Positions 1 through 64,000 of a DNA stretch of 64,000 nucleotides are shown here, piece by piece (position 1 is the first letter of the stretch; every line of letters begins with the position of its first letter). Origin of the DNA: a bacterium (GTDB lineage Bacteria; Zhuqueibacterota; Zhuqueibacteria; Residuimicrobiales; Krinioviventaceae); the NCBI GenBank assembly GCA_029561455.1, contig JAKQIY010000030.1, positions 62,001 to 126,000 of the forward strand. Reading direction: 5' to 3'. Below the pieces are notes generated by a model. It had not been told where the DNA came from and searched no databases. It was given only the letters and a program-made list of their open reading frames with translations. The position numbers and the translations under genes were made by a program.

Positions 1-2181
1 ATGATCCGTCTCAATTCCGGGCTTGCTCCCGGCACTGAAATTACCGGTGAAAGCGTCCAGGATGCTATTCGCCAGCTCTGGCGTTTGTCGCTGTTTTCCG
101 ATATTGAAGTTGTTGTAGATCGGGAACTTGCCGAAGGTATTTATATAACTATTCGCGTCAAAGAATATCCCCGTTTGGAAAAACTGGAAATAGCCGGCAA
201 TAAAAAGTTGAAAAAAGAAGATATTGATGAAATTCTCAATTTTTATTCCGGTCAGGTAATAAATCCCACCATGCTGGCCCGGGCCCGGCAAAAAGTGTAT
301 GCCAAGTACAAAGAAAAAGGGCATTTACTGGCCAAAATCCGCACCACCGAAATACCCTCGCAAACCGATAGCAACCGGGTAGTGGTCCGGTTTTATTGCG
401 AGGAGGGGAAAAAGGTTCAAATCGAAAAGATCAATTTCTACGGTAACAATACCTTCAACGATGGTAAATTAAAAAAGCAATTCAAAAAAACTAAAGAAGA
501 CCGCTGGTGGCGCGGCGCCGATTTTGACCGCGATAAATACAATGAAGATTTGGGCAAGCTGGTCGAGTTTTATCAAAATGAAGGTTTCAGGGATATTGAG
601 GTTTTAAAAGATTCCATTTATTACAATGAAGAACAGGATGATATGCACATCGATATCTGGGTCAATGAAGGCACCCGGTATGTATTTGGCGATATATCAT
701 GGGAAGGAAATACCCTGTTCTCCAATGAGGAACTGGCTGCCAACCTGCGTTTTGAAAAAGGAGAGACCTATAGCCGCAAGAAATTAAATGAAGCTGTTTA
801 CCAGCATATCGGAAATTTATATTATGACAGCGGTTATATCTATTCCAATATTACTCCCCGCGAGACTATTATCAATAAAAACCAGTTGAATATCCATTTT
901 TTTGTTACCGAAGGTCAACAAGCCAAGATCAATGAAATAAATATTACCGGCAATACCAAAACCAAAGAAAAAGTAGTGCGCCGTGAATTGCGGATTTTTC
1001 CGGGTGATACATTCAACCGTTCGCTGCTGGAACGCAGCCAGCGTGAAGTGTGGATGTTGAACTATTTTGGCAACGTTGAGCCCAAAGTAACGCCGACCGG
1101 CGGCGACCAGGTTGATCTGGAGTTTAAAGTTGAAGAAAAGTCCACCGATACTGCCAACATGTCTGCCGGCTGGAGCGAGCGCGACCGGTTGATCGGCAGC
1201 GTTGGCGTGGCTATGGCAAACTTGTTCGGCAATGGCCAGCGGCTCAGTTTCGACTGGAATTTTGGCCGTTATTACCGTTCATTCAATATCGGTTTTACCG
1301 AACCCTGGCTGCTCGATACCCCCACCCTGGCCGGTTTTAATTTTTACGATACCAAGCGTGATGCTTATTACATCGGTTATAAACAAGTCAGCCGCGGCGG
1401 CTCGGTGCGTGTTGGCAGACGCTTTAACTGGCCGGATAACTTTTTCCGCGGCGACTGGATTTACACTTTGGACAGAACGGAATTATCCGATTTTAATTCT
1501 TATATTCTTGCCGCAAATCCCAACGGTATTGCCGATGAAGGTATGTGGCCGCTGACCAGCAGCAGCGTAACCCAGATCATCTCCCGCAACAGCCTCGACC
1601 GGCCGGAATTCCCGACCGCAGGTTCGGAATTCTCTTTAACGACCGAACTGGCTGGTACCGTACTGGGCGGAACTGTCGATTACCAAAAATATGTCTTTAG
1701 AATGGATTGGTTTACTCCATCTTTCTGGAAACTGGTGTTGTATACCAGCTTTCAGGGTGGGTATATGGAAAGCATTGGCGGAAATAAAAGAATTCCTTAC
1801 CTGGAATACTTTTTCATGGGCGGGGACGGCTTGTCCCGTTCTATTCCTTTAAGAGGTTATGAAGACCCGCTGGCCAGTTACAGCGCAGTGGAATCCGGCG
1901 GTAAAGCGATGCTCAAGTATACTGCCGAACTGCGCATCCCGATCGCGCCAAACCCGACGATTTTCGGGTTGTTCTTTGCCGAAGCCGGCGATATCTGGTC
2001 CAGTTTTAAAACCGCTGATCCGTTCAGCATGCGGCGGTCTGCCGGTATTGGCGCGCGCGTTTATATGCCAATGATCGGTATTATCGGTTTTGACTATGGT
2101 TACGGTTTTGATCGTGTCGATGATTATGGTAATCCCGATCCTAAATGGAAAATGCATTTCGTTTTTGGACGAAGTTTTTAA
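1..2181 (+). CDS. bamA: Outer membrane protein assembly factor BamA (5' end outside window)
   Basis: BamA is the barrel component of the BAM complex that folds proteins into the outer membrane. The reading frame is open from base 1. There is no signal peptide, and the first residues look like the tail of POTRA1, so the true start lies upstream. POTRA repeats follow: POTRA2 from about residue 57, POTRA3 about 139, POTRA4 about 226 and POTRA5 about 305, each with the hydrophobic-x-GN turn. The 16-strand barrel begins near residue 385. The loop-6 motif LRGYED lies near residue 617. The protein ends in phenylalanine (FGRSF), the usual barrel-recognition signal. The downstream skp/ompH-lpxD order is the conserved bamA neighbourhood. 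Identification is secure; only the N-terminus is missing. Confidence 0.96.
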   Translation: MIRLNSGLAPGTEITGESVQDAIRQLWRLSLFSDIEVVVDRELAEGIYITIRVKEYPRLEKLEIAGNKKLKKEDIDEILNFYSGQVINPTMLARARQKVYAKYKEKGHLLAKIRTTEIPSQTDSNRVVVRFYCEEGKKVQIEKINFYGNNTFNDGKLKKQFKKTKEDRWWRGADFDRDKYNEDLGKLVEFYQNEGFRDIEVLKDSIYYNEEQDDMHIDIWVNEGTRYVFGDISWEGNTLFSNEELAANLRFEKGETYSRKKLNEAVYQHIGNLYYDSGYIYSNITPRETIINKNQLNIHFFVTEGQQAKINEINITGNTKTKEKVVRRELRIFPGDTFNRSLLERSQREVWMLNYFGNVEPKVTPTGGDQVDLEFKVEEKSTDTANMSAGWSERDRLIGSVGVAMANLFGNGQRLSFDWNFGRYYRSFNIGFTEPWLLDTPTLAGFNFYDTKRDAYYIGYKQVSRGGSVRVGRRFNWPDNFFRGDWIYTLDRTELSDFNSYILAANPNGIADEGMWPLTSSSVTQIISRNSLDRPEFPTAGSEFSLTTELAGTVLGGTVDYQKYVFRMDWFTPSFWKLVLYTSFQGGYMESIGGNKRIPYLEYFFMGGDGLSRSIPLRGYEDPLASYSAVESGGKAMLKYTAELRIPIAPNPTIFGLFFAEAGDIWSSFKTADPFSMRRSAGIGARVYMPMIGIIGFDYGYGFDRVDDYGNPDPKWKMHFVFGRSF

Positions 2182-2235
2182 TTAATAATGAAAAATAAAA
2201 TTCAAGGAAAAATTCCAGATTATCAGGAGGTTAAC

Positions 2236-2790
2236 GTGAAAAAAAATACACTGGTAAAAGCGATTGGTCTTGTAGTTTTAATCATAACTATATCGACCGG
2301 TTCTGTATTTGCACAAAAAATAGGTTATATTAATTCACAGCAAATATTAGCTAATTACAAAGAAGCTCAGGATGCCCAGGAACGGCTCGATAAAATCAAC
2401 AAAGAATGGGAAGCTGAAGCCCGCGCCATGCAAACTCAGTTGCAGGAAATGGGCGAACAATTACAATCGCAAAGTCTGTTATTGAGCGAAGAACGGCAAC
2501 GGGAAAAAGAGCAGGAAATGCAAACCCTGTATATGAAAATACAGCAATACCAGAGCGAAAAATGGGGCCAGACCGGTGAGTTTTATAAAAAGCAAGATGA
2601 AGTGATGAAACCGGTGTTTGACAAGATCAATGCCGCTATTAAACTGGTTGGCGATGATGAGCGTTATGATTACGTTTTTGATACAGTTGCTGGTAATATC
2701 GTCTACGCCAGTCCTAACCAGGTTGATTTAACCGAATTGGTGATCGAAGAACTGGAAAAAGGTCTGGATAGCACTACAAAAAAGAAATAA
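2236..2790 (+). CDS. skp: OmpH/Skp family periplasmic chaperone
   Basis: This periplasmic chaperone holds unfolded outer-membrane proteins on their way to BamA. I chose the GTG at 2236 because AGGAGG at 2225-2230 sits at ideal spacing and a clean signal peptide follows (cleavage after SVFA, about residue 24). An in-frame ATG at 2188 would add 16 hydrophilic residues in front of the signal and has no good ribosome site. The mature protein starts KIGYINSQQIL, the OmpH signature, and then forms a long Gln/Glu-rich coiled coil (about residues 40-125), the tentacle of the Skp trimer. It lies directly between bamA and lpxD. The 184-residue length fits the family. Confidence 0.9.
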   Translation: MKKNTLVKAIGLVVLIITISTGSVFAQKIGYINSQQILANYKEAQDAQERLDKINKEWEAEARAMQTQLQEMGEQLQSQSLLLSEERQREKEQEMQTLYMKIQQYQSEKWGQTGEFYKKQDEVMKPVFDKINAAIKLVGDDERYDYVFDTVAGNIVYASPNQVDLTELVIEELEKGLDSTTKKK

Positions 2791-2819
2791 TCTCCCGGCG
2801 GGAAAGTAAAGGAAAACGC

Positions 2820-3863
2820 ATGGCGTTAACTGTAAACGAGATCGCAGCGCTCCTGGGTGGCCGGGTAGATGGCGACGGCAGTGTTGTTATTAACGGTTTG
2901 GCAAAAATTGAAGAAGCTGGACCGGGCAACCTGTCTTTTATTGCTAATCCCAAGTATCATAAATTTATTGAAACTACCCATGCCGCCGCTGTTCTGGTTG
3001 AGGAATCCTTTCCCCAATCCGACAAGACGTTGATTCGCTGCGGTAATCCCTATTTTAGTTTTTTAAAAATGGCGCAACAATTTTACAAACAAGCGCCTCA
3101 GGTTGCTGCCGGGATTCACCAAACTGCCATCATCGATGCTACCTGCAAGCAGGGTAAAAACCTGGCAATCGGCGCTTATGTGGTTACCGGTGCTAATTGT
3201 TCTTTTGGTGATAATACGATTATTCATCCGGGAGTAGTGATTGGCAGCGATGTGCAAATTGGCGCCAATTCAATAGTATATGCTAATGTTACCATCCGGG
3301 AAGGCTGTCGGATCGGTAACAATGTTATTATACACAGCGGCGCTGTCATAGGCGCCGATGGTTTTGGTTTTGCTTTTGAAGGGGGTAAATTTCATAAATT
3401 ACCGCAAATGGGCATTGTTGTCCTTGAAGATGATGTTGAGATCGGCGCTAACACGACTATTGACCGCGCCACGATGGGCGAGACAATCGTGAAAAAAGGC
3501 GCTAAAATTGATAACCTGGTACAAATTGCCCATAACGATTATATTGGCGAACATACGGTTATTGCCGCACAGGCCGGCATATCGGGAAGCACTAAAATTG
3601 GCAATTATGTGCGGATCGGTGGGCAGGCAGGTTTGGTTGGGCATATAGAAGTTGGCAATAATGCGGCGATTGGCGCTCAGGGTGGTGTTACCAAGTCTAT
3701 TCCTGAAAATGGTTTTGTGTCCGGTTACCCGGCACGTCCGCATATGACCGCCAAACGAGAAGAAGCCAGCCTTGCCCGGTTGCCCGAAATGCTCAAAGAG
3801 TTTAAAAAACTTCAAGCGCAAATTGAAAAAATGTCTGCAATCTTAAAAATTGATCAGGAATAA
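2820..3863 (+). CDS. lpxD: UDP-3-O-acylglucosamine N-acyltransferase LpxD
   Basis: LpxD adds the second (N-linked) hydroxyacyl chain in lipid A synthesis, using acyl-ACP. At 347 residues it has normal length. An N-terminal uridine-binding domain (about 1-100, with GNLSFIANPKY) is followed by a left-handed beta-helix of hexapeptide repeats (about 100-300) and a C-terminal helix. The catalytic histidine is the one in QIAHND, and DRATMGET is a family motif. The gene follows skp after 29 bases, with AAAGGA upstream of ATG 2820. It forms the lipid A cluster with the next two genes. Confidence 0.96.
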   Translation: MALTVNEIAALLGGRVDGDGSVVINGLAKIEEAGPGNLSFIANPKYHKFIETTHAAAVLVEESFPQSDKTLIRCGNPYFSFLKMAQQFYKQAPQVAAGIHQTAIIDATCKQGKNLAIGAYVVTGANCSFGDNTIIHPGVVIGSDVQIGANSIVYANVTIREGCRIGNNVIIHSGAVIGADGFGFAFEGGKFHKLPQMGIVVLEDDVEIGANTTIDRATMGETIVKKGAKIDNLVQIAHNDYIGEHTVIAAQAGISGSTKIGNYVRIGGQAGLVGHIEVGNNAAIGAQGGVTKSIPENGFVSGYPARPHMTAKREEASLARLPEMLKEFKKLQAQIEKMSAILKIDQE

Positions 3864-3939
3864 TTCTGGCCTGTTGTTGTTTTAATTTTTTTCTGTGTTT
3901 TATAATGGATTATTCTGTGTCACCTAGTGTGGAGGTTTA

Positions 3940-5334
3940 ATGCTAGTCAATCAGCAAACGATAAAAGAAGTTGTTTCATATTCAGGAACCGGCCTGCATA
4001 CCGGCAACAAAACCACAATTACATTTAAACCGGCGCCGGCCAATTCCGGGATTCTGTTCAAACGAATCGATATTGCGGATAGCCCCGTTATTCCTGCGGA
4101 TGTGGATCATGTTATCGATATATCGCGCGGCACAACCATCGGCATCGGCGATGTTAAAATTCACACCGTAGAACATGTTTTAGCGTCTATCAGCGGCCTG
4201 GAAATTGATAATATAATATGTGAAATCAATGGCAACGAGCCGCCGGTTGGCGACGGCAGCGCTCTACCTTTTGTCGAAATACTGCTTAAAGCCGGTTTTG
4301 TTGAACAGGAATCACCCCGTGATTACCTGGTAATCGATAAAACCATCACTTATTCCGAGCCCGAACGCGGTATTGATATTGTCGTATTTCCTTCGGACGA
4401 ATTCCGCATTACCTTTATGGTCGATTATAAAAATCCGGCCCTGGGAACGCAATATACTTCCATGTATTCATTGCGCGAGGAATTTGCCACCGAATTTGCC
4501 GCTGCCCGCACTTTTTGCTTTTTGCATGAAGTGGAAGAATTGTGGAAAAAGGGCCTGATCAAAGGCGGCGACCTGGATAATGCAGTGGTGATCATTGATC
4601 GCGATATGAAAGAAAACGAAATAGCCGAACTGCGTAAAATGTTCGGTATAGACGCCCAGGTGCATTTGTCCGCCAATGGTATTTTGAACGGCAAACAATT
4701 GCGCTACCCCAATGAACCTGTACGGCATAAAGCCCTGGATCTGATTGGCGACCTGGCCCTGCTTGGCGTGCCGATCAAAGGCCACGTACTGGCCGCTCGT
4801 TCCGGTCATGCGGCCAATGCCGAACTGGTAAAACTGATCCGTAAGGAATATAAGAAAAAACTCATCAAATCCAAATACCAGGTAACCCAGAAAAGCGGGG
4901 TATTCCTGGATACGGATGCAATTCAAAAAATACTGCCTCATCGTTACCCCTTTTTACTGGTCGACCGTATTATTGATCTTATTCCCCAGGAACGGGTGAT
5001 AGGCATTAAAAATGTTACCGCGAACGAGCCATTTTTCCAGGGTCACTTTCCCGGTAAACCAATTATGCCGGGTGTGTTGATCATTGAAGCCATGGCGCAG
5101 ACCGGCGGTATATTGCTGTTAAATACAGAAACTGATCCCTCAACTAAAATGGTGCTGTTTACCGGCATTGATAATGTCCGCTTCCGTAAAACTGTGACCC
5201 CCGGCGATACCCTGCGTTTTGAAATTGAACTGGGTCCAAACCGGCGGTCGATGGCAAAAATGTATGGCCGGGCTTTTGTAAACGATGAACTGGCCTGCGA
5301 AGCGGATATGATGGCGGCGATTGTCGACCGTTAA
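3940..5334 (+). CDS. lpxC/fabZ: Bifunctional UDP-3-O-acyl-GlcNAc deacetylase / 3-hydroxyacyl-ACP dehydratase (LpxC-FabZ fusion)
   Basis: This is one 464-residue polypeptide with two enzymes. Residues 1 to about 305 are LpxC, the zinc deacetylase that commits the cell to lipid A: the VEHVL motif near residue 78 supplies a zinc ligand, and HKALDLIGD supplies further ligands and catalytic residues. Residues about 320-464 are FabZ, the dehydratase of fatty acid elongation, with LPHRYPFLLVDR and GHFPGKPIMPGVL followed by the catalytic Glu. The two activities compete for the same hydroxyacyl-ACP pool, so fusing them fixes their ratio. This fusion is typical of Bacteroidota, Chlorobiota and relatives. 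GGAGG at 3931-3935 supports the ATG at 3940. Confidence 0.96.
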   Translation: MLVNQQTIKEVVSYSGTGLHTGNKTTITFKPAPANSGILFKRIDIADSPVIPADVDHVIDISRGTTIGIGDVKIHTVEHVLASISGLEIDNIICEINGNEPPVGDGSALPFVEILLKAGFVEQESPRDYLVIDKTITYSEPERGIDIVVFPSDEFRITFMVDYKNPALGTQYTSMYSLREEFATEFAAARTFCFLHEVEELWKKGLIKGGDLDNAVVIIDRDMKENEIAELRKMFGIDAQVHLSANGILNGKQLRYPNEPVRHKALDLIGDLALLGVPIKGHVLAARSGHAANAELVKLIRKEYKKKLIKSKYQVTQKSGVFLDTDAIQKILPHRYPFLLVDRIIDLIPQERVIGIKNVTANEPFFQGHFPGKPIMPGVLIIEAMAQTGGILLLNTETDPSTKMVLFTGIDNVRFRKTVTPGDTLRFEIELGPNRRSMAKMYGRAFVNDELACEADMMAAIVDR

Positions 5335-5382
5335 TTGCTAACCGGCAGATAATGTGGAATTTGAATATAAAGGAACTGCATT

Positions 5383-6156
5383 TTGACTCAGATACACCCT
5401 ACTGCGCTGGTCGATTCCAGGGCTCAGCTTGGCGATAATGTCACTATCGGCGCCTATACCGTCGTTGATGGTGATGTCATTATCCAGGATGGCGTTCAGA
5501 TCGGTACACACGCGCATATATTTGACGGCGCCCGTATCGGCAAAAATTGTAAAATACACAAAGGGGCTGTAGTTGGCTCTGACCCACAGGATTTAAAATT
5601 CGGCGGCGAGAAAACGTTGTTTGTAATTGGCGAAAATACGGTCATCAGGGAATTCTGCGATCTTAACCGCGGCACGGCCGCACATGGTAAAAGCGAAATC
5701 GGCAGTAACTGCCTGTTAATGGCTTATGTGCATGTCGCTCACGATTGTATTGTCGGCAATAATGTCATAATGGCAAATTGTGTTCAACTGGGCGGCCATG
5801 TGGAAATTGAGGACTGGGCCATACTTGGCGGCATGTCGCCCGTTCATCAATTCTGCAAAGTTGGTTGCCATTGTATGATAGGCGGCCATTTCCGCGCCGT
5901 GCAGGATGTTCCGCCATATATTACCGTTGCCGGAGAGCCTTTACAATACGAAGGGCTTAATTCCATCGGTCTGCGCCGGCGCGGTTTTAAACCGGATGTG
6001 ATCAGCGCCCTGAAAAAGACTTATACTTTGATCTACCGTTCCAAATTGAATGTCAGCCAGGCGGTTGAACGCATCAAGAATGAAGTGCCGATGATACCCG
6101 AAGTTCAGCATGTGTTGGACTTTATTGCCAGATCCACTCGTGGTTTGGCCGGGTAA
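5383..6156 (+). CDS. lpxA: UDP-N-acetylglucosamine acyltransferase LpxA
   Basis: LpxA performs the first acylation of UDP-GlcNAc in lipid A synthesis. The 257-residue protein consists of hexapeptide repeats (about 1-190) and a C-terminal helical domain. The active-site histidine is in AYVHVAHDC, and QLGGHVEI holds the second conserved histidine. The start is TTG at 5383, with AAAGGA at 5369-5374. An earlier in-frame start is not evident. It follows lpxC-fabZ by 48 bases, so lpxD, lpxC-fabZ and lpxA supply successive early lipid A steps. LpxB is not in the window. Confidence 0.95.
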   Translation: MTQIHPTALVDSRAQLGDNVTIGAYTVVDGDVIIQDGVQIGTHAHIFDGARIGKNCKIHKGAVVGSDPQDLKFGGEKTLFVIGENTVIREFCDLNRGTAAHGKSEIGSNCLLMAYVHVAHDCIVGNNVIMANCVQLGGHVEIEDWAILGGMSPVHQFCKVGCHCMIGGHFRAVQDVPPYITVAGEPLQYEGLNSIGLRRRGFKPDVISALKKTYTLIYRSKLNVSQAVERIKNEVPMIPEVQHVLDFIARSTRGLAG

Positions 6157-6180
6157 TGCCCGGTTTTATAGAGAATTGTA

Positions 6181-6987
6181 TTGGAAACCTGGCGATATAT
6201 CAATACCGGGCCTCTGGACGGGGCGACCAATATGGCTATAGATATGGCGTTGGCGCAATGTATGACGCTGAACGGCCATTACCCGGTATTGCGGGTCTAT
6301 GGCTGGAATCCCCCGGCTGTCTCTCTTGGCTATCATCAAAAACCATCGGATATTAATATTGAACAATGCCGCCGGGATGGAATCGATGTTGTAGTAAGAC
6401 CTACCGGCGGGCGCGCTATTTTGCATGGCGACGAATTAACCTATGCGGTAATTTTACCTAAAAGCGGATATTTTGCCGGGGCCGATATACATAAAATTTA
6501 TGAACTCATTAGCCGGTGTTTGATCTCGGCTTTAAACTCACTTGATTTCAAGGTGTCATTCGACCGCGCAGAGGCAACGCCACATGATTTTTCGCGCGGT
6601 GAGTTATCAACTTTGTGTTATGCCGCCGCCATTCGCTACGAAATTTGTTATCAAAAGAAAAAACTGGTGGGCAGCGCCCAGCGGCAATTTGAAAATGCAA
6701 TTTTACAACACGGTTCGATCCTGATCGGGCCATATCACCTGGAATTGACGAAATACCTGGCGCAGAATGATACGGAACGACGCCGGCAAATCCGTGAGTT
6801 TCTTGAAAATAAAACAGTTTGTCTTGACGATATAAGCAATAAACCGGTAACCTTTTCTGAACTTGCCGCTGCCGTTAAAAAAGGTTTTAGCAGGGAACTG
6901 GATATCAAGTTCCTGGATACGGAACTGACGGAACGGGAACTGGAAAAAGTCCACTTTATACTGGAAGTCGCCAAACAAACGAGTTAA
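6181..6987 (+). CDS. Lipoate-protein ligase A / LipM-type octanoyltransferase family protein
   Basis: This is a BPL/LPL-fold enzyme that attaches octanoyl or lipoyl groups to a lysine of 2-oxoacid dehydrogenase or glycine-cleavage H proteins. The N-terminus DGATNMAIDMAL, the RPTGGRAILHGDELTY motif near residue 73 and KKLVGSAQRQ near residue 160 (with the acyl-adenylate/substrate lysine) define the family. Cys146 in STLCYAAAIRYEI aligns with the catalytic cysteine of LipM octanoyltransferases, so transferase activity is as likely as ATP-dependent ligase activity. The start is TTG at 6181, in a short gap after lpxA. The gcvT gene about 2.6 kb downstream is a functional link, because H protein needs lipoyl. 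Sequence alone does not settle LipM versus LplA. Confidence 0.82.
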   Translation: METWRYINTGPLDGATNMAIDMALAQCMTLNGHYPVLRVYGWNPPAVSLGYHQKPSDINIEQCRRDGIDVVVRPTGGRAILHGDELTYAVILPKSGYFAGADIHKIYELISRCLISALNSLDFKVSFDRAEATPHDFSRGELSTLCYAAAIRYEICYQKKKLVGSAQRQFENAILQHGSILIGPYHLELTKYLAQNDTERRRQIREFLENKTVCLDDISNKPVTFSELAAAVKKGFSRELDIKFLDTELTERELEKVHFILEVAKQTS

Positions 6988-7025
6988 GCGGGAATTACCG
7001 GACGCAGCAGCATGTTTGGAAAGAA

Positions 7026-8198
7026 ATGAAAAAAAGCGTTAAAAAGCTTGCCATACTTGGCGCCACCGGCTCAATCGGCGTTAACAGCCTGCATGTCGTG
7101 GAAAAACTAGCCGATATTTTTCAGGTAACGGCTTTGTCCACCCATGTTAATATCGATTTATTACTGGACCAGGCCAGAAAATTTCGCCCGCGCCTGGCAG
7201 CAATCGCCGGCGCGGAACCCACTGCTGAGCAACGGCGGTTATTTGAACAATTGGGTGTAACTGTGCTAACCGGGCCAGATAGCCCCGCCCGCCTGGCAGA
7301 ACTAGCCGATTATGATCTGCTGGTGAATGCCATAGTCGGCTCCGCCGGATTCTTACCGACTATGTCTGCCCTGCAACGGCATAAAGATCTAGCCCTTGCC
7401 AATAAAGAAACCCTGGTTATGGGCGGTGAACTGGTCATGAGCGCCGCGCGGGACAATAACTGTTCCATTGTTCCTATCGACAGCGAACACAGCGCCATTT
7501 TTCAGTGTTTGATGGGTGAAAACCCGCAGACTATAGAAAAAATCATTCTGACCGCATCCGGAGGGCCTTTCCGCACCTGGTCACTGGAACAACTCCGCCA
7601 GGCTACAGTTGAGCAGGCGCTAAAACATCCCAACTGGTCGATGGGCAATAAAATAACCATTGATTCGGCGACCATGATGAATAAGGGACTGGAAGTGATC
7701 GAAGCCAAATGGCTGTTTAATGTGCCGGTCGACAAGATTCAGATAGTTATTCATCCGCAATCGCTCATCCATTCTATGGTCGCCTTTAGCGATGGCTCGA
7801 TCAAAGCGCAATTGGGACAACCTGACATGCGTGTCCCGATTCAACTGGCTATGACCTGGCCGGAACGATTGGGATCGGACTTTCCAAGATTGGATTTTTG
7901 TTCTGTAAAGAGTATGACCTTTGAGGAACCGGATTTGACCAGATTCCGGGCTCTGGCTATTGCCTGCACCGCCGCTAAAACCGGCGGAACTGCTCCGGCG
8001 GTGATGAACGCCGCTAATGAAGCGGCAGTCGGTTTGTTTCTGGAAAGAAAAATTAAATTTTTAAACATTGCCGAACTTATTGATACGGCTATACAGACAA
8101 TAGCGGTGGTAACAAGTCCCAGCCAGGAGGAATTACTACAAGCCGATCGGCAAGCGCGGGCATTTGTTTTGCAGCATTATTCACATATCCTTCGGTAA
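7026..8198 (+). CDS. dxr: 1-deoxy-D-xylulose 5-phosphate reductoisomerase
   Basis: Dxr makes 2-C-methyl-D-erythritol 4-phosphate, the committed step of the MEP isoprenoid pathway, using NADPH and a divalent metal. Visible motifs are: GATGSIG near residue 13 for NADPH, ALANKETLV, PIDSEHSAIFQ with the metal-binding Asp and Glu, TASGGPFR, the flexible-loop region HPNWSMGNKITIDSATMMNKGLE in the active site, and HPQSLIHSMV. At 390 residues it is full length. It is followed by rseP, the common dxr-rseP order. The ATG at 7026 gives the expected N-terminus immediately before the Rossmann motif. Confidence 0.97.
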   Translation: MKKSVKKLAILGATGSIGVNSLHVVEKLADIFQVTALSTHVNIDLLLDQARKFRPRLAAIAGAEPTAEQRRLFEQLGVTVLTGPDSPARLAELADYDLLVNAIVGSAGFLPTMSALQRHKDLALANKETLVMGGELVMSAARDNNCSIVPIDSEHSAIFQCLMGENPQTIEKIILTASGGPFRTWSLEQLRQATVEQALKHPNWSMGNKITIDSATMMNKGLEVIEAKWLFNVPVDKIQIVIHPQSLIHSMVAFSDGSIKAQLGQPDMRVPIQLAMTWPERLGSDFPRLDFCSVKSMTFEEPDLTRFRALAIACTAAKTGGTAPAVMNAANEAAVGLFLERKIKFLNIAELIDTAIQTIAVVTSPSQEELLQADRQARAFVLQHYSHILR

Positions 8199-8359
8199 AG
8201 GGCAAAAACTGCGCGACTTTTTAATCCGACGCAATTATGCAACAGGTTGCAGTTAAGAGTGTAAAAAATAAAATGAACCTTTTTACCGATTTTAACGTCA
8301 AATAACAAGAATGAATAACAGTTCCGGTTTAACATCTGGATTAGATTTAAAGGATAATT

Positions 8360-9439
8360 ATGGAAACAGTAATACATTTTTTAACAACCTATTTGATCCC
8401 GTTTGTATTTGTTCTCGGCTTGCTGGTTATTGTGCATGAATTCGGGCATTTTATATTGGCAAAATTAATGGGTATACGGGTGGAACGTTTTTCGATCGGT
8501 TTTCCGCCGCGTTTGTTCGGCAAAAAAATTGGCGATACCGATTATTGTCTGTCGGCATTACCGCTGGGCGGTTATGTAAAAATGTCCGGTATGATCGATG
8601 AAAGTATGGACAAGGATAGCATCAAAGGCGAGCCCTGGGAATTTATGTCCAAACCCATTTGGAAGCGGGTATTAGTAATTTTTGCCGGCCCGGCTTTTAA
8701 TATTTTATTGGCAATTGCCATATTTTTTACCAGTATTTATATCAGTGGTGTGGCCGAACCGGTTACTCCTTCACTACCGGTTGTCGGCTCGGTTATTAAA
8801 GATAAACCGGCCGAAAAACTGGGTTTGCTGGAAGGCGATGTCATTAAAAGTATCAATTCCCAACCTGTGCAAACCTGGGAAGATCTGGTTAACATTATCC
8901 ACGTGACCCCGGAAAAAGAATTGTTCCTGGAATGGGAACGCAATGGTGAGGTTATGACCGGAACCGTAATCCCGGAACTGGACCCGATAAACAATATCGG
9001 CTTGATTGGTGTTGGGCCGGTCACACAAATCCGTAAACCGGGAGTCTTTGAGGCGATGGGTATGGGTTGCACAATGACCTGGAATTTAACCAAAATGATG
9101 GGTGAGTCGTTCAGCCTCATGTTCAAAGGCAAGATCGCTTTTAAAGAAAGTATCGGCGGTCCAATTCAAATTGCCAAATTGACCGGTGAACGGGCTGCCG
9201 ATGGCTTTGGCAGTTTGATGTGGTTTGCGGCATTTTTAAGCCTTAACCTGGGTCTGCTAAATTTATTGCCTATACCGGTTTTGGACGGCGGCCACCTGGT
9301 TTTTCTGGCTATTGAAGCAGTTATCCGCCGGCCGCTGTCGGTAAAATTGAAAATGATCGTTCAACAGGTAGGTATGGCGTTATTACTGGCTTTGATGTTA
9401 TTTGTAATTGTAAACGATTTTTCGCGTTTGGGAAATTGA
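8360..9439 (+). CDS. rseP: RIP metalloprotease RseP (site-2 protease)
   Basis: This intramembrane zinc protease cleaves anti-sigma factors and remnant signal peptides. HEFGH at residues 26-30, in the first membrane helix, gives two zinc ligands and the catalytic Glu. The third ligand is the Asp of PVLDGGH near residue 310. PLGGYVKMSGM follows the first helix, as in the family. At 359 residues it is shorter than the 450-residue E. coli protein and appears to carry one PDZ domain (about 140-220) instead of two. A 161-base gap separates it from dxr, and a strong terminator follows. Confidence 0.95.
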   Translation: METVIHFLTTYLIPFVFVLGLLVIVHEFGHFILAKLMGIRVERFSIGFPPRLFGKKIGDTDYCLSALPLGGYVKMSGMIDESMDKDSIKGEPWEFMSKPIWKRVLVIFAGPAFNILLAIAIFFTSIYISGVAEPVTPSLPVVGSVIKDKPAEKLGLLEGDVIKSINSQPVQTWEDLVNIIHVTPEKELFLEWERNGEVMTGTVIPELDPINNIGLIGVGPVTQIRKPGVFEAMGMGCTMTWNLTKMMGESFSLMFKGKIAFKESIGGPIQIAKLTGERAADGFGSLMWFAAFLSLNLGLLNLLPIPVLDGGHLVFLAIEAVIRRPLSVKLKMIVQQVGMALLLALMLFVIVNDFSRLGN

Positions 9440-9447
9440 CGAAATAT

Positions 9448-9484
9448 CCGGCTGACGGAGAGCTAATCCGTCAGCCGGTTTTAC
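9448..9484 (+). terminator. Rho-independent terminator after rseP
   Basis: A perfect 12-bp stem (9448-9459 with 9467-9478) with a 7-base loop is followed by a T-rich run. It starts 9 bases after the rseP stop and ends the bamA-to-rseP block. Confidence 0.9.
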
Positions 9485-9536
9485 TTCTACACAATAAACT
9501 AACCTGTTTTAAAATTGAATATCCACAAAAATGAAC

Positions 9537-9565
9537 TTGACACTGTCCTTTTTTAATACTATTTT
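9537..9565 (+). promoter_or_regulatory. Sigma70-type promoter for the gcvT operon
   Basis: TTGACA at 9537-9542 and TATTTT at 9560-9565 are separated by 17 bases. They lie between the rseP terminator and the gcvT ribosome site. No glycine-riboswitch-like fold was seen in the short leader. Confidence 0.6.
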
Positions 9566-9606
9566 TTATTTTACAAAATGTTATCTCTAATAGAAAGGAG
9601 CCGGAG

Positions 9607-10689
9607 GTGGAAATTAAAAAAACCGGTTTTTATGAACTGCATAAAAAGTATAATGCAAAAATTGTCGAGTTTGCCGGTTACTATATGCCTATTCAGTACC
9701 GGGGTATTATTGAAGAACACAAGCGGGTGCGCTCTTCTGTCGGTCTGTTTGATGTTTCCCACATGGGAGAATTTATTGTTAAAGGCCGGGATGCGGAAAA
9801 ATTTTTGCAAAATTTAACCATCAATGATGTCAGTAAATTACAGGTAAACCAGGTGCAATACTCGGCCATGTGTTATGAAGATGGCGGGATCGTCGATGAT
9901 TTACTGGTTTATAAATTTACCGATCATTATATGTTGATCGTCAATGCCGCCAATTTACAAAAAGATTGGGACTGGGCTACAAAACATGCCCCCGCCGGTG
10001 TAACTATGACAAATGTCAGTGATGACTTGTCCCTGCTTGCCTTGCAAGGGCCGCAGGCTATAAAAACATTGCAAAAATTGACCATGGTTCCGTTAGACAA
10101 TATAAAATATTACTGGGCGAACACCGGTAAAGTCGATGGTGTAGAGATGCTGCTATCCCGTACCGGGTACACCGGTGAACCGGGCTTTGAATTGTGCTTT
10201 GATCTAAAATATTCCGAACAGGTGTGGAACGCCCTGATGCAAGCCGGCAAAGAGTTTGATATTGAACCTATCGGCTTGGGCGCCCGCGATACCCTGCGTT
10301 TGGAAATGAAATATTGTCTTTACGGTAATGATATCGATTCAACAACCAATCCACTAGAGGCCGGTTTGGGCTGGATCACCAAACTGAACAAAGGCGATTT
10401 TATTGGCCGCAGCGCTATAGTAAAAGCCAAAGAAAAAGGGTTAAAGCGCCATCTTGTTGGCTTTGCCTTGCAAGACCGGGCTTTTCCACGTCATAATTAT
10501 AAAATTTTTAAAGGCGACCGGGAGGTCGGTTTTGTTACCAGCGGCACTTTTTCTCCCATGCTGGAAAAAGGTATTGGCATGGGCTATGTGGAAGCGGGTT
10601 GCGCCGACATCGGCAGCGAAATTGCCGTTGAAATCCGTAATTCCAAAGTACCTGCAATTGTAGTGGAAACTCCTTTTTACAAACATTAA
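9607..10689 (+). CDS. gcvT: Aminomethyltransferase, glycine cleavage system T protein
   Basis: T protein transfers the methylene group from aminomethyl-H protein to tetrahydrofolate and releases ammonia. The 360-residue length is standard. Motifs include FDVSHMGEF near residue 49, the folate-site region GGIVDDLLVYK, LALQGPQA, RTGYTGEPGFEL and the C-terminal PRHNYKI and GFVTSGTFSPML. The start is GTG at 9607 with AAAGGAG at 9594-9600. The other cleavage genes (gcvH, gcvP) are not adjacent. The lipoyl-enzyme gene upstream and folD further downstream belong to the same one-carbon metabolism. Confidence 0.96.
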   Translation: MEIKKTGFYELHKKYNAKIVEFAGYYMPIQYRGIIEEHKRVRSSVGLFDVSHMGEFIVKGRDAEKFLQNLTINDVSKLQVNQVQYSAMCYEDGGIVDDLLVYKFTDHYMLIVNAANLQKDWDWATKHAPAGVTMTNVSDDLSLLALQGPQAIKTLQKLTMVPLDNIKYYWANTGKVDGVEMLLSRTGYTGEPGFELCFDLKYSEQVWNALMQAGKEFDIEPIGLGARDTLRLEMKYCLYGNDIDSTTNPLEAGLGWITKLNKGDFIGRSAIVKAKEKGLKRHLVGFALQDRAFPRHNYKIFKGDREVGFVTSGTFSPMLEKGIGMGYVEAGCADIGSEIAVEIRNSKVPAIVVETPFYKH

Positions 10690-10712
10690 TATCAGTAAAT
10701 AGGAATTTAATT

Positions 10713-11447
10713 TTGGCGAAACGAATAATACAGGTCTATGAAAAACCGGCCGATGTTACCGGTTGTTCCCTTGAACATACGGTTGCCGTTGTCATTGATG
10801 TTTTACGAGCCACTTCAACCATTATTACCGCCTTAAAAAATGGCTGCCGGGGGGTAATACCCACTGCTGAAATTGAAGAAGCCCTGGCGTTGCGGCAACG
10901 TGTAACCGATCATGTTCCACTACTGACCGGCGAACGACAGGGCAAAAAGATCCCCGGTTTTGATCTGGGTAATTCGCCGCTGGAATTTACCAAACAAACA
11001 GTTAAAGATAAACTGGTGATCATAACCACTACCAACGGCACCCGCGCTTTGCTGGCTGCTGCTGAAGCGGATAAGAAATATGTATTATCGTTGCTCAATC
11101 TTCAGGCTGTTGCTGCTGCTCTTGATCGTGATGAACAGGATATTACCATTTTATGCGCCGGAACGGATGGCGGGAATTCGCTTGAAGATAGCGTTTGCGC
11201 AGGTTTGTTGATCGATGAACTGGTGCATTCATCCGACCAATATGTTGTAGATGTCCATGGTAATGCTCTTCGTGACCGGGCGTTATCATATAAACAGGAT
11301 CTGGTGAAAATGTTTACCGATGCTGCACATGGCAGGTATTTAAAGGAAATAGGTTTTATCGCCGACCTGGAATATTGCGCCCGATTAAACTCGATTCCTC
11401 TGTGCGCCGTATATGAAAATGATGTTATCATAAAAGTAAAAAATTAA
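10713..11447 (+). CDS. comB: 2-phosphosulfolactate phosphatase family protein (ComB)
   Basis: The protein belongs to the ComB family, whose founding member hydrolyses 2-phosphosulfolactate in archaeal coenzyme M synthesis. In bacteria the family is widespread and the substrate is often unknown. Supporting motifs are VIDVLRATSTI near residue 27, ERQGKKIPGFDLGNSP, the TTTNGTRALL segment and the AGTDGGNSLEDSVCAG metal or phosphate loop. It has 244 residues and starts with TTG at 10713, 23 bases after gcvT. A role in sulfonate metabolism is possible, but no other sulfolactate gene is in the window. Confidence 0.85.
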   Translation: MAKRIIQVYEKPADVTGCSLEHTVAVVIDVLRATSTIITALKNGCRGVIPTAEIEEALALRQRVTDHVPLLTGERQGKKIPGFDLGNSPLEFTKQTVKDKLVIITTTNGTRALLAAAEADKKYVLSLLNLQAVAAALDRDEQDITILCAGTDGGNSLEDSVCAGLLIDELVHSSDQYVVDVHGNALRDRALSYKQDLVKMFTDAAHGRYLKEIGFIADLEYCARLNSIPLCAVYENDVIIKVKN

Positions 11448-11468
11448 TTTCTGAATATTGGGTAAATA

Positions 11469-13886
11469 ATGAATAATCCCCGGCAGAAAAATCAAAATCC
11501 GGATATTTCCACCCGCAAACAGGAAGAGATAATCGGGATACTGCTGTTGATGACCGGCATTCTGGTGCTCATCGCTTTATTTACTTATGAACCGGGTGAA
11601 ACCCCCGCGACCATAACTAACCCATCGTTGGTAAAGAACGGGCTTGGTATTGCCGGGGTATATGTCTCGCATTTTCTCATTCGCTGGACCATCGGCTTTC
11701 CGGTTTTTATTTTGCCGTTTTTTGTTATTGCCTGGGGATTGAACCGTTTATTCGGCAGAGGAACCCGTGACCTGTTACGCTGGACCGGGCTTACTTTTTT
11801 ATTTGCCTTTTTATTGTCGGTCAGTTTTGCTCTGCATGATATTATTTCCCGCAGCGGCAGCAAACCGGTTTTTGAGTTTTCCGGTAAACTGGGCGGTTTG
11901 GGCGCACAGTTCCTGGTGTTATTGTTTGGACAATACGGCGCGGTAGTTGTGCTTATCGGTATTATCATGATTATGGTATTAATGTCTACAACTTTTAGCT
12001 TTGCCGATTTGTACCAGCTTCTCAGTGTTGTATTTACCAAATTGTCTTTACATTTCAGTCGCTGGGCGCGCAATCTGTTTAAAAAACCGTTACATAGTGA
12101 ATCGAAACGGGGTCCGGCCCTGGTACGACCGGAACGGCCTGCTTATAAACAACCGGAAACTGCGCCGGATGAATATATTCCACCACCGCCGCCTAAAACT
12201 GAAATTGTTACACGATTGCGCCCCGAGCCGGTTAAGGAGAAAACCGGTATTTTAAAAGAACAGTTAAATTTGAATTTGGCGGAACAGGAAAATGATGCGG
12301 AAGAGATGCCGCTAAAAGATGAACAATATGACCCTGAAGAAGAAAAGATCCCTGTTTCGACCAAACCCTATGAAATGCCGCCGATAGAATTATTGCATCT
12401 GCCTCAGGACGGGGAAGATTATATTGATGAGGAAATGCTGCAAGCCAACGCCCGGCTTTTGGAAGACAAACTGTCCGATTTCGGTATTACCGCGCGGGTT
12501 ATAGAAATTCATCCTGGACCGGTCATTACCCGTTACGAACTGGAACCGGCGCCGGGCATCAAAGTAGCCCGTATTACCGCGCTTTCAGATGATCTGGCTA
12601 TGGCTATGCGCGCCAAGCGCATCCGCATTGTTGCGCCAATTCCTGGTAAAGCGGCCGTTGGTGTAGAGCTTCCCAACGCCAACCCATCCATTGTATACCT
12701 GCGGGAAATATTAGAGGCGCCGGAATTCAAAGAGTCCAAATCACCTCTTACCATTGCCGTCGGTAAAACCATTTCGGGAAAACCTTTTATTACTGATCTG
12801 GCAAAAATGCCGCATTTACTGGTCGCCGGCGCCACCGGTTCCGGGAAAAGCGTATGCCTGAATACGATCATTCTCAGCTTTTTATACAAAGCCAAGCCTT
12901 CCGAAGTGCAAATGGTGATGATCGACCCGAAAAGGCTGGAACTTTCAAACTATGCCAAATTGTTCCGGCATCATTTGTGTTATGTGGAAGGGGCCAAGGA
13001 AAAAGTGGCCATTACCGCCAAATCGGCCATTGCTTTATTCAAATCCATCGAGCAGGAGATGGAACGGCGATACGAACAGCTTGCCGGCGCCGGGGTTCGC
13101 AACATTGAAGAATATAATGAACGCATCAAGGAAGGCGTCTATAAGCCTGAAAATGATGAAAATCCCAAAATTTTACCATATATGGTTGTAATCGTCGATG
13201 AACTGGCTGACCTGATGCTGACCACTGCCGCCTCGCGCGAAGTGGAAGAGCCGATTGCCCGCCTGGCGCAAATGTCGCGGGCTGTAGGTATTCATTTGAT
13301 TTTGGCAACCCAGCGGCCTTCGGTGGATGTGATAACCGGTGTTATCAAAGCCAATTTCCCGGCGCGGATGGGATTCCAGGTGGCCTCCAAAGTCGATTCG
13401 CGCACCATTCTGGATATGAACGGCGCCGAAAAATTGCTGGGCCGTGGCGATATGTTATTTCTACCGCCGGCCAGTCCGGAACTGATCCGCATCCACAGCG
13501 CTTTTGTCAGTTTAAATGAAATTGAAAGCATTATCGAACACATTCGTCACCAGGCTCCTGAGGATAAAAAACCGCTGCCGGCCTATTCCGAAGAGGAAGA
13601 AGCGGATCGTTATGGCATTGAACCCGGCGGTAAACGGGATGCCCTGTTTGATGAAGCAATGAAACTGGTTGTCCGCCACCAGCAGGGTTCGGTCTCGCTT
13701 ATCCAGCGACGCTTAAAGGTCGGTTATTCACGGGCGGCGCGCATCATCGATGAACTGGAAGAAGCCGGTGTGGTTGGACCTTTTGAAGGCAGCAAAGCCC
13801 GCGAGGTATTGCTGCGCCCTGAAGACCTGGAATCCATGCCCTTGAATGGCGATGAGGATGAGGAAGAATTGGAAGATGAAAATTAA
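11469..13886 (+). CDS. ftsK: DNA translocase FtsK
   Basis: FtsK anchors at the division septum and pumps chromosome dimers apart. The 805-residue protein has four or more N-terminal membrane helices (about 22-185), a linker rich in Pro and acidic residues (about 210-320), the alpha/beta motor, and the gamma winged helix. Walker A is GATGSGKS near residue 455. Walker B is in VVIVDELADLM. The gamma domain is at about 715-780 (HQQGSVSLIQRRLKVGYSRAARI). The length is like the shorter SpoIIIE/FtsK forms. It lies 22 bases after comB and 19 before lolA. Confidence 0.97.
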   Translation: MNNPRQKNQNPDISTRKQEEIIGILLLMTGILVLIALFTYEPGETPATITNPSLVKNGLGIAGVYVSHFLIRWTIGFPVFILPFFVIAWGLNRLFGRGTRDLLRWTGLTFLFAFLLSVSFALHDIISRSGSKPVFEFSGKLGGLGAQFLVLLFGQYGAVVVLIGIIMIMVLMSTTFSFADLYQLLSVVFTKLSLHFSRWARNLFKKPLHSESKRGPALVRPERPAYKQPETAPDEYIPPPPPKTEIVTRLRPEPVKEKTGILKEQLNLNLAEQENDAEEMPLKDEQYDPEEEKIPVSTKPYEMPPIELLHLPQDGEDYIDEEMLQANARLLEDKLSDFGITARVIEIHPGPVITRYELEPAPGIKVARITALSDDLAMAMRAKRIRIVAPIPGKAAVGVELPNANPSIVYLREILEAPEFKESKSPLTIAVGKTISGKPFITDLAKMPHLLVAGATGSGKSVCLNTIILSFLYKAKPSEVQMVMIDPKRLELSNYAKLFRHHLCYVEGAKEKVAITAKSAIALFKSIEQEMERRYEQLAGAGVRNIEEYNERIKEGVYKPENDENPKILPYMVVIVDELADLMLTTAASREVEEPIARLAQMSRAVGIHLILATQRPSVDVITGVIKANFPARMGFQVASKVDSRTILDMNGAEKLLGRGDMLFLPPASPELIRIHSAFVSLNEIESIIEHIRHQAPEDKKPLPAYSEEEEADRYGIEPGGKRDALFDEAMKLVVRHQQGSVSLIQRRLKVGYSRAARIIDELEEAGVVGPFEGSKAREVLLRPEDLESMPLNGDEDEEELEDEN

Positions 13887-13904
13887 TATAAAGGAAAATA
13901 TGCA

Positions 13905-14534
13905 ATGAAGTATAAATTATTTACCCTGTTTTTTATTTTAGCTCTAACCCACGCTGCGTTGTCTGCCGACAAGGACGCTAATGGCATATTACAGCAGTTA
14001 AAAAGTACTTATGACAAATACTCCAGTATCCAGGCAGATTTTACCCAGACATTTCTCTGGAAACTTACGGAGGAAGAGCACACCCTGAGCGGCAAGATTT
14101 GGATCCAAAAGGGTGAAAAATTTAAAATCGATACGCCGGATAACCTGGTAGTGAACGACGGCAAAGCCTTGTTCACCCTGAACCGCAATAATCAACAGGT
14201 AATAATTAACAATGCTACCAAAGGATCCGCAAATAATCCGATCCTGAAAGACTTTATAGATAAGTATATTCGCGATTACCGGGCGGAAATAGTTAAAGAT
14301 GATAAAGATGCTTATGAATTAAAGCTGGTTGCCGGTTCGGAAGATGAATTTATCCGCGAGATTATTTTAACCATCAACAAAAAAACCTTTTTTCTGAGCA
14401 GCGTCAGGCAACTGGACGTCAATGAAAATACCACGATTTACCAGGTTGAAAATTTACAAACCAATATCCCATTGACTGCGGAGGATTTTAAAATTCCGGG
14501 CATGGATCAATATGAACAGGTCGATTTACGCTGA
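13905..14534 (+). CDS. lolA: Outer membrane lipoprotein carrier protein LolA
   Basis: LolA ferries lipoproteins across the periplasm from LolCDE to the outer membrane. A signal peptide of about 20 residues ends LSA. The mature half-barrel shows the family pattern: QLKSTYDKYSSIQADFTQTF, SGKIWIQKGEKFKIDTP, and a C-terminal NLQTNIPLTAEDFKIP segment. The 209-residue length is standard. The gene follows ftsK, an order found in many bacteria. Many envelope lipoproteins predicted in this window would be its cargo. Confidence 0.92.
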   Translation: MKYKLFTLFFILALTHAALSADKDANGILQQLKSTYDKYSSIQADFTQTFLWKLTEEEHTLSGKIWIQKGEKFKIDTPDNLVVNDGKALFTLNRNNQQVIINNATKGSANNPILKDFIDKYIRDYRAEIVKDDKDAYELKLVAGSEDEFIREIILTINKKTFFLSSVRQLDVNENTTIYQVENLQTNIPLTAEDFKIPGMDQYEQVDLR

Positions 14535-14548
14535 GTGTGAAACTGGGG

Positions 14549-14576
14549 GGTGAGAGTATTCTCACCTGTCTTTTTT
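14549..14576 (+). terminator. Rho-independent terminator after lolA
   Basis: A 7-bp stem (14549-14555 with 14560-14566) with a 4-base loop is followed by a T-rich run. It closes the gcvT-lolA operon. Confidence 0.8.
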
Positions 14577-14592
14577 CAATACAGAGGTCTCT

Positions 14593-15357
14593 ATGAAGCT
14601 GGATGGAAAAACGGTACTGATTACCGGGGCATCATCCGGTATTGGCCGGGAACTGGCCCGGCAACTGACTGAAAAAAATTGCCGATTGGTCCTGATTGCC
14701 CGTCGTGAAGAACGATTGCAGGAATTACTGAAAACTCTACCGGGGAAGAGTGAACATGTGTACTTTATATGTGATGTTGCCAACCAGGAACAAGTAACTG
14801 CTGTTTGCCGAAAATTACATGAGGATGGAATAACTATTGATATTATGGTATTAAATGCCGGGGTCAGCCGTTATTTTTTAGTGAAAGATTTTTCTGTTGA
14901 AGATTTTCGCTACACCTTTGCGGTCAATTTTTTTGGGGTTCTCTATTTTATCGAGCAACTGCTGCCGGCCATGTTGCAAAGGAATGCCGGAACAATCGCC
15001 GTGGTTTCGAGTCTGACCGGGTACCGCGGCATGCCCAAAGCGGCTTCTTATGCGGCCAGCAAAGCGGCGTTATCTAATTTTATAGAAAGTTTGCGAATCG
15101 ATTTGTGGAAGACCGGCATCAAATGCGTGCTCATCTCGCCGGGATTCGTCAAATCCGAAATGACCGGCGACAGCAGTTCGCCCAAACCTTTTTTTATGGA
15201 TACAGATAAGGCTGTGCAACGAATCATCCGGGGCCTGGAAAACGAAAAGACCGAAATCCATTTTCCGCGCCGGTTATCCTGGCTGGCAAAATTCAGCAGG
15301 TTGTTTCCGGACAAGTTTTATGCCAGGCTAATGTACAACAAAAGAAAAGCTGAATAA
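14593..15357 (+). CDS. Short-chain dehydrogenase/reductase (SDR)
   Basis: This is a classical SDR, an NAD(P)H-dependent oxidoreductase whose substrate cannot be told. The cofactor loop GASSGIG is at residues 12-18. An arginine-rich stretch after the second strand (IARREER) suggests NADPH. The catalytic Tyr153 and Lys157 are in YAASKAA, with the Ser about 13 residues before. The extended C-terminus (ENEKTEIHFPRRLSWLAKFSRLFP) resembles the membrane-associated DltE/YqjQ-like SDRs. It starts 17 bases after the upstream terminator and runs toward the minus-strand gene at 15367. Confidence 0.9.
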   Translation: MKLDGKTVLITGASSGIGRELARQLTEKNCRLVLIARREERLQELLKTLPGKSEHVYFICDVANQEQVTAVCRKLHEDGITIDIMVLNAGVSRYFLVKDFSVEDFRYTFAVNFFGVLYFIEQLLPAMLQRNAGTIAVVSSLTGYRGMPKAASYAASKAALSNFIESLRIDLWKTGIKCVLISPGFVKSEMTGDSSSPKPFFMDTDKAVQRIIRGLENEKTEIHFPRRLSWLAKFSRLFPDKFYARLMYNKRKAE

Positions 15358-15366
15358 CCAGCAAAA

Positions 15367-15663
15367 CTAACTGATGCACAACCCCTCGGCGGCGTATTTT
15401 TCAAAGTTTTTGGTGGAGGTTCTATCCTGCAAAATCGGGTCTTTGCAGTGCACATGAAAAACGTGGTTCTTGAACAGGTCATTGATCCGGAAATTAAATG
15501 CACCCTGCTCCGGCATGGAGGTCATGGTAAATTGTATAACATTATCCATGATTTCCTGAATTTTAAAGGGTAATAAAACCGGACGGTTTCCCAAAATGGT
15601 TAATACGTAGAATTTACCAACGTGTAGTTGCTCGGGACTGGTGATCTTTTTAAATCGCTGCAT
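15367..15663 (-). CDS. Hypothetical protein, 98 residues
   Basis: I do not recognise a family. The start at 15663 has a good ribosome site (AAGGAG about 7 bases upstream on the minus strand), which argues for a real gene. The protein is soluble, with no signal or membrane segment. It seems to be a small beta-rich fold (HVGKFYVLTILGNRPVLLPFKIQEI) with several His and Cys near the end (HVFHVHCKDP). It converges on the SDR gene with a 9-base gap. Confidence 0.6.
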   Translation of the reverse strand: MQRFKKITSPEQLHVGKFYVLTILGNRPVLLPFKIQEIMDNVIQFTMTSMPEQGAFNFRINDLFKNHVFHVHCKDPILQDRTSTKNFEKYAAEGLCIS

Positions 15664-16066
15664 TTTTTAACTCCTTACATTGCTTGCAGCGGCTTTTGCA
15701 TAAACTGCTTAATATGATATACTAAAGCCTTCAAACTGTGTTACTCATCTGCAATGGTAAATATCAAAATCCGTGCCATTTTAAAAAATTGCTGACTCAC
15801 ATGATATAACCTTATGAATTTTTGAAACTTGAATTTAGGTTATAATTTTGAGATTTATTAATAACCTGTATACTTTATGTCCATTTCATGTCCGGTGAGA
15901 CATTTTTTTCACATTATTATGTTTGAACGGTATTATTGTTTTGCATCTGCCTGTGGATTTTAATAAATTACTTTTTCTGATAACTGATAACTGATAACTG
16001 ATAACTGATAACTGATAACTGATAACTGATAGCTTTACTATAACCTGTCACCGGAATTAGTTACCA
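15664..16066. other. Intergenic region with AT-rich DNA and a 7-bp tandem repeat
   Basis: This 403-base gap lies between the divergent hypothetical gene and the radical SAM gene. It is AT-rich and shows no convincing ORF. Its right end carries the heptamer array at 15977-16032. The radical SAM promoter must lie here or inside the array, but I see no clear -35/-10 pair. Confidence 0.6.
15977..16032. repeat. Heptanucleotide tandem repeat (CTGATAA)7 plus a variant copy
   Basis: Seven exact copies of CTGATAA are followed by CTGATAG, ending 34 bases before the radical SAM start codon. Such short arrays change length by slippage. Its place in the leader could affect promoter spacing, but this is inference. 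Confidence 0.95.
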
Positions 16067-17122
16067 ATGACAAAAAAACAATCTTTACTAGATAAAATAG
16101 ATGTCGGCCTCGGCAAAGAAGTGGCATTCAGCCGGGTTGTGAAGGCGTTGACCCTGCGGCGGTTGCTTAATATTGTAAAAATTACCTCATCATTCATTAT
16201 ATCGGCAATGTTCAAAAAAAGTATTGTCTGGGGAGTGCCGCCTATAGTCAATATCGAGCCGACCAATATCTGTAATCTTAAATGCCCATTATGCGTCACC
16301 GGCAGCGGACAAATGCTGCGGCCGCGTGGTAAGATGGATTTCACCCTGATGCAAACGCTGGTCGATGAAATGGCGAACCGCATCCTTTACATTACTCTGT
16401 ATTCCCAGGGCGAGCCATACCTGCACCCCCGCTTTAACGAGTTTGTCCGTTATGCCAAAAATCGCGGCGTGTACGTCAACACCAGCACTAATGCTCATTA
16501 TTTTGACATGGATAATGCCCGGGCAGTCGTCAAAAGCGGTCTGGACAGTATGATCATCTCGCTGGACGGCGTAACACCGGAATCATACTCCCGTTACCGG
16601 GTCAACGGCAACCTTGATACCGTGCTCAAAGGCATCCGCAACCTGGTCGCCGCTAAAGCAGAACTGCGTAGTAAAACTCCGTACCTGTTTCTGCAATTTC
16701 TGGTTATGCGCCATAATGAGAGTGAAATACCGGCGATCAAGCAGTTGGCGCGGGAATTAGGTGTGAACCGGCTGCTGATTAAAACCACCCAGGTTATGTC
16801 CTACGAAGAAGCAGTGGAGTGGCTGCCGGATAATGAAAAATACCGGCGCTATACTGTCAGCGAGTCCGATTTCAAAGTAAAAAAGGGCAAGGGCGCTTGT
16901 CCCCGACCATGGTTTACTACCCTGGTGGATTGGGACGGACTGGTTGTGCCGTGCTGTTTTGACAAGAACGGCGACCATGCGTTGGGTAACATGAATGAAT
17001 CCGATTTTATGACCATCTGGCAGGGCAAGAAATACCGGGGCTTTCGCAGCCGGTTACTGCGAAATCGAGAATCCATTGAAATATGCCGTAATTGTAATTT
17101 TGGCATTGGTATTTTTAAATAG
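16067..17122 (+). CDS. Radical SAM protein with C-terminal SPASM domain
   Basis: This is a 351-residue radical SAM enzyme. The cluster motif is C69-x3-C73-x2-C76 (CNLKCPLC). A SPASM-type auxiliary-cluster region starts near residue 280 (CPRPWF, then VPCCFD, then EICRNC). The core has the usual GEPYLHP and SLDG motifs. An N-terminal helical extension of about 55 residues precedes the barrel. SPASM proteins modify peptides or tune cofactors. No small peptide substrate, RRE domain or transporter lies next to it, so the substrate is unknown. The only nearby small secreted protein, at 17475, is not an obvious precursor. Confidence 0.85.
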   Translation: MTKKQSLLDKIDVGLGKEVAFSRVVKALTLRRLLNIVKITSSFIISAMFKKSIVWGVPPIVNIEPTNICNLKCPLCVTGSGQMLRPRGKMDFTLMQTLVDEMANRILYITLYSQGEPYLHPRFNEFVRYAKNRGVYVNTSTNAHYFDMDNARAVVKSGLDSMIISLDGVTPESYSRYRVNGNLDTVLKGIRNLVAAKAELRSKTPYLFLQFLVMRHNESEIPAIKQLARELGVNRLLIKTTQVMSYEEAVEWLPDNEKYRRYTVSESDFKVKKGKGACPRPWFTTLVDWDGLVVPCCFDKNGDHALGNMNESDFMTIWQGKKYRGFRSRLLRNRESIEICRNCNFGIGIFK

Positions 17123-17474
17123 GAAAGAACTGGCTGGGTATTTTAAGCCTGATTGAAGTAATGTACTAACACACAGTAAATACACAAATACTTGATCATT
17201 TCTCAATTATTCAAAATACTTACGTTTACTCCAAATGCAAGCCAGTAAAAGTGTGGTAAAGCAAAAGATTATTTCAAGAGAATATTTAAGTTAGATAAAA
17301 TTATACCGATATTTAAAAATATATTACGGGTTTTAAAAAAAAGTGATTTGCATTAACTTTTTTTGTACAATGTTGACATATATTAAAATACCATTTGATT
17401 TTTTTATACAAGTTTGTAAATTAATAGTGGTTTTTTAACATGTTTCTTAACAATTAAATTCAGGAGTAACAAAA
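17123..17474. other. AT-rich intergenic region before the small secreted protein
   Basis: The 352-base gap holds no ORF that I can support. A TTGACA lies at about 17373, but no good -10 follows at 16-18 bases. AGGAG at 17462-17466 is the ribosome site of the next gene. Confidence 0.5.
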
Positions 17475-17849
17475 ATGAAAAATCTGATGTTATCAGTTTT
17501 AATGACTGTGGTATTGTTTTTTGCAGTTGCGGTTATGGCAGGCGATCAGGATTTTGAACTGGTCAATGAAACCGGTCTGACAATTGATGAATTCTACTGC
17601 TCCCCTGTAGAGACCGATAGCTGGGAAGAAGATGTTCTCGGTGTTGATGTTTTGGAAGATGGCGCCAGTGTTGAAATTACTTTCTCACGCGATGAAGAAG
17701 CATGTGACTGGGATCTCAAAATCGTTGACGAAGAAGGCGATGAAATTTACTGGAAATCTATTGATCTTTGCAAAGCGATGACAATTACTTTATACTATGA
17801 AGACGGCAAACCGACAGCTGAAATTGAAAATGTTCCTGAAGAAGAATAA
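17475..17849 (+). CDS. Small acidic secreted protein
   Basis: A 22-residue signal peptide (ending VMA) is followed by about 100 residues that are strongly acidic. Family features I can see are FELVNETGLTIDEFYCSP, the DSWEEDVLG repeat-like segment, EDGASVEITFS and WDLKIVDEEG. Similar small periplasmic or exported proteins occur in many Gram-negative genomes without a known role. Three cysteines remain in the mature form (one in EFYCSP, one in EEACDW and one in IDLCKAM). It is a stand-alone gene with its own terminator. The DGASVEI/ITF pattern suggests a compact beta sandwich (inference). Confidence 0.8.
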   Translation: MKNLMLSVLMTVVLFFAVAVMAGDQDFELVNETGLTIDEFYCSPVETDSWEEDVLGVDVLEDGASVEITFSRDEEACDWDLKIVDEEGDEIYWKSIDLCKAMTITLYYEDGKPTAEIENVPEEE

Positions 17850-17862
17850 ATCTTGACACCTT

Positions 17863-17892
17863 GCGGCGGTTCTCAAACCGCCGCTTTTGTTT
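17863..17892 (+). terminator. Rho-independent terminator
   Basis: A GC-rich 9-bp stem (17863-17871 with 17876-17884), a 4-base loop and a TTTTGTTTT run stand 14 bases after the small secreted protein. Confidence 0.9.
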
Positions 17893-17992
17893 TGGGGAGT
17901 TACTACCACCTAAAGCCTGCCATTTGTGATTTTTTTGAATTCAAGACAGTTACTCCATTTTTATAAAGGCAGTGACAATGATTGTTGCCGCT

Positions 17993-19591
17993 TTAAAAAA
18001 TGAACTGCAAACCGAACCCAAAAGTGAGTGTGTTTAACAGGTTTGGCAGTTTATTGTCATTCAGACCTTTGGATTCCTGTTTGATCTGGCTGAATGCCAG
18101 CGGCAGCAGGGAAGACCGCACTCCCAATTGCAATTCTACCGGTTGCTCTATTTGGTGTACATATCGTTGTATTTTAAACCGAATGGCTGTTCCGGCAGTT
18201 AAATTGGCGGCTGAGCGATACGGTACAATGTCTTCTTTTTCTGTAAAGAAAAAATCCATTCTCTGCGTAAACCCGGCGCGCAACCTCACCGGTATAAAAT
18301 AGAGCGGGATATCTGTATAAACGGCAAAATAAAAAGCGCCGAAATCAGGGGGATTGGCCGGTATCTCTGCTCCGGCATACAAACCGAATATCCACAACTG
18401 CAAGCCACCACTAATGCCGGTATAGCCGCCCATATTTATTTTCCCTGAACCGTTGAAAATCACGCTATCTTTTTTGAACTCGCTCAGTTCGAGTGTTGCG
18501 CTGCCGGTTACATTAGGTAATTGGTGCAAATCAAGACTCACATTACTTAGCTGTAAACCAAGGGGCGGGCCGGAGGTATGCCGCACCTGAATTTGATAAG
18601 AGCCATCCAGCTTGTCTTTAAATCCATGTTCGAGGACAAACCCCAGTTTGAGAAAAGTCAGGTTGAGGTTGGCGCCGGTTGTAAAAACCCAGCGGCTGCC
18701 CTTTAAACCGATTTTATAGGTTGCTGCAAAGGGCTGGTCTTCATATTGTGTTATGGCCTGCACTGTCCCGCTCCAGGGAATCCCAAAAATCTGATCCAGT
18801 CCATAGGGAGTGCCGGTAATTGTGGCGGAGCCGCTTAAATTTGCCGTTATGGAGGCTGTACCGTCGTTTGATGATATATGCAAATATTTAAGCCCAACTC
18901 CCAATGAAAGCCGTCCCCATTTATAAGCAGCGCCCCAGTAGAGCGGCAGGGTGGAGACCGAGATTTCCGCAGGCCGGCTGTGAATGTTCAGGGTGGTTAT
19001 TGTTTCTATATGCCACAGCATGGGAATGGCTTCTACCGGCAGATCGGGAACCGTTTCCCTGGTAATGGGTTGATCCGCGTCAAAGTGGAGCCGCATGGCA
19101 GCGCTGCCCCCGGCTGTAAAGTTTATACCGGCCCGGCGGGGCTGCATAATGGTAAAACCGAAAGCACACTTTTTATAACGGGCGCCAATACCGATTATTG
19201 CCAGGCCGCCTTTTTCCTGCATGGTAAAGTTACTGTGCAGGGTAACAGCTTCAAATTCAGGAACGGCGTCGAGCATCTGAATATCAAAACTGCCCTGCTC
19301 GCTGTGCGCAAAACCGACCACAAAACCAAACTCGGTGTTTTGTATGGTAGCCAATGCCGCCGGGTTGCCGGTCATGCCGATGACCCCACGCGCCGCCGCC
19401 GGGTTGAGGCTGGCGGGATTGAGCGCAAACAGGCTGGCTTCGGGTGTGGTTATGGAATATGACCCGGATACCTGCTGACCGTGTAGTTTTGCAACAGCGA
19501 AACACAACAGCAGGAGTATTGTAACCAGAAGAAGAAAAATCCCCGGTTTGATTTCAAACATGATTCCCCGATGCGGTAAAAGTTGATGCAT
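17993..19591 (-). CDS. Outer-membrane beta-barrel protein with NPAAL motif (PorV/FadL-like)
   Basis: The predicted export signal is unusually long (hydrophobic core at about residues 17-35). The mature protein has alternating beta strands to a terminal phenylalanine (GLQFIF). GMTGNPAALATI near residue 72 resembles the NPA(A/G)L motif of the FadL/PorV superfamily of outer-membrane channels. The start at 19591 has GAGGTG close upstream. An internal Met at residue 11 (19561) is an alternative. The role could be lipid transport or a secretion-associated porin; sequence reading cannot choose. It is a monocistronic minus-strand gene. Confidence 0.7.
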   Translation of the reverse strand: MHQLLPHRGIMFEIKPGIFLLLVTILLLLCFAVAKLHGQQVSGSYSITTPEASLFALNPASLNPAAARGVIGMTGNPAALATIQNTEFGFVVGFAHSEQGSFDIQMLDAVPEFEAVTLHSNFTMQEKGGLAIIGIGARYKKCAFGFTIMQPRRAGINFTAGGSAAMRLHFDADQPITRETVPDLPVEAIPMLWHIETITTLNIHSRPAEISVSTLPLYWGAAYKWGRLSLGVGLKYLHISSNDGTASITANLSGSATITGTPYGLDQIFGIPWSGTVQAITQYEDQPFAATYKIGLKGSRWVFTTGANLNLTFLKLGFVLEHGFKDKLDGSYQIQVRHTSGPPLGLQLSNVSLDLHQLPNVTGSATLELSEFKKDSVIFNGSGKINMGGYTGISGGLQLWIFGLYAGAEIPANPPDFGAFYFAVYTDIPLYFIPVRLRAGFTQRMDFFFTEKEDIVPYRSAANLTAGTAIRFKIQRYVHQIEQPVELQLGVRSSLLPLAFSQIKQESKGLNDNKLPNLLNTLTFGFGLQFIF

Positions 19592-19833
19592 TTTTCACCT
19601 CATACATCGTGAGCAAACATTGGCTGATCCTGAATTGTGTTCATTGCCGGTATTATATAAAAGAACATGCAAACAAGCTATGATTATTTCAGAATATTTG
19701 GATTTTTTGGGGGGAAAATGAATAATGAAGAATAAAACTTGTAATGAGAAATGGGCATAGTGAAATAATATATTATGGAATCAATCTCTTGACTTTAGTG
19801 ACCAGTCATAATCACTAGATTTAGAAATGTATA

Positions 19834-20061
19834 TCACGACTCGAGATTATTTAATTCCTGTAATGTTCTTTGCAATAGATTAATAATCGTAAAACCAATG
19901 ATCTCATGCGATACCGGGTCAATTCGCGCAATAACTCCCTTGCCAATATCAACGCCTTCAGCTTTTTGTGGCTTTTCAATGGATATGTAAAATACATCTG
20001 CATCGGCGTCATAGTTCCATTGTAAATTTTTTTTCTTTTCGGTTATTTTCAAGGCTTCCAT
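19834..20061 (-). CDS. DUF2283 domain protein, antitoxin-like
   Basis: This small protein of about 75 residues matches the DUF2283 pattern: WNYDADADVFYISI, then VDIGKGVIARIDPVSHEIIGFTIINL. I start at 20061 because GGAGG lies 7 bases upstream. An earlier in-frame ATG at 20094 would add 11 residues and lacks a site. DUF2283 genes often follow a small toxin-like gene (DUF4258 type). Here the start codon overlaps the last 13 bases of such a gene, which is broken by a frameshift. An antitoxin role is inference from this pairing. Confidence 0.8.
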   Translation of the reverse strand: MEALKITEKKKNLQWNYDADADVFYISIEKPQKAEGVDIGKGVIARIDPVSHEIIGFTIINLLQRTLQELNNLES

Positions 20062-20362
20062 ATTATTGTCCTCCAATTGCCTGGTTTTCTGCAAAAATAG
20101 GCTGTAATTAAAAAACCGTCGATATTACTTATTTCTTTATACGCTACAATTAAATACTTGTTCTCCGATACCGGGGTTTTTTTTATAATTTGATTGCCAA
20201 CAATTCTCCATAATCGCCGGCATAAATGATATCCGGATTTGTAACTGTTTCCTGTATCTTATCACCACAACCGTACATTTCAGGATGATTAGACTCAATA
20301 TGGATCATCCTTTCGTCTGTAATTCTTATTGGTATATTATGTTTTGAAAATACTATTTTCAT
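20049..20362 (-). pseudogene. Toxin-like small protein (DUF4258/PBECR-like), frameshifted
   Basis: Reading the minus strand from ATG at 20362 gives 59 residues ending at a TAA (20183-20185). The continuing family-like sequence resumes in another frame with KKTPVSENKYLIVAYKE and ends WRTIIWKP at 20049. Restoring one T in the AAATT run (about 20186-20191) would join the two halves as LLAIKFIKKTPV, about 104 residues. The shape (SKH at the start, NPDIIYAGDYGE, DGFLITAYF) is that of small RelE/colicin-nuclease-like proteins that accompany DUF2283. It is either a true pseudogene or an assembly error beside an 8-base homopolymer. Confidence 0.65.
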
Positions 20363-20787
20363 AAAGTTTAAATATGTTTTTTACAACTGCATAAAAAATT
20401 TTCTCTACAGAAAAATAATGATTTCTGAAGCATTAGTTGTTTTATAGAGTGTAAAATAAATATAGGTAATATAATATTAATAACCAATATTATCTATAAA
20501 CAAATAATGATATTGTTCCACAAAGACAAATTGGATATAAATTTGTGTATAGGTGTTCGCCATAAGGCCCCCTGTTCCGCCACTCCGTGGCTGGTTGGTT
20601 ATGGGTTATGATTTTCTAGAAACATGTCGCCCCTGACGGGGCTTGGCAATTTATATACTGATTTATGTGTAAAGAATAAAAGTCTATAAATAAAGAATTC
20701 GCCCATATATCATCAACCCGCCATCACTAGAAATATATACAAATTTTTAAAAGGAATAGTCAAGCGCTATTTCCGTTTTTCCCCATA
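20363..20787. other. AT-rich intergenic region with a short palindromic element
   Basis: No ORF can be supported here. Around 20560-20645 the base composition changes to GC-richer DNA that includes a GCCCC-TGAC-GGGGC-type inverted repeat (about 20629-20643). It looks like a fragment of a dispersed intergenic repeat. The rest is AT-rich. Confidence 0.45.
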
Positions 20788-20820
20788 TAAAAAATGCGGC
20801 GCACCATAACAGCACGCCGC
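20788..20820 (-). terminator. Terminator of the LemA/DUF2207 operon
   Basis: On the minus strand a 9-bp stem with two wobble pairs (20812-20820 with 20796-20804) is followed by a run of T (20788-20794). It lies just past the stop of the DUF2207 gene. Confidence 0.75.
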
Positions 20821-20845
20821 CCGTATAATCTTTTCCCCCAACCTC

Positions 20846-22762
20846 TCACCAGCCGCCGCCGCCGCCACCGCCTCCACCGCCTCCAGAGGAACCGCCGCCG
20901 CCGCTGCCCGAACTGGAACCCGGCGCAGTCGAAGATGACGAGATTGCCGATGAAAATGAGGAGCCGAGACTGGAGGCCAACCCGTTAAATCCCATATTGT
21001 TTAAAAGACTGCCCGAATACCAGGTGGGTGTATAACCATTGTCCACGCCGGCGCCGGCCAAAATATCCGTAAATTTTTTGCTCCACTCGTTTTCCACATC
21101 CAGGGCCAGGGCGTAAGGCAGGTACTTTTCAAACAATGCCGGGGTTTTGTCCGGAGGATGTAGCAAGTTCAGGCGGTGTTCCTCGGCGGTTTTCAGGTAC
21201 ATTTTAAAACCTTCGATCTGATCCATCATGCGGCGGCCATAAATGGTTGGAGCCTTGAGCAATTCCCAAAAAATGACATTCATAACCACCAGCGCCATAA
21301 AGATAATAGCTACCAGCGGCGAAATGATCAATGAGAAAAATCCTAAACCCATAAATTCAAAAAAGACAAACGGCAGCGCAAACAAGGTCATGCCTATTGA
21401 TTTACAGCCAATACCGCTTTTGGCAGAAATAGCGTCTTTCCATTCCTGTACAGCGCCAAAGACAAGGAAACTGGTGCCGGCCGTCCATCCGGTTAACCAG
21501 AAGGATATACCGGCCGCGGCAGCCTTTTCCGGCGAAAAGAGTACTATTCCCACCAAAACCAGCAGGGTAAACAAGATGCCGGGTACCAGGTAATTGCTAT
21601 TGAGGCGGAAATTCAATTTTGCAAAATTCAATTTCAGATCTTTTTTTAATGCGTCAATGGCGCCGCCGATCGCCGTATGGTTTCTCTGTTCCAGGTCGAT
21701 TTCATTACGGGAAGAGAACAGCTTTTTCATGAGTTGTTTTTCACCGCTGTCCAGTTTTGCATCCTGCCAGTCCGTGCGCAGCAGCGTATACTTGCCTTTT
21801 TCTTCCTGAATTTTAAGGACTCCCTTGACGGCTAAATTAATTATCGCCGCGGCAAAAACGCGGTGACTGTAACCCATACGCATCACATAGCGCACGGCAG
21901 CGGGTGTGTACTCTTTCGGCGGGATGAATTGCGGAATGATCGTGCCTTTGGACGGGTCTTTACCCACCGATAACCAGGAGCTATAGTAATAAATAAATAA
22001 CAATATCAAACCAACCAGAGCTATCGGCAGGGAGGGATTGCTTTTTATGATAAAGCCGGCTTTATCCTTCAGGGTAGGTTCAGGGATAACACCTTTGGTA
22101 AAGCCGACAGCAATGGTGAGGCCTTCATAGGAATTAAGAGGTACTGTGGTGGCAAAGCGTACTGCGCCGTCCGGTAAAATTTCGCTGGTGAAATCCTGGC
22201 CCTGCGCGCCTTTGGGGCCGGTATAGGCGGCGGTTTGCATGACCTCGGCGCCCGGCGGCAGCACCACCTCGACTTCAACCCGGTCGATTACAAATACCCA
22301 ATCCAGTCCGGTCACATTCCAGTATAACTCATCATAGTCGGGGAAAAAGCCAAGCTGGTGATCGGTGCGATAGGCGAGGGTGTAGGTATATTCGCCGGGA
22401 TCAAGATAAACATCCGCGCTGCCGATATAGACCTTGACGCCATTGCTCATATTCTCGGTGTGCCAGGGCTCGGTTTCGCCATTTTTCAGAACATTGACTA
22501 CCTCGAACAGAACGCGGATGGTGTTCCCGTTACGATCCTTGTATTTGGTGGGAAAAGTACGGTATATGCCGCGTTGGATCTCTTCATCCGCGGCAATTAC
22601 TTTGATGGTTTCGGTGACCAGCATGGAACCGTCGCTTTGGATTTCGATCCGGCTGTGATAATCCAGTATCTTTTCCGTTTGCGCCCGGCCTGGGTGCGCC
22701 GGTAAAACCAGCAGCGCTGTCATCCATACCAGCGCTTTTAAAAGTCCAGATATTTTTTTCAT
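20846..22762 (-). CDS. DUF2207 membrane protein with poly-glycine tail
   Basis: A signal peptide of about 27 residues is followed by an extracytoplasmic DUF2207 beta domain (about 30-235: YHSRIEIQSDGSMLVTETI, RGIYRTFP, GEYTYTLAYR, ELYWNVTG). One membrane helix follows near 245-265, then a cytoplasmic winged-helix-like region (about 290-385), further membrane helices at about 390-415, 420-440 and 460-500, and a tail ending in Ser then a run of Gly and a final Trp. The LemA gene directly upstream (30-base gap) is the usual partner. The pair's function is unknown. A role in envelope stress or protein quality control has been suggested for LemA-type proteins. Confidence 0.88.
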   Translation of the reverse strand: MKKISGLLKALVWMTALLVLPAHPGRAQTEKILDYHSRIEIQSDGSMLVTETIKVIAADEEIQRGIYRTFPTKYKDRNGNTIRVLFEVVNVLKNGETEPWHTENMSNGVKVYIGSADVYLDPGEYTYTLAYRTDHQLGFFPDYDELYWNVTGLDWVFVIDRVEVEVVLPPGAEVMQTAAYTGPKGAQGQDFTSEILPDGAVRFATTVPLNSYEGLTIAVGFTKGVIPEPTLKDKAGFIIKSNPSLPIALVGLILLFIYYYSSWLSVGKDPSKGTIIPQFIPPKEYTPAAVRYVMRMGYSHRVFAAAIINLAVKGVLKIQEEKGKYTLLRTDWQDAKLDSGEKQLMKKLFSSRNEIDLEQRNHTAIGGAIDALKKDLKLNFAKLNFRLNSNYLVPGILFTLLVLVGIVLFSPEKAAAAGISFWLTGWTAGTSFLVFGAVQEWKDAISAKSGIGCKSIGMTLFALPFVFFEFMGLGFFSLIISPLVAIIFMALVVMNVIFWELLKAPTIYGRRMMDQIEGFKMYLKTAEEHRLNLLHPPDKTPALFEKYLPYALALDVENEWSKKFTDILAGAGVDNGYTPTWYSGSLLNNMGFNGLASSLGSSFSSAISSSSTAPGSSSGSGGGGSSGGGGGGGGGGGW

Positions 22763-22791
22763 TCCAGTCCGCTGCTTGTTAAGAGGACAAA

Positions 22792-23346
22792 TTATTTGAA
22801 TTTTACTGATGGAACCGCGCCGTCGGACGCCTCAATTTCAAAAAATTCCTTTTTAGTAAAATTGAATCGTTTTGCAATGAGATTGCTGGGAAACGATTCG
22901 ATCATGATATTCAAATTACGCACGGTGCCGTTGTAATAGCGTCGCGCCAACTGGATTTGATCTTCAATGTCAGCCAGTTGTTTTTGCAGGTCGAGAAAAT
23001 TCTGGTTGGCTTTGAGATCGGGATAGTTTTCCGCTACGACAAACAGGCTGCTCAACGAGCGGGACAAGGCATTTTCCAATGGGCCTTTTTCCGCGATTTC
23101 TTTGGTGGTCACGCTCTTGGAACGCAAATCGGTCACTTTGGTCAGCAGTTCGCGTTCATGGGTCATATAGCCTTTTACCGCTTCGATTACATTAGGTATC
23201 AGATCGGTGCGCCGTTTTAATTGCACATCTACGCCGCTCCAGCCTTCCTCGGCCAGGTTACGGTTGCGTACCAGTTGGTTGTACATGGAAACTCCCCAAA
23301 TCGCAACCGCGGCGGGTATAACAATAAAGATAATAAAGTAGCTCAT
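22792..23346 (-). CDS. LemA family protein
   Basis: This 184-residue protein has an N-terminal membrane anchor (about 3-22) and the antiparallel helical LemA domain: YNQLVRNRNLAEEGWSGVDVQLKRR with the conserved DLIPN, SLSSLFVVAENYPDLKANQNF, and RRYYNGTVRNLN. The anchor leaves the helical domain outside the cytoplasm or facing it, depending on orientation. AAAGGAAA precedes the start. It is the first gene of a two-gene operon with DUF2207. The biochemical function is not established. Confidence 0.93.
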   Translation of the reverse strand: MSYFIIFIVIPAAVAIWGVSMYNQLVRNRNLAEEGWSGVDVQLKRRTDLIPNVIEAVKGYMTHERELLTKVTDLRSKSVTTKEIAEKGPLENALSRSLSSLFVVAENYPDLKANQNFLDLQKQLADIEDQIQLARRYYNGTVRNLNIMIESFPSNLIAKRFNFTKKEFFEIEASDGAVPSVKFK

Positions 23347-23820
23347 GGTTTTTCCTTTAATTTTAGGGTAGTAGATAGCTTTATTATAATAAAATTATGT
23401 GACAAATAAAAGCGCATATTAAACACACTAGCGTTCCATGTATAACATCTTTTTTGTTAAAAAGACTCCATGAAAACATGAAAAAGAATGAACTTTAAAT
23501 TTTTTTCTGAGGCTGTACCTGATGTTATAAATTTCTTTCTGCAGTAAACATTTTTATGAAAGAGTTTCAAGAACAATTTCCCATCCAAGCCGGAGTTTGG
23601 ATGGGAGGGAATAATCTACGATTGGGGTTTGGTAGGAGAAGAGTGTAAAGTTTGTCCACCTTGCCCATGCTGTCTTCAATAATTAATCCAGCCTTGCAAC
23701 AATATAGTACTTGCCACATTGCAAATCATTCCCGGTAAAATGCTGGATTATTTATGCAAAAATTCCTATATTGTTTTTTTAAATTTACACTTGACTCATT
23801 TGCAGCACAAGGAGAATTCA
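23347..23820. other. Intergenic region between divergent lemA and thrH
   Basis: No ORF that I can support. It contains the hairpin repeat at 23580-23605. AAGGAG at 23809-23814 is the thrH ribosome site. The divergent promoters should be here, but no consensus pair stands out. Confidence 0.5.
23580..23605. repeat. Intergenic hairpin repeat, copy 1
   Basis: A 9-bp stem (CCCATCCAA, 23580-23588, with 23597-23605) encloses an 8-base loop. A near-identical hairpin occurs at 24718-24743, with matching flanks (AATTTCCC before). No T-run follows, so it does not look like a terminator. Confidence 0.8.
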
Positions 23821-24429
23821 TTGGAAATTGCCTGTCTCGACCTGGAAGGCGTGCTGGTGCCGGAAATTTGGATCAACTTTTCCCAGGCTACCGGAATAAC
23901 AGAACTCAAAGCGACTACCCGCGATATTCCTGATTATGACGCTTTAATGCGGCAGCGCTTGCGCATTTTAAAAGAGCATAAACTCGGCTTGCCGGATATT
24001 CAAGCGGTCATTGCCAAAATGGGGCCGTTGGATGGCGCTAAAGATTTTATCGCCTGGCTGCGGGAACGCTTTCAGGTTATTATTTTATCCGATACGTTTT
24101 ATGAATTCGCCGCGCCGCTGATGAGGCAACTTGATTATCCTACCCTGTTCTGCAACCGACTGGTTGTTGCCGGCAGCGGCATGGTCACTGATTATATATT
24201 ACGCCAGAAAGACCAGAAAAAAGAGTCCGTGGTAGCCCTGCACCGCCTGAATTTCCGGGTTATTGCCGCCGGGGATTCGTATAATGATACCAATATGTTG
24301 AAAGAGGCGGATGCCGGCATATTGTTCCGCCCGCCTCAGAATGTGATCGATGAATTTCCACAATTCCCGGTAACCCGCACCTACCTGGAATTGCAGGAAG
24401 CGTTCCTGCGTAACAGTAAAGAATTATAA
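23821..24429 (+). CDS. thrH: ThrH: phosphoserine phosphatase / phosphoserine:homoserine phosphotransferase
   Basis: This HAD-family enzyme dephosphorylates phosphoserine and can pass the phosphate to homoserine, which links serine and threonine synthesis. Motif I is CLDLEGVLVPEIW (D7 nucleophile, E9). Motif II is ILSDTFYEF near residue 90. Motif III/IV is AAGDSYNDTNML near residue 152. I chose TTG at 23821 with AAGGAG 7 bases upstream, giving 202 residues, close to the roughly 205 of known ThrH. Longer in-frame extensions upstream have no family similarity. It ends at its own terminator. Confidence 0.9.
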   Translation: MEIACLDLEGVLVPEIWINFSQATGITELKATTRDIPDYDALMRQRLRILKEHKLGLPDIQAVIAKMGPLDGAKDFIAWLRERFQVIILSDTFYEFAAPLMRQLDYPTLFCNRLVVAGSGMVTDYILRQKDQKKESVVALHRLNFRVIAAGDSYNDTNMLKEADAGILFRPPQNVIDEFPQFPVTRTYLELQEAFLRNSKEL

Positions 24430-24430
24430 A

Positions 24431-24456
24431 AAAGCAGCCCGGCTGCTTTTTTTGTT
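24431..24456 (+). terminator. Rho-independent terminator after thrH
   Basis: The stem AAAGCAGC/GCTGCTTT (24431-24438 with 24442-24449) has a 3-base loop and a T-run, directly after the stop codon. Confidence 0.88.
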
Positions 24457-24495
24457 TCAATATTGGTCAATCCGGTTCGTGATGAAGATACATAA

Positions 24496-24706
24496 GGCTG
24501 TATCAAAAGACCCAAAAAGCAGATTAGGATACAAATTTATGTAAAAAAAGCCTTTCATGTCATTCCGAGGAGCGAAGCGACGAGGAATCTTTCGTAATTA
24601 ACATATTGTAAAAAAAAGATTTCTCGCTTCGCTCGAAATGACAAGTTAGTTTTGAGTGCTATATGTTTTAAATGACTTTATGTAAATTGGGGCTTTTGAT
24701 ACAGCC
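24496..24706. mobile_element. MITE-like element with 18-bp terminal inverted repeats
   Basis: This 211-base element has ends GGCTGTATCAAAAGACCC (24496-24513) and its inverse at 24689-24706, with one mismatch. There is no coding capacity. Inside lies a second, imperfect inverted repeat (24558-24590 with 24618-24643) of the type TGTCATTnCGAnGnGCGAAGCGA, a widely dispersed intergenic repeat in Bacteroidota-like genomes. No clear target-site duplication is visible. Confidence 0.65.
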
Positions 24707-24717
24707 CCGGATAATTT

Positions 24718-24743
24718 CCCATCCAAACTGGAGTTTGGATGGG
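24718..24743. repeat. Intergenic hairpin repeat, copy 2
   Basis: An 11-bp perfect stem (24718-24728 with 24733-24743) with a 4-base loop. It shares the CCCATCCAA/TTGGATGGG core and the GGAGT loop bases with the copy at 23580. It lies 12 bases beyond the MITE-like element. Confidence 0.8.
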
Positions 24744-24854
24744 ATGGGCAATCTCCGGACCTACACGACGACCGGCCATTGCATCTGCGTTATTCTGCGT
24801 CATCTGCGGATAACAAGTTTTTATAAATACCTTCCATAAAGGTAATGCTTTTCA

Positions 24855-26036
24855 TTACCCCTTGCGCAGGGTCAGAATCGGCGCTTCGGCGGGGCAGCCC
24901 AGGCGAATGGGGAACCAGTGCCCCATGCCGGAACTGGTGTACAAGCGGGTATCGCCCTGTTTATATAATCCCCACAGGTATTTACCGAGGGGCAGGGTTT
25001 CAAACAGACTTTTCCCCCTCAACCCGATCTGTCCGCCATGCGTATGTCCCGCTAATGTTAAATTAACAAGGTGTTTTTGCGCCGCATCAAAACCGGCTGG
25101 GCGGTGACTGAGTAAAATACGGAAACAGTTTTCCGGGGCGTTACGCATAGTTTTATCTACCGTATTCCTGATAAACGCCAGTATATCCGGCCGCAGGGAT
25201 ACAGGATCATCCGCACCGCCGATATATATGTCTGCCCCTTTGATATTCACTAATTGACCGGTATTGAGCAGCAATGGAACCGGACCGGTGGAAAAAGTAT
25301 CCAGCACCTTATTGATGCCTCGGTAGTATTCATGGTTGCCGACAGAGGCAAAACCCTGGTAAGGTGTATTCAGACCATGGATCATCTTTAAGGCGGCAGG
25401 TAATAAAGCCGGTTCATCGGCAATGTCGCCGGTAATGAAATAGATATCCGGATTTTTAGAAGCGATCAAAGCAAGTGTTTTTTCCAGGTCATCCAGGGTA
25501 TAATAGTAGCCGAGATGCAGGTCGCTGAGATGGGCTATTTTCAGGCCCTGTAATTGATCAGGCAGGCCGGGAATGTCGATGTTGAGTTCCGGAACCCGTA
25601 CGCCGGTAAAAGATTCAACAACCCCGATCGCGGAGGTAGTGAGCGCAGCGACCGGTAAAGCGCCCGCAGCTATTTTCATAAATTTGCGACGGCCAACATC
25701 CGTCTTTTCCTGCGTGGGACTGATACCGATACGGTACAGCAGATACGACAGTGGCAATGTGAGCAATAGAGCCACACAATACACAATCAAAAAAGCGCTG
25801 CCGGCGCCGCCAATCAGGTAGAATATACTGAGGCCCGTGAAAATCCCCGCCATCCAGACTAATATAAATAAAGCAGTTGCCCAGGGTAAATATCGTGCAC
25901 AGATGCGGAACAACGGCAGCTTCCAGATTCGTTTATTGACCCTGCGCCATAAAACAGCGGCGCCCAGCGCCAGTCCAATATTCAACACCAGGCTGCCGAT
26001 AATAGGAATTACAAATTTTAAAATATTCGCAGACAC
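24855..26036 (-). CDS. Membrane-anchored metallophosphoesterase (YkuE/YaeI-like)
   Basis: Residues 1-102 contain about three membrane helices. Then RRKFMK (116-121) and a hydrophobic stretch form a twin-arginine-like signal anchor. A calcineurin-like phosphoesterase domain fills 160-393: HLSDLHLG (D172, H174), TGDIAD, GNHEYY, SHRP and AGHTHGG, all five metal motifs intact. Members related to YaeI/YkuE are linked to UDP-diacylglucosamine or phospholipid hydrolysis; the substrate here is unknown. The start is GTG at 26036. An overlapping ATG in another frame is not used. Confidence 0.88.
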   Translation of the reverse strand: MSANILKFVIPIIGSLVLNIGLALGAAVLWRRVNKRIWKLPLFRICARYLPWATALFILVWMAGIFTGLSIFYLIGGAGSAFLIVYCVALLLTLPLSYLLYRIGISPTQEKTDVGRRKFMKIAAGALPVAALTTSAIGVVESFTGVRVPELNIDIPGLPDQLQGLKIAHLSDLHLGYYYTLDDLEKTLALIASKNPDIYFITGDIADEPALLPAALKMIHGLNTPYQGFASVGNHEYYRGINKVLDTFSTGPVPLLLNTGQLVNIKGADIYIGGADDPVSLRPDILAFIRNTVDKTMRNAPENCFRILLSHRPAGFDAAQKHLVNLTLAGHTHGGQIGLRGKSLFETLPLGKYLWGLYKQGDTRLYTSSGMGHWFPIRLGCPAEAPILTLRKG

Positions 26037-26181
26037 ACATTACCTGTATTTAAAAAGTGATAATAACTTTGCACGGACATGATTAAATAATGCGTTGAAT
26101 TGATTTTTCCCGGTTTTAAGGCTGCTTGTTGTGCCCGGATTGGCATATTATTGTCTTTTAACTTGCCGTTAATTTAATGGC

Positions 26182-26595
26182 TTAATCATTTACTGTTTGG
26201 ATATGCTCTTCCGGCGTCGAGGTTTCGTACTTGGACGGGCATTTTAACAAAATTTTTCCGGCATACAGGGTATCGCTGTTAGTGAGCATGCCTTCGACCA
26301 CCACCAGTTGGGCGTCGCCGAGTTGGTCGGGCATGGCGCCTTTGTAAAAGACATTGATGGTATCCTGCGCGTCATAAAGGGCAAAGCGCAGTTCGATCTT
26401 GTCCGCATTCCAGTCGATGCTGGCCGGGACGACATGGCCGCTGATGCGCAAGCCTTCTCCGGCCGGCAGGTCGGTTTTGCTTCGCAGTTCAGAGATGGTG
26501 AGATAATAGACCGCCGCTTCTTTAAAGCTGCCCACCAGCAGGAAAACCAGCGCGGCTATAATAACCAGAATGCCGATCCATATTTTGGGTTTCAT
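26182..26595 (-). CDS. ccmE: Cytochrome c maturation heme chaperone CcmE, CxxxY variant
   Basis: CcmE carries heme in the periplasm for attachment to c-type cytochromes. The 137-residue protein has an N-terminal anchor (about 5-23) and an OB-fold (RISGHVVPASIDW, then INVFYKGAMPDQLGDAQLVVVEG, YAGKILLKC). In classical CcmE the heme is held by His in HxxxY. Here the site is C119-P-S-K-Y123, the CxxxY form known from Desulfovibrio and archaea. No ccmC, ccmF or ccmH gene is next to it, so the gene stands alone in this window. Confidence 0.82.
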   Translation of the reverse strand: MKPKIWIGILVIIAALVFLLVGSFKEAAVYYLTISELRSKTDLPAGEGLRISGHVVPASIDWNADKIELRFALYDAQDTINVFYKGAMPDQLGDAQLVVVEGMLTNSDTLYAGKILLKCPSKYETSTPEEHIQTVND

Positions 26596-26798
26596 AATAC
26601 TCCTCTTGGCTGTTTATGAGAACTGATCGTTTTGATTAAAAATAATATTAACCATGCAATAATGCAAGCTGAAAAACAGTTTATTACCAATAAATAGAAA
26701 ACAAAAAGCAGGCGGTTTTTTTCTTTATTCTAATTATATTGAATCGTCATCTTTAGAATTTAATGTTTATTAATGGAAAAATATTCCGGGTCTTTTGT

Positions 26799-28520
26799 AT
26801 GAAAGTGACTTTATTTGACAACACTCTCCGCCGATGGCTGATATTTCAAAATCCGGTGCATATTATCCGTGCGGATAATGTGCAGGATGTTAACGAGGCG
26901 CTGCAGGAAACAGAGACCGCTGTCAATAAGAGTAACATCTATGCCGCCGGTTTTATCGCTTACGAAGCCGCGCCGGCTTTTGATCCGTCGTTAACAGTCC
27001 ATGCACAACCGTATATACCGTTATTACTTTTCGGGCTGTTTGAAGAACCGGTAATTTCCGAAAACCCTTTTACCGGGGTTATTGGCGATACTATTGTAAC
27101 CGATCCGGCTGCATCCATTTCCCGCGACGAGTATGTAAAAAGGATAGCCGTAATAAAATCTCATATCCGCAACGGCTATACCTACCAGGTTAATTATACT
27201 TTTCCCATCCTCGCCGCTTTCCGGGGCGATCCTTTGGCTCTTTTTTTAAAACTGTACCGTTCGCAAAAAGGGGACTATGCCGCCTTTATTGAATTTGCTG
27301 ATTACGCAATTTGTTCCGCTTCGCCGGAGTTGTTTTTTATCCTGCAGGGCGATAAACTCGTCTCGCGGCCGATGAAAGGCACAGCCCGGCGCGGCAATAC
27401 CCTGGGCGAAGACCGGATGTACATTGATGAATTGCAGAGAAGCGAAAAGAACCGCGCTGAAAATGTGATGATCGTGGATATGATCCGCAATGATATGGGG
27501 CGCATTGCCAAAACCGGCACTGTCAAAGTACCGAAATTATTTCAAATTGAGCAATACCCGGCAGTACTGCAAATGACCTCTACTGTCGAATGTGAAACAA
27601 CGGCATCGATTACGGAAATTATGACCGCCCTGTTTCCCTGTGCTTCCATTACCGGCGCACCCAAAGTAAAAACCATGGAAATAATTACGCAGCTCGAAAA
27701 CCGTCCCCGCGGCATTTATACAGGAACTATCGGTTATATCACACCGGGACGACGCGCTTGCTTTAATGTGGCTATTCGCAGTGCGGTCGTCAATAAAGCT
27801 GCTGCTACACTTGAATTCGGCGTTGGCAGCGGCATTGTGTGGGATTCGCAGGCAGAGGCGGAATATGACGAGTGCCTGCTCAAAGCCAACATACTGAATC
27901 AAAAGGTTGTCGAATTCAGGCTGCTGGAATCGATATTATGGGAACCGGAGACCGGTTATTTTTTACTCGACCGGCATTTACAACGCCTGGCGGATTCGGC
28001 CCGATATTTTGGTTACCGGGTGGATGTAACCTGCATTCGCACCCGACTTGAACAATTGGCCGCTAACCTGACGAAAAAATCCAAAATCAGGGTTTTAGTG
28101 GACGAACAGGGCAGGTGCGAAATTGAATATATAGAATTGCCGGTTGGATATAAACAGAATCTGCGGGTTTGCCTGGCCAGCCATACAGTGAACACTGATG
28201 ATCCCTTTTTACATCACAAAACCACCCGGCGCGAGGTGTACGATGAAATACTGCAAAATCATACCGGGTACGATGATGTTATTCTGGTCAACCACAAAGG
28301 CGAGATCACCGAGTCGTGTTACACCAATGTAGTAGTGCGGCAAGAGGACCGGTTGGTCACGCCTCCCGTGTCATGCGGACTGCTGGCCGGAACGTTTCGG
28401 GCCGAGTTATTAGCTGGGGGCGAGATAATGGAGAAAATCATAACTGTCGATGAACTGCATAGAACCCAGGAGATCTATCTTATTAACTCGGTGCGCAAAT
28501 GGGTGCGGGTGCATCTGTGA
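26799..28520 (+). CDS. pabB: Aminodeoxychorismate synthase component I fused to aminodeoxychorismate lyase (PabB-PabC)
   Basis: This fused enzyme makes 4-aminobenzoate for folate. The N-terminal part (to about residue 375) is the chorismate-binding PabB domain: RPMKGTARRG with the conserved Lys, ENVMIVDMIRND, TSTVE and SITGAPK. The C-terminal part (about 385-573) is a PLP-dependent fold type IV domain like PabC (LLESILWEPETGYFLLDRHLQRL, ITESCYTNVVVR, LLAGTFR). I prefer ATG 26799, which gives the usual MKVTLFDN start. An in-frame ATG at 26763 adds 12 residues. Neither has a strong ribosome site. The glutaminase PabA is not nearby. FolD, at 47 kb, belongs to the same folate pathway. Confidence 0.93.
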   Translation: MKVTLFDNTLRRWLIFQNPVHIIRADNVQDVNEALQETETAVNKSNIYAAGFIAYEAAPAFDPSLTVHAQPYIPLLLFGLFEEPVISENPFTGVIGDTIVTDPAASISRDEYVKRIAVIKSHIRNGYTYQVNYTFPILAAFRGDPLALFLKLYRSQKGDYAAFIEFADYAICSASPELFFILQGDKLVSRPMKGTARRGNTLGEDRMYIDELQRSEKNRAENVMIVDMIRNDMGRIAKTGTVKVPKLFQIEQYPAVLQMTSTVECETTASITEIMTALFPCASITGAPKVKTMEIITQLENRPRGIYTGTIGYITPGRRACFNVAIRSAVVNKAAATLEFGVGSGIVWDSQAEAEYDECLLKANILNQKVVEFRLLESILWEPETGYFLLDRHLQRLADSARYFGYRVDVTCIRTRLEQLAANLTKKSKIRVLVDEQGRCEIEYIELPVGYKQNLRVCLASHTVNTDDPFLHHKTTRREVYDEILQNHTGYDDVILVNHKGEITESCYTNVVVRQEDRLVTPPVSCGLLAGTFRAELLAGGEIMEKIITVDELHRTQEIYLINSVRKWVRVHL

Positions 28521-28543
28521 TTTTTTAATATTATCAACAATAA

Positions 28544-28651
28544 ATGCAGTACTCTTATCCCGATTGTAAGCTCGATCTTGAAGACAGCAAAGGCGATGCG
28601 CATTTAAAGGAATTTATGACCGATGTTTACAACTGGTTAACAGTTAAATAA
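28544..28651 (+). CDS. Possible 35-residue ORF or gene remnant
   Basis: The frame starts MQYSYPDCKLDLE and ends DVYNWLTVK. It follows pabBC by 23 bases and has no ribosome site. The composition (LKEFMTDVYNWL amphipathic end) looks protein-like, so it may be the tail of a deleted gene. Evidence is weak. Confidence 0.2.
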   Translation: MQYSYPDCKLDLEDSKGDAHLKEFMTDVYNWLTVK

Positions 28652-28711
28652 AAATCATGATTTTTTCGACCGGATTAACTAACCTGACTGGAAACTTGTA
28701 ATTGAATTTAT

Positions 28712-28739
28712 TTGCTTTTTTATTAAATAATTATAATAT
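28712..28739 (+). promoter_or_regulatory. Possible promoter of the OmpW-like gene
   Basis: TTGCTT (28712-28717), a 16-base spacer and TAATAT (28734-28739) in AT-rich DNA, about 120 bases before the start codon. A tentative consensus match only. Confidence 0.35.
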
Positions 28740-28857
28740 TTTACTTTAATACTTATGTATATTTTTTCTCGCCGGGTTCAGGTTTCATCACCTGTTATTA
28801 TCTTAATATACAAAGCACAGTTTTAAATTTGTGGTTAAATACAATAAAGGAGGCTCT

Positions 28858-29520
28858 ATGTATAAAAAACAATTTACCGGTCGGATTTATAACTTGCATA
28901 ATGTTAACACGCTAATCTCTCTTTGTAGTATGTTTTTCTTATTCCTAAGCGGATTTACCGGCTTGATTGCCCAGGAGCAGGATAAGGCAACCAGTAACTG
29001 GACTTTTACTACCCGCATGTTGGCAAACAGCAAAGCGGACAAGACCGAGCCGGAGGAATTCGAGGTTTACAGTTCGCTTAATTTTGGCGTGGCCGTGAAA
29101 CGGACCGTTTTTAATAATTTTGCCGCCGAACTCAGTTTGTCGACGGAATCCCGCGAAGTGGATTACATGGAAAGCGCTATCAAAGAGGTGAGCCTCGGCG
29201 CGTTGGAATTACTGCCGGTCAACCTGGTTGTGCAATACAATGTACCGTTAAAGAACAAATTCCATCCCTATATCGGCGCCGGATTAAACTTTACCAAATG
29301 CTGGGAAAAAAGCGGTACGCTGAATTCAAACAAGGTTACCAACAGCTTTGGACCCGCTTTACAGCTTGGGTTCGATCTGGATATTGCCCCGTATTTGTTG
29401 TTTAATTTTGATATCAAGTCGGTTGCCATGTCCACCGATGTGAATGTCGATGAAGGCCGGCTGGTAAAAATTGATATGAACCCATTATCTGTGGGCATTG
29501 GCCTGGGTGTGCGTTTATAA
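28858..29520 (+). CDS. OmpW-like outer-membrane barrel protein
   Basis: A strong AAAGGAGG at 28846-28853 fixes the start at 28858, giving 220 residues. After a hydrophobic export segment (about 20-40, ending IAQ) come beta strands with the OmpW pattern: LPVNLVVQYNVP, FHPYIGAGLNFT, SFGPALQLGFDLDI, LFNFDIKSVAMSTDVN and a final IGLGVRL. OmpW proteins are eight-stranded channels for small hydrophobic molecules. The next gene (29583) encodes another small barrel, so they may be co-transcribed. The specific substrate is unknown. Confidence 0.8.
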   Translation: MYKKQFTGRIYNLHNVNTLISLCSMFFLFLSGFTGLIAQEQDKATSNWTFTTRMLANSKADKTEPEEFEVYSSLNFGVAVKRTVFNNFAAELSLSTESREVDYMESAIKEVSLGALELLPVNLVVQYNVPLKNKFHPYIGAGLNFTKCWEKSGTLNSNKVTNSFGPALQLGFDLDIAPYLLFNFDIKSVAMSTDVNVDEGRLVKIDMNPLSVGIGLGVRL

Positions 29521-29582
29521 ACAGGCTCTTTCCGGCGACCGCCGGTTAAATAGAAACAGGAAACTAGACAAATGGAGATTAT

Positions 29583-30113
29583 ATGAAAAAGTATGCTATG
29601 CTACTTATACTGTTGCTGCTCTGTGGATCGCTGCTCGCACAGGAATCGCTTACTGTCCCTTCTAATCCATCCCATCCGCAGCAAACCATTGCCGCCAATC
29701 TGCTTTTTCTGCCCTTTGGCACAGCCACAGCGGAATATGAACATGTATTGCTGAGCCCCAAAACCTCGCTGGGCGTTTCCGGGTGGTACGAATATGATAA
29801 CGTCGTGGCGCGCTGGGCTTATTTAAAGGCAATGTATTACCCGGGTGGAACAGCTTTGAAAGGGTTGGGCATTGGCATCACTGCCGGCGTTATCCGCTAT
29901 TATCGCGATGAAGATAAACCTGACCAATTGGCAAAGGACACGTCGCCTATTGCCGGCGCAATGATCCAGTATAACTGGCTGCCCGGCGCTAAAGATAAAT
30001 ATTTGATCGGCATCGGCATCGGCGGGCGCGCCGCGCTCAAAGACATTGCCGATAATTCGCCATTAAAACGCTTTGACGGCGACGCCCGCATTGTGTGCGG
30101 AATTGCGTTTTAA
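29583..30113 (+). CDS. Small outer-membrane barrel protein
   Basis: It has a signal peptide of about 19 residues (ending LLA) and a 176-residue total length. The mature part begins with QQTIAANLLFLPFGTATAEYEHVL, which resembles DUF3575-like barrel proteins. Alternating strands follow (GLGIGITAGVIRYYR, YLIGIGIGGRAALKD) and the protein ends in phenylalanine. It lies 62 bases after the OmpW-like gene. I cannot assign a function beyond a surface or channel protein. Confidence 0.68.
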   Translation: MKKYAMLLILLLLCGSLLAQESLTVPSNPSHPQQTIAANLLFLPFGTATAEYEHVLLSPKTSLGVSGWYEYDNVVARWAYLKAMYYPGGTALKGLGIGITAGVIRYYRDEDKPDQLAKDTSPIAGAMIQYNWLPGAKDKYLIGIGIGGRAALKDIADNSPLKRFDGDARIVCGIAF

Positions 30114-30170
30114 TTTCTGCTTTATGTAAAGTTGATTATTGATATATATGGGGTGTTTTTTCCAAACATT

Positions 30171-30198
30171 ACTGCCGGGGTTATTGCACCCCGGCAGT
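30171..30198. terminator. Bidirectional hairpin between convergent genes
   Basis: A perfect 10-bp stem (30171-30180 with 30189-30198) with an 8-base loop lies between the plus-strand barrel gene and the minus-strand esterase. Neither side has a long T-run, so termination is likely but not of the classic form. Confidence 0.6.
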
Positions 30199-30222
30199 TA
30201 AATCGTATTTCCCGGTACTTGT

Positions 30223-31896
30223 TTACCTTACCAGCACCAGTTTTTTATCCAGTGTCAGATTATTGGCTTTAAGGCGATATAAATAGACGCCGCTGGCTAC
30301 TTTATTGCCGCTGTTGTCCAATGTGTCCCAGGTTACCTGGTGCGCGCCGGCAGTGTATTCCATGGCGCCCAGTTCCCGCACCAACCGCCCTTGCAGATCA
30401 AATATCTGGATCGCGGCGCGGGAACGCTCCGGCAGGTAGAACTCGATGGTGGTGGAGGGATTGAATGGATTGGGATAATTCTGGCCCAGTTGGAAAGCAA
30501 CCGGCTGTGATTGTCCAGCTTGTTGTTCAACCGCTGTTTGGGAGTAATCGACCACCAGGGTATCCGAGATGATTTCCATGCCGTCTTTAAAGCTGGCAAC
30601 GTAGAACAGGCAGGGAGCGTCGAATTTAACGCTGGTGCGATGGGAGGTATAGGCGCCGCCGCGATAACCGGAAATCGGGTTGTATTGTTCATCGGTCTGA
30701 TATTTTTTGTACAGTTTTATGCATTCACCTTCGTTGGTGGTGCGAATAAAGTTGACATCGACCTGCACATTGGTTTTGTATTTTTTAAATTCCGCCCAGT
30801 CCAGGATAGGAGCATGCAGGCCGCCGTTGGCTTGCAATATTTTGAATTCGCGCAGGTAGAACTGGTCGTCGCTTGCGGCCGCGCCGGTAAAGGTAAAACG
30901 AACATATTCGGCTTGTACAGGAGCAATTTTATCGATGCCGAATTTACTGGTATCGGTACGGGCGGTTTGATCGACTACCGTAGTCCAGACGCTGGAATCC
31001 GATGAAACTTCGATGGTATATTGGTAGCCCTTGCCGCCAACATCGAAAAAGCTCTGGAACATGTCGATTTCGGTCGGCTGGCCCAGGTCGATGATCGCCC
31101 AAAGGGGTAGACCGTTATCGCCCCAGAGAGTATTATAGTTACCATCATTTAATTCGAGGCCAAAATAACCAACAACATTGCCTGTTCCCGAAGGACCGCC
31201 CATTGTAACCACCTTGTTCAACGCCACGTTCACATCCTGAACCTGACGCAGTTCATTGCCGGTAAATTCTTTATAAAGGATTTGCGCCATCAAAGTATGA
31301 CCGTCAACATTGGGGTGAATGCAATCCGGGAACAGATCGGCTCTGCTGAGCAGCGGAGTATAGAAATCGACCTTGTGGGCGCCGGTTTCCGCCAGCATGG
31401 TATCGACCATGGGGATAATATCGGCGGTAATAACTGAATCCCGAATGTCGAAATTGACGCAAAACGCCGGCGGGGGGTAGGAAAGGAAAAATTGTGGTTC
31501 TTTATCGCCCTGGGAAAAAGTATCGATCATGGCGCGATAATCGTCCAGGTATTCGTCCTTATAGATCCAGTTATAGGGTTTGGTGTCGTTCGTGCCCAGC
31601 AGTATGATGACGATATCGGCATCGAGCGCCAGGGCGTCTTTGAAAAACTGTTCATTCCAGATCGGGTAATCGCCATGTCTCAGCATAGTCCGGCCCGAAA
31701 CGCCAAAGTTGTGTACATCATAAAGCGGTCCCAGAAAAGCGCCTAATTGTCCGGGATAGCTGTCCGTTGCCGGGTTGTTTATTCCGGCGCCGATGGTAAT
31801 ACTGTTGCCGATGACAGCAACCTTGAGAGTATCGCCGGGTTCGGCATACAGGCACGATACCAGTAATAAAACAAGCAAAAACAGGGTTCTTTTCAT
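30223..31896 (-). CDS. Secreted SGNH/GDSL esterase with discoidin-like domain and T9SS sorting domain
   Basis: A signal peptide (about 1-18; LVSC within it also resembles a lipobox) leads to an SGNH hydrolase domain at about 22-215: VIGNSIT with Ser32, GVSGRT, LLGTNDT and the C-terminal DCIHPNVDGH with the Asp-His pair. All four blocks are intact. A coagulation-factor-5/8-type domain follows (about 225-360), suggesting carbohydrate binding. The end (about 470-557) is a sorting module with LGQNYPNPFNPST, IFDLQGRLVREL, WDTLDNSGNKVASGVYLYRL and KKLVLVR. That module marks cargo for the type IX secretion system. The likely role is deacetylation of polysaccharide outside the cell. Confidence 0.87.
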   Translation of the reverse strand: MKRTLFLLVLLLVSCLYAEPGDTLKVAVIGNSITIGAGINNPATDSYPGQLGAFLGPLYDVHNFGVSGRTMLRHGDYPIWNEQFFKDALALDADIVIILLGTNDTKPYNWIYKDEYLDDYRAMIDTFSQGDKEPQFFLSYPPPAFCVNFDIRDSVITADIIPMVDTMLAETGAHKVDFYTPLLSRADLFPDCIHPNVDGHTLMAQILYKEFTGNELRQVQDVNVALNKVVTMGGPSGTGNVVGYFGLELNDGNYNTLWGDNGLPLWAIIDLGQPTEIDMFQSFFDVGGKGYQYTIEVSSDSSVWTTVVDQTARTDTSKFGIDKIAPVQAEYVRFTFTGAAASDDQFYLREFKILQANGGLHAPILDWAEFKKYKTNVQVDVNFIRTTNEGECIKLYKKYQTDEQYNPISGYRGGAYTSHRTSVKFDAPCLFYVASFKDGMEIISDTLVVDYSQTAVEQQAGQSQPVAFQLGQNYPNPFNPSTTIEFYLPERSRAAIQIFDLQGRLVRELGAMEYTAGAHQVTWDTLDNSGNKVASGVYLYRLKANNLTLDKKLVLVR

Positions 31897-32317
31897 AACA
31901 GAGCCTTTCGGTTAGTAGGTTTATAAAGTAATTATAAAATGTACAGTGTCAAAATAATCCATATATTCTGGTGATAGTCATCGTTTAAATTAATAACCTG
32001 CAATGGTTTGGATAATTACCGGCGTCGGTAATCCGAGTTTTCTTTTCACCAGGTAACCTGTAATCCGTCCAAAGGTTATTATTGGTAGAATTCATAAACT
32101 GACCCGATATTATTACTGAGAACTGTTTTTCTTTCCTTTATGGATTATCAAAAAATTCAGAATTATTGAGGTTAGAAAAAATAGTTTAAAATTATGCAAA
32201 AAAAGAGTATATTTTATTGCAAGCTCAAGGAACAAGAGCAACATAGTACTGGTAAAATTACTATATTATTTTAGCTTTAACAAGAAAAATCTGATTAAAA
32301 ATTGAAAGGGGAAAAGC
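31897..32317. other. Intergenic region, AT-rich
   Basis: This 421-base gap lies between two divergent genes. I see no supported ORF, repeat or RNA. GAAAGGGG just before 32318 is the ribosome site of the next gene. Confidence 0.5.
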
Positions 32318-32806
32318 ATGAACAAATTCCAAATTTATTTGCTTTGTGTAATTTTTGTTATTATTTGTTGCTGTGAGCGGCACAAACAAGTCTCTGAATC
32401 TCTTAATAGTGGGGATGCAGTGATTGGTTATGGGACATCTTTTGGCGAGTGTAGCGGGTATTGTATTAAAGAGTTAAAACTTGACCAACTAGTCATTACT
32501 TTCAGGGCATCGAGTTGGTTACCCGCCGATTACCCGGATAAAATACTACAGGATGTGATTGAGCGGAACGAGTATGAACAATTACAAAGTCTGGTTAATT
32601 TTAACAAAATAGCGGCTTTTGATGATGTTATCGGTTGCCCGGATTGCGCCGACGGCGGCGCTGAATGGCTTGAAGTGATAACTGATGATCGCTATAAAAA
32701 AATTACTTTTGAAAATGGTGATTCCCTGGCAACAATACAGCCCTTAATAAACAAACTCAGGCAAATGTATACCGATTATAACCGAAGCATGTTTCCGATA
32801 AACTGA
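32318..32806 (+). CDS. Cysteine-rich small exported protein of unknown function
   Basis: The 162-residue protein has an N-terminal hydrophobic segment ending in three cysteines (VIICCC). This may be a poor lipobox or a signal anchor. The mature part has the motif GTSFGECSGYCIKEL and a second Cys pair (IGCPDCADGGAEW), so two disulfides are possible. Similar FGxCxGYC proteins occur in Bacteroidota, but I do not know a function. It is a single gene with 163 bases to the SpoIIE-type receptor, the same orientation, and could be co-expressed. Confidence 0.65.
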   Translation: MNKFQIYLLCVIFVIICCCERHKQVSESLNSGDAVIGYGTSFGECSGYCIKELKLDQLVITFRASSWLPADYPDKILQDVIERNEYEQLQSLVNFNKIAAFDDVIGCPDCADGGAEWLEVITDDRYKKITFENGDSLATIQPLINKLRQMYTDYNRSMFPIN

Positions 32807-32969
32807 CTGGTTTCAGTCTTGCATAAATTTTGGTTTGACACTGCAATTATTACCTGGTTTCAACGGTTTTACCTTGAATGTTTGTAAAAAAGTTATAATT
32901 TATCTCTCGAGCGATTAAAAGCGCCAACTTGTTCCGGTTCAGTATATCTATCATAGCAAAGGAAATCCT

Positions 32970-35342
32970 GTGCTGAGGTATATCTCTGTTCTTTTACTGG
33001 GTATTTTTATTATTTCGGGTTGTACCCCGGTTGATAAAGCCAATAATAAAACCGTCACAATTCGAGTCATTCCTCCGGCAATGCCGACGGGCAGCCGGGT
33101 TTATATAGTAGGCGATAGCAGCCGGTTGGGCTACTGGACACCCGGACGTGTGCCGATGACCATGCAGCCGGACAGCAGTTGGACTAAAACTTTGGTGTGC
33201 AAAAAGGGCGTTTTCTTACAATACAAATTTACCCGCGGTTCATGGGAATCTGAAGCTGTTGATGAAAACGGCGTCGAATTAGCCAATGCCACTTATTGGG
33301 TGGAAAAGGATACCACCCTGGTATACCGCATTATAAACTGGCGCGACCAGGCAGAATTTAAGACAATAATTAGCGGCAAACGGCTGGAAAACAAAGGGGG
33401 GAACATGGAGTTACTGGAAAACTGGCTTTATCATCCGGGAGACGACAGTAGTTGGGCGGCTGTCGATCTGGTCGACAGTAGTTGGGAAAAAGTAAATCCG
33501 CTTTTATATATGAATAATCTGCCGGCCGGCGGCTGGACCGGCATCGGGTGGTTCAGACTCCATGTCGAGGTCGATTCAACATTATGGAATGTCCCATTTG
33601 CCATGTACCTGATGCATGCCGGAGCCGCCGATCTTTACCTGAACGGTAAATTATTGTATACGTTTGGCCGGGTTGGGAATTCAGCAGAAGAGGAAAAACC
33701 TTTTCTGGAACGCAATCCCCGCTACATCAGTTTTGATGCGCGCCCCGATCAGGTTTTGGCAATTCGCTACTCGAATTATAATATCCTGAAATATAAAAAA
33801 ATGATCACGACCGCCGGATTCCGTATAGAATTGGGAATTATCAATGACTATATTGCCAACCGCGTACAGCAGGCGCGGAGTCTTTCGATGTATCAGATGA
33901 TCTTTACAACTGCGCCGCTGGCTTTTGCCCTGGTGCACCTGCTTATTTTTATGTTTTCCCCCCGTATTCGCGAACATTTGTATTACTCTTTGTCCATGAT
34001 CTGTTTCGCCGTATTATCTTTTTTTATTTTCCGTTCCGATTTTTTAAATACCATCTCCAGCCTGCTCAGGAATAATATTCTCGCCAACATTGCGGCATTC
34101 TGGGCGGTGGCCTTTGCGCTGCTTACAACCTGTTACAACACTTCTGGGCGGATGCTCAAATTTTATTATCTCTTTATTGCTACGGCTTTGTTCCTCACAG
34201 TGACGATCTGGTTTTTCCCGGAACAAAACCAACTGATAACCATTACCTTTTACCTGTATCTACTGGCTGCTTTTATCGAAACGATACGAATCGTTCTGCG
34301 CTCCAATACCAGGCAAAAAGCTCATACGCTGATCATGGGATTTGGATTGATCGCAATGATTTTATTTATTATCTATCAACTCCTTATCGACCGGCAAATA
34401 CTACCGCCGCCCGGAAATGTTGAGGTGGTTTACGTTTATGGTATTCTCATTTTAGGTATTTCCGTTTCCGTCAGTTTATCACTCAATTTTGCCGGTACTC
34501 ATAAAAAATTGCAGCAGCAGTTAGACCAGGTTAAAAGGCTCTCGCAAAAGGCAATCGAGCAGGAACGCCACGCCCGTGATGAGGAAATTGCCCGTCGCCT
34601 GCTCGAAGCCGATAATGCCCGTAAAACCAAGGAACTGGAAGAAGCGCGCCGCTTGCAGCTTTCCATGCTACCCAAAACTCTTCCGCAATTACCAAACCTG
34701 GATATCGCCGTGTTTATGCAGCCGGCTACCGAAGTGGGAGGGGATTATTATGATTTTCACATTTCGCCGGAAAATACATTGACCATTGCCATTGGCGATG
34801 CTACCGGGCACGGCGCCAAAGCCGGCACTATGGTTGCTTCGGTTAAAAGTCTGTTCAACGCTTTTGGCGGTAACCTGGAAATTACCGATTTCTTTTTACG
34901 CTGTACCTCTATTCTTAAAGATATGAACCTGGGTAACCTCTACATGGCCCTGATGTTGTTACGTATCAATAGCGATAACACCCTCACCGCATCCGCCGCA
35001 GGAATGCCGCCTATTCTGATTTTCAGAAATGCCAACCGTAAACTGGAAGAACTGATTATTAAGGGTATGCCACTGGGCGGTCGGTTGGATTTTAGTTATC
35101 AAACGGAAAATACCGATTTGCAAGCCGGTGATACCCTATTGCTGATGTCCGATGGTTTTCCGGAACTGTTTAACGAAGAAAGAGAAATGCTTGATTATCC
35201 CCGTGTCCAGGAAATTTTTTCCGATAGCGCCACAAAATCCGCCCATGATATTATTGTTAATTTGCAAAAGAATATTGATAAATGGCGTAACGGCCGCCCG
35301 CAAAATGACGATATTACCTTTATCGTTATTAAAGTTAAATAA
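32970..35342 (+). CDS. Lipoprotein 7TM receptor with CBM20-like and jelly-roll sensor domains and SpoIIE (PP2C) phosphatase
   Basis: This 790-residue protein combines a lipobox (IISGC, Cys18) with a starch-binding CBM20-like domain (about 28-125: RVYIVGDSSRLGYWTPGRVPM, then QYKFTRGSWESEA). A second beta domain (about 150-290: WTGIGWFRLHVEVD, ADLYLNGKLLYTFG) resembles 7TMR-DISM extracellular or sugar-binding jelly rolls. About seven membrane helices lie at 305-510 and a coiled coil at about 515-570. The SpoIIE phosphatase ends it (about 575-790: VGGDYYDF, IGDATGHGAKAG, SAAGMPP, LLMSDGFPE, NDDITF), with the metal aspartates present. The GTG start at 32970 follows AAAGGA. It probably senses glycans and dephosphorylates an anti-anti-sigma protein. 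No such partner is adjacent. Confidence 0.88.
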   Translation: MLRYISVLLLGIFIISGCTPVDKANNKTVTIRVIPPAMPTGSRVYIVGDSSRLGYWTPGRVPMTMQPDSSWTKTLVCKKGVFLQYKFTRGSWESEAVDENGVELANATYWVEKDTTLVYRIINWRDQAEFKTIISGKRLENKGGNMELLENWLYHPGDDSSWAAVDLVDSSWEKVNPLLYMNNLPAGGWTGIGWFRLHVEVDSTLWNVPFAMYLMHAGAADLYLNGKLLYTFGRVGNSAEEEKPFLERNPRYISFDARPDQVLAIRYSNYNILKYKKMITTAGFRIELGIINDYIANRVQQARSLSMYQMIFTTAPLAFALVHLLIFMFSPRIREHLYYSLSMICFAVLSFFIFRSDFLNTISSLLRNNILANIAAFWAVAFALLTTCYNTSGRMLKFYYLFIATALFLTVTIWFFPEQNQLITITFYLYLLAAFIETIRIVLRSNTRQKAHTLIMGFGLIAMILFIIYQLLIDRQILPPPGNVEVVYVYGILILGISVSVSLSLNFAGTHKKLQQQLDQVKRLSQKAIEQERHARDEEIARRLLEADNARKTKELEEARRLQLSMLPKTLPQLPNLDIAVFMQPATEVGGDYYDFHISPENTLTIAIGDATGHGAKAGTMVASVKSLFNAFGGNLEITDFFLRCTSILKDMNLGNLYMALMLLRINSDNTLTASAAGMPPILIFRNANRKLEELIIKGMPLGGRLDFSYQTENTDLQAGDTLLLMSDGFPELFNEEREMLDYPRVQEIFSDSATKSAHDIIVNLQKNIDKWRNGRPQNDDITFIVIKVK

Positions 35343-35368
35343 AACACATCCGCTACATTGTATGTAAA

Positions 35369-36115
35369 ATGAAAGTCAAGATGATGAAAAAAATTCTATC
35401 TGCATGTTGTGCAATTTTTATAAGCTTGTTTGTTGCCGGATGTCAACATACTACCGATAAACTTGATATTTACCTGGTTACCGGCGGTCATGATTTTGAG
35501 CGGGAACTATTTTTTGCCATGTTCGATAGTTATCATAACCTGGATTATACGGAAATCAGTCATCCTGGCGCTAACGATTATTATACGCCGGAAAAAGCCG
35601 GGCTGGTCGATGTGTTTGTTTTTTATGATATGGCGCAGGAAATATCAAGTGAGCAAAAGACTGCGTTATTCAATTTGCTGGCTCAAGGCAAGGGGTTGGT
35701 ATTTCTGCATCACTCGCTGGCAGCTTATCAAAACTGGGATGATTTTGAAAAGATCATTGGCGGACACTACCATGAACAGCCTTTCAGCAGGGATGGTCAA
35801 CAATTCCCCGCCTCAACCTACAAGCATGATGTTGAAATGGATTTGCATATAAGCAATGCCAACCATCCGGTTACCGCGGGGTTGACAGATTTTAATTTGA
35901 TCGATGAGGTGTACGGCGGATTCTCGGTATTGTCGGGCATTACGCCGTTGTTAACAACCACCCACCCGGAATGCGGCAATCCCGTTGCCTGGGCGCACAC
36001 TTGTGGCAAATCCCGTATTGTATATATTCTCCCAGGGCATGACCATGTCGCTTACGCCGACGACAATTACCGGCGCCTGGTATGGCAGGCCATATGTTGG
36101 GCGGCCAATAAATAA
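35369..36115 (+). CDS. ThuA-like lipoprotein
   Basis: The lipobox FVAGC gives a lipoprotein. The mature part is a ThuA-like class I glutamine-amidotransferase fold: IYLVTGGHDFERELFFAMF, LVDVFVFYDMAQEIS, KGLVFLHHSLAAYQNW, GGHYHEQP, and GKSRIVYILPGHDHVAY near the end. ThuA domains are linked to sugar (trehalose) metabolism and are often found in exported glycan-related proteins. Catalysis is unproven. Possible starts are 35369 and the in-frame Met codons at 35381 and 35384. There is no clear ribosome site. It follows the SpoIIE receptor by 26 bases and may share its transcript. Confidence 0.82.
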   Translation: MKVKMMKKILSACCAIFISLFVAGCQHTTDKLDIYLVTGGHDFERELFFAMFDSYHNLDYTEISHPGANDYYTPEKAGLVDVFVFYDMAQEISSEQKTALFNLLAQGKGLVFLHHSLAAYQNWDDFEKIIGGHYHEQPFSRDGQQFPASTYKHDVEMDLHISNANHPVTAGLTDFNLIDEVYGGFSVLSGITPLLTTTHPECGNPVAWAHTCGKSRIVYILPGHDHVAYADDNYRRLVWQAICWAANK

Positions 36116-36212
36116 ATTTTCCGGCAAGAGTTCAACATTGAAAATTTTCCGAACTCGTTTCCGGACAAAAGAACCAATTGGGGTTTTTATTAAAAGGGGA
36201 AGAAAACCTGGA

Positions 36213-36422
36213 TTATGATTGCTTGTCGGCGGTTTCGGTTTTTTTGCCTTTTTTAAAAGGGATTTTACTGATGGTAAAATAACTAAAAAAATCCGGGTTG
36301 CAGTGTAAATGTTTTTTTCTGAAACCGGCAATTAAATGTTCAATATCCCCTTCGTGTGCGGCATTATAGCGTTTTACCTGGCCGCAATCTTCGCATGTAA
36401 CAATAAGTATTATTGTATTCAT
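36213..36422 (-). CDS. Small hypothetical protein with CxxC
   Basis: A 69-residue protein with IVTCEDCGQVKRYN near the start, and His and Cys further on (KKHLHCNPDFF). The CxxC could be half of a zinc ribbon. AAGGTG sits close upstream. No family is recognised, and it is not certain that it is expressed. Confidence 0.45.
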   Translation of the reverse strand: MNTIILIVTCEDCGQVKRYNAAHEGDIEHLIAGFRKKHLHCNPDFFSYFTISKIPFKKGKKTETADKQS

Positions 36423-36816
36423 ACACCTTGTTATAGTTTGCTGTTTTCAGAATCAATATCCGTATTATATTATAATAAATTTAAATATGTTTTCAAAACA
36501 TAATTGTTATGTTTTAAAAATTTTTTGAATTTTACAAAATAATATATTGCGGGAACCTGGTCATAGAAAAAAGTTTTCAGTACAGCTAAGAGGTTAATTC
36601 AACATTAAAAAAATAACCGGCTCAGTGCCGGCTATTATCCTTTTATTTATGATCCTTAAGTCAAAGCGGGAGTGAGCCAGGTGATTTATAACCCGTTATG
36701 ATAATGATCTGTCAAACGACCTTCTGCAAAACGATCGTTCCGGCAGTAAATAACCAATGACTGTTTAAAAAAAATGCAAAACAGCCCGTTTTTTTTCAAT
36801 AAATTGAAAAAAAAAG
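36423..36816. other. Intergenic region before the tRNA cluster
   Basis: AT-rich DNA without a supported gene. A short stem (CCGGC/GCCGG, about 36617-36632) has no T-run on the plus strand. At about 36665 the bases GCGGGAGTGAGCC resemble the 5' end of the tRNA-Gly downstream, but no tRNA fold follows. Confidence 0.5.
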
Positions 36817-36845
36817 TTGCATAAAAATTAAAAGTTGAGTATATT
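36817..36845 (+). promoter_or_regulatory. Promoter of the tRNA cluster
   Basis: TTGCAT (36817-36822), exactly 17 bases, then TATATT (36840-36845), ending 13 bases before the tRNA-Gly 5' end. Spacing and position are ideal for a stable-RNA sigma70 promoter. Confidence 0.75.
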
Positions 36846-36858
36846 AATCTGCTTTGAA

Positions 36859-36930
36859 GCGGGAGTAGTTCAGTGGTAGAACACAACCTTGCCAAGGTTG
36901 GGGTCGCGAGTTCAAGTCTCGTCTCCCGCT
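36859..36930 (+). tRNA. tRNA-Gly(GCC)
   Basis: 72 bases. The acceptor stem GCGGGAG pairs with CTCCCGC, the anticodon loop is CTTGCCAA, and the T arm has GTTCAAGTC. No CCA is encoded. It is the first gene of the cluster. Confidence 0.96.
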
Positions 36931-36946
36931 CTTTCAGTGTTTAGCT

Positions 36947-37022
<76 letters not shown>

Positions 37023-37028
37023 GTTAAA

Positions 37029-37115
37029 GCCGGGGTGGCGGAACTTGGTAGACGCAAGGGACTTAAAATCCCTCGGACATTTATGTCCGTGCCGGTTCGA
37101 TTCCGGCCCTCGGCA
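37029..37115 (+). tRNA. tRNA-Leu(TAA)
   Basis: 87 bases with a long variable arm (TCGGACATTTATGTCCG region), the anticodon loop ACTTAAAA and discriminator A. The acceptor GCCGGGG pairs with CCTCGGC through one G-T pair. Confidence 0.96.
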
Positions 37116-37149
37116 CTTTACGTACAATATTTGATCTGGATAATTAAAT

Positions 37150-37177
37150 AAGCGTAGCTGAAAGGTGCGCTTTTTTT
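37150..37177 (+). terminator. Terminator after tRNA-Leu
   Basis: A 7-bp stem with one wobble (AAGCGTA/TGCGCTT) and a run of seven T lies between tRNA-Leu and tRNA-Val. Confidence 0.65.
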
Positions 37178-37231
37178 ATAACCTAGAAAATTTATATAGC
37201 ATAATCGTTTGCCGGAAGGAAGGCAATTAAA

Positions 37232-37305
37232 GGGCGGTTAGCTCAGCTGGTTAGAGTACTTGCTTGACATGCAAGGGGTCACTGGTTCAATTCCAGTACC
37301 GCCCA
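37232..37305 (+). tRNA. tRNA-Val(GAC)
   Basis: 74 bases. The acceptor GGGCGGT pairs with ACCGCCC, the anticodon loop is TTGACAT and the T arm has GTTCAATTC. It is separate from the first three tRNAs by a terminator-like hairpin and leads into thrS. Confidence 0.96.
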
Positions 37306-37377
37306 CTCATAGAACAAATTTGGATGATGTAAACATACGGATAGAGTAACCGAAAATTGTGATGAGAATTGCAGATG

Positions 37378-37406
37378 CCGCCTGATTATGGCGGTTTCTT
37401 GTTTTT
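37378..37406 (+). terminator. Hairpin with T-run between tRNA-Val and thrS
   Basis: CCGCC (37378-37382) pairs with GGCGG (37390-37394), followed by TTTCTTGTTTTT, ending 34 bases before the thrS start. It may terminate the tRNA-Val transcript or act as a leader attenuator of thrS. No T-box specifier or antiterminator sequence was seen. Confidence 0.6.
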
Positions 37407-37440
37407 AGACCAATGGTTTTCGGAAGCAGAAAGGAACACT

Positions 37441-39348
37441 GTGCCGGCAATAACATTTCCCGATGGCCAGGTAAAAAATTACAAACACGGCATAACCCCG
37501 GCCGAAATCATTGCCGAAATCGGCAGCAAATCTCTGAAACAGTCAATTGCTGCCAAATATAATGACCGTTTTATTGACTTGACCGCTCCGCTCACGACCG
37601 ATGGCGCCCTGTTATTTATCGATGCCGGTTCTCCGGAGGGGATAGATGTGTTTTGGCATAGCAGCGCCCATGTTATGGCGCATGCTATTAAAAAGGTATT
37701 TCCCGAGGCCAAATTCGCTTTTGGCCCCCCGGTTAATGAAGGTTTTTATTATGATGTGGACGTTGCCCGCCCCCTCACTCCCGATGATTTACTACGCATT
37801 GAACAGGTTATGCAGGAAATCGTCAATAAAGATGAACCTTTTGTCCGCCAGGAAGTATCTGTAGCCGAAGCGTTGACTTTGTTTAAAAGTTTGAACGAAA
37901 CTTTTAAAGTTGAACAGATTGAACGACTTGGCGAGCCCCCCAGCATTTACCGTCAAGGTGATTTTGTTGATCTGTGTCGCGGCCCGCATGTGCCTTCAGC
38001 AGGTCATATTAAATTTTTCAAGTTATTAAGCATTGCCGGAGCTTACTGGCTCGGAGATGAAAAAAATCCCATGCTGCAACGGGTTTATGGTATTGCTTTT
38101 CCCAAAAAAGCCCAGTTGGATGAATATTTGCAGCGCATTGAAGAAGCCAAGCGTCGCGACCACCGCAAACTGGGCCGTGAACTGGATCTGTTCAGCATCA
38201 ATGAAGAGATCGGGCCGGGACTGGTGTTGTGGCATCCCAAAGGCGCTTTTATTCGCCATGCCATAGAACAGCATTGGCGCAGCGAACATTTAAAAGCCGG
38301 TTACGAATTTGTTTATACGCCGCATATCGCCCGCCAGGAATTGTGGGTAACCAGCGGCCATCTTGGTTTTTATAACCAGAATATGTTTAAAGGCATGGAA
38401 GTGGACGAGCAAATGTACCTGGTAAAACCCATGAATTGCCCGTACCATTTACAAATATATAAAAGCAGCACCAAAAGTTACCGCGATTTGCCTGTCCGCT
38501 GGGCGGAACTGGGTACTGTTTACCGTTATGAACGATCCGGAGTTTTACACGGCCTGATGCGTGTGCGGGGTTTTACCCAGGACGATGCGCACATCATCTG
38601 CCGTCCGGATCAACTTGAGGCGGAAGTTGCACGCACTTTGACTTTTTCGCTTTATATGCTCAAGTCCTATGGTTTTGAAAATGTCGATATCTATTTATCT
38701 ACCCGGCCGGAAAACTCTGTCGGTACTTTGGAAAACTGGGAACGGGCTACCGAGGCGCTCAAGCTGGCGCTTGAAAACGGCAACATTCCGTACCAGATTG
38801 ATCCTGGTGAAGGCGTTTTTTATGGTCCTAAAATCGACATAAAAATTAAAGATGTATTGGGCCGCGCCTGGCAATGTTCCACTATCCAGGTCGATTTTAA
38901 CGAGCCGGAACGCTTTGATATAAACTTTATCGGCGAGGATGGCGCCAAACACCGGCCGATCATGCTGCACCGGGCTTTGCTGGGCTCGCTGGAGCGTTTT
39001 TTTGGCGTTTTAATAGAACATTATGCCGGCGCTTTTCCACTTTGGCTTTCACCGGTACAGGTGCATGTTATCCCGATCACAGATAGACAGCAGGAATATG
39101 CCCGCACCATTCATGAACAACTGATTGCTGCAGGAATCCGCTCTTTTGTGGATGATCGTAATGAAAAAGTTGGTTACAAGATACGTGAAGCCGAGACCGG
39201 AAAAATACCTTATATGCTGGTTATTGGTCAGAAAGAAATCGACAACAATACGGTTGCGGTGCGAAAACGCCATGATGGCGATAAAGGCGCTCTGCCGTTA
39301 CAGGATTTTATTGCACAATTGCAAAAAGAGATTGCGAATAAGGTATAA
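37441..39348 (+). CDS. thrS: Threonyl-tRNA synthetase
   Basis: ThrRS charges tRNA-Thr. GTG at 37441 is chosen because AGAAAGGA lies just upstream and the product then begins with the TGS domain (ITFPDGQVKNYKHG). The longer reading frame from 37369 runs through the hairpin. With this start the length is 635 residues, near the 642 of E. coli. The TGS (1-65), the editing domain (HSSAHVMAHA, DLCRGPHVPS), the class II core (MNCPYHLQIYK, RVRGFTQDDAHIIC, HRALLGSLERFFGVLIEH) and the anticodon-binding domain (from about 535) are all present. It heads the conserved thrS-infC-rpmI-rplT-pheST order. Confidence 0.97.
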   Translation: MPAITFPDGQVKNYKHGITPAEIIAEIGSKSLKQSIAAKYNDRFIDLTAPLTTDGALLFIDAGSPEGIDVFWHSSAHVMAHAIKKVFPEAKFAFGPPVNEGFYYDVDVARPLTPDDLLRIEQVMQEIVNKDEPFVRQEVSVAEALTLFKSLNETFKVEQIERLGEPPSIYRQGDFVDLCRGPHVPSAGHIKFFKLLSIAGAYWLGDEKNPMLQRVYGIAFPKKAQLDEYLQRIEEAKRRDHRKLGRELDLFSINEEIGPGLVLWHPKGAFIRHAIEQHWRSEHLKAGYEFVYTPHIARQELWVTSGHLGFYNQNMFKGMEVDEQMYLVKPMNCPYHLQIYKSSTKSYRDLPVRWAELGTVYRYERSGVLHGLMRVRGFTQDDAHIICRPDQLEAEVARTLTFSLYMLKSYGFENVDIYLSTRPENSVGTLENWERATEALKLALENGNIPYQIDPGEGVFYGPKIDIKIKDVLGRAWQCSTIQVDFNEPERFDINFIGEDGAKHRPIMLHRALLGSLERFFGVLIEHYAGAFPLWLSPVQVHVIPITDRQQEYARTIHEQLIAAGIRSFVDDRNEKVGYKIREAETGKIPYMLVIGQKEIDNNTVAVRKRHDGDKGALPLQDFIAQLQKEIANKV

Positions 39349-39371
39349 AGTTCCATATATTAAATGTTTAA

Positions 39372-39394
39372 TCCATTAATGGAGGTTGCATATT
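39372..39394 (+). promoter_or_regulatory. infC ribosome site with noncanonical ATT start and small palindrome
   Basis: GGAGG at 39381-39385 is followed six bases later by ATT (39392-39394), in frame with IF3. The TTG at 39386 touches the Shine-Dalgarno and cannot be used. A 12-base palindrome (39372-39383) covers part of the Shine-Dalgarno. An AUU start is the known autoregulation device of infC. Confidence 0.75.
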
Positions 39395-39901
39395 AAGAAA
39401 AAGAGTATTCGCGTCAATGAACAGATTGATACGTCCTCTGTCCGCCTGATCGATGAAAACGGCGAGCAGGTCGGTGTTGTCGCAATCAAGGACGCATTGA
39501 TCAAAGCGGAAGTGGCTGGATTTGATCTGGTAGAGATTTCACCCAATTCCAGTCCCCCGGTATGCAAGATTATGGATTTTGGCAAATTCAAATACGAATT
39601 AGCCAAAAAGGAAAAAGAGACTAAAAAGAAACAACATGTAATTGTAACCAAAGAAATACGATTACGTCCGAAAATAGAGGAACACGATTTCGAGTTTAAA
39701 TTAAGACACGCCCGCAAGTTTTTAGAGGAAGGTAATCGTGTTAAAGCCACCGTAATGTTTCGTGGCCGTGAAAATGCCCACAAGGAATATGGTGAACGGG
39801 TTCTGGAGAAATTCAGCGAGGCGCTGGATGATATTGCCAGGATCGATAAAGAAGCGAAAATGGAAGGCGGGCAACTGGTAATATTTTATACAAAGAAATA
39901 A
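39392..39901 (+). CDS. infC: Translation initiation factor IF-3
   Basis: IF3 keeps 30S subunits free and checks the start codon. With the ATT start the protein is 169 residues and begins MKKKSIRVNEQID, the usual N-terminus. The N-domain has VRLIDENGEQVGVV and the linker is lysine-rich (ELAKKEKETKKKQ). The C-domain has KEIRLRPKIEEHDFEFKLRHARKFLEEGNRVKATVMFRGRE, the strongest family signature (given here in parts of its span, about residues 88-128). It is followed by rpmI and rplT, as in most bacteria. Confidence 0.96.
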   Translation: MKKKSIRVNEQIDTSSVRLIDENGEQVGVVAIKDALIKAEVAGFDLVEISPNSSPPVCKIMDFGKFKYELAKKEKETKKKQHVIVTKEIRLRPKIEEHDFEFKLRHARKFLEEGNRVKATVMFRGRENAHKEYGERVLEKFSEALDDIARIDKEAKMEGGQLVIFYTKK

Positions 39902-39910
39902 GAGGATAAA

Positions 39911-40105
39911 ATGCCAAAAATGAAAAGTAACAGAGCCGCAAGTAAAAGATTCCGGCTCACGGGCAGTGGTAAAGTACGCCGTTCCAAAGCTTACGGCAGT
40001 CATATTTTAACCAAGAAAACGCCCAAAAGAAAAAGAAGTCTTCGTAAAAACGGTTTAATGCATGAGAGCAATGCAAGACGCATCAAGTTAATTATTGCCA
40101 AGTAA
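39911..40105 (+). CDS. rpmI: Ribosomal protein bL35
   Basis: A basic 64-residue protein of the large subunit: [21 protein letters not shown], then [16 protein letters not shown]. It lies 9 bases after infC with AGAGGA in front. Length and motifs are standard. Confidence 0.97.
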
Positions 40106-40135
40106 GATCGAATATTAAGGAGTTATGGAGGAGAT

Positions 40136-40483
40136 ATGCCCAGATCATCTTCGTCGGTGCCAACCAGGCAACGGCGGAATAAAATATTAAAAGCCGCTCG
40201 CGGTTATTATGGCGGCAAACATTGTTTGTTTAAATCTGCAAAAGAGCAGGTGGAAAAAGGCCTGCAGTATTCTTATCGCGACCGCAAGGTGCGTAAACGT
40301 GAATTCCGCACACTATGGATTGCCCGCATCAACGCCGCCGCCAGGATTTTTGGAATGAATTATTCCAGCCTGATCGATGGCCTGAATAAAAAGAATATTA
40401 CAATTAACCGTAAAGTATTGGCTGATTTAGCAGTCAGAGATATCAAGGCGTTTGAGCAGATTGTAACAACAATTAAAGCATAA
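40136..40483 (+). CDS. rplT: Ribosomal protein bL20
   Basis: A 115-residue, strongly basic, RNA-binding large-subunit protein needed early in 50S assembly. The signature [20 protein letters not shown], then [25 protein letters not shown] and [13 protein letters not shown] are all present. GGAGGA stands in front of the start. In many bacteria L20 represses its own operon through leader RNA; I see no clear leader mimic here. Confidence 0.97.
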
Positions 40484-40488
40484 GACGA

Positions 40489-41514
40489 ATGGCGGAAAAA
40501 CTTCAAACGATTGTAACGCAGATTTCTCAAATAACCGCCGAATTTCAGCGCGAGTTGGCCGGAGCAGAATCCAGGAATGATGCGGAACAGCTTAAATTAA
40601 AATACCTCAGCCGCAAGGGGCCGATTCAGAATCTTTTTGGCTTGCTTGGAACACTGGACAACCAGGACCGGCCGCAAGCCGGAGCCGAATTGAACCGTCT
40701 GAAAGCAGATGTACAAAAAGCAATCGATGCTAAAATTGAATCTTTTTATGTGGAAACAGCTTCGATTGAATCTTTTGATCCATCCTTACCGGGCCAGGAT
40801 TGGCCGGTGGGCGGTATTCATCCCCTGATGGTGGTGATGGACGAAATTAAGCAGGTCTTTGCCGGTATGGGTTTTCGCATTGAAGAAGGAAATGAAATCG
40901 AAACCGATTATCATAATTTCGAGGCGTTAAATATACCGCCGCACCATCCTTCCCGCGATATGCACGATACTTTTTATCTTGGCGGCAAATACCTGTTAAG
41001 AACTCATACTTCCCCGGTGCAAATTCATGTTATGGAATCACAAAAACCACCGATCCGCATGATCGCTCCGGGCAAGTGCTATCGTAAAGATACACCGGAC
41101 GCATCGCATTCTCCCATGTTTCACCAGGTAGAAGGGTTATGCGTTGACAAGGGCGTATCCTTTGCCGATTTAAAAGGCGTAGTTCAGGCTTTTGCATTAA
41201 AAATGTTTGGCAGGGATGTCAAGGTCCGGTTCCGTCCCGGATTTTTTCCGTTTACAGAACCTAGCGCGGAATACGACTTTTCCTGCTTTTGCAAGGGCAA
41301 GGGCTGCCGTGTTTGTAAAAATACCGGCTGGCTGGAAATCTCCGGCGCCGGCATGGTAGACCCCGCAGTTTTTGGTTTTGTCGATTATGACCCGAAAATT
41401 TACAGCGGGTATGCTTTTGGTATGGGTGTGGAACGAATTGCCATGTTAAAATATGAAATTCCCGACATCCGAATTATTTATGAAAACGATTTGCGCTTTT
41501 TGGAGCAATTTTAA
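40489..41514 (+). CDS. pheS: Phenylalanyl-tRNA synthetase alpha subunit
   Basis: This is the catalytic subunit of the (alpha-beta)2 PheRS. At 341 residues it is full length. It has an N-terminal coiled coil (about 1-90), motif 1 near GGIHPLMVVMDEIKQVF, motif 2 (RTHTSPVQ with the following CYRKDTPDASHSPMFHQVEG) and motif 3 (GFGMGVERIAML pattern, GYAFGMGVERIAMLKY). CFCKGKGCRVCKNTGWLEI is a cysteine-rich insert seen in many bacterial PheS. It starts 5 bases after rplT and is followed 21 bases later by pheT. Confidence 0.97.
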   Translation: MAEKLQTIVTQISQITAEFQRELAGAESRNDAEQLKLKYLSRKGPIQNLFGLLGTLDNQDRPQAGAELNRLKADVQKAIDAKIESFYVETASIESFDPSLPGQDWPVGGIHPLMVVMDEIKQVFAGMGFRIEEGNEIETDYHNFEALNIPPHHPSRDMHDTFYLGGKYLLRTHTSPVQIHVMESQKPPIRMIAPGKCYRKDTPDASHSPMFHQVEGLCVDKGVSFADLKGVVQAFALKMFGRDVKVRFRPGFFPFTEPSAEYDFSCFCKGKGCRVCKNTGWLEISGAGMVDPAVFGFVDYDPKIYSGYAFGMGVERIAMLKYEIPDIRIIYENDLRFLEQF

Positions 41515-41535
41515 TTTTAACAACGGTTTTGAACA

Positions 41536-43935
41536 TTGAAAGTAACCCTGAATTGGTTAAAAGAGTATGTTGACTTTTCTCTTTCTCCCGCCGATATAGC
41601 CAAAATATTGACGATGGCCGGCCTGGAAGTTGAAGAGTATCATACGGAAACCAGAGATTTTTCCAATCTAGTTGTAGCTAAAGTTGAATCTGTTGCCAAA
41701 CATCCGAATGCCGACAAGTTATCGGTTTGTACGGTTAACACCGGCGTCAAACAATTACAAATAGTTTGCGGCGCCCCGAATGTTGCAGCAGGAATGCTGG
41801 CGCCTCTGGCGCTGGCTGGCGCTACAGTAGCCGGCGGTTTGAAAATTGAAGCCCGCGCGGTAAGAGGAGTGCCCAGCGACGGTATGTTATGTTCCGAGGT
41901 TGAACTGGGGCTTTCGGAACGCGCCGACGGCCTGATGGTTCTGCCGGAAAATACCCCCCTGGGTATGAAAATGGAGGATTTTATCGGCGAGGCCGATACG
42001 GTATTCGATATTTTTATTACTCCAAACCGGCCGGACTGTATGAGCGTCATCGGCATCGCCCGCGTACTGGCGGCATTTACCGGGGCAAAATTTATAAAAC
42101 CGGTTGTTAAATTTTCCGCACCTCTCATGGAACCCGTCGAAAAATCCATGAGCGTTGAAATAATGAATTCAGACAAGTGTGCCAGGTATTCCGGGCGTTT
42201 GATCAGAGATGTGCAGATCAAGCAATCCCCGTTTTGGCTGGCAAACCGGTTGCATACAGTCGGCATTCGCTCCATTAATAATGTGGTTGATATTACCAAT
42301 TATGTTATGATGGAGACGGGCCAACCCTTGCATGCCTTTGATTATGATCGGCTTGCCGGTAAAAAGATTATTGTGCGTGAAGCTGTGGAAGGGGAAAAAT
42401 TTGTAACCCTGGATAACCAGGAACACACCCTGAATAAAGAAGCATTACTGATTTGCGACGCCGAAAAACCGGTTGCGTTGGCTGGAGTGATGGGTGGTAT
42501 CAATTCCGAAGTGGAAGATTCGACCCGTACTGTTTTTCTGGAAAGCGCTTACTTTGATCCTGCCAATATCCGGTTTACCGCGAAGAATCTGGAGATGATG
42601 ACGGAAGCTTCCCGCCGGATGGAAAAGGGTATCGATCCTGACGGCACAGTATATGCCATGGATCGTGCCGTGCAGTTAATGGAGGAACTGGCGGTCGGCC
42701 GCATTGTACAATCCTGCATTGATAATTATCCCCGTAAAATCGATCCGGTAAAAATTGATCTGTCGGTTGGACGGATCAATACGCTGCTGGGAACCAGTTT
42801 ATCGGCGCAGGAAATAATTGCATTTTTCCCAGCCCTGGAAATTACTTTACTCCGACAGGATGGCGATCTGTTACATATAATTGTTCCAACCTTCAGACCG
42901 GATTTGACCCGTGAAGTGGATATAATCGAAGAAATTGCCATGCTTTACGGCTATGATAACATTCGTTTTGAACTGGCTCCAAAAATCAATCAAACCCAGG
43001 AACAAAATCCGAATACCCATTTCCGGGATCAGATAAGGTATTCCCTGGCAGGATTCGGGTTCAGGGAAACGATTTCCTATTCGCTCATTTCGGAAAAACT
43101 GGCTGAACCGTTTTTGGCGGATAAATGCGAATTTATAAAATTGTTAAATCCACTGAGTCTCGATATGGCGGGATTCCGCCCTTCACTCATTTTATCCCTG
43201 TTAACTAATGTGGCTTATAACCGCAACCGGCAAATGCCCGATATGCGATTCTTCGAGATCGGCAATGTCGCCTGGAAAGAGCCGCAGCAACAGGGTTTTA
43301 CAGAAATAACTCAAATTGGCGCCATACTGGCCGGGAAAAAGCAACAGCAAGCCTGGAATGCTCAAGCGGCCGGGTATGATTTTTATGATATTAAAGGCGC
43401 CGTCACCGCATTTCTACGCAAATGCGGTATTCATAACTTTGAACAGGGCACAGTCAGGGAGAAAATCTGGGATAAAGAGAGTTCCTCCATACTGATCAAC
43501 GGCAAGTATTGCGGCGCTTTTGGTAAAATCAATGCAGCGCTCTGTTCGCTTTTCAAGATCAAAGTACCCGATGTATATGCTTTTTTTATTAATTACCAGG
43601 ATGTTTATGAGAACCGGGCAACCGGATTAAAATATACAGCAATATCAAAATTTCCTTCCATACCGTTCGACCTGGCGTTGCTGGTGGATGCCGGCATTGC
43701 CCTGCACGATATTGAAAAGGAGATTTGGCAGTCCGCCGGCCCGCACCTGGTTAATTTAAAATTGTTCGATTACTATCAAGGCGAACAAATTCAGCAAGGT
43801 AAGAAAAGCATCGCTTTTTCATTGACCTTTTCTTCAAAAGAATGTACATTGAGTGTTGAAGAGGTTGATCGTGCAGTTAAAAATGTTCTTTCACACTTGA
43901 ACAAGCTCTTTGGCGCAATTCTTCGTCCAGGATAA
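41536..43935 (+). CDS. pheT: Phenylalanyl-tRNA synthetase beta subunit
   Basis: The 799-residue beta subunit has a start TTG at 41536. Domain order: an N-terminal tRNA-binding OB domain (about 40-150, VVAKVESVAKHPNADKLSVC), the B3/B4 editing domain with ITPNRPDCMSVIGIARVLA, the B5 domain (VDIIEEIAMLYGYDNI), a degenerate class II core, and the C-terminal ferredoxin-fold anticodon-binding domain (KFPSIPFDLALLVD, then FDYYQGEQIQQGKKSIAF). All are complete. It overlaps no neighbour and ends 3 bases before a small coiled-coil gene. Confidence 0.97.
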   Translation: MKVTLNWLKEYVDFSLSPADIAKILTMAGLEVEEYHTETRDFSNLVVAKVESVAKHPNADKLSVCTVNTGVKQLQIVCGAPNVAAGMLAPLALAGATVAGGLKIEARAVRGVPSDGMLCSEVELGLSERADGLMVLPENTPLGMKMEDFIGEADTVFDIFITPNRPDCMSVIGIARVLAAFTGAKFIKPVVKFSAPLMEPVEKSMSVEIMNSDKCARYSGRLIRDVQIKQSPFWLANRLHTVGIRSINNVVDITNYVMMETGQPLHAFDYDRLAGKKIIVREAVEGEKFVTLDNQEHTLNKEALLICDAEKPVALAGVMGGINSEVEDSTRTVFLESAYFDPANIRFTAKNLEMMTEASRRMEKGIDPDGTVYAMDRAVQLMEELAVGRIVQSCIDNYPRKIDPVKIDLSVGRINTLLGTSLSAQEIIAFFPALEITLLRQDGDLLHIIVPTFRPDLTREVDIIEEIAMLYGYDNIRFELAPKINQTQEQNPNTHFRDQIRYSLAGFGFRETISYSLISEKLAEPFLADKCEFIKLLNPLSLDMAGFRPSLILSLLTNVAYNRNRQMPDMRFFEIGNVAWKEPQQQGFTEITQIGAILAGKKQQQAWNAQAAGYDFYDIKGAVTAFLRKCGIHNFEQGTVREKIWDKESSSILINGKYCGAFGKINAALCSLFKIKVPDVYAFFINYQDVYENRATGLKYTAISKFPSIPFDLALLVDAGIALHDIEKEIWQSAGPHLVNLKLFDYYQGEQIQQGKKSIAFSLTFSSKECTLSVEEVDRAVKNVLSHLNKLFGAILRPG

Positions 43936-43938
43936 AAA

Positions 43939-44232
43939 ATGTCGACAAATTATAACAAGTTAGACTACCTGGAAGCCAAGGTTTTTGAAGCGATCAAGCA
44001 GATCGCCTATTTGACCAAAAAAAATCGGTCATTAACATACGAAAACAAGCAACTGCTTGGGCAACTGGCCGAACAGGAACTTTTTATGGAAGGATTGCAA
44101 AAAACAATCGAGGAATTGAAACGGACCTCAAAAGGGTCTGAGCTTTTGAAATACCAGGAAAATGAAGCAAAAATCAAAGAACGGATTCAAAAACTGCTTA
44201 GCAAGTTAGACGAATTAAAATTGGTCGATTAA
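43939..44232 (+). CDS. Small coiled-coil protein, ZapB-like
   Basis: The 97-residue protein is almost wholly a coiled coil (KLDYLEAKVFEAIKQIAYLTKKN, then heptads to about residue 90). It starts 3 bases after pheT and is followed by zapA, so by position and fold it is a probable ZapB-type partner of the FtsZ ring. The sequence alone cannot show this, because coiled coils look alike. Confidence 0.7.
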   Translation: MSTNYNKLDYLEAKVFEAIKQIAYLTKKNRSLTYENKQLLGQLAEQELFMEGLQKTIEELKRTSKGSELLKYQENEAKIKERIQKLLSKLDELKLVD

Positions 44233-44312
44233 CAGGCCGGAAATGTACTAATTAAATTTGGATTTGCAAACACCGGGTGATATTTACCCGGCTCTCGCAA
44301 TGTCAAGTTCGA

Positions 44313-44666
44313 ATGAGCAGCGAAAAAAATATCCTTAAAATCAAGATACTGGATATTGAGTATCCATTAAGAGTAACCGATGATAATGTTGAATACGTAC
44401 ATCAAATAGCCAGATATGTTGATTCAAAAATGAGAGAAATTCAGGCAGCCAAGCCGGAACGGCCGTTACATCAAATCGCTATTCTGGCTGCTTTAAATAT
44501 TGCCGATGAATTATATCAACAAACCCACACAGAAAGCGACAAATTAAAAGAATACGAAGATAGAGTGGAAAAAATTACCAAAAAACTGGAACTTGGCATT
44601 AAAAAATCTTCGGAGGAGAATGACAGTTTAACCAGATTTGATTCTGATAAAACTTTTCTGGAATAG
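44313..44666 (+). CDS. zapA: Cell division protein ZapA
   Basis: ZapA cross-links FtsZ filaments. The N-terminal domain is recognisable: LKIKILDIEYPLRVTDDN, then VHQIARYVDSKMREI and IAILAALNIADELY. A C-terminal coiled coil follows. I start at 44313 (MSSEKNILKIKI). An in-frame extension up to 44277 lies in front but has no family similarity and no ribosome site. The gene sits between the ZapB-like gene and the putative 6S RNA, the common zapA-ssrS arrangement. Confidence 0.88.
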   Translation: MSSEKNILKIKILDIEYPLRVTDDNVEYVHQIARYVDSKMREIQAAKPERPLHQIAILAALNIADELYQQTHTESDKLKEYEDRVEKITKKLELGIKKSSEENDSLTRFDSDKTFLE

Positions 44667-44684
44667 AACTATTTGTTCCTCAAC

Positions 44685-44807
44685 AAAAAACCCAGATAGC
44701 GAGAGTCTGGCATATACCTGGTTCATTTTAAAAGCTTTGCCCAAGCGATTAAATAAGAATTTATTCATTTAAAGGTCAGACTACTATGCAAAAACTGGGC
44801 TTTTTTA
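44685..44807 (+). ncRNA. ssrS: Candidate 6S RNA (SsrS)
   Basis: Between zapA and rny, a roughly 123-base segment can fold as a long interrupted hairpin. CCCAG (44691-44695) pairs with CTGGG (44795-44799), flanked by A-run and T-run. AGTCTG (44704-44709) pairs with CAGACT (44777-44782), with unpaired strands between the two helices and an AT-rich central part. 6S RNA, which binds RNA polymerase like an open promoter, is often encoded directly after zapA. The length is somewhat short (about 180 is usual), and the closing stem could instead be only a terminator. No covariance test was possible. Confidence 0.45.
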
Positions 44808-44820
44808 TATCGGAGGGGAA

Positions 44821-46383
44821 ATGGAAAATTATCTAGTCATCATTGTTTCACTGGCAACAGGCATTATTTGTTTAATCGGCGGATGGTTTTTATCACGTTA
44901 TATCGGCAAAGGCAAAGTTGCCAAAGCCGAAAACATGGCAAATAAAATAATTGAAGACGCAAAAAAAGAAGCCAGCAATATAAAACGTGAAAAAATTCTT
45001 GAAGCCAAAGAAGAGTGGCATCGTGTTAAACAGAGTTTGGATAACGAAGCCAAAACCCGGCGGGCGGATCTGCAAAAACTGGAAAGTAAGAACAATCAGC
45101 GGGAACTGAATCTTGATCGCCGTAACGACTTGCTGGGCCAGAAAGAAAAAGAACTCGAAGAAGTTGACCGCAAAGTCAAAAACCGTGAAGAACGGGTCGG
45201 CAAGCTGGAAAAAGACCTGGAACGGCTGATTGAGGAGCAAAACAAAAAGCTGGAAACCATAAGCGGAATTTCCAACGAAGAAGCTAAACGCATCCTCATG
45301 CAAAACCTCATCGAAAAAGCCAAACAGGGCGCCGCGCGCGACGTTAAAGAAATCAAAGACCGCGCCCGGCAGGCGGCCAACAAGGAAGCCAAAGAGATCA
45401 TCATCCAGGCGATTCAGCGTACCGCAGCCGATCATTCCACAGAAACTACAGTATCAGTTGTAAATTTACCCGGCGACGATATGAAAGGGCGTATCATCGG
45501 CAGGGAAGGACGTAATATTCGCTCCTTTGAAACTGCCACCGGTGTTGAAGTAATAGTCGATGATACCCCGGAAGCGGTGGTATTATCCGGTTTTGATCCC
45601 TATCGCCGGGAAATTGCCCGTATCGCCCTCGAACGCCTCGTTCAGGATGGTCGTATCCATCCTGCCCGCATCGAAGAAGTTGTTGAAAAAGTAAAAAATG
45701 AACTGGAAGAAAAACTGGTGGAAACCGGCGACGCCGCCCTGTTTGAAGTCGGTATAACCGGCGTTCATAACGAAATAGTCAAACTGTTGGGTAAATTAAA
45801 ATACCGCACCAGCTACGGCCAGAATGTATTGCAACATTCCATTGAAGTTGCCTATTTAACCGGTTTGATGGCTTCCAGTTTGGGATTTGACGGCGATTTG
45901 GCCAAACGCGCCGGATTGTTCCACGATATAGGCAAGGCAATCGACCGTTATACCGAAGGCACACATACACAAATCGGCATTGAAATTGCCAAACGCTGCG
46001 GCGAAGGGCCGATTGTTGTGAATGCGATTGCTTCGCATCACGAAGATGTGGAACCCACCCATCCTATATCGGTGCTGGTTCAGGCAGCGGACGCCATCAG
46101 CGGTTCGCGTCCCGGCGCCCGTCGCGAAACTCTGGAATCGTATATCAAACGGTTGGAAAAACTGGAATCGCTGGCCGTGTCGTTCCCAGGTGTGGAAAAA
46201 GCCTATGCCATCCAGGCCGGTCGTGAAATTCGTGTGATTGTTGAACATGATAAAATTGACGACCCGATGTGTGAACAACTGGTTGCCGACATTGCTGAAA
46301 AGATTCAGAATGAAATGGAGTATCCCGGCCAAATCAAGGTTACTGTGATCCGGGAATTCCGCGCTATAGAATATGCCAAGTAA
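44821..46383 (+). CDS. rny: Ribonuclease Y
   Basis: RNase Y starts mRNA decay at the membrane. The 520-residue protein has an N-terminal membrane helix (about 4-24), a long charged coiled coil (about 30-200), a KH domain (NLPGDDMKGRIIGREGRNIRSFE, about 217-240) and an HD domain with FHDIGKAID (H368, D369) and the AIASHHED motif. It is complete. CGGAGGGG precedes the start. It lies directly after the putative 6S RNA and before ymdB, the conserved rny-ymdB pair. Confidence 0.97.
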   Translation: MENYLVIIVSLATGIICLIGGWFLSRYIGKGKVAKAENMANKIIEDAKKEASNIKREKILEAKEEWHRVKQSLDNEAKTRRADLQKLESKNNQRELNLDRRNDLLGQKEKELEEVDRKVKNREERVGKLEKDLERLIEEQNKKLETISGISNEEAKRILMQNLIEKAKQGAARDVKEIKDRARQAANKEAKEIIIQAIQRTAADHSTETTVSVVNLPGDDMKGRIIGREGRNIRSFETATGVEVIVDDTPEAVVLSGFDPYRREIARIALERLVQDGRIHPARIEEVVEKVKNELEEKLVETGDAALFEVGITGVHNEIVKLLGKLKYRTSYGQNVLQHSIEVAYLTGLMASSLGFDGDLAKRAGLFHDIGKAIDRYTEGTHTQIGIEIAKRCGEGPIVVNAIASHHEDVEPTHPISVLVQAADAISGSRPGARRETLESYIKRLEKLESLAVSFPGVEKAYAIQAGREIRVIVEHDKIDDPMCEQLVADIAEKIQNEMEYPGQIKVTVIREFRAIEYAK

Positions 46384-46435
46384 TTGTTAATTTTTTAGAA
46401 TAGTAAATTACGATTAATTAATAAAATCGGGTTTT

Positions 46436-47230
46436 GTGGCAGATAAAAATATTATAACGATACTGTTTATTGCCGATATAGTTGGCAAGCCCGGCCTGGA
46501 TATTATAACCGGGCTGCTTCCCAATCTTAAAAAGCAATATAATGTTGATGTTTGTATTGCCAATGGCGAAAATGGCTATAACGGCAAAGGGTTAACGGAA
46601 CAGATCGTTCGCAAGTATTTTACCGCCGGCATTGATGTTATCACCGGCGGTAACCATACCTGGAATTTTGCCGAATTCCGGGCATATCTTGATACCGCCA
46701 CCAAAGTACTACGTCCCCTTAATTATCCTGAAGAAACTCCGGGCAAAGGAACCTGCCTGTTTACTGCCACTAACGGACATACCATCGGTGTAATGAATCT
46801 GCAGGGGCGCACATTTATGACCCCGATAGACTGCCCCTTTAAAAAAAGCCTGGAAGAAATAGAGCGCCTGAAGCAGAAAACCCGCATCATTTTTGTGGAT
46901 TTTCATGCCGAGGCGACCGCAGAAAAGATTGCCCTGGGCTGGTACCTGGACGGAAAGGTGAGCGCCGTCGTCGGCACCCACACCCATGTGCAAACCGCCG
47001 ATGAACGCATATTACCGCGCGGCACCGCTTATATTTCTGATGCCGGTATGACCGGGCCGTTTGATTCGGTGATCGGGCTGGAGGTTGAAGTAGCGATAAA
47101 ACGCTTTGTTACCCAGTTACCGGAAAAGTATATGGTTGCTACTTCCAATACCCGACTGAATGGTGTAGTCATCGAAATTGACGCGACTACGGGACGGGCG
47201 AAAAGCATTAAACGGATTAATTTACCATAA
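46436..47230 (+). CDS. ymdB: YmdB family metallophosphoesterase
   Basis: This is a 264-residue dinuclear-metal phosphodiesterase. YmdB of Bacillus hydrolyses 2',3'-cyclic nucleotides and affects biofilm and motility choices. Motifs: FIADIVGKPG (metal Asp), IANGENGYNGKG, TGGNHTWNF, VDFHAEATAEK and GTHTHVQTADERILP. The start is GTG at 46436. It follows rny, the usual partner. The substrate in this organism is unknown. Confidence 0.94.
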   Translation: MADKNIITILFIADIVGKPGLDIITGLLPNLKKQYNVDVCIANGENGYNGKGLTEQIVRKYFTAGIDVITGGNHTWNFAEFRAYLDTATKVLRPLNYPEETPGKGTCLFTATNGHTIGVMNLQGRTFMTPIDCPFKKSLEEIERLKQKTRIIFVDFHAEATAEKIALGWYLDGKVSAVVGTHTHVQTADERILPRGTAYISDAGMTGPFDSVIGLEVEVAIKRFVTQLPEKYMVATSNTRLNGVVIEIDATTGRAKSIKRINLP

Positions 47231-47241
47231 AGGGAGTGTGT

Positions 47242-48126
47242 ATGAGCGCAACGATCATTGAAGGCAAACCGGTTGCCGATAGCATTTACCGGGAAATTAC
47301 CAATGATTTAATTACCCTGAAAGCGGGGGGCTGCACTCCACACTTGACGGTCGTACTGGTCGGCGACGACCCGGCTTCACAGGTTTATGTGGGTATGAAA
47401 CAAAAAGCCTGCGAAAAATATGGCCTGGGTTCTGAGACCATCCTGCTGCCGGGGACAACTACTGAAAATGAATTATTACAGGTTGTGGACAAGCTGAATC
47501 ACCGTCCGGATGTACATGGTATTCTGGTACAGTTGCCAGTTCCCAAACATATTTCCGCCAAAAAAGTGATCGATGCCATTTCTCCGGAAAAAGATGTGGA
47601 CGGCCTGCACCCGATCAACCGCGGCCGCCTGGCGGTGGGCGATGAGTGCTTTATTCCCTGTACGCCCGCGGGTGTGCAGCAGTTACTGCTTTTTAATAAT
47701 ATCAAAACTGAAGGCAAGCATGTCGTAGTTGTTGGCCGCAGCTCACTGGTAGGGTTGCCGTTCGCCCTGATGATGATGCAAAAAAAGGCCGGCGCCAATG
47801 CCACGGTAACCGTTTGCCATACCGGTTCCGGTGATTTAAAACCCTATACAAAAGAAGCGGATATACTTGTAGCCGCCGCCGGTAGAGCCGGTATTATAAC
47901 CGCCGATATGGTCAAACCGGGCTGCGTGGTCATTGACGTTGGCACCAACCGGGTGGACGACCCATCTGTGCCGCGCGGGTACCGATTGACCGGCGATGTA
48001 GATTTTGAAAATGTAAAAAATGTTGCCGGCGCCATTTCACCCGTGCCCGGCGGGGTCGGTCCCATGACGATTGTTATGCTGCTGAAAAACACCGTCAAGG
48101 CGGCGCGGCAGCAAAGCGGGCTGTGA
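47242..48126 (+). CDS. folD: Methylenetetrahydrofolate dehydrogenase/cyclohydrolase FolD
   Basis: FolD interconverts 5,10-methylene- and 10-formyl-THF, linked to the glycine cleavage T protein upstream in the window. The 294-residue protein has VLVGDDPASQVYVGMKQKAC, VHGILVQLPVPKH, EKDVDGLHPINRGRL, the NADP loop VVVGRSSLVGLPFALM, and PVPGGVGPMTI near the end. The start is ATG 47242, six bases after AGGGAG. It is 11 bases from ymdB. Confidence 0.96.
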   Translation: MSATIIEGKPVADSIYREITNDLITLKAGGCTPHLTVVLVGDDPASQVYVGMKQKACEKYGLGSETILLPGTTTENELLQVVDKLNHRPDVHGILVQLPVPKHISAKKVIDAISPEKDVDGLHPINRGRLAVGDECFIPCTPAGVQQLLLFNNIKTEGKHVVVVGRSSLVGLPFALMMMQKKAGANATVTVCHTGSGDLKPYTKEADILVAAAGRAGIITADMVKPGCVVIDVGTNRVDDPSVPRGYRLTGDVDFENVKNVAGAISPVPGGVGPMTIVMLLKNTVKAARQQSGL

Positions 48127-48212
48127 TAATTGTAAATTAGTGTGTAATCAGGGGGATGTGTAATTCACATTCATTTTTGTAAAATATTGACAAATGACAG
48201 GGTATATAGTAG

Positions 48213-48809
48213 ATGAACATTTCACTCATCCTGGCGCATCCCGAACCGGGCAGTTTTAATCATGCCATTGCCCGGGCCGCGCATGAACAATGCCTTGCAA
48301 ATGGGCATGCAGTGTATCGCCATGATCTATATGCCGAACGGTTTGATCCTGTTCTGCCGGCTGTGGAATTTCCAAAAATCGCGCCTCTCGAACCCACCAT
48401 TGCCCGTTATTGCGCTGAACTGGCAGATTCGGACGGCATTATCATTGTGCATCCCAACTGGTGGGGACAACCACCGGCGCTGCTCAAGGGTTGGATCGAC
48501 CGGATTATTCGTCCGGGTATTGCTTATGAATTTCATGAAGGGGATAATGGCGAAGGCGTACCGGTCGGTTTGTTAAAGGCCCGCGCCGCCCTGGTTTTCA
48601 ATACCGCCAACACCCCGCAGGATCGTGAAGAGAATGTTTTTGGCGACCCGTTACAAAGGATTTGGAAGGATTGCATTTTTGATCTGTGTGGTGTAAAACA
48701 ATTCTACCGGGAGATGTTCCGGGTGATCGTTACCAGCAGCGCTGAACAACGCCGGGAATGGCTGCAAGAAGTAAAAAATACCGTTAACCGGTATTTCCCA
48801 CCGCAATGA
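48213..48809 (+). CDS. NAD(P)H dehydrogenase (quinone), flavodoxin-like fold
   Basis: This is a 198-residue FMN/FAD oxidoreductase of the NQO/KefF/MdaB family. MNISLILAHPEPGSFNHAI begins the flavin-binding fold. IIIVHPNWWGQPPALLKGWIDRI is the family signature. GLLKARAALVFNTANTP contacts the flavin. It probably reduces quinones by two electrons or acts on potassium efflux. It is a single gene, 86 bases after folD. Confidence 0.9.
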   Translation: MNISLILAHPEPGSFNHAIARAAHEQCLANGHAVYRHDLYAERFDPVLPAVEFPKIAPLEPTIARYCAELADSDGIIIVHPNWWGQPPALLKGWIDRIIRPGIAYEFHEGDNGEGVPVGLLKARAALVFNTANTPQDREENVFGDPLQRIWKDCIFDLCGVKQFYREMFRVIVTSSAEQRREWLQEVKNTVNRYFPPQ

Positions 48810-49021
48810 GTATTATCTAAATTTCGAAATGAATATTTTCTTTTTATATAGTGAATTTTTGATAATAAACATGCAGGATGGGTAATGTTCTGTCAAAGAT
48901 ATAACTTGTTGAATAATAAAACGTTAAAAGTTTATAGTACCAATAAATGGTGGGATATTACCCTTCGCCCATCAATTTAAAAATTCAATCTAAACTTCAT
49001 TTATCTCAATTAATATTACCG

Positions 49022-49051
49022 AAATAAAAAAGCCGGACCAGAGCCCGGCTT
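49022..49051 (-). terminator. Terminator after ablB (minus strand)
   Basis: On the minus strand a 7-bp GC-rich stem (49045-49051 with 49030-49036) is followed by a T-run ending near 49022, just past the ablB stop. Confidence 0.82.
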
Positions 49052-49073
49052 GAATTACTTTCAGGTATTTAAC

Positions 49074-49919
49074 TTATTTATGCAGTTTCTTGTACCACAC
49101 ATTCATACTTTCAATTTGCCCGTTGATGTTGGTGTTGTTGCGTAATAACCCGGCATAGTGGTATGAATTTTTTGCAAATGTAATGTTGATCGCTGCCGAA
49201 AGCGAGCGGGTGAGGGTATAGGTTGTCATAATTCCCTGTTTTTTCTTGTCCGCTTCCATCGTCATCAGGATGAACAGGGAGAGATTTTTACCCTGGTATT
49301 CAGTGTGGGTCACAAAATCCGACATTTCCACATTACTATTCTCATCATCGGCTTCGGCGGAAGCCGCGGCGATAATTCTTTCGCCATCAAAAGCGCCGTA
49401 ATAGGCGACATTGTTTTTCATGGACTTTGATATATAGTTCTCATCTATGATCGGATAGGGATATTTGGTAAATGCTGTTTTATATAATTCCACGAGTTGC
49501 GGAACATCGGCTTTTTCCAAGATTCTGATCGGGAACGGACTTGTTGCGTCCGGATTTTCATACTGGCGGCCTTTGGTTATAGCCAGTTGCCTGATGTCGT
49601 CGATCTCATTACGCTGCGCCAGAATAATATTTTTCCGATCCTGATCGGTGTATTTGCACATAAAATAACTACCGGTACGCCCATTATACATGTTTGGGAC
49701 AAAAGCTTCTTTAAAAAAGTTATAGTATTGAAAAACATAGCAGGCCCACACCGGAACTTTGGCAAAGATTTTACCATAATTGTTCACTTCGGCCAACTTT
49801 TCCAGTTTGGGTATAATAGTATCTTTGTCCCTTTTGTCAAGTTTCATCAGGTAAATGCGGTTATTGCTTTTACCATGCTGAATTAAAGAATAACCGACTC
49901 GATCGATAGCATCATACAT
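49074..49919 (-). CDS. ablB: Putative beta-lysine N-acetyltransferase AblB
   Basis: AblB acetylates beta-lysine to N-epsilon-acetyl-beta-lysine, an osmolyte used in salt stress. The 281-residue protein shows family features: GKSNNRIYLMKL, FVPNMYNGRTGSYFMCKY, and a C-terminal GNAT domain (about 130-281) with MSDFVTHTEYQGKNLSLFIL, ALNI/SAAINITFAKNSY and NINGQIESMNVWYK. The partner AblA, lysine 2,3-aminomutase, is usually adjacent but is not in this window. The start at 49919 gives the normal N-terminus. Its own terminator follows. Confidence 0.87.
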   Translation of the reverse strand: MYDAIDRVGYSLIQHGKSNNRIYLMKLDKRDKDTIIPKLEKLAEVNNYGKIFAKVPVWACYVFQYYNFFKEAFVPNMYNGRTGSYFMCKYTDQDRKNIILAQRNEIDDIRQLAITKGRQYENPDATSPFPIRILEKADVPQLVELYKTAFTKYPYPIIDENYISKSMKNNVAYYGAFDGERIIAAASAEADDENSNVEMSDFVTHTEYQGKNLSLFILMTMEADKKKQGIMTTYTLTRSLSAAINITFAKNSYHYAGLLRNNTNINGQIESMNVWYKKLHK

Positions 49920-50237
49920 TTTTTGCCTCTTGAAATATTGAAAACCTGCATATAAAAATACTCTATCTTTTTATGCCTGTTAAAACAAACCAGGCAATAT
50001 ATATAATATAAAAAAAAAATGATAAACAAAAAGAAATATTATTCAAATGTGATTTTTTTTTCAGATAATAATCTGTAAATGTAAAAATGGTCAGTCATTT
50101 TTTGGTATGAGGGAGAATATAGGTCGGGAGTTAAGAGGGTGGTTAATTCCAGATGCAAACCGGGCCGTGAACCGGCGGACTTTTTTACTTACCGCGTATG
50201 TTCAGCCTGGTTTGTATGGGGTGCTGTATGATTGTTG
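49920..50237. other. Intergenic region between two minus-strand genes
   Basis: 318 AT-rich bases with no supported gene. The plus-strand open frame across 50107-50373 is mostly opposite the next gene and looks accidental. A GC-rich inverted patch (about 50158-50180) has no T-run. Confidence 0.45.
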
Positions 50238-50690
50238 TTATTTATTTAACAACTCTTGTAATATTGTCGCTGCATCACGAACCATTACCGGACAAATGGT
50301 GGCAGTCAGGTTCCTTTCTTTAATAATTTTTGCATCATCGGGATCGCCGAGATTATACCCCAGCAATTCCTGACATTCTGTGCTTTTATGCAAAGCTTTG
50401 AACTTGTCCGCAAATTCCCGCACCAGTTGATAGGTTTTTTCTTTGGCGTCTTTTTGTTCGGGACTAACGCTGCCGTATTTCAGTCCCAGAACCAAATATG
50501 CGCCGGTTACGGCGCCGCAGGTTAAGCCCTGCCTGCCCATGCCGCCGCCCAAACCGCAGGCTAATTTCAGGGCGGTTTTCTCATCCAGACCGAATTGTGA
50601 GGCAAAAGGGGCCAGCACCGATTGGGAACAGGTGAAGCCTTTTTCAAATAATGATACCGCTTTTTCTATGGGGTCTTGTTCTTTTTTCAT
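50238..50690 (-). CDS. C_GCAxxG_C_C family protein
   Basis: The 150-residue protein has the family's spaced cysteines: FTCSQSVLAPF (Cys21), ACGLGGGMGRQGLTCGAVTGA (Cys45, Cys58), then TECQELLG and TICPVMVRDA. The family is probably a redox or metal-binding protein, but its reaction is not established. Transcription from the left is separate, with a divergent gap of 318 bases to ablB. A clean single-domain gene. Confidence 0.88.
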   Translation of the reverse strand: MKKEQDPIEKAVSLFEKGFTCSQSVLAPFASQFGLDEKTALKLACGLGGGMGRQGLTCGAVTGAYLVLGLKYGSVSPEQKDAKEKTYQLVREFADKFKALHKSTECQELLGYNLGDPDDAKIIKERNLTATICPVMVRDAATILQELLNK

Positions 50691-50760
50691 ACCGATCCTT
50701 TGGGGCTTTAATACAAATGAAAAAGTTTAAAATTATATACTCGGTCAGGAAACAAAAGTT

Positions 50761-51837
50761 TCATTCTTTTGATTGCAGACCGGGATACCAGCGGAGGGCG
50801 TTATCGTGGTAAATTTTATGTAAAATTGTTTTATCCAGTTTCAATCCCCGGAAAGGAGTTTCTACATTCCAGGTGGACATGGTATCGTCAGTGGTAAAAT
50901 AGCGCCAGTCTTCCAGCCAGGTATTGTGAACATCTGCTGTAATTTTTTCGGGATCATCATTATCACTCACACCCAGATCGGTGCCGTATAACAATTTGTC
51001 CTGGTATGTGATGATGAAATTCCGCACTTTGTCCCGGTTTTGCACCTGTAAATGGCAAATGCGCGCCGACATATCGACCGCCAGGTTAGGGTATTTATCA
51101 AGGGTTTTGGCAAGAACATCCACATCCCATTCCAGGCTGCCCAGGTGTGCGCCGACTATCCGCAGACTGGGATTTTTGGCCAGGCGATTATCGCGCGCGG
51201 CCATAAGCTGTGCGTGCGTAGGGTAATTGGGATGCAGGAACATGTGGTATTGTGGATTATTTTTGAAATAACTTTTGTCGCCGTTTACGGTCATGGAATC
51301 GAGCGGCAGCCAGCAGTTCAACGGTTCACCCTGGTGAGCCAGAACGGTTTTATTTTGTGATGCAATGAACGCAAAGATCGGGTCAAACGCCGGGTTGTCG
51401 ATCATTATAAAGCTGCTGTCGGCATCGCGAAAGGTCATGCCGATGTCTTTCCACACTTTGACGGCTACCGCGCCGCTGTCGAACGATGCTTGCAGGTATG
51501 CAATAGCTTTATCCTGCCAGTCCGGCCGACCCCAATCTTGCATGGAAAATGTCGAGGCAAATGCTACAATATCGGGATTCTTTTTATGCTGGCCGACGGT
51601 AAAACGAAACTGCTCGTCGATAAAAGCCTGGTTTGATGAGCGGGTGTTTGGCGATAATAGCATAAAGTTATCCGCCCGCGCCTGGTCGATAACTGCCTGG
51701 TTGAGGGTGTGAATATGGAAATGGGCGTCAATTTTGGGAAACGAAGTGAAATCGGGCGGCTTTTGTGAACAGGAGATTTGCAGAATTGTTATAATTACAC
51801 AGGTAATTATAACGGCAAGACTGGATGAGATTTTCAT
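50761..51837 (-). CDS. Amidohydrolase-family lipoprotein
   Basis: It has a signal with a probable lipobox (LQISC, Cys about 23). The barrel domain follows, with the metal motif KIDAHFHIH near residue 40, VKVWKDIG, TVLAHQGEP, GAHLGSLEW and LLYGTDLG. These belong to the amidohydrolase-2 (TIM-barrel, COG2159) type. The natural substrate is unknown. It may hydrolyse or decarboxylate a small molecule at the outer surface. It is a single gene, 70 bases from its neighbour at 50690. Confidence 0.86.
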   Translation of the reverse strand: MKISSSLAVIITCVIITILQISCSQKPPDFTSFPKIDAHFHIHTLNQAVIDQARADNFMLLSPNTRSSNQAFIDEQFRFTVGQHKKNPDIVAFASTFSMQDWGRPDWQDKAIAYLQASFDSGAVAVKVWKDIGMTFRDADSSFIMIDNPAFDPIFAFIASQNKTVLAHQGEPLNCWLPLDSMTVNGDKSYFKNNPQYHMFLHPNYPTHAQLMAARDNRLAKNPSLRIVGAHLGSLEWDVDVLAKTLDKYPNLAVDMSARICHLQVQNRDKVRNFIITYQDKLLYGTDLGVSDNDDPEKITADVHNTWLEDWRYFTTDDTMSTWNVETPFRGLKLDKTILHKIYHDNALRWYPGLQSKE

Positions 51838-51943
51838 TGCCTCGTCCCTCCGGTAACGTATGGAATTATACTGAGAAAATCAAGGTCGTATATTATTGAA
51901 AGAGTTTTCAAGTGGAGCCAAACAACCTTGAAAATTATTGCTA

Positions 51944-52576
51944 TCATTTAAAATAATAATGCACGCCGCCTTGCGGTATATACATGTTGATATTCCCATC
52001 GCTGCCGTAACTGAGCGGCCATTCCAGGGAAAGGCGGATATTATCGGTCAGCCGGTATTCAAAGCCCAGGCCGGCGCCGACATGGAAGGTATTCTCTTTA
52101 TCATTGGTCACCCTTTTTTCACCATGCGGACCATAATGATAGGTATCCTCATCGACCGGAGAATATTTATAGTCCTGTTCATATTCTTCCTGGTCGGAGT
52201 AGTAATTGCTAACCCCGGCCATGACATAAAACAGGGATTTGCCGGAACGGTGCAATGGCTTGAATAAGGTAATGCCGACATTCGCCCAGGTCTCTCGGCC
52301 GCTGCGGTATTCGGTGCTGATCATGTTCGGATCAGGCATCCAACTGCCGTCATATACCGTGTATGAATACCCTTCTGAGAATTCATCATCGTTTTTAAAG
52401 GATAATACGCCAAAGTTAATTTGCCAGCCCCAGTTATCCTGCATTTGCCGGTACGAAAATCCAGAACCGGAGATCATACCGCCGAAAAAACCCAGCGCCT
52501 GTGATAATTCTTTTTCCTGGGAATAGGCCTGAACTGCGGCGATAACTATTAAAAGAAATATGATTGTCTTTTTCAT
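51944..52576 (-). CDS. Outer-membrane beta-barrel protein, 210 residues
   Basis: A signal peptide (about 1-19, ending YSQ) is followed by amphipathic beta strands (FFGGMISGSGFSYRQ, NWGWQINFGVLSF, ETWANVGITLFKPL, SLFYVMAGVSNYY, TFHVGAGLGFEYRL, IRLSLEWPLSY). The pattern is of a small OmpA- or OmpW-like barrel. The loops are rich in Asp and Tyr. No ligand can be inferred. It lies 66 bases after the TPR gene, in the same direction, so it may be read with the three-gene operon above it. Confidence 0.65.
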   Translation of the reverse strand: MKKTIIFLLIVIAAVQAYSQEKELSQALGFFGGMISGSGFSYRQMQDNWGWQINFGVLSFKNDDEFSEGYSYTVYDGSWMPDPNMISTEYRSGRETWANVGITLFKPLHRSGKSLFYVMAGVSNYYSDQEEYEQDYKYSPVDEDTYHYGPHGEKRVTNDKENTFHVGAGLGFEYRLTDNIRLSLEWPLSYGSDGNINMYIPQGGVHYYFK

Positions 52577-52642
52577 CTTAATACTCCTGATAAATTAAGC
52601 GTATTAATATAACAAAATTTATGACATTTTTGTGCCGGGAAA

Positions 52643-53803
52643 TTATAATTTATGTTTTATTACAGTAACTAACGAATCTGCTCTGGCAATTATTTGTTTA
52701 TCTTCATTCGGGTTTTTTGTGGCAATTTGTAAATAATCCCGAAATACAGTTAATGCCATTTCATATTCTTTTTTGCTATAATAACAAATACCAAGATTAT
52801 AAAGCGCTTCCGAGCACCCAGGATTCATTTTAGTGGTTTTTTGATAGAAATTGATTGCATTATCAATATCACCTTTTTCATACCAAATAACACCTAACAT
52901 ATTCAGAGCCCGCCACATATTGGAATCAAGTTCCACTGCTTTGTTAAATGCTAACATTGCCTCACTATTTTTATTTTGCAATAATAAAGCCTGCCCAAGG
53001 GTATAATGATTTTGAGCAAGATTTGGTTGCGCCTGAATTGCTATCCCCAGTTTTTCCACAGCAGCAGCAAACTGTTTTTCTTCCATTAGAAGGATACCAA
53101 ATGTACGGTTTAAATCGCCATTATTGGGATCAAGACCAACCGCTTCTTCAAGTGACAAACGCGCCTCCCGTCTTCCTTCCGGACTACTTGAACCACCCTG
53201 TAAAACCGAGCCAGTACTACCGGCCAAAGCAATCCAGGCTTTGGTTGTCAACTCATTAACTCTACTTTGTGTAAAAGCATCACTTCTTTCGCGGGATATT
53301 TTGCTTATTTCGACTTCATCTTTAGCTCTGCTCAACTCCTGGGATAACCGATCAAGTTTTTCATTTAGCATGTTATTCTGTATTTTTAATTGGATTATTT
53401 CGTCCCTAACTCCTTTATTTTGCATAACAGCGTTTAACTTTTTTCCTACGTCATCAGTATCAATTAATACAGCAGCATCAACATTGATAAAAATTTGGTT
53501 GTTATTGATCGTATAATACACGTTCTCATATAATACTGTAATTATTGCAGCACTTATCGTTTCAATAATATCGCTTTCGACCGTACCATCGACAACCTTT
53601 ACTTCACTTTTGATAAATAAACCGGCCTGATCGGTAGCATTACGCCTGGCGCCTTCCCTGGCAAATTTTTTTGCATTATATAGTGTTTCATTTTCACCAA
53701 ATGCACTTGAATAATTACCGATAAATTTTTTTTGCTCCGCGAATCCTTGTTCGCATATTACAAACAAAAAAAATGTGCATAGTAATGTTCTAATAAATGG
53801 CAT
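52643..53803 (-). CDS. TPR-repeat periplasmic protein with FlgT/LPP20-like N-terminus
   Basis: The start is ATG 53803 with GAGG just upstream. An earlier ATG at 53815 overlaps the previous stop by four bases (ATGA). A signal peptide (ending GFAE) leads to an N-terminal alpha-beta domain (about 25-125: NAKKFAREGARRNATDQAGLFI, VINVDAAVLI pattern) like FlgT/LPP20-type domains. A coiled coil follows (130-175), then four to five TPRs (185-375: PNLAQNHYTLGQALLLQNKNSEA, ALNMLGVIWYEKGD, YNLGICYYSKKEYEMAL). It is the last of a three-gene operon with OmpA-domain proteins. A scaffold role at the outer membrane is inferred. Confidence 0.78.
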   Translation of the reverse strand: MPFIRTLLCTFFLFVICEQGFAEQKKFIGNYSSAFGENETLYNAKKFAREGARRNATDQAGLFIKSEVKVVDGTVESDIIETISAAIITVLYENVYYTINNNQIFINVDAAVLIDTDDVGKKLNAVMQNKGVRDEIIQLKIQNNMLNEKLDRLSQELSRAKDEVEISKISRERSDAFTQSRVNELTTKAWIALAGSTGSVLQGGSSSPEGRREARLSLEEAVGLDPNNGDLNRTFGILLMEEKQFAAAVEKLGIAIQAQPNLAQNHYTLGQALLLQNKNSEAMLAFNKAVELDSNMWRALNMLGVIWYEKGDIDNAINFYQKTTKMNPGCSEALYNLGICYYSKKEYEMALTVFRDYLQIATKNPNEDKQIIARADSLVTVIKHKL

Positions 53804-53811
53804 GGTACACC

Positions 53812-55857
53812 TCATTTATATAATTCAGCAAGTGGGACTGCCAAGAGTTCTGTTCTACGATTTAGTTGTCGACCCTCTTCCGTATCATTAGTGGCAACAG
53901 GTTTGCTTTCACCATATCCTTCGGATATTAACCTGTAAACCGGTATTCCTTTGTTAATCCAGTAATCCTTTACTACTTTTGCTCTATTTGCAGACAGGAC
54001 AGAATTATATTCATCCGTTCCAATATTGTCTGTATGCCCCATTATTTTAAATCCATATTCCGGGTACTTTTGTAAAACATCCTGGAATAGACGATCCAGT
54101 ACACTGAATGATTCGTTTTTTAAATCAGTCGCATTGGTTTCAAAATAAATTGTATTAACACCATAAGCAATTTTTTCTTCAACTGTTTTAGTAAATAGTT
54201 TAAGATGGAAACTCCATTCTACTATCGTTTCGGTCGCTTCTCCTGACTCCTTTAAAGGATTTTCGAACCAATCTGGCCAGAATCCTTCACATGAGGCACT
54301 GAGCCGGTATTCGTCATCGGCCGGTACTTCGGCAATATACTGTCCGGTTTCATAATTTGTATAAACAACTGCTACAATTTTCCCGGTCGTTTTACTTTCT
54401 ACTGATATTGCGACGCCGCCAAGCGGTTTTTGTATATAATAATCAAAAGCGATACCCTTGATTATCATTTTTTTGATAGCCGGGTACAATTGCACATTTT
54501 TACTTAAATTTTGTAATGGCAATGTTTTGCGCAAATCAAAAGATTCTTCATATTTTATATATTCCGGTGAAGAAATTTGCAGGTTATAAATTTTTCCTAT
54601 TTGTAATACCACCAGGTATTCGCCATTAATTATACTTGTTTTAGTATTAACAAGGGCTTGTGAATCCCGCAAATCAGTTAGAATAATATCGGCCAGAACC
54701 GGATTGCCGGTTTTCGCGTCCGTTATACTTCCTTTTACAAATGCTGTCCATGAGGGTTTTAATGAATCGGGCACTTCTATTTTATACAAATTAACGCTTT
54801 GATCAGTTGGTGTATCCGACTTTCTGGCAAAGTAAGCATTTTCCCCCTTGAAGTCTATGGTATACTGATAATCATTCCCGGAATTATTAATATATGGTCC
54901 TAAATTTTTAGGTTCAGTCCATTTTCCATTTATCTTTTGTGACATATAAACATCATAACCACCGCATCCCCCAGGTTTATCCGAACTGAAATATAGTGTA
55001 ACACCGTCATAATGCAAGAATGGGGTTATTTCGTCATATTTTGAATTAATAACCGTACCCAAATTTTCCACGCTGATCCAGTTCATGTTTTTATCGCGGT
55101 TTGCCATCCATATATCGCGGTTCCCATATCCATCTCTGCGATTGGATGAAAAGAACAATTGTTTACCATCAGCGGATATTGAAGGGTGACTATCCCACCC
55201 GGAACTATTGATGATGTTGATTGATTTTGGAGCAGACCAATCCAAGCCCTGCATTTCCGCCTGAAAAATATCCAGTCCGCCATATTCGGTTACTCTGGAG
55301 AAGAAAATTTCCCGGAAATCTGGCGTTATGGTTGCCGCCCCATCGTTATTGCTGGTATTAATGTTTGGACCTAAATTGGTTACTACAGTCCACTTGCCGT
55401 TGATTTGCCGGCACATCCAGAAATCTTCGGAATTATTAATACTGCCCGGCCGGTCGGATGTGAAAATCATCATGCTACCATCTGGACTGATCACCGGGAA
55501 ACCTTCACTATATATGGTGTTAATCGGTTCTTCCAGCTTTTCTGCAAATTTTCGTTGCTGTGTAGATATTGTGTTTTTATTTAGAACATGTTGTTCATAA
55601 TAAGCAATTTTTTCATTGAGGCCCTTGAGTTCAGGATTATGTCGTTTGGCAATTTCTAGTGTAGCTAATATTGTTAATGGATCTGCATTTTCCATTTCCA
55701 GTTGTTGAGCTTTAACATAATAGAAATTAGCTTTTTTTTGTGCGGATGAAGCGCATCCTGAGATGACCATTGAAATCAATATTAAAAGACCAATTGCATC
55801 TAGTCTTAAAAATAAATTATTGTTTTTAGTGTTCAACTCTTTTTTTCCCTTTAACAT
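53812..55857 (-). CDS. PorE-like lipoprotein: helical repeat, PD40 propeller, carboxypeptidase-regulatory-like and OmpA domains
   Basis: This 681-residue lipoprotein (lipobox VISGC) has the domain order of PorE of the type IX secretion system: a short TPR-like helical part (about 38-115), a PD40/WD40-like propeller (about 120-365: FPVISPDGSMMIFTSDR, HPSISADGKQLFFSSNRRDG, PFLHYDGVTLYFSSDKPGG), a CRD-like beta domain (370-540), and an OmpA peptidoglycan-binding domain (560-680: IYFETNATDL, KIMGHTDNIG, SANRAKVV, GYGESKP, NRRTELLA). The start is 2 bases after the upstream gene. The whole architecture, not a single motif, supports the call. The exact orthology to PorE is unproven. Confidence 0.8.
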   Translation of the reverse strand: MLKGKKELNTKNNNLFLRLDAIGLLILISMVISGCASSAQKKANFYYVKAQQLEMENADPLTILATLEIAKRHNPELKGLNEKIAYYEQHVLNKNTISTQQRKFAEKLEEPINTIYSEGFPVISPDGSMMIFTSDRPGSINNSEDFWMCRQINGKWTVVTNLGPNINTSNNDGAATITPDFREIFFSRVTEYGGLDIFQAEMQGLDWSAPKSINIINSSGWDSHPSISADGKQLFFSSNRRDGYGNRDIWMANRDKNMNWISVENLGTVINSKYDEITPFLHYDGVTLYFSSDKPGGCGGYDVYMSQKINGKWTEPKNLGPYINNSGNDYQYTIDFKGENAYFARKSDTPTDQSVNLYKIEVPDSLKPSWTAFVKGSITDAKTGNPVLADIILTDLRDSQALVNTKTSIINGEYLVVLQIGKIYNLQISSPEYIKYEESFDLRKTLPLQNLSKNVQLYPAIKKMIIKGIAFDYYIQKPLGGVAISVESKTTGKIVAVVYTNYETGQYIAEVPADDEYRLSASCEGFWPDWFENPLKESGEATETIVEWSFHLKLFTKTVEEKIAYGVNTIYFETNATDLKNESFSVLDRLFQDVLQKYPEYGFKIMGHTDNIGTDEYNSVLSANRAKVVKDYWINKGIPVYRLISEGYGESKPVATNDTEEGRQLNRRTELLAVPLAELYK

Positions 55858-55859
55858 TG

Positions 55860-57338
55860 TCAGTTTTTTCTTTGTATGACAATATCAATTCTGTTATTTA
55901 ATATTTTTCCTTCTTTGTTATCCGGGGCAATAGGCTTGCTGTTACCAAAACCGATTGCAATATAATCCTGAATATTTCTGCCGTCCGCTGTCAGATAGTC
56001 CCGTATCGCATTGGCTTTTTCCTGTGAATTAGATTTATTGATCTCTGCCTTACTATCCAAAGTTGCATGCCCTTCAATAGTAAAAAGGCAATTATTAAGA
56101 TTTTTTAAAGCTTTGCTAATTTTTGTCAAAGCTGCAAAATATTTTGGATTGGGATAATTTTGTTTTTCAATAAAAACTTTACCAGGTAAGCGTAATATGA
56201 TTTTTTCTTTATCATAATAGGAAATTATATCAGTACTATCCAAAGCGTTTTGAATTGGCACAATGTCAGAAGCAAGAGAACCAATTTTTCGAAAAGTCAT
56301 TGTCAGACTATCCTGAACAACAGTTAAATGGTTAATATGATTTTTATATTGGGTATTATTAGTTTGTAATTCCAATATTTGTTTATCTTTTTCAGCCAAA
56401 GCATATTCAAAATTTTGATATTTTTTCTTTTCTTCATCGATCTGGTTCAGTAAACTGTTAACTGCGTTGTCTTTGCCTTTACTGCAATCCAGGGTAAAAT
56501 CAAATTTTGATGCAATTTGTTGCAGCGTTGATTCTTCGTTGAGTCTCAGTTGTTCAAGAGTGTTCTTGTCGTCTTTTGTTTGAATTACACATTTATTAAT
56601 TTCAGAGGCATGCTCGATTTCCTGTAATGTGGTTTTTACAAGGGCAAGAAATTCGCCAGATTCTTTTTTGTCTTTATTCAACTGACTTTTAGTTTTTTGT
56701 AACATCATTTTTGTTTTTTGTAAACTGATTGGAGCATTGTTTTTTATTCCGGCCTTTTCAATTGCCTGGATTTTATTGTCAATATCAATAATATATTTGT
56801 TGTTTAGAAAAGCAATAATTACCTGTTTAAATAGAGCATCCGCTTCCTGAATTGTTTTTAATGCTTCCTCATTTCGTCCGTTTTCAAGACAAGTAATTGT
56901 TTTTTCAAATTTTTTTTCGGCTTTTTCCCACCCTTTGCTATCAAAAGTTGAAGCGCCAATTGAATCGCCATAGGCCCTGGAAGTTAAATATTGATCATAA
57001 TTTGATTTCATCAATACCGCAGCGACCTGAGCTTTTTCAAAAAGGGATTGAACAAGATTGATATCTTTGAGAGGCAAACCTTGCGTTTTGTTTTTGTTAT
57101 CATTTATTTTTTTATAGAGTTCTTCACCAAGAGACATGTACTTTGTAGCATAGAACCCCGCCTGAGCCTGTTTTGCCGCCTGATATTTGATTTCGATACT
57201 ATCGAGTCTGGCCTGTAATTCTGGACCACTTATTAGCTCTTCTTTATCTGCAGCAGGTAATGAGGTGACAATGATCAATATAATTAACAATAAAAATAAA
57301 CTAAAGGTTAAATCCTTTCCAGCAAATTTTCGTAACAT
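55860..57338 (-). CDS. OmpA-domain protein with long coiled coil
   Basis: AAAGGAGG eight bases upstream fixes ATG 57338 (492 residues). A longer frame starts at 57374 without support. A signal peptide (about 1-31, ending SLPAA) is followed by helices and coiled coils (about 40-360). The end is an OmpA-type wall-binding domain (about 380-490: IILRLPGKVFIE, FTIEGHATLDS, KANAIRDYL, GFGNSKPIAPDNKEGK, NNRIDIVI), slightly divergent at the conserved Arg. It is the first gene of the operon with the PorE-like lipoprotein and the TPR protein. It may form a spacer between wall and outer membrane. Confidence 0.82.
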   Translation of the reverse strand: MLRKFAGKDLTFSLFLLLIILIIVTSLPAADKEELISGPELQARLDSIEIKYQAAKQAQAGFYATKYMSLGEELYKKINDNKNKTQGLPLKDINLVQSLFEKAQVAAVLMKSNYDQYLTSRAYGDSIGASTFDSKGWEKAEKKFEKTITCLENGRNEEALKTIQEADALFKQVIIAFLNNKYIIDIDNKIQAIEKAGIKNNAPISLQKTKMMLQKTKSQLNKDKKESGEFLALVKTTLQEIEHASEINKCVIQTKDDKNTLEQLRLNEESTLQQIASKFDFTLDCSKGKDNAVNSLLNQIDEEKKKYQNFEYALAEKDKQILELQTNNTQYKNHINHLTVVQDSLTMTFRKIGSLASDIVPIQNALDSTDIISYYDKEKIILRLPGKVFIEKQNYPNPKYFAALTKISKALKNLNNCLFTIEGHATLDSKAEINKSNSQEKANAIRDYLTADGRNIQDYIAIGFGNSKPIAPDNKEGKILNNRIDIVIQRKN

Positions 57339-57770
57339 AATAATCTCCTCCTTTACATACCGGTGATAATGCAAATATTAATTTTGTGTTTACCAACGTT
57401 CTTTATTTCATTATTACAAATATCTGTATGAAATTTTCAGGAAATTAAAGACTCTTGTAACACCTAAATTAAAAAGATGAAACCTGAATATACAAAAAAT
57501 AGCGCATTACCAGGTGTTTAGGCGGATTTTCGGACCCCTGGAATCATTCTGCTTTTTACTATATAATATATTTTATATTTAATAAGCGTCTGATTTTTAA
57601 TTCATTCTTGGGAATAATGGCAGAGGGAATGAGATATTTTAAAGTATAAAAAAAAAATTATAAAGTCAATATGTTGTTAAATTTTTTATTGAGAAAAATT
57701 AAGTATTATTTGAATTTATAAAATTGAAAGCAGATAATTTTGTCATCAAAATTATTTGCAGTCCTGTTCA
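57339..57770. other. AT-rich intergenic region between the operon and pyrC
   Basis: About 430 bases without a supported ORF. It should carry the promoter of the OmpA-domain operon, which reads leftward. No consensus -35/-10 pair stands out. pyrC reads toward this gap from the right. Confidence 0.5.
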
Positions 57771-58769
57771 TTACTGGTTTATCATTCGCCAGGGCAGTTC
57801 CTGACCTGCGGCAAAAGGCACTACATTGCCGTATTTGCCAGGTACCTGCCAGGGTTCTTTAACCAGGGTGATGATCTTTTCCGGCGGTGTGATCTTATAA
57901 ATGCGCTGTGCATTGCCGGAGATAAAATCCTGCAAATTATCCAGGGCGCCGTGCTGCTCGAACCAGCCGGTGAGCATGGGCAGCGCAAGCGGGGCGGTAA
58001 ACACGCCAGCGGCGCAACCGCTGCACTCTTTTTTATGTACCGGGTGCGGCGCGGAATCGCTGCCGAACATGACTTTGGGGTGGCCGCTTAAAGCCGCCTG
58101 CGCCAGGGCGTCGCGGTCCTCCGGGCGTTTAGCGATGGGTTTGCAGAACAGGTGCGGCGCCAGCAGTCCCCCGGCCACATCGTTCAGGGTGATGAGCAGG
58201 TGGTGCAGGGTTATAGTAGCGTACAGGTTTTCGTATTGATCCAGAAGTTCCACCGCGTCGCGGGTGGTGATATGCTCCATAATAATAGTCAGTTGCGGAT
58301 AAGCTTTGGCCAGTTGCGCATACACTTCCAGGAACTCTTTTTCGCGATCTAGCACAAAGCCGCTGGATTCGCCGTGCACCAGCAGGGGAATGTGCATCTC
58401 CTGCATCAGGGTCAAGGTGCTTTCAATATCGTGCAGGTTGGACACCCCGGCCTCGCTGTTGGTGGTGATGCCGGCGGGATAGAGTTTAACGCCGATAATA
58501 TCATCCTTCACTTCCGCCAGTTCCGCTTCGCTGTAATTGCGAAAGAACAGCGTCATCCAGGGGATGAACAGTTCGTCGCCGATGGCGTCATAAATGGCTT
58601 CGCGGTAGCGCACCAGTTTGTCGCGGCTATTCACCGGTTCCACCAGGTTGGGCATGACCACCGCCCCGGCAAAAGGCCGGGCGCTGAGCGGCGCGACCAG
58701 TTCCAGCATGTCGCCTTCGCGCAGGTGCAGGTGCATATCCAGGGGGGAGGAGAGGGTAAAGCGGGTCAT
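57771..58769 (-). CDS. pyrC: Dihydroorotase PyrC
   Basis: PyrC closes the ring of carbamoyl-aspartate to dihydroorotate in pyrimidine synthesis. The 332-residue protein is of the E. coli class II type. [10 protein letters not shown] near residue 11 gives two zinc histidines (H13, H15). VKLYPAG carries the carboxylated lysine near 94. LVHGES and IMEHITT carry further ligands. GSDSAPHP is the final metal Asp. All are intact. It is a single minus-strand gene. Confidence 0.95.
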
Positions 58770-58844
58770 AATTTTGCTCTGTTTAAAAATTTTCTTGTAA
58801 AGTAAATATTTTTTGGCAATTTTGCAAGATGGGAAATGGGTTTT

Positions 58845-58914
58845 GAATTACGAATTACGAATTACGAATTATGAATTATGAAAGATGAATGACGAATGAC
58901 GAATTACGAATTGG
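58845..58914. repeat. Degenerate heptamer array (GAATTAC-type), ten copies
   Basis: Ten adjacent 7-base units: GAATTAC three times, then variants GAATTAT, GAAAGAT and GAATGAC, and back to GAATTAC. The period of 7 is the same as in the array at 15977, though the sequence differs. Confidence 0.92.
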
Positions 58915-58980
58915 GGAATTTGAGTTGGTGCCAGGGTTAAGCGCTACGCGCCTCGGATCGAGGGGCCGTTCTGCCATATT

Positions 58981-59160
58981 GAGAATTGTCATCTCGATAC
59001 TTCCCGAAAGGTGAAGCAACGGGACTACTCGATGACCGTAGTATATTCTATAATAACCGGTCGTCGAGTAGGGCCGTAAATGGTTTTGACAAACGATCTG
59101 CACCGGCCATTAAATAGCATTTCAACAGAGGTAGATTTGGCCCGTATCGAGACGACTTGA
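58981..59160. repeat. Inverted-repeat-bounded element, about 180 bases
   Basis: The left part (GTCATCTCGATAC, 58988-59000) has its near-inverse (GTATCGAGACGAC, 59144-59156; 12 of 13). Inside, 59025-59038 pairs with 59058-59071 (13 of 14). The first 58 bases recur at 59429-59486. It is noncoding and MITE-like. Confidence 0.65.
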
Positions 59161-59192
59161 CCTGGGGTGAGCGTTAATCGTTTTGCTCATTG

Positions 59193-59212
59193 CCACGTCA
59201 TTTATGACGTGG
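59193..59212. repeat. Palindrome, inverted relative of the next
   Basis: An 8-bp stem CCACGTCA/TGACGTGG with a TTTA loop. With its flanks (CATTGCC before, AAC after) it is an inverted copy of the element at 59286. Confidence 0.75.
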
Positions 59213-59285
59213 AACAATACAACAAAACAGAATTGACTTTAGTCAAAATTATTTAGGCTAAAGCCATGTTTTTGCTTTATTTATT

Positions 59286-59305
59286 CCACGACCTGAAGGT
59301 CGTGG
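59286..59305. repeat. Palindrome CCACGACC/GGTCGTGG
   Basis: An 8-bp stem with a TGAA loop; flanks TTATT and CAATG. It lies 73 bases after the related palindrome. Confidence 0.75.
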
Positions 59306-59347
59306 CAATGGTGGGGTTTTGTAATTTGCAGGTCGGGCCTGTGGCCG

Positions 59348-59366
59348 GCAGGACAAGATGTCCTGC
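59348..59366. repeat. Palindrome GCAGGACA/TGTCCTGC
   Basis: An 8-bp stem with a 3-base loop in the same repeat island. No T-run follows. Confidence 0.6.
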
Positions 59367-59428
59367 ATTATTTTGCGCCCTGGATTATGAAATCCGCCAA
59401 TGTCGGATCTTCGATCCAGGGCGATCTG

Positions 59429-59486
59429 GAGAATTGTCATCTCGATACGTCCCGAAAGATGAAGCAACGGGACTACTCGATGACCG
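59429..59486. repeat. Second 58-base copy of the element start at 58981
   Basis: It matches 58981-59038 with two mismatches that I can count. It is a partial copy: the right half of the element does not follow. Confidence 0.85.
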
Positions 59487-59595
59487 GGATTTATGTTAAT
59501 AGTCCCGCCTTCAGGCAGACTTGCACCGGCTCAAGGCGGGACTACCAACTTTCCATATTCATCCATGCACAATTGCGCAAAATCTAAAATATAAC

Positions 59596-59624
59596 TTGAC
59601 ACTGGATTGAAAATTTATTAATAT
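59596..59624 (+). promoter_or_regulatory. Strong sigma70-type promoter for the BFN gene
   Basis: TTGACA (59596-59601), exactly 17 bases, then TAATAT (59619-59624). It lies 52 bases before the start codon. Confidence 0.75.
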
Positions 59625-59676
59625 ATCCAGGTAATAAATAATATTTTAAGCACAGAGAATTCGGAGGTTTGTATTC

Positions 59677-60249
59677 ATGCTGGTTCGCGTTAAAGTAGAA
59701 AGAGTTACGCTTGATACTGCGACCAGTCGTTTCGTTGTCATCCTTAAAGATGAAAAAATGAACCGATGGCTGCCCATAGTAGTTGGTTCAACCGAGGCGC
59801 AAGCCATTGCCCTGCAACTGGAAAATATCGCGCCTCCCCGGCCGTTGACCCATGATTTGATTAAAAATATGCTGGATTCCATAGATGTGGAAATATCCCG
59901 TATCATTGTGAATGATTTACGCGAAAATACTTATTTTGCCCTGCTTGGTCTTGAAGTGGAAGGCCAAACCCGTAATATCGACGCCCGGCCCAGCGACGCC
60001 ATTGCCCTGGCGCTGCGCATGAAGGCCGATATATTTGTCGAGGAAGAAGTGATGCTCAAAGCGGCGATCACCGACAAGGACACGCGGGCCGAAGAACCGG
60101 AACGCAGTCACGAAGTATCGCCCGGCGACCGTCTTGAGCAACTGAATGTCGATCTGCGTAAAGCCGTTCAGGATGAGCGTTATGAAGACGCAGTCAAGAT
60201 CCGCGATGAGATCAAGCGCCTTAAAACCGATATGCGCAATTTTTCCTGA
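59677..60249 (+). CDS. Bifunctional nuclease (BFN/DUF151) domain protein with C-terminal UVR motif
   Basis: The 190-residue protein has the DUF151 bifunctional-nuclease domain (about 1-135: LPIVVGSTEAQAIALQL, HDLIKNMLDSID, YFALLGLE, DARPSDAIALALRMKADIFVEE). It also has a C-terminal UvrB/UvrC-interaction-type motif (about 150-186: LEQLNVDLRKAVQDERYEDAVKIRDEIKRLK). BFN proteins have shown DNase and RNase activity in plants, and are linked to redox or stress control in bacteria. A good promoter precedes it and a terminator follows, so it is a single-gene unit. GGAGG is 9 bases before ATG. Confidence 0.93.
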   Translation: MLVRVKVERVTLDTATSRFVVILKDEKMNRWLPIVVGSTEAQAIALQLENIAPPRPLTHDLIKNMLDSIDVEISRIIVNDLRENTYFALLGLEVEGQTRNIDARPSDAIALALRMKADIFVEEEVMLKAAITDKDTRAEEPERSHEVSPGDRLEQLNVDLRKAVQDERYEDAVKIRDEIKRLKTDMRNFS

Positions 60250-60272
60250 CCGGAAAATGAAATGATAATTAT

Positions 60273-60297
60273 AAGCCTCGTACCGGAGGCTTTTTTT
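60273..60297 (+). terminator. Rho-independent terminator after the BFN gene
   Basis: A 6-bp stem (AGCCTC/GAGGCT, 60274-60279 with 60286-60291) with a 6-base loop and a seven-T run. Confidence 0.85.
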
Positions 60298-60325
60298 ATA
60301 CCCTGTCACCTAAAAACGAATCGGA

Positions 60326-61585
60326 ATGAACAAACCGCACACACAAAAACGGCTGCCGGCGCTATATGTACCGACCTTGTACTTTGCCGAAGGCCTGCCT
60401 TATATTATCGTCAATGTTGTTTCCGTAATAATGTACAAAGATTTTGGGGTGAGCAACCAGGTCATCGGCCTGACCTCGGTCTTTATGTGGCCCTGGGTCA
60501 TTAAAATGCTGTGGGCGCCGTTTATTGATATTCATGCCAGCAAACGCGCCTGGGTGTTGTATACCCAACTGGCTATCGGTGTGTTACTGCTGGGGCTGGG
60601 CGCCGCCCTGCATTTATCCGCGTTCATGTCGGTATCGGTGATTATTTTCATGGTCATTGCCTTTGTCTCCGCGTCGCATGATATTGCCATTGACGGCTAT
60701 TACATGCTGGCGCTGGATGAAAGCAAGCAGGCGCTCTATATCGGCGTCCGGTCAACCTTTTACCGGATTGCGGTAATATTTGGGTCCGGGGCGCTGGTGG
60801 TTTTAGCCGGGCGCTGGCAAACTGCATTGCAAAATACTGTGACAAGCTGGCAAATGGTGTTCTCGCTGGCGGGCGCGATCTTTGTGGCGGCGTTCCTGTT
60901 TCACCGTTTTTACCTGCCTTACCCGGCTGCTGATGGCGTGGCGCGCGACCGGGCGCAGCGCGAATCGTTTTTAACGGTGTTTAAAACCTATTTCCAGCAA
61001 AAAAGGATCGTCCCGGTCATCATCTTTATCCTGGTTTATCGTTTCGGCGAGGCGATGCTGGAAAAAATGGGACTGGTATTTTTAAAAGATGCAGTCGCCG
61101 CCGGGGGATTGGGGTTGAGCAATGAAACCGTCGGCCTGGTCAAGGGCACGGTTGGGGTGATCTGCCTGTTGGCCGGGGGCCTGGTTGGCGGCTGGTTCAT
61201 TTCGCGATTTGGATTAAAAAAATGTATATTCCCCATGGCGCTTATGCTCAACCTGCCCGATGTGGTTTATATCTATATGTCCCTGTACCATCCGCCGCTG
61301 GCGGTGATTTACGGATTGATTGCCCTGGAGCAATTCGGTTACGGCGTGGGATTTACCGCGTTTATGGTGTTTTTAATGTATTATGCGCGCGGCAGGTATA
61401 AAACCTCGCATTATGCCATCAGCACCGGCATTATGGCGCTGGGGATGATGATCCCCGGTATGCTGAGCGGCTTTTTACAGGCGGCGCTGGGATATACCCA
61501 CTTTTTTATAACCGTGCTGTTTTTTACAATCCCCGGTATGATCATGGTGTTTTTACTGCCCCTCGATCTGCAACGGAAAGAATAA
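60326..61585 (+). CDS. AmpG-like MFS transporter (muropeptide permease candidate)
   Basis: A 419-residue 12-helix major-facilitator protein. The start LPALYVPTLYFAEGLPYIIV and the WVIKMLWAPFID segment are typical of AmpG-type permeases, as is the SASHDIAIDGYYML region. AmpG imports anhydro-muropeptides for wall recycling. The next gene, NamZ, 11 bases on, acts on MurNAc-peptidoglycan ends, which supports this substrate. Confidence in AmpG versus another sugar MFS is moderate. Confidence 0.78.
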   Translation: MNKPHTQKRLPALYVPTLYFAEGLPYIIVNVVSVIMYKDFGVSNQVIGLTSVFMWPWVIKMLWAPFIDIHASKRAWVLYTQLAIGVLLLGLGAALHLSAFMSVSVIIFMVIAFVSASHDIAIDGYYMLALDESKQALYIGVRSTFYRIAVIFGSGALVVLAGRWQTALQNTVTSWQMVFSLAGAIFVAAFLFHRFYLPYPAADGVARDRAQRESFLTVFKTYFQQKRIVPVIIFILVYRFGEAMLEKMGLVFLKDAVAAGGLGLSNETVGLVKGTVGVICLLAGGLVGGWFISRFGLKKCIFPMALMLNLPDVVYIYMSLYHPPLAVIYGLIALEQFGYGVGFTAFMVFLMYYARGRYKTSHYAISTGIMALGMMIPGMLSGFLQAALGYTHFFITVLFFTIPGMIMVFLLPLDLQRKE

Positions 61586-61596
61586 GGTGATTTTTC

Positions 61597-62823
61597 ATGC
61601 AAATAAATAAATACTTGTTGCTGGTTTTCATGTTCCTGGCGCTGACTGCTCGGGCGCAGAATGAAAAGTCCATTCAGGTCAAACCGGGCATCGATGTCTT
61701 ATTGCAGGAGAAGATGGACCTCATCCGGGGCAAGCGCCTAGGCCTCATAACCAATCCCACCGGCATTACCGCCAACCTGACCGGTACGATCGATACCCTC
61801 TACCGGCATCCCGATGTGAACCTGGTGGCGCTGTTCGGCCCGGAACACGGGGTGCGAGGCAACATAATTGCCGGCAAGCAAATTGAAAATTTTCGTGACG
61901 AGCAAACCGGCCTGCCGGTGTACAGTCTCTATGGCAAACAAAAAAAGCCAACTCCTGAAATGTTGAAAGATATTGATGTTTTGGTTTTTGATATACAGGA
62001 CATCGGCTCGCGGGCTTATACCTATATTAATACCATGGCTTACGCCATACAGGCAGCGCAGGAAAACCACATCCCCATCCTGGTGCTCGACCGGCCGAAT
62101 CCCCTGGGCGGGGAACTGGTGGAAGGCCCCATGCTGGAACCGGCATTCAAGTCGTTCATCGGCTTGTATGAAATTCCTTATATTTATGGATTGACTATCG
62201 GGGAACTGGCGGCTTTTATCAATACGGAATTCAATATCAATGCCGACCTGACGGTGATACCCATGCAGGGGTGGCGGCGTTCCATGACCTTTGCCGATAC
62301 CGGCCTGCCCTGGGCGCCCACCTCGCCGCATGTTCCGCAAGCGCAAACCCCGTTTTTTGTGGCTACCACCGGTTGTCTTGGCGAACTGCAAACCATTCAC
62401 GGTGGAGTCGGGTATACTTTGCCGTTTGAATTACTCGGCGGCCCGTGGATCGACGGCCGGCAACTTGCCGATTCATTAAATGCCCTGGCGTTGCCGGGCG
62501 TGCATTTCCGGCCGTTGTATTATAGTCCGTTTTATTTTTCTTTTCAGAATCAGCAAATCCAGGGTGTGCAAATTCATATCACCGATACTAAAGCCTACCG
62601 TCCCATGCTCACACAAATTCATATCCTGGTCACTTTGCATAAACTTTATCCGCAGCAGGAACTGTTTCCGGCGGAGCATATCGCCATGTTCGACCGCGCA
62701 ATGGGTACGGATCGGGTGCGGTTGCAGATTCTTGAAAATGACGATGCCGACGTCATTTATCAAAACCTCACCGAAAAACTGGCAAACTATTTAACGACCA
62801 GGGAAAAATATCTGCTCTACTGA
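61597..62823 (+). CDS. namZ: NamZ-type exo-beta-N-acetylmuramidase (DUF1343)
   Basis: NamZ removes MurNAc from the end of peptidoglycan chains. The 408-residue secreted protein (signal about 1-20, ending ARAQ) has the DUF1343 signatures: RLGLITNPTGI, ALFGPEHGVRG, DVLVFDIQDIGSRAYTYI, VLDRPNPLGGELVEGP, PYIYGLTIGELA, and WAPTSPHVPQ. It is complete. It lies 11 bases after the AmpG-like permease, probably in one operon for peptidoglycan turnover. Confidence 0.9.
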   Translation: MQINKYLLLVFMFLALTARAQNEKSIQVKPGIDVLLQEKMDLIRGKRLGLITNPTGITANLTGTIDTLYRHPDVNLVALFGPEHGVRGNIIAGKQIENFRDEQTGLPVYSLYGKQKKPTPEMLKDIDVLVFDIQDIGSRAYTYINTMAYAIQAAQENHIPILVLDRPNPLGGELVEGPMLEPAFKSFIGLYEIPYIYGLTIGELAAFINTEFNINADLTVIPMQGWRRSMTFADTGLPWAPTSPHVPQAQTPFFVATTGCLGELQTIHGGVGYTLPFELLGGPWIDGRQLADSLNALALPGVHFRPLYYSPFYFSFQNQQIQGVQIHITDTKAYRPMLTQIHILVTLHKLYPQQELFPAEHIAMFDRAMGTDRVRLQILENDDADVIYQNLTEKLANYLTTREKYLLY

Positions 62824-63021
62824 CCGGGGGCAATAATCGGGGAATAAAAAGATTGTTTTGCAGGGTTGAAGTGTAAAAAAACACGTTATAGGTCTTCAAC
62901 TGTTTAAATTACAATTTTTTACTTGGATACAATTTTTTTTGTCGATATAATAATTAAAATCGTTTCTATAATTAGTGAATGTTTGACAAGATAATTACAG
63001 ATATACTGGTATTGGTATTTT

Positions 63022-64000
63022 ATGAAGTATTTATATTTTAATATTATTGTGGTAATCATACTATCCCTGCTTTCCTGTCATTCGCCGGGATCAAATGCGA
63101 ATATCACGATACCGTTGTCCCGATCGGATTATCGCGTCAATATAGAGGCGGAAGGAGAACTGGACGCTGTGCGATCGCATGTTTTAGTAACCCCGCGCAT
63201 CAGGTATATCGCAAAACTGACCTGGTTGTTGCCGGAAGGATCGCGGGTCGGCAAAGATGAACTGGTTTACCGGCTGGAGGCGGATGAATTGCAAAATCAG
63301 TATTTAACTGCCATCGACCAGTTGGAAATTGTCAAAGCCGACGCCGTGGCCAAGAATGCCGAGCTGGAACTGCAACAGTTGTTATACGAAACCCAATACC
63401 GTAACGCTATGGCTTCCGTTAAAGCTGCGCAATTGCAATTAGCCAAACTGGAATTCGAACCGCCCAAAATTCAGGAAATAAAAAAGCTGGAAATCGCCCG
63501 CTATGAAGTCGAGGCCAAGCAAAGCAGTCAAAAAATGAGCTCTCTGGAAAAAATTCAGGCGGAAGAACGCGCTCACATGGAACTGTTAATTCGCCAGGCG
63601 GAGAATAAAGTAGCGGTTATTAAAGAGAGTATGGATTTAATGATAGTCAAATCCCCGGTCGATGGTCTGGTCATTTATGAAGAAAACTGGATGACGGATG
63701 AAAAGTTAAAACCCGGCGACCAGGTTTTCCCGGGAATGCCAATAATAAAAATTCCGGATATGTCGGCTATGCAGGTTATTTTGCAACTGGGTGAGAGTGA
63801 CGCCCAACGGGTAAAAAAAGGACACAAAGCCGCTATTACTGTTCCCACTCTGGATAACCTGGTATTACCCGGCCGGGTAACGAGTGTCGATAAAGTTGCC
63901 AAACCGATCCGCAGAGGCTCCAAAGTCCGTAAAGTAGAAGTCATTGTCGCAATCGACAGCCTGGCGCAGGCTCTGTTACCCGGCCTTACCGCCCGGTGCC
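63022..64000 (+). CDS. Membrane fusion protein (HlyD/RND adaptor family), lipoprotein, 3' end outside window
   Basis: The frame from ATG 63022 stays open to the window end (326 codons). A lipobox (LSLLSC) near residue 18 indicates a lipoprotein. The sequence has the MFP order: a barrel-sandwich first half (RVNIEAEGELDAVRS, LPEGSRVGKDELVYRLE), a long helical hairpin (about 93-200), the second lipoyl half (IVKSPVDGLVIYEENW, KPGDQVFPGMPIIKI), and a beta-barrel part (QVILQLGESDAQRVKKG). It is the periplasmic adaptor of an ABC or RND exporter whose other genes would follow outside. Confidence 0.88.
   Translation, partial: MKYLYFNIIVVIILSLLSCHSPGSNANITIPLSRSDYRVNIEAEGELDAVRSHVLVTPRIRYIAKLTWLLPEGSRVGKDELVYRLEADELQNQYLTAIDQLEIVKADAVAKNAELELQQLLYETQYRNAMASVKAAQLQLAKLEFEPPKIQEIKKLEIARYEVEAKQSSQKMSSLEKIQAEERAHMELLIRQAENKVAVIKESMDLMIVKSPVDGLVIYEENWMTDEKLKPGDQVFPGMPIIKIPDMSAMQVILQLGESDAQRVKKGHKAAITVPTLDNLVLPGRVTSVDKVAKPIRRGSKVRKVEVIVAIDSLAQALLPGLTARC

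Follow-up and report, generated by a model that had tools for sequence, protein, structure and literature searches.

The closest described relatives of the receptor reported here belong to the 7TMR-DISM group, which includes NicD, RetS, LadS and RgsP, and in which a periplasmic sensor is joined through seven transmembrane helices to a cytoplasmic signalling enzyme. A DISMED1 or DISMED2 domain is common in these receptors though not universal, and DISM receptors are widespread, with few known ligands. In NicD, DISMED2 has been linked to carbohydrate binding (PMC8544897). Described phosphatases of the RsbU, RssB and SiaA kind carry a SpoIIE/PP2C domain with intact motifs behind a conserved helical linker, and coiled-coil linkers have been reported to activate RsbU-type phosphatases by setting the phosphatase dimer (PMC12143880). 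CBM20 domains, as found in glucoamylase, CGTase, STBD1 and GWD3, share a common fold, an LGxW motif and the lysine of a YKF motif, and in GWD3 the domain has already been described as regulatory and of low affinity (PMC6243121).

The gene described here lies in a 64,000-nucleotide stretch of DNA (the window) from a member of the candidate phylum KSB1, and its product combines features of all of these systems. It has the layout of a 7TMR-DISM receptor, but its sensor pairs a CBM20 domain with a GH2-type jelly roll, neither DISMED1 nor DISMED2 being detectable, it begins with an N-terminal lipobox, and its output is a SpoIIE/PP2C domain rather than a kinase or GGDEF domain. Unlike RsbU, RssB and SiaA, the window protein takes its input through an integral membrane receptor whose ectodomain is of carbohydrate-binding type, and in contrast to known CBM20 domains, this one belongs to a signalling receptor rather than a glucan-metabolizing enzyme. 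The middle domain resembles the N-terminal sugar-binding domain of GH2 enzymes in both profile and fold, but the receptor lacks the catalytic GH2 barrel and the domain serves as its membrane-proximal part. In the open literature, to which our survey was confined, we found no report of a 7TMR-DISM or CBM20 domain joined with a SpoIIE domain or a 7TM bundle in bacteria. A CBM20-PP2C fusion is present in two algal PP2C7 proteins (PMC4524716), which are unrelated to the window receptor in architecture. The original prediction presented this locus as a candidate for an undescribed system; that wording is too strong, and the receptor is better described as a new input on the known 7TMR-DISM plan.

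The receptor reading frame has a GTG start, with an AAAGGA-type ribosome-binding site a few bases 5' of it, and encodes 790 residues whose domain order is certain (Table 1). An AlphaFold2 model of the whole protein, built on 12 sequences, has a mean pLDDT of 80.2 and contains the seven helices, a long helix at residues 488-565 and the phosphatase; the ectodomain model reaches a pLDDT of 88.8. The succession of lipobox, CBM20, 7TM DISM-like bundle, coiled coil and SpoIIE/PP2C domain that had been proposed for this gene is thus confirmed by Pfam, hydropathy, the model and 15 full-length sequences. The architecture did not arise by chance: the whole layout recurs across two groups, in 15 genomes altogether, and CBM_20 is matched by all 15 ectodomains individually (threshold E<=0.01 per ectodomain).

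Table 1. Positions of the receptor gene, the segments of its product and the two adjacent genes within the window.
Feature	Position	Strand	Basis or remark
Receptor gene: lipoprotein signal, CBM20, GH2-type jelly roll, 7TM, coiled coil, SpoIIE/PP2C	32970..35342	+	
Lipoprotein signal peptide, residues 1-18, lipobox IISGC with Cys18	32970..33023	+	Read from sequence; Cys aligned in 13/15
CBM20 starch-binding-type domain, residues 27-125; proposed site-1 residues W56, K86, W92	33048..33344	+	Pfam PF00686, fold, residue conservation
Jelly-roll domain, GH2 N-terminal (sugar-binding) type, residues 146-295	33405..33854	+	Profile and fold
Seven transmembrane helices, 7TMR-DISM_7TM, residues 306-504	33885..34481	+	PF07695, hydropathy, loop charges, model
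Long helix/coiled-coil transmitter into phosphatase, residues 506-589	34485..34736	+	Model and conservation
SpoIIE/PP2C phosphatase, residues 590-790	34737..35339	+	PF07228, conserved motifs, fold
ThuA-family lipoprotein, 26 bases 3' of receptor	35369..36115	+	PF06283, 92 bits; genus-level neighbour only
Cys-rich small lipoprotein, 163 bases 5' of receptor	32318..32806	+	No Pfam match; genus-level neighbour only

The assignment of the N-terminal domain to CBM20, on which the original prediction had staked its reading, is borne out by both Pfam and fold. In the window protein CBM_20 (PF00686) matches residues 29-96 with 27.9 bits against a Pfam cut-off of 23.3, and a profile built from nine KSB1 copies of the domain finds, among solved structures, the starch-binding domains of STBD1, beta-amylase, CGTase and glucoamylase (E 2.4e-6 and weaker). 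The modelled domain superimposes on the CBM20 of STBD1 in complex with maltotetraose (8x8k; Z 11.7, 2.1 A over 91 residues), and Z scores to 8x8k and 2z0b span 11.7-11.9. Residues of the proposed binding site are also retained: in the alignment of full-length receptors W56 is present in all 15, K86 in 14 (the lysine is missing in one relative) and W92 in 13, the exceptions being Leu in G056 and Phe in one other relative. By profile, W56 aligns to the LGxW motif and K86 to the YK of glucoamylase (1ac0), whose site-1 residues are W543, K578 and W590 in glucoamylase numbering; W92 was assigned by eye as the second site-1 tryptophan, as the profile alignments to PDB entries end short of it. Conservation of these three positions in a domain with a mean pair identity of only 34% across the full-length receptors argues for a retained binding site, and from these residues we infer, with good reason, that the CBM20 domain is a putative alpha-glucan sensor.

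The middle domain had been read as a sugar-binding-like jelly roll, with a search against 7TMR-DISMED suggested as a check; the jelly-roll reading stands, whereas the DISMED name does not. By profile, residues 146-295 resemble the GH2 N-terminal domain (E 1.4e-8 to 5uj6), the ectodomain profile matches 6d50 in this same GH2-type region with an E of 2.7e-10, and the jelly-roll fold matches the GH2 beta-glucuronidase 5uj6 with a Z of 13.0 and 2.7 A over 124 residues. No Pfam match to DISMED1 or DISMED2 was found in the receptor at E<=1, and an assignment of this domain as DISMED is without sequence support. No DISMED structure appeared in the fold-search list for the ectodomain, an absence that proves nothing. 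The 'sugar-binding' name of the GH2 domain does not by itself establish that the receptor's jelly roll binds sugar.

Seven hydrophobic segments follow the ectodomain in the hydropathy profile (residues 311-329, 341-359, 370-388, 398-416, 425-443, 455-473 and 486-504), and the loops on the cytoplasmic side carry positive charge; this topology agrees with the 7TM DISM-type bundle that had been forecast. The Pfam match to 7TMR-DISM_7TM (PF07695) at residues 307-504 is barely above its cut-off (29.8 bits against 29), and the score falls under the cut-off in several relatives. The lipobox cysteine, with its predicted processing, is aligned in 13 of the 15 full-length receptors and absent from those of G003 and G013, two relatives that indicate that lipidation is not essential. 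The receptor would reside in the inner membrane and carry its lipid at a periplasmic N-terminus, which would tether the ectodomain at both ends.

At the cytoplasmic end, SpoIIE (PF07228) matches residues 601-789 with 111 bits against a cut-off of 25, and D592, G609-D610, H614-G615, D728-G729 and D780-D781 are invariant in all 15 full-length receptors. The PP2C motif set is intact. Its closest folds are SiaA, the RsbU domain of Rv1364c and RssB, with a Z of 24.1 to the PP2C domain of SiaA (6k4e). Conservation peaks in the linker in front of the phosphatase, which has a mean pair identity of 0.56, compared with 0.31 to 0.44 for the 7TM, CBM20, jelly-roll and phosphatase regions. This high conservation fits the reported control of the phosphatase dimer by the linker (PMC12143880).

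The full-length architecture is present in six of 82 KSB1 genomes (G000, which is the host genome of the window, and G001, G003, G013, G050 and G056), with a seventh copy in G009 cut by a contig end, and in nine of 294 sampled genomes of the Ignavibacteria class. This recurrence identifies a conserved receptor type, and the CBM20-7TM-SpoIIE receptors form a real and conserved family. Beyond KSB1 and Ignavibacteria only CBM20-less receptors were seen, in Aminicenantes and Pyrinomonadaceae, other phyla having been covered without a systematic search; among the genomes searched it is common for a DISM receptor to have no CBM.

The receptor input is exchangeable, as CBM9 replaces CBM20 in one relative and others have no CBM. 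The receptor of G044 (L059:8538-11297) carries CBM9_1 at its front instead of CBM20, with 42.1 bits, and in the G003b receptor the CBM20 is missing with its flanks in place. On a tree of 26 receptors from which the CBM20 columns were left out, the CBM label changes at least three times. A tree placing all CBM20 receptors in a single clade was rejected (p-AU 8.9e-06), subject to caution over the long branch of Igna_275. This exchange of CBM20 for CBM9 offers a natural set for studying swapped receptor inputs.

The CBM20 cassette is not confined to receptors: it occurs on esterase lipoproteins as well, and within a DUF5687 permease. The CBM20-esterase lipoproteins of KSB1, and probably of Ignavibacteria, carry the same cassette after the lipobox, 34-36% identical to that of the window, but they are soluble hydrolases whereas the window protein is a receptor; Pfam Esterase was found in the two KSB1 copies that were checked. 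Many further CBM20 matches in KSB1 and the Ignavibacteria class, at about 380-400 residues, are of esterase size. We note that the DUF5687 family membrane protein (L059:12180-14042), a probable ABC permease with CBM20 inserted between its halves, adjoins an ABC ATPase gene and sits just upstream of the CBM9-type receptor gene of G044.

Taken as an alpha-glucan-sensing 7TMR-DISM phosphatase that would dephosphorylate a STAS antagonist, a reading to which we give about an even chance, the receptor may operate as follows. The CBM20 domain would bind an alpha-1,4-glucan chain (starch, glycogen, maltodextrin or a similar polymer) through W56, K86 and W92, and binding would re-orient it against the GH2-type jelly roll, which is predicted to sit directly on the first transmembrane helix. 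The 7TM bundle would relay the signal to the long helix, which would govern the dimer state of the SpoIIE/PP2C domains in the manner reported for RsbU linkers. Once active, the phosphatase would dephosphorylate a STAS-domain antagonist whose gene lies elsewhere, allowing the antagonist to bind an RsbW-type kinase and free its partner, most simply a sigma factor. GH13 alpha-glucan enzymes are present in the host genome, so alpha-glucans are probably part of the metabolism of the host.

The presence of the same cassette on esterase lipoproteins and the DUF5687 permease implies that it may do something more general than starch sensing. In a rival account, CBM20 would have lost the ability to read alpha-glucans and would serve as a beta-sandwich for structure or protein contact, the true ligand being a small molecule or protein recognized by the jelly roll, by the 7TM bundle or by some partner lipoprotein. 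Such a role would suit the mobility of the cassette across esterases, a permease and receptors, the abundance of DISM receptors without a CBM, and the G003b receptor, which, if functional at all, would work with its CBM20 cut out; it is nonetheless a less likely account than glucan sensing, given the retention in a domain of 34% identity of W56 (15/15) and K86 (14/15), both aligned to the starch site, and of W92 (13/15), placed by eye. With the alpha-glucan-sensing reading, the ectodomain brings a well-understood ligand class to a DISM receptor, whose ligand thus becomes directly and cheaply testable, and if correct it would be the first case known to us in which a starch-binding module supplies the input to a signalling phosphatase in a bacterium. 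A broader and decidedly speculative generalization, which we regard as rather improbable, is that KSB1 and Ignavibacteria possess a class of envelope receptors in which a lipid-tethered CBM20 measures polymeric alpha-glucan and controls partner switching directly, with no kinase or second messenger, the CBM being swapped (CBM20, CBM9 or none) to fit the polysaccharide of each lineage.

Components for partner switching are available in the host genome, which encodes 10 SpoIIE domains, eight STAS domains and five strong RsbW-type ATPases (HATPase_c_2), with a STAS-ATPase pair side by side on C69. The expectation that a STAS/RsbW pair would exist elsewhere in the genome therefore holds, although none is linked to the receptor: the nearest STAS lies about 93 kb away, on C61, and no STAS, RsbW or sigma gene was recognised near the receptor or its relatives, the neighbours of the relatives having mostly been read by eye. 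A linked STAS/RsbW/sigma pathway was accordingly dropped. Because of this, naming the STAS protein on which the phosphatase would act is a guess; control of a sigma factor by the receptor is plausible.

SiaA acts outside sigma control. As in SiaA-SiaC, the STAS target may serve a non-sigma output, for instance a diguanylate cyclase or machinery of secretion or the envelope; this would be compatible with the glucan-sensing input, and we rate it a real possibility, though less likely than not. SiaA is the closest solved phosphatase fold, the eight STAS domains of the host are of several kinds and outnumber its five strong RsbW-type ATPases, and no regulator is linked to the receptor gene; on the other side, RsbU and SpoIIE phosphatases are nearly as close in structure as SiaA, and the pair on C69 is of the classical STAS-ATPase form.

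Several other partner-switching loci were seen. In a dense cluster at G000:C51:75450-86000, five SpoIIE domains are packed into about 10 kb along with genes for a STAS protein and an RsbW-type ATPase, and at G000:C67:228145-231732 one open frame of 1488 residues contains both an RsbW-type ATPase and SpoIIE, followed about 2.7 kb downstream by a STAS protein gene. In the Ignavibacteria-class genome G234 a second, shorter SpoIIE phosphatase gene (L141:7148-8239) is located directly upstream of the receptor, and a SpoIIE gene similar to it is found in the KSB1 genome G050 (L055:14900-16048), about 3.5 kb from the receptor.

The genes flanking the receptor were originally suggested to be part of the same pathway, and here the evidence is confined to the genus. 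In the congener G001 the Cys-rich lipoprotein, the receptor, a 492-residue lipoprotein and ThuA follow one another on one strand; the Cys-rich copy adjoining the receptor is 47% identical to that of the window, and the ThuA copy is 56% identical, with one gene inserted between it and the receptor. Neither gene is near the other 13 full-length copies, some of which are on short contigs, and the suggestion is not sustained; as conserved partners of the receptor both were dropped beyond the genus. That the receptor and the two lipoproteins make up one envelope pathway, with both lipoproteins acting at the ectodomain, would be in keeping with their shared strand, the absence of a plus-strand terminator-like site from the gap between receptor and ThuA, and the same order of all three genes in G001. 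We consider it very unlikely, since both genes are absent beside those 13 receptors (short contigs again noted) and the Cys-rich family, found in nine of 82 KSB1 genomes, occurs in six of them where the full receptor was not found. Members of this Cys-rich small lipoprotein family (GTSFxxCSGYC ... GCPDCADGGAEW) often lie in larger frames, of about 290-310 residues. Elsewhere in the window, the minus strand at 30223-31896 encodes a GDSL esterase that also carries an F5/8-type domain and, at its C-terminus, a sorting signal like those of type IX secretion.

Follow-up and report, generated by a model that had tools for sequence, protein, structure and literature searches.

An unusual AT-rich three-gene envelope operon with a PorE-like lipoprotein

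The closest described systems and the layout of the locus

The closest described counterpart of the locus considered here is PorE of Porphyromonas gingivalis (PG1058), a lipoprotein in which a TPR region, a five-bladed propeller, a CRD and an OmpA domain follow one another. Its published description places the TPR at residues 25-149, the propeller from residue 167 and the peptidoglycan contacts at D576, N584 and R591 (PMC7192894), and a further report states that the barrel PorP is a binding partner of PorE in P. gingivalis and that in F. johnsoniae six porP-like genes adjoin porE-like genes (PMC9143113). A PD40 plus OmpA layout is also found in the CHU_0125 family of Cytophaga hutchinsonii. 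Regarding another gene of the operon, the reference is the SHS2 fold, which is common to FlgP, FlgT and Lpp20, ring formation accompanying an insert after the helix (PMC12222027).

The locus lies in a stretch of 64,000 nucleotides from a Krinioviventaceae genome (GCA_029561455.1, contig JAKQIY010000030.1, positions 62,001 to 126,000), hereafter called the window. Its open reading frames, their common strand and their spacing all confirm that three envelope genes form an operon, as the original prediction had it:

57375..57770, minus strand: leader of the operon, AT-rich with a GC of 0.247, bordered upstream by pyrC
57338-55860, minus strand: gene A (492 aa), coiled-coil protein with an OmpA-fold domain
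55858..55859, minus strand: 2-base gap between A and B
55857-53812, minus strand: gene B (681 aa), PorE-like protein
53804..53811, minus strand: 8-base gap between the B stop and the favoured C start, within a ribosome-binding-like GAGGTG stretch
53803-52643, minus strand (alternative start 53815): gene C (386 aa), SHS2-type and TPR protein
51944..52576, minus strand: gene D, predicted beta-barrel of the outer membrane (OMP_b-brl), 66 bases past the end of C

For C, the ATG at 53803, 8 bases past the B stop, is favoured over the start at 53815, which would give a 4-base overlap with this stop, because GAGGTG lies immediately upstream; likewise, the ATG at 57338 is favoured as the start of A because GGAGG stands 8 bases ahead of it. 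The long frames and strong domain matches exclude chance reading frames for all three genes.

In base composition, the three genes stand apart from their surroundings. With GC3 values of 0.281 (A), 0.286 (C) and 0.327 (B), they rank lowest of all 46 ORFs in the window that reach 150 aa (mean 0.495, sd 0.080); their overall GC values are likewise the three lowest. pyrC, the gene upstream of the leader, has a GC3 of 0.712, and D, at 0.540, is ordinary for the window. Because this low-GC block comprises exactly A, B and C, a common history of the three is suggested, with D outside it. A-B-C is probably an acquired or lineage-specific module and D, which resembles PorG weakly (E 0.007), probably does not belong to it; as a candidate fourth gene of the operon, D is disfavoured by its base composition. 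Look-ups of plasmids with B and C returned distant matches only, all below 60% identity, viral contigs searched with B gave no match, and the tRNAs are far from the operon. An imperfect 19-base direct repeat flanks A-B-C (52164-52182 and 57753-57771), one copy being within D; it was taken as likely chance rather than as the scar of a mobile element.

We consider it about an even bet (probability near 0.5) that A, B and C act as one outer-membrane and periplasmic assembly, in which B would be the wall tether, C an oligomeric scaffold and A a modified OmpA-fold protein.

Gene B, its relatives and a possible barrel partner

In the sequence of B, a lipobox (ISGC) is read, giving the protein a lipoprotein signal; lipidation is expected at Cys35. 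Pfam models matched by the protein are PD40 (three times), CarboxypepD_reg and OmpA, and its predicted structure (AlphaFold2, 85 alignment rows) reaches a mean pLDDT of 86.9. A short N-terminal helical region, with one TPR-like element, leaves 109 residues ahead of a propeller of five blades (about 118-361), followed by CRD1 (about 371-457), an extra CRD2 (about 460-557) and the OmpA domain (566-675), the blades and CRDs being read from the predicted strand list. The PorE domain order (TPR, propeller, CRD, OmpA) previously proposed for B is borne out. The three peptidoglycan-contact residues known from PorE are all intact (D610, N618 and R625), and wall binding by the OmpA domain of B is likely. 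In Foldseek searches, TolB was closest to the propeller among solved structures, and the C-terminus matched OmpA, Pal and the OmpA domain of PorE (6top). TolB, whose propeller is six-bladed, and Pal thus resemble the two ends of B, but B is a single lipoprotein in which CRDs separate these two parts.

B differs from PorE by a shortened TPR region, a second CRD and different operon partners. Ahead of the propeller, its 109 residues compare with about 150-230 in most Bacteroidota rows, and CRD2 is occupied in just 2 of the 84 other aligned rows (the protein of genome G023 and one of three genes of locus L086). Against the PorE model (NF052230), B scored 208.2 bits for a cut-off of 600, making it only the second-best NCBIfam match; the best was the CHU_0125 model (NF053607), at 220 bits, again far under the cut-off of 620. 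Judged by the curated cut-off, B is PorE-like but not PorE. The reading of B as a plain PorE orthologue was rejected in view of the score, the second CRD and the lack of PorE-level matches in the class.

Among 82 genomes of the phylum, the best relative of B was found in G043 (41% identity over residues 104-679, and 40% over the propeller-CRD-CRD-OmpA part), followed by the one of G023 (34% over the latter part):

L177:8680-11544: double-CRD relative of B in G043, 954 aa
L051:9433-12261: double-CRD relative of B in G023, 942 aa

Both proteins align to B over the propeller, the two CRDs and the OmpA domain with few gaps, yet their N-terminus is longer by about 300 residues where B has its lipobox. 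Unlike B, they adjoin CHAT, TPR and CHASE2 genes and are devoid of A- or C-type neighbours. The first 300 residues of the G043 protein are weakly PorV/PorQ-like (NF033709, E 7e-6, 25.8 of 90 bits, under the cut-off) and the N-terminus of the G023 protein gave no family match. Set against the lipobox of B, the PorV/PorQ-like start in G043 indicates that the wall-binding part has seemingly been paired with different outer-membrane anchors.

A first tree of 85 rows, comprising 81 of the 83 listed B homologues (without L135 and L140), window B and three same-class proteins, placed B by itself at the tip of a long branch; for the family scan, this alignment was reduced to 62 of its rows. With the addition of G043, G066 and G063 (88 rows), B became sister to G043 (bootstrap 99, aLRT 85) in a clade of B, G043, G023 and G063 (99/94). 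An import of B from Bacteroidota was rejected in view of this grouping, and an origin within the phylum appears likelier.

Of separate interest, the neighbourhoods of the two relatives (L177:8680-18365 and L051:9433-19176) have in common TPR/CHAT and CHASE2 genes and the approximately 950-aa propeller-CRD-CRD-OmpA protein, CHAT being located on the TPR gene itself in G043 and on an ORF adjoining the TPR gene in G023. This arrangement possibly links an outer-membrane wall tether to CHASE2 signalling. A CHASE2 operon around B was considered and rejected, the single CHASE2 gene found in this genome sitting on another contig.

These relatives bear on a first alternative, which we regard as tentative and on the unlikely side, namely that B is the wall tether of one particular outer-membrane barrel, either D or one encoded elsewhere, together with surface cargo, in the manner proposed for the porE-like genes that neighbour porP-like genes in Flavobacterium, A and C being accessory. 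Kin of B are indeed tied to barrels: besides the PorE-PorP complex and the porP-like and porE-like neighbours of F. johnsoniae described above (PMC9143113), there is the PorV/PorQ-like N-terminus of the G043 relative, near which a protein with a weak type IX sorting-tail match is encoded. D itself is a predicted barrel close behind C. However, the GC3 of D departs from the 0.28-0.33 of the three genes, its PorG resemblance is weak and the operon is devoid of a PorP-like gene.

The partners A and C

Gene A encodes a protein with an N-terminal hydrophobic signal indicative of secretion, a long helical, coiled-coil region and a C-terminal OmpA-fold domain (residues 398-481) matching PF00691 with 41.5 bits, over the cut-off of 27.2. 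At the contact positions, it has T426, N434 and K441 where D, N and R are expected, two of the three being lost, while all three are kept in each of the 14 aligned full-length homologues (E at most 1e-12, start before residue 150 and end past residue 470 of A, frameshifted copies of genome G006 dropped). Long matches to A (start by residue 118, end past 480) are present in 26 of 40 genomes and include a second copy in this one. Identity between this second copy and the proteins of 13 aligned relatives is 33-69%, whereas A itself shows 21-25% identity to all 14 others in the alignment, which makes A a diverged paralogue. Since A is devoid of two of the three contact residues, the notion of two peptidoglycan anchors in the operon, as first put forward, is doubtful, and A is more likely a spacer or adaptor than a second wall anchor.

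As a side observation, one locus of G006 (L055, C1:350001-370000) contains coiled-coil OmpA genes in duplicate, which frameshifts seem to have broken up, alongside several small genes of OmpA and barrel-like type. This cluster was discarded as a relative of the operon, as no propeller gene was seen there.

Gene C encodes a signal peptide, an SHS2-type domain of the FlgT_N/FlgP kind (about residues 25-115), a coiled coil (about 130-172) and TPR repeats (about 215-385). Its Pfam matches are to TPR; a direct match to FlgT_N was absent at E 0.05, and the N-domain was unmatched by any Pfam model. The N-domain does match L165, a protein of genome G048 (E 6e-10), which in turn matches FlgT_N (E 5e-6) with 27.3 bits, just under the cut-off of 28.8; a further protein, L063, reached 26.7 bits, also under it. 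Moreover, when 11 related N-domains were combined into a profile, it matched PDB entry 9hmf, chain C (E 5.4e-4, profile positions 38-117). This chain is annotated as a putative lipoprotein only and we read it as FlgP, the entry being a model of the Campylobacter motor periplasmic scaffold (PMC12222027).

The resemblance of the N-domain of C to the FlgT N-domain, FlgP and Lpp20 accordingly goes through transitive homology and a profile match: the FlgT-like start attributed to C stands by this route but not by a direct Pfam match. The predicted structure of C (AlphaFold2) is weak, with a mean pLDDT of 65.1, although the TPRs are confident; short strands (68-71 and 74-78) are predicted after the helix, at the place of the hairpin insert that goes with ring formation, but pLDDT is below 50 at 63-86. 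In a fold search with C, the 50 matches listed were all of TPR type and none fell on the N-domain. C differs from FlgT and FlgP by the added coiled coil and TPR, and no flagellar locus was seen around it.

Proteins combining SHS2, a coil and TPR also occur in G048 and G052 and at four further loci (L194, L195, L196 and L197), which come from four of the 9 genomes, out of 395, matched by the SHS2 profile. Together, L194-L197, L165 and L169 point to an apparently unnamed SHS2 (FlgT/FlgP-type)-coiled coil-TPR family scattered over two phyla.

Type IX secretion, co-occurrence and the operon as an assembly

B had been likened to PorE, which couples the type IX apparatus to the wall. SprA is matched in all 40 genomes searched (at least 39 over the cut-off), this one included, and at least 150 Por_Secre_tail sorting-tail matches over the cut-off were counted here, with 150 of 303 candidates scored. 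The genome thus has type IX genes, as that proposal presupposes; it was also right in that the partners flanking B are not standard type IX genes. In contrast, among the matches listed, PorE was over the cut-off in none of the 40 genomes, this one included, and GldN (PorN), a ring component, was not found in any of 20 genomes searched, among them this one. When the GldN search was repeated on this genome and seven added ones, it was found in five of the seven but not here. A propeller and an OmpA domain in one frame were seen in at least 4 of the 40 genomes (G000, which is this genome, G023, G024 and G029). Such a small number of B-like proteins among SprA-bearing genomes argues against counting B-like proteins among the regular components of type IX secretion in this class. 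Elsewhere in the window (30223-31896), a GDSL lipase with an F5/8 type C domain bears a type IX sorting tail.

It is therefore unlikely that this bacterium has its PorE in B and that B, with A and C, fastens the type IX apparatus onto the wall via two OmpA anchors. The domain order, the rank of PorE as second-best NCBIfam match, the intact peptidoglycan triad of B and the SprA and sorting tails of the genome all speak for this reading. Against it weigh the scores of B under both curated models, the lack of PorE over the cut-off in genomes nearly all bearing SprA, the few genomes with a propeller and OmpA in one frame, the failure to find GldN in 20 genomes when five of seven controls had it, and the two contact residues gone from A. 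Of the earlier proposal, the domain order hence stands and the membership in PorE does not. A type IX role of the operon is conceivable but is not favoured.

The trio was found together in no other genome or locus examined, contrary to the co-location in relatives that had been anticipated. Around A homologues, 15 loci (L039-L050 and L053-L055) showed no adjoining C-type or propeller-type B gene, and the B matches in them are explained by the OmpA domain. In the best 80 of 562 stretches around B homologues, C was matched outside B-like proteins solely through its TPR part, and matches of separate genes to A did not extend past the OmpA domain. Six same-phylum B loci (L051, L052, L070 and L177-L179) were without an A- or C-type neighbour, apart from a distant TPR match in L051, and no B homologue was seen in the loci examined around C relatives. 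No published description of the trio was found in the literature searched, whose coverage leaves out most subscription journals. As the trio was not seen elsewhere, a conserved neighbourhood gives no support to a complex.

That A, B and C are independent envelope proteins, merely carried together on an acquired AT-rich segment, would fit with this isolation of the trio, with the separate relatives that each has elsewhere and with a low GC3 confined to exactly these genes, but we judge it quite improbable, since the 2- and 8-base spacing and the one common leader imply co-expression and all three are scaffold-type proteins of the envelope.

In the preferred reading, a single assembly of A, B and C, B would be an outer-membrane lipoprotein gripping the wall through its OmpA domain, with the propeller and two CRDs serving as a binding platform, PorE-like in its working without being PorE, and the partner that it holds would be an outer-membrane barrel or surface protein. 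C would be a periplasmic scaffold, probably oligomerising via the coiled coil and an SHS2 domain of the FlgP/FlgT type while presenting its TPRs. A, a coiled-coil OmpA-fold protein with a decayed wall-binding site, would act as spacer or adaptor. Formation of a complex, and co-translation of its members in matched amounts, are inferred. A more elaborate version, in which C would assemble beneath the outer membrane into a FlgP/FlgT-like ring or disk of SHS2 domains, pinned to the wall by B and, in a bacterium where GldN was not found, standing in for the PorK/PorN ring plus PorE of Bacteroidota, with A as a former anchor turned into a spacer between ring and tether, is a long shot.

Overall, the operon represents an unusual variation on PorE-like tethers. 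As SprA-bearing relatives are mostly without a B-like protein and the closest kin of B have an extra N-terminus, PorV-like in one instance, replacing the lipid anchor, the PorE-type architecture may be a toolkit reaching beyond type IX secretion. Should A, B and C indeed make up a single assembly, a wall tether would there be coupled with a ring-type domain in a new way, and A would clearly exemplify the loss of the wall site from an OmpA domain.

A more distant parallel is a gene pair that recurs in nine loci of Bacteroidota (L079, L080, L084, L085, L088, L096, L134, L142 and L146), where a gene for 339-367 aa, coding for a TPR protein where it was read, stands directly before a PorE-like gene. 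In these pairs, unlike B and C, the TPR proteins are without an SHS2 match and the gene order is reversed. In 21 of the PorE-like loci (e.g., L087, L092 and L101), the PorE-like gene follows a gene of about 210 aa, which resembles queE.
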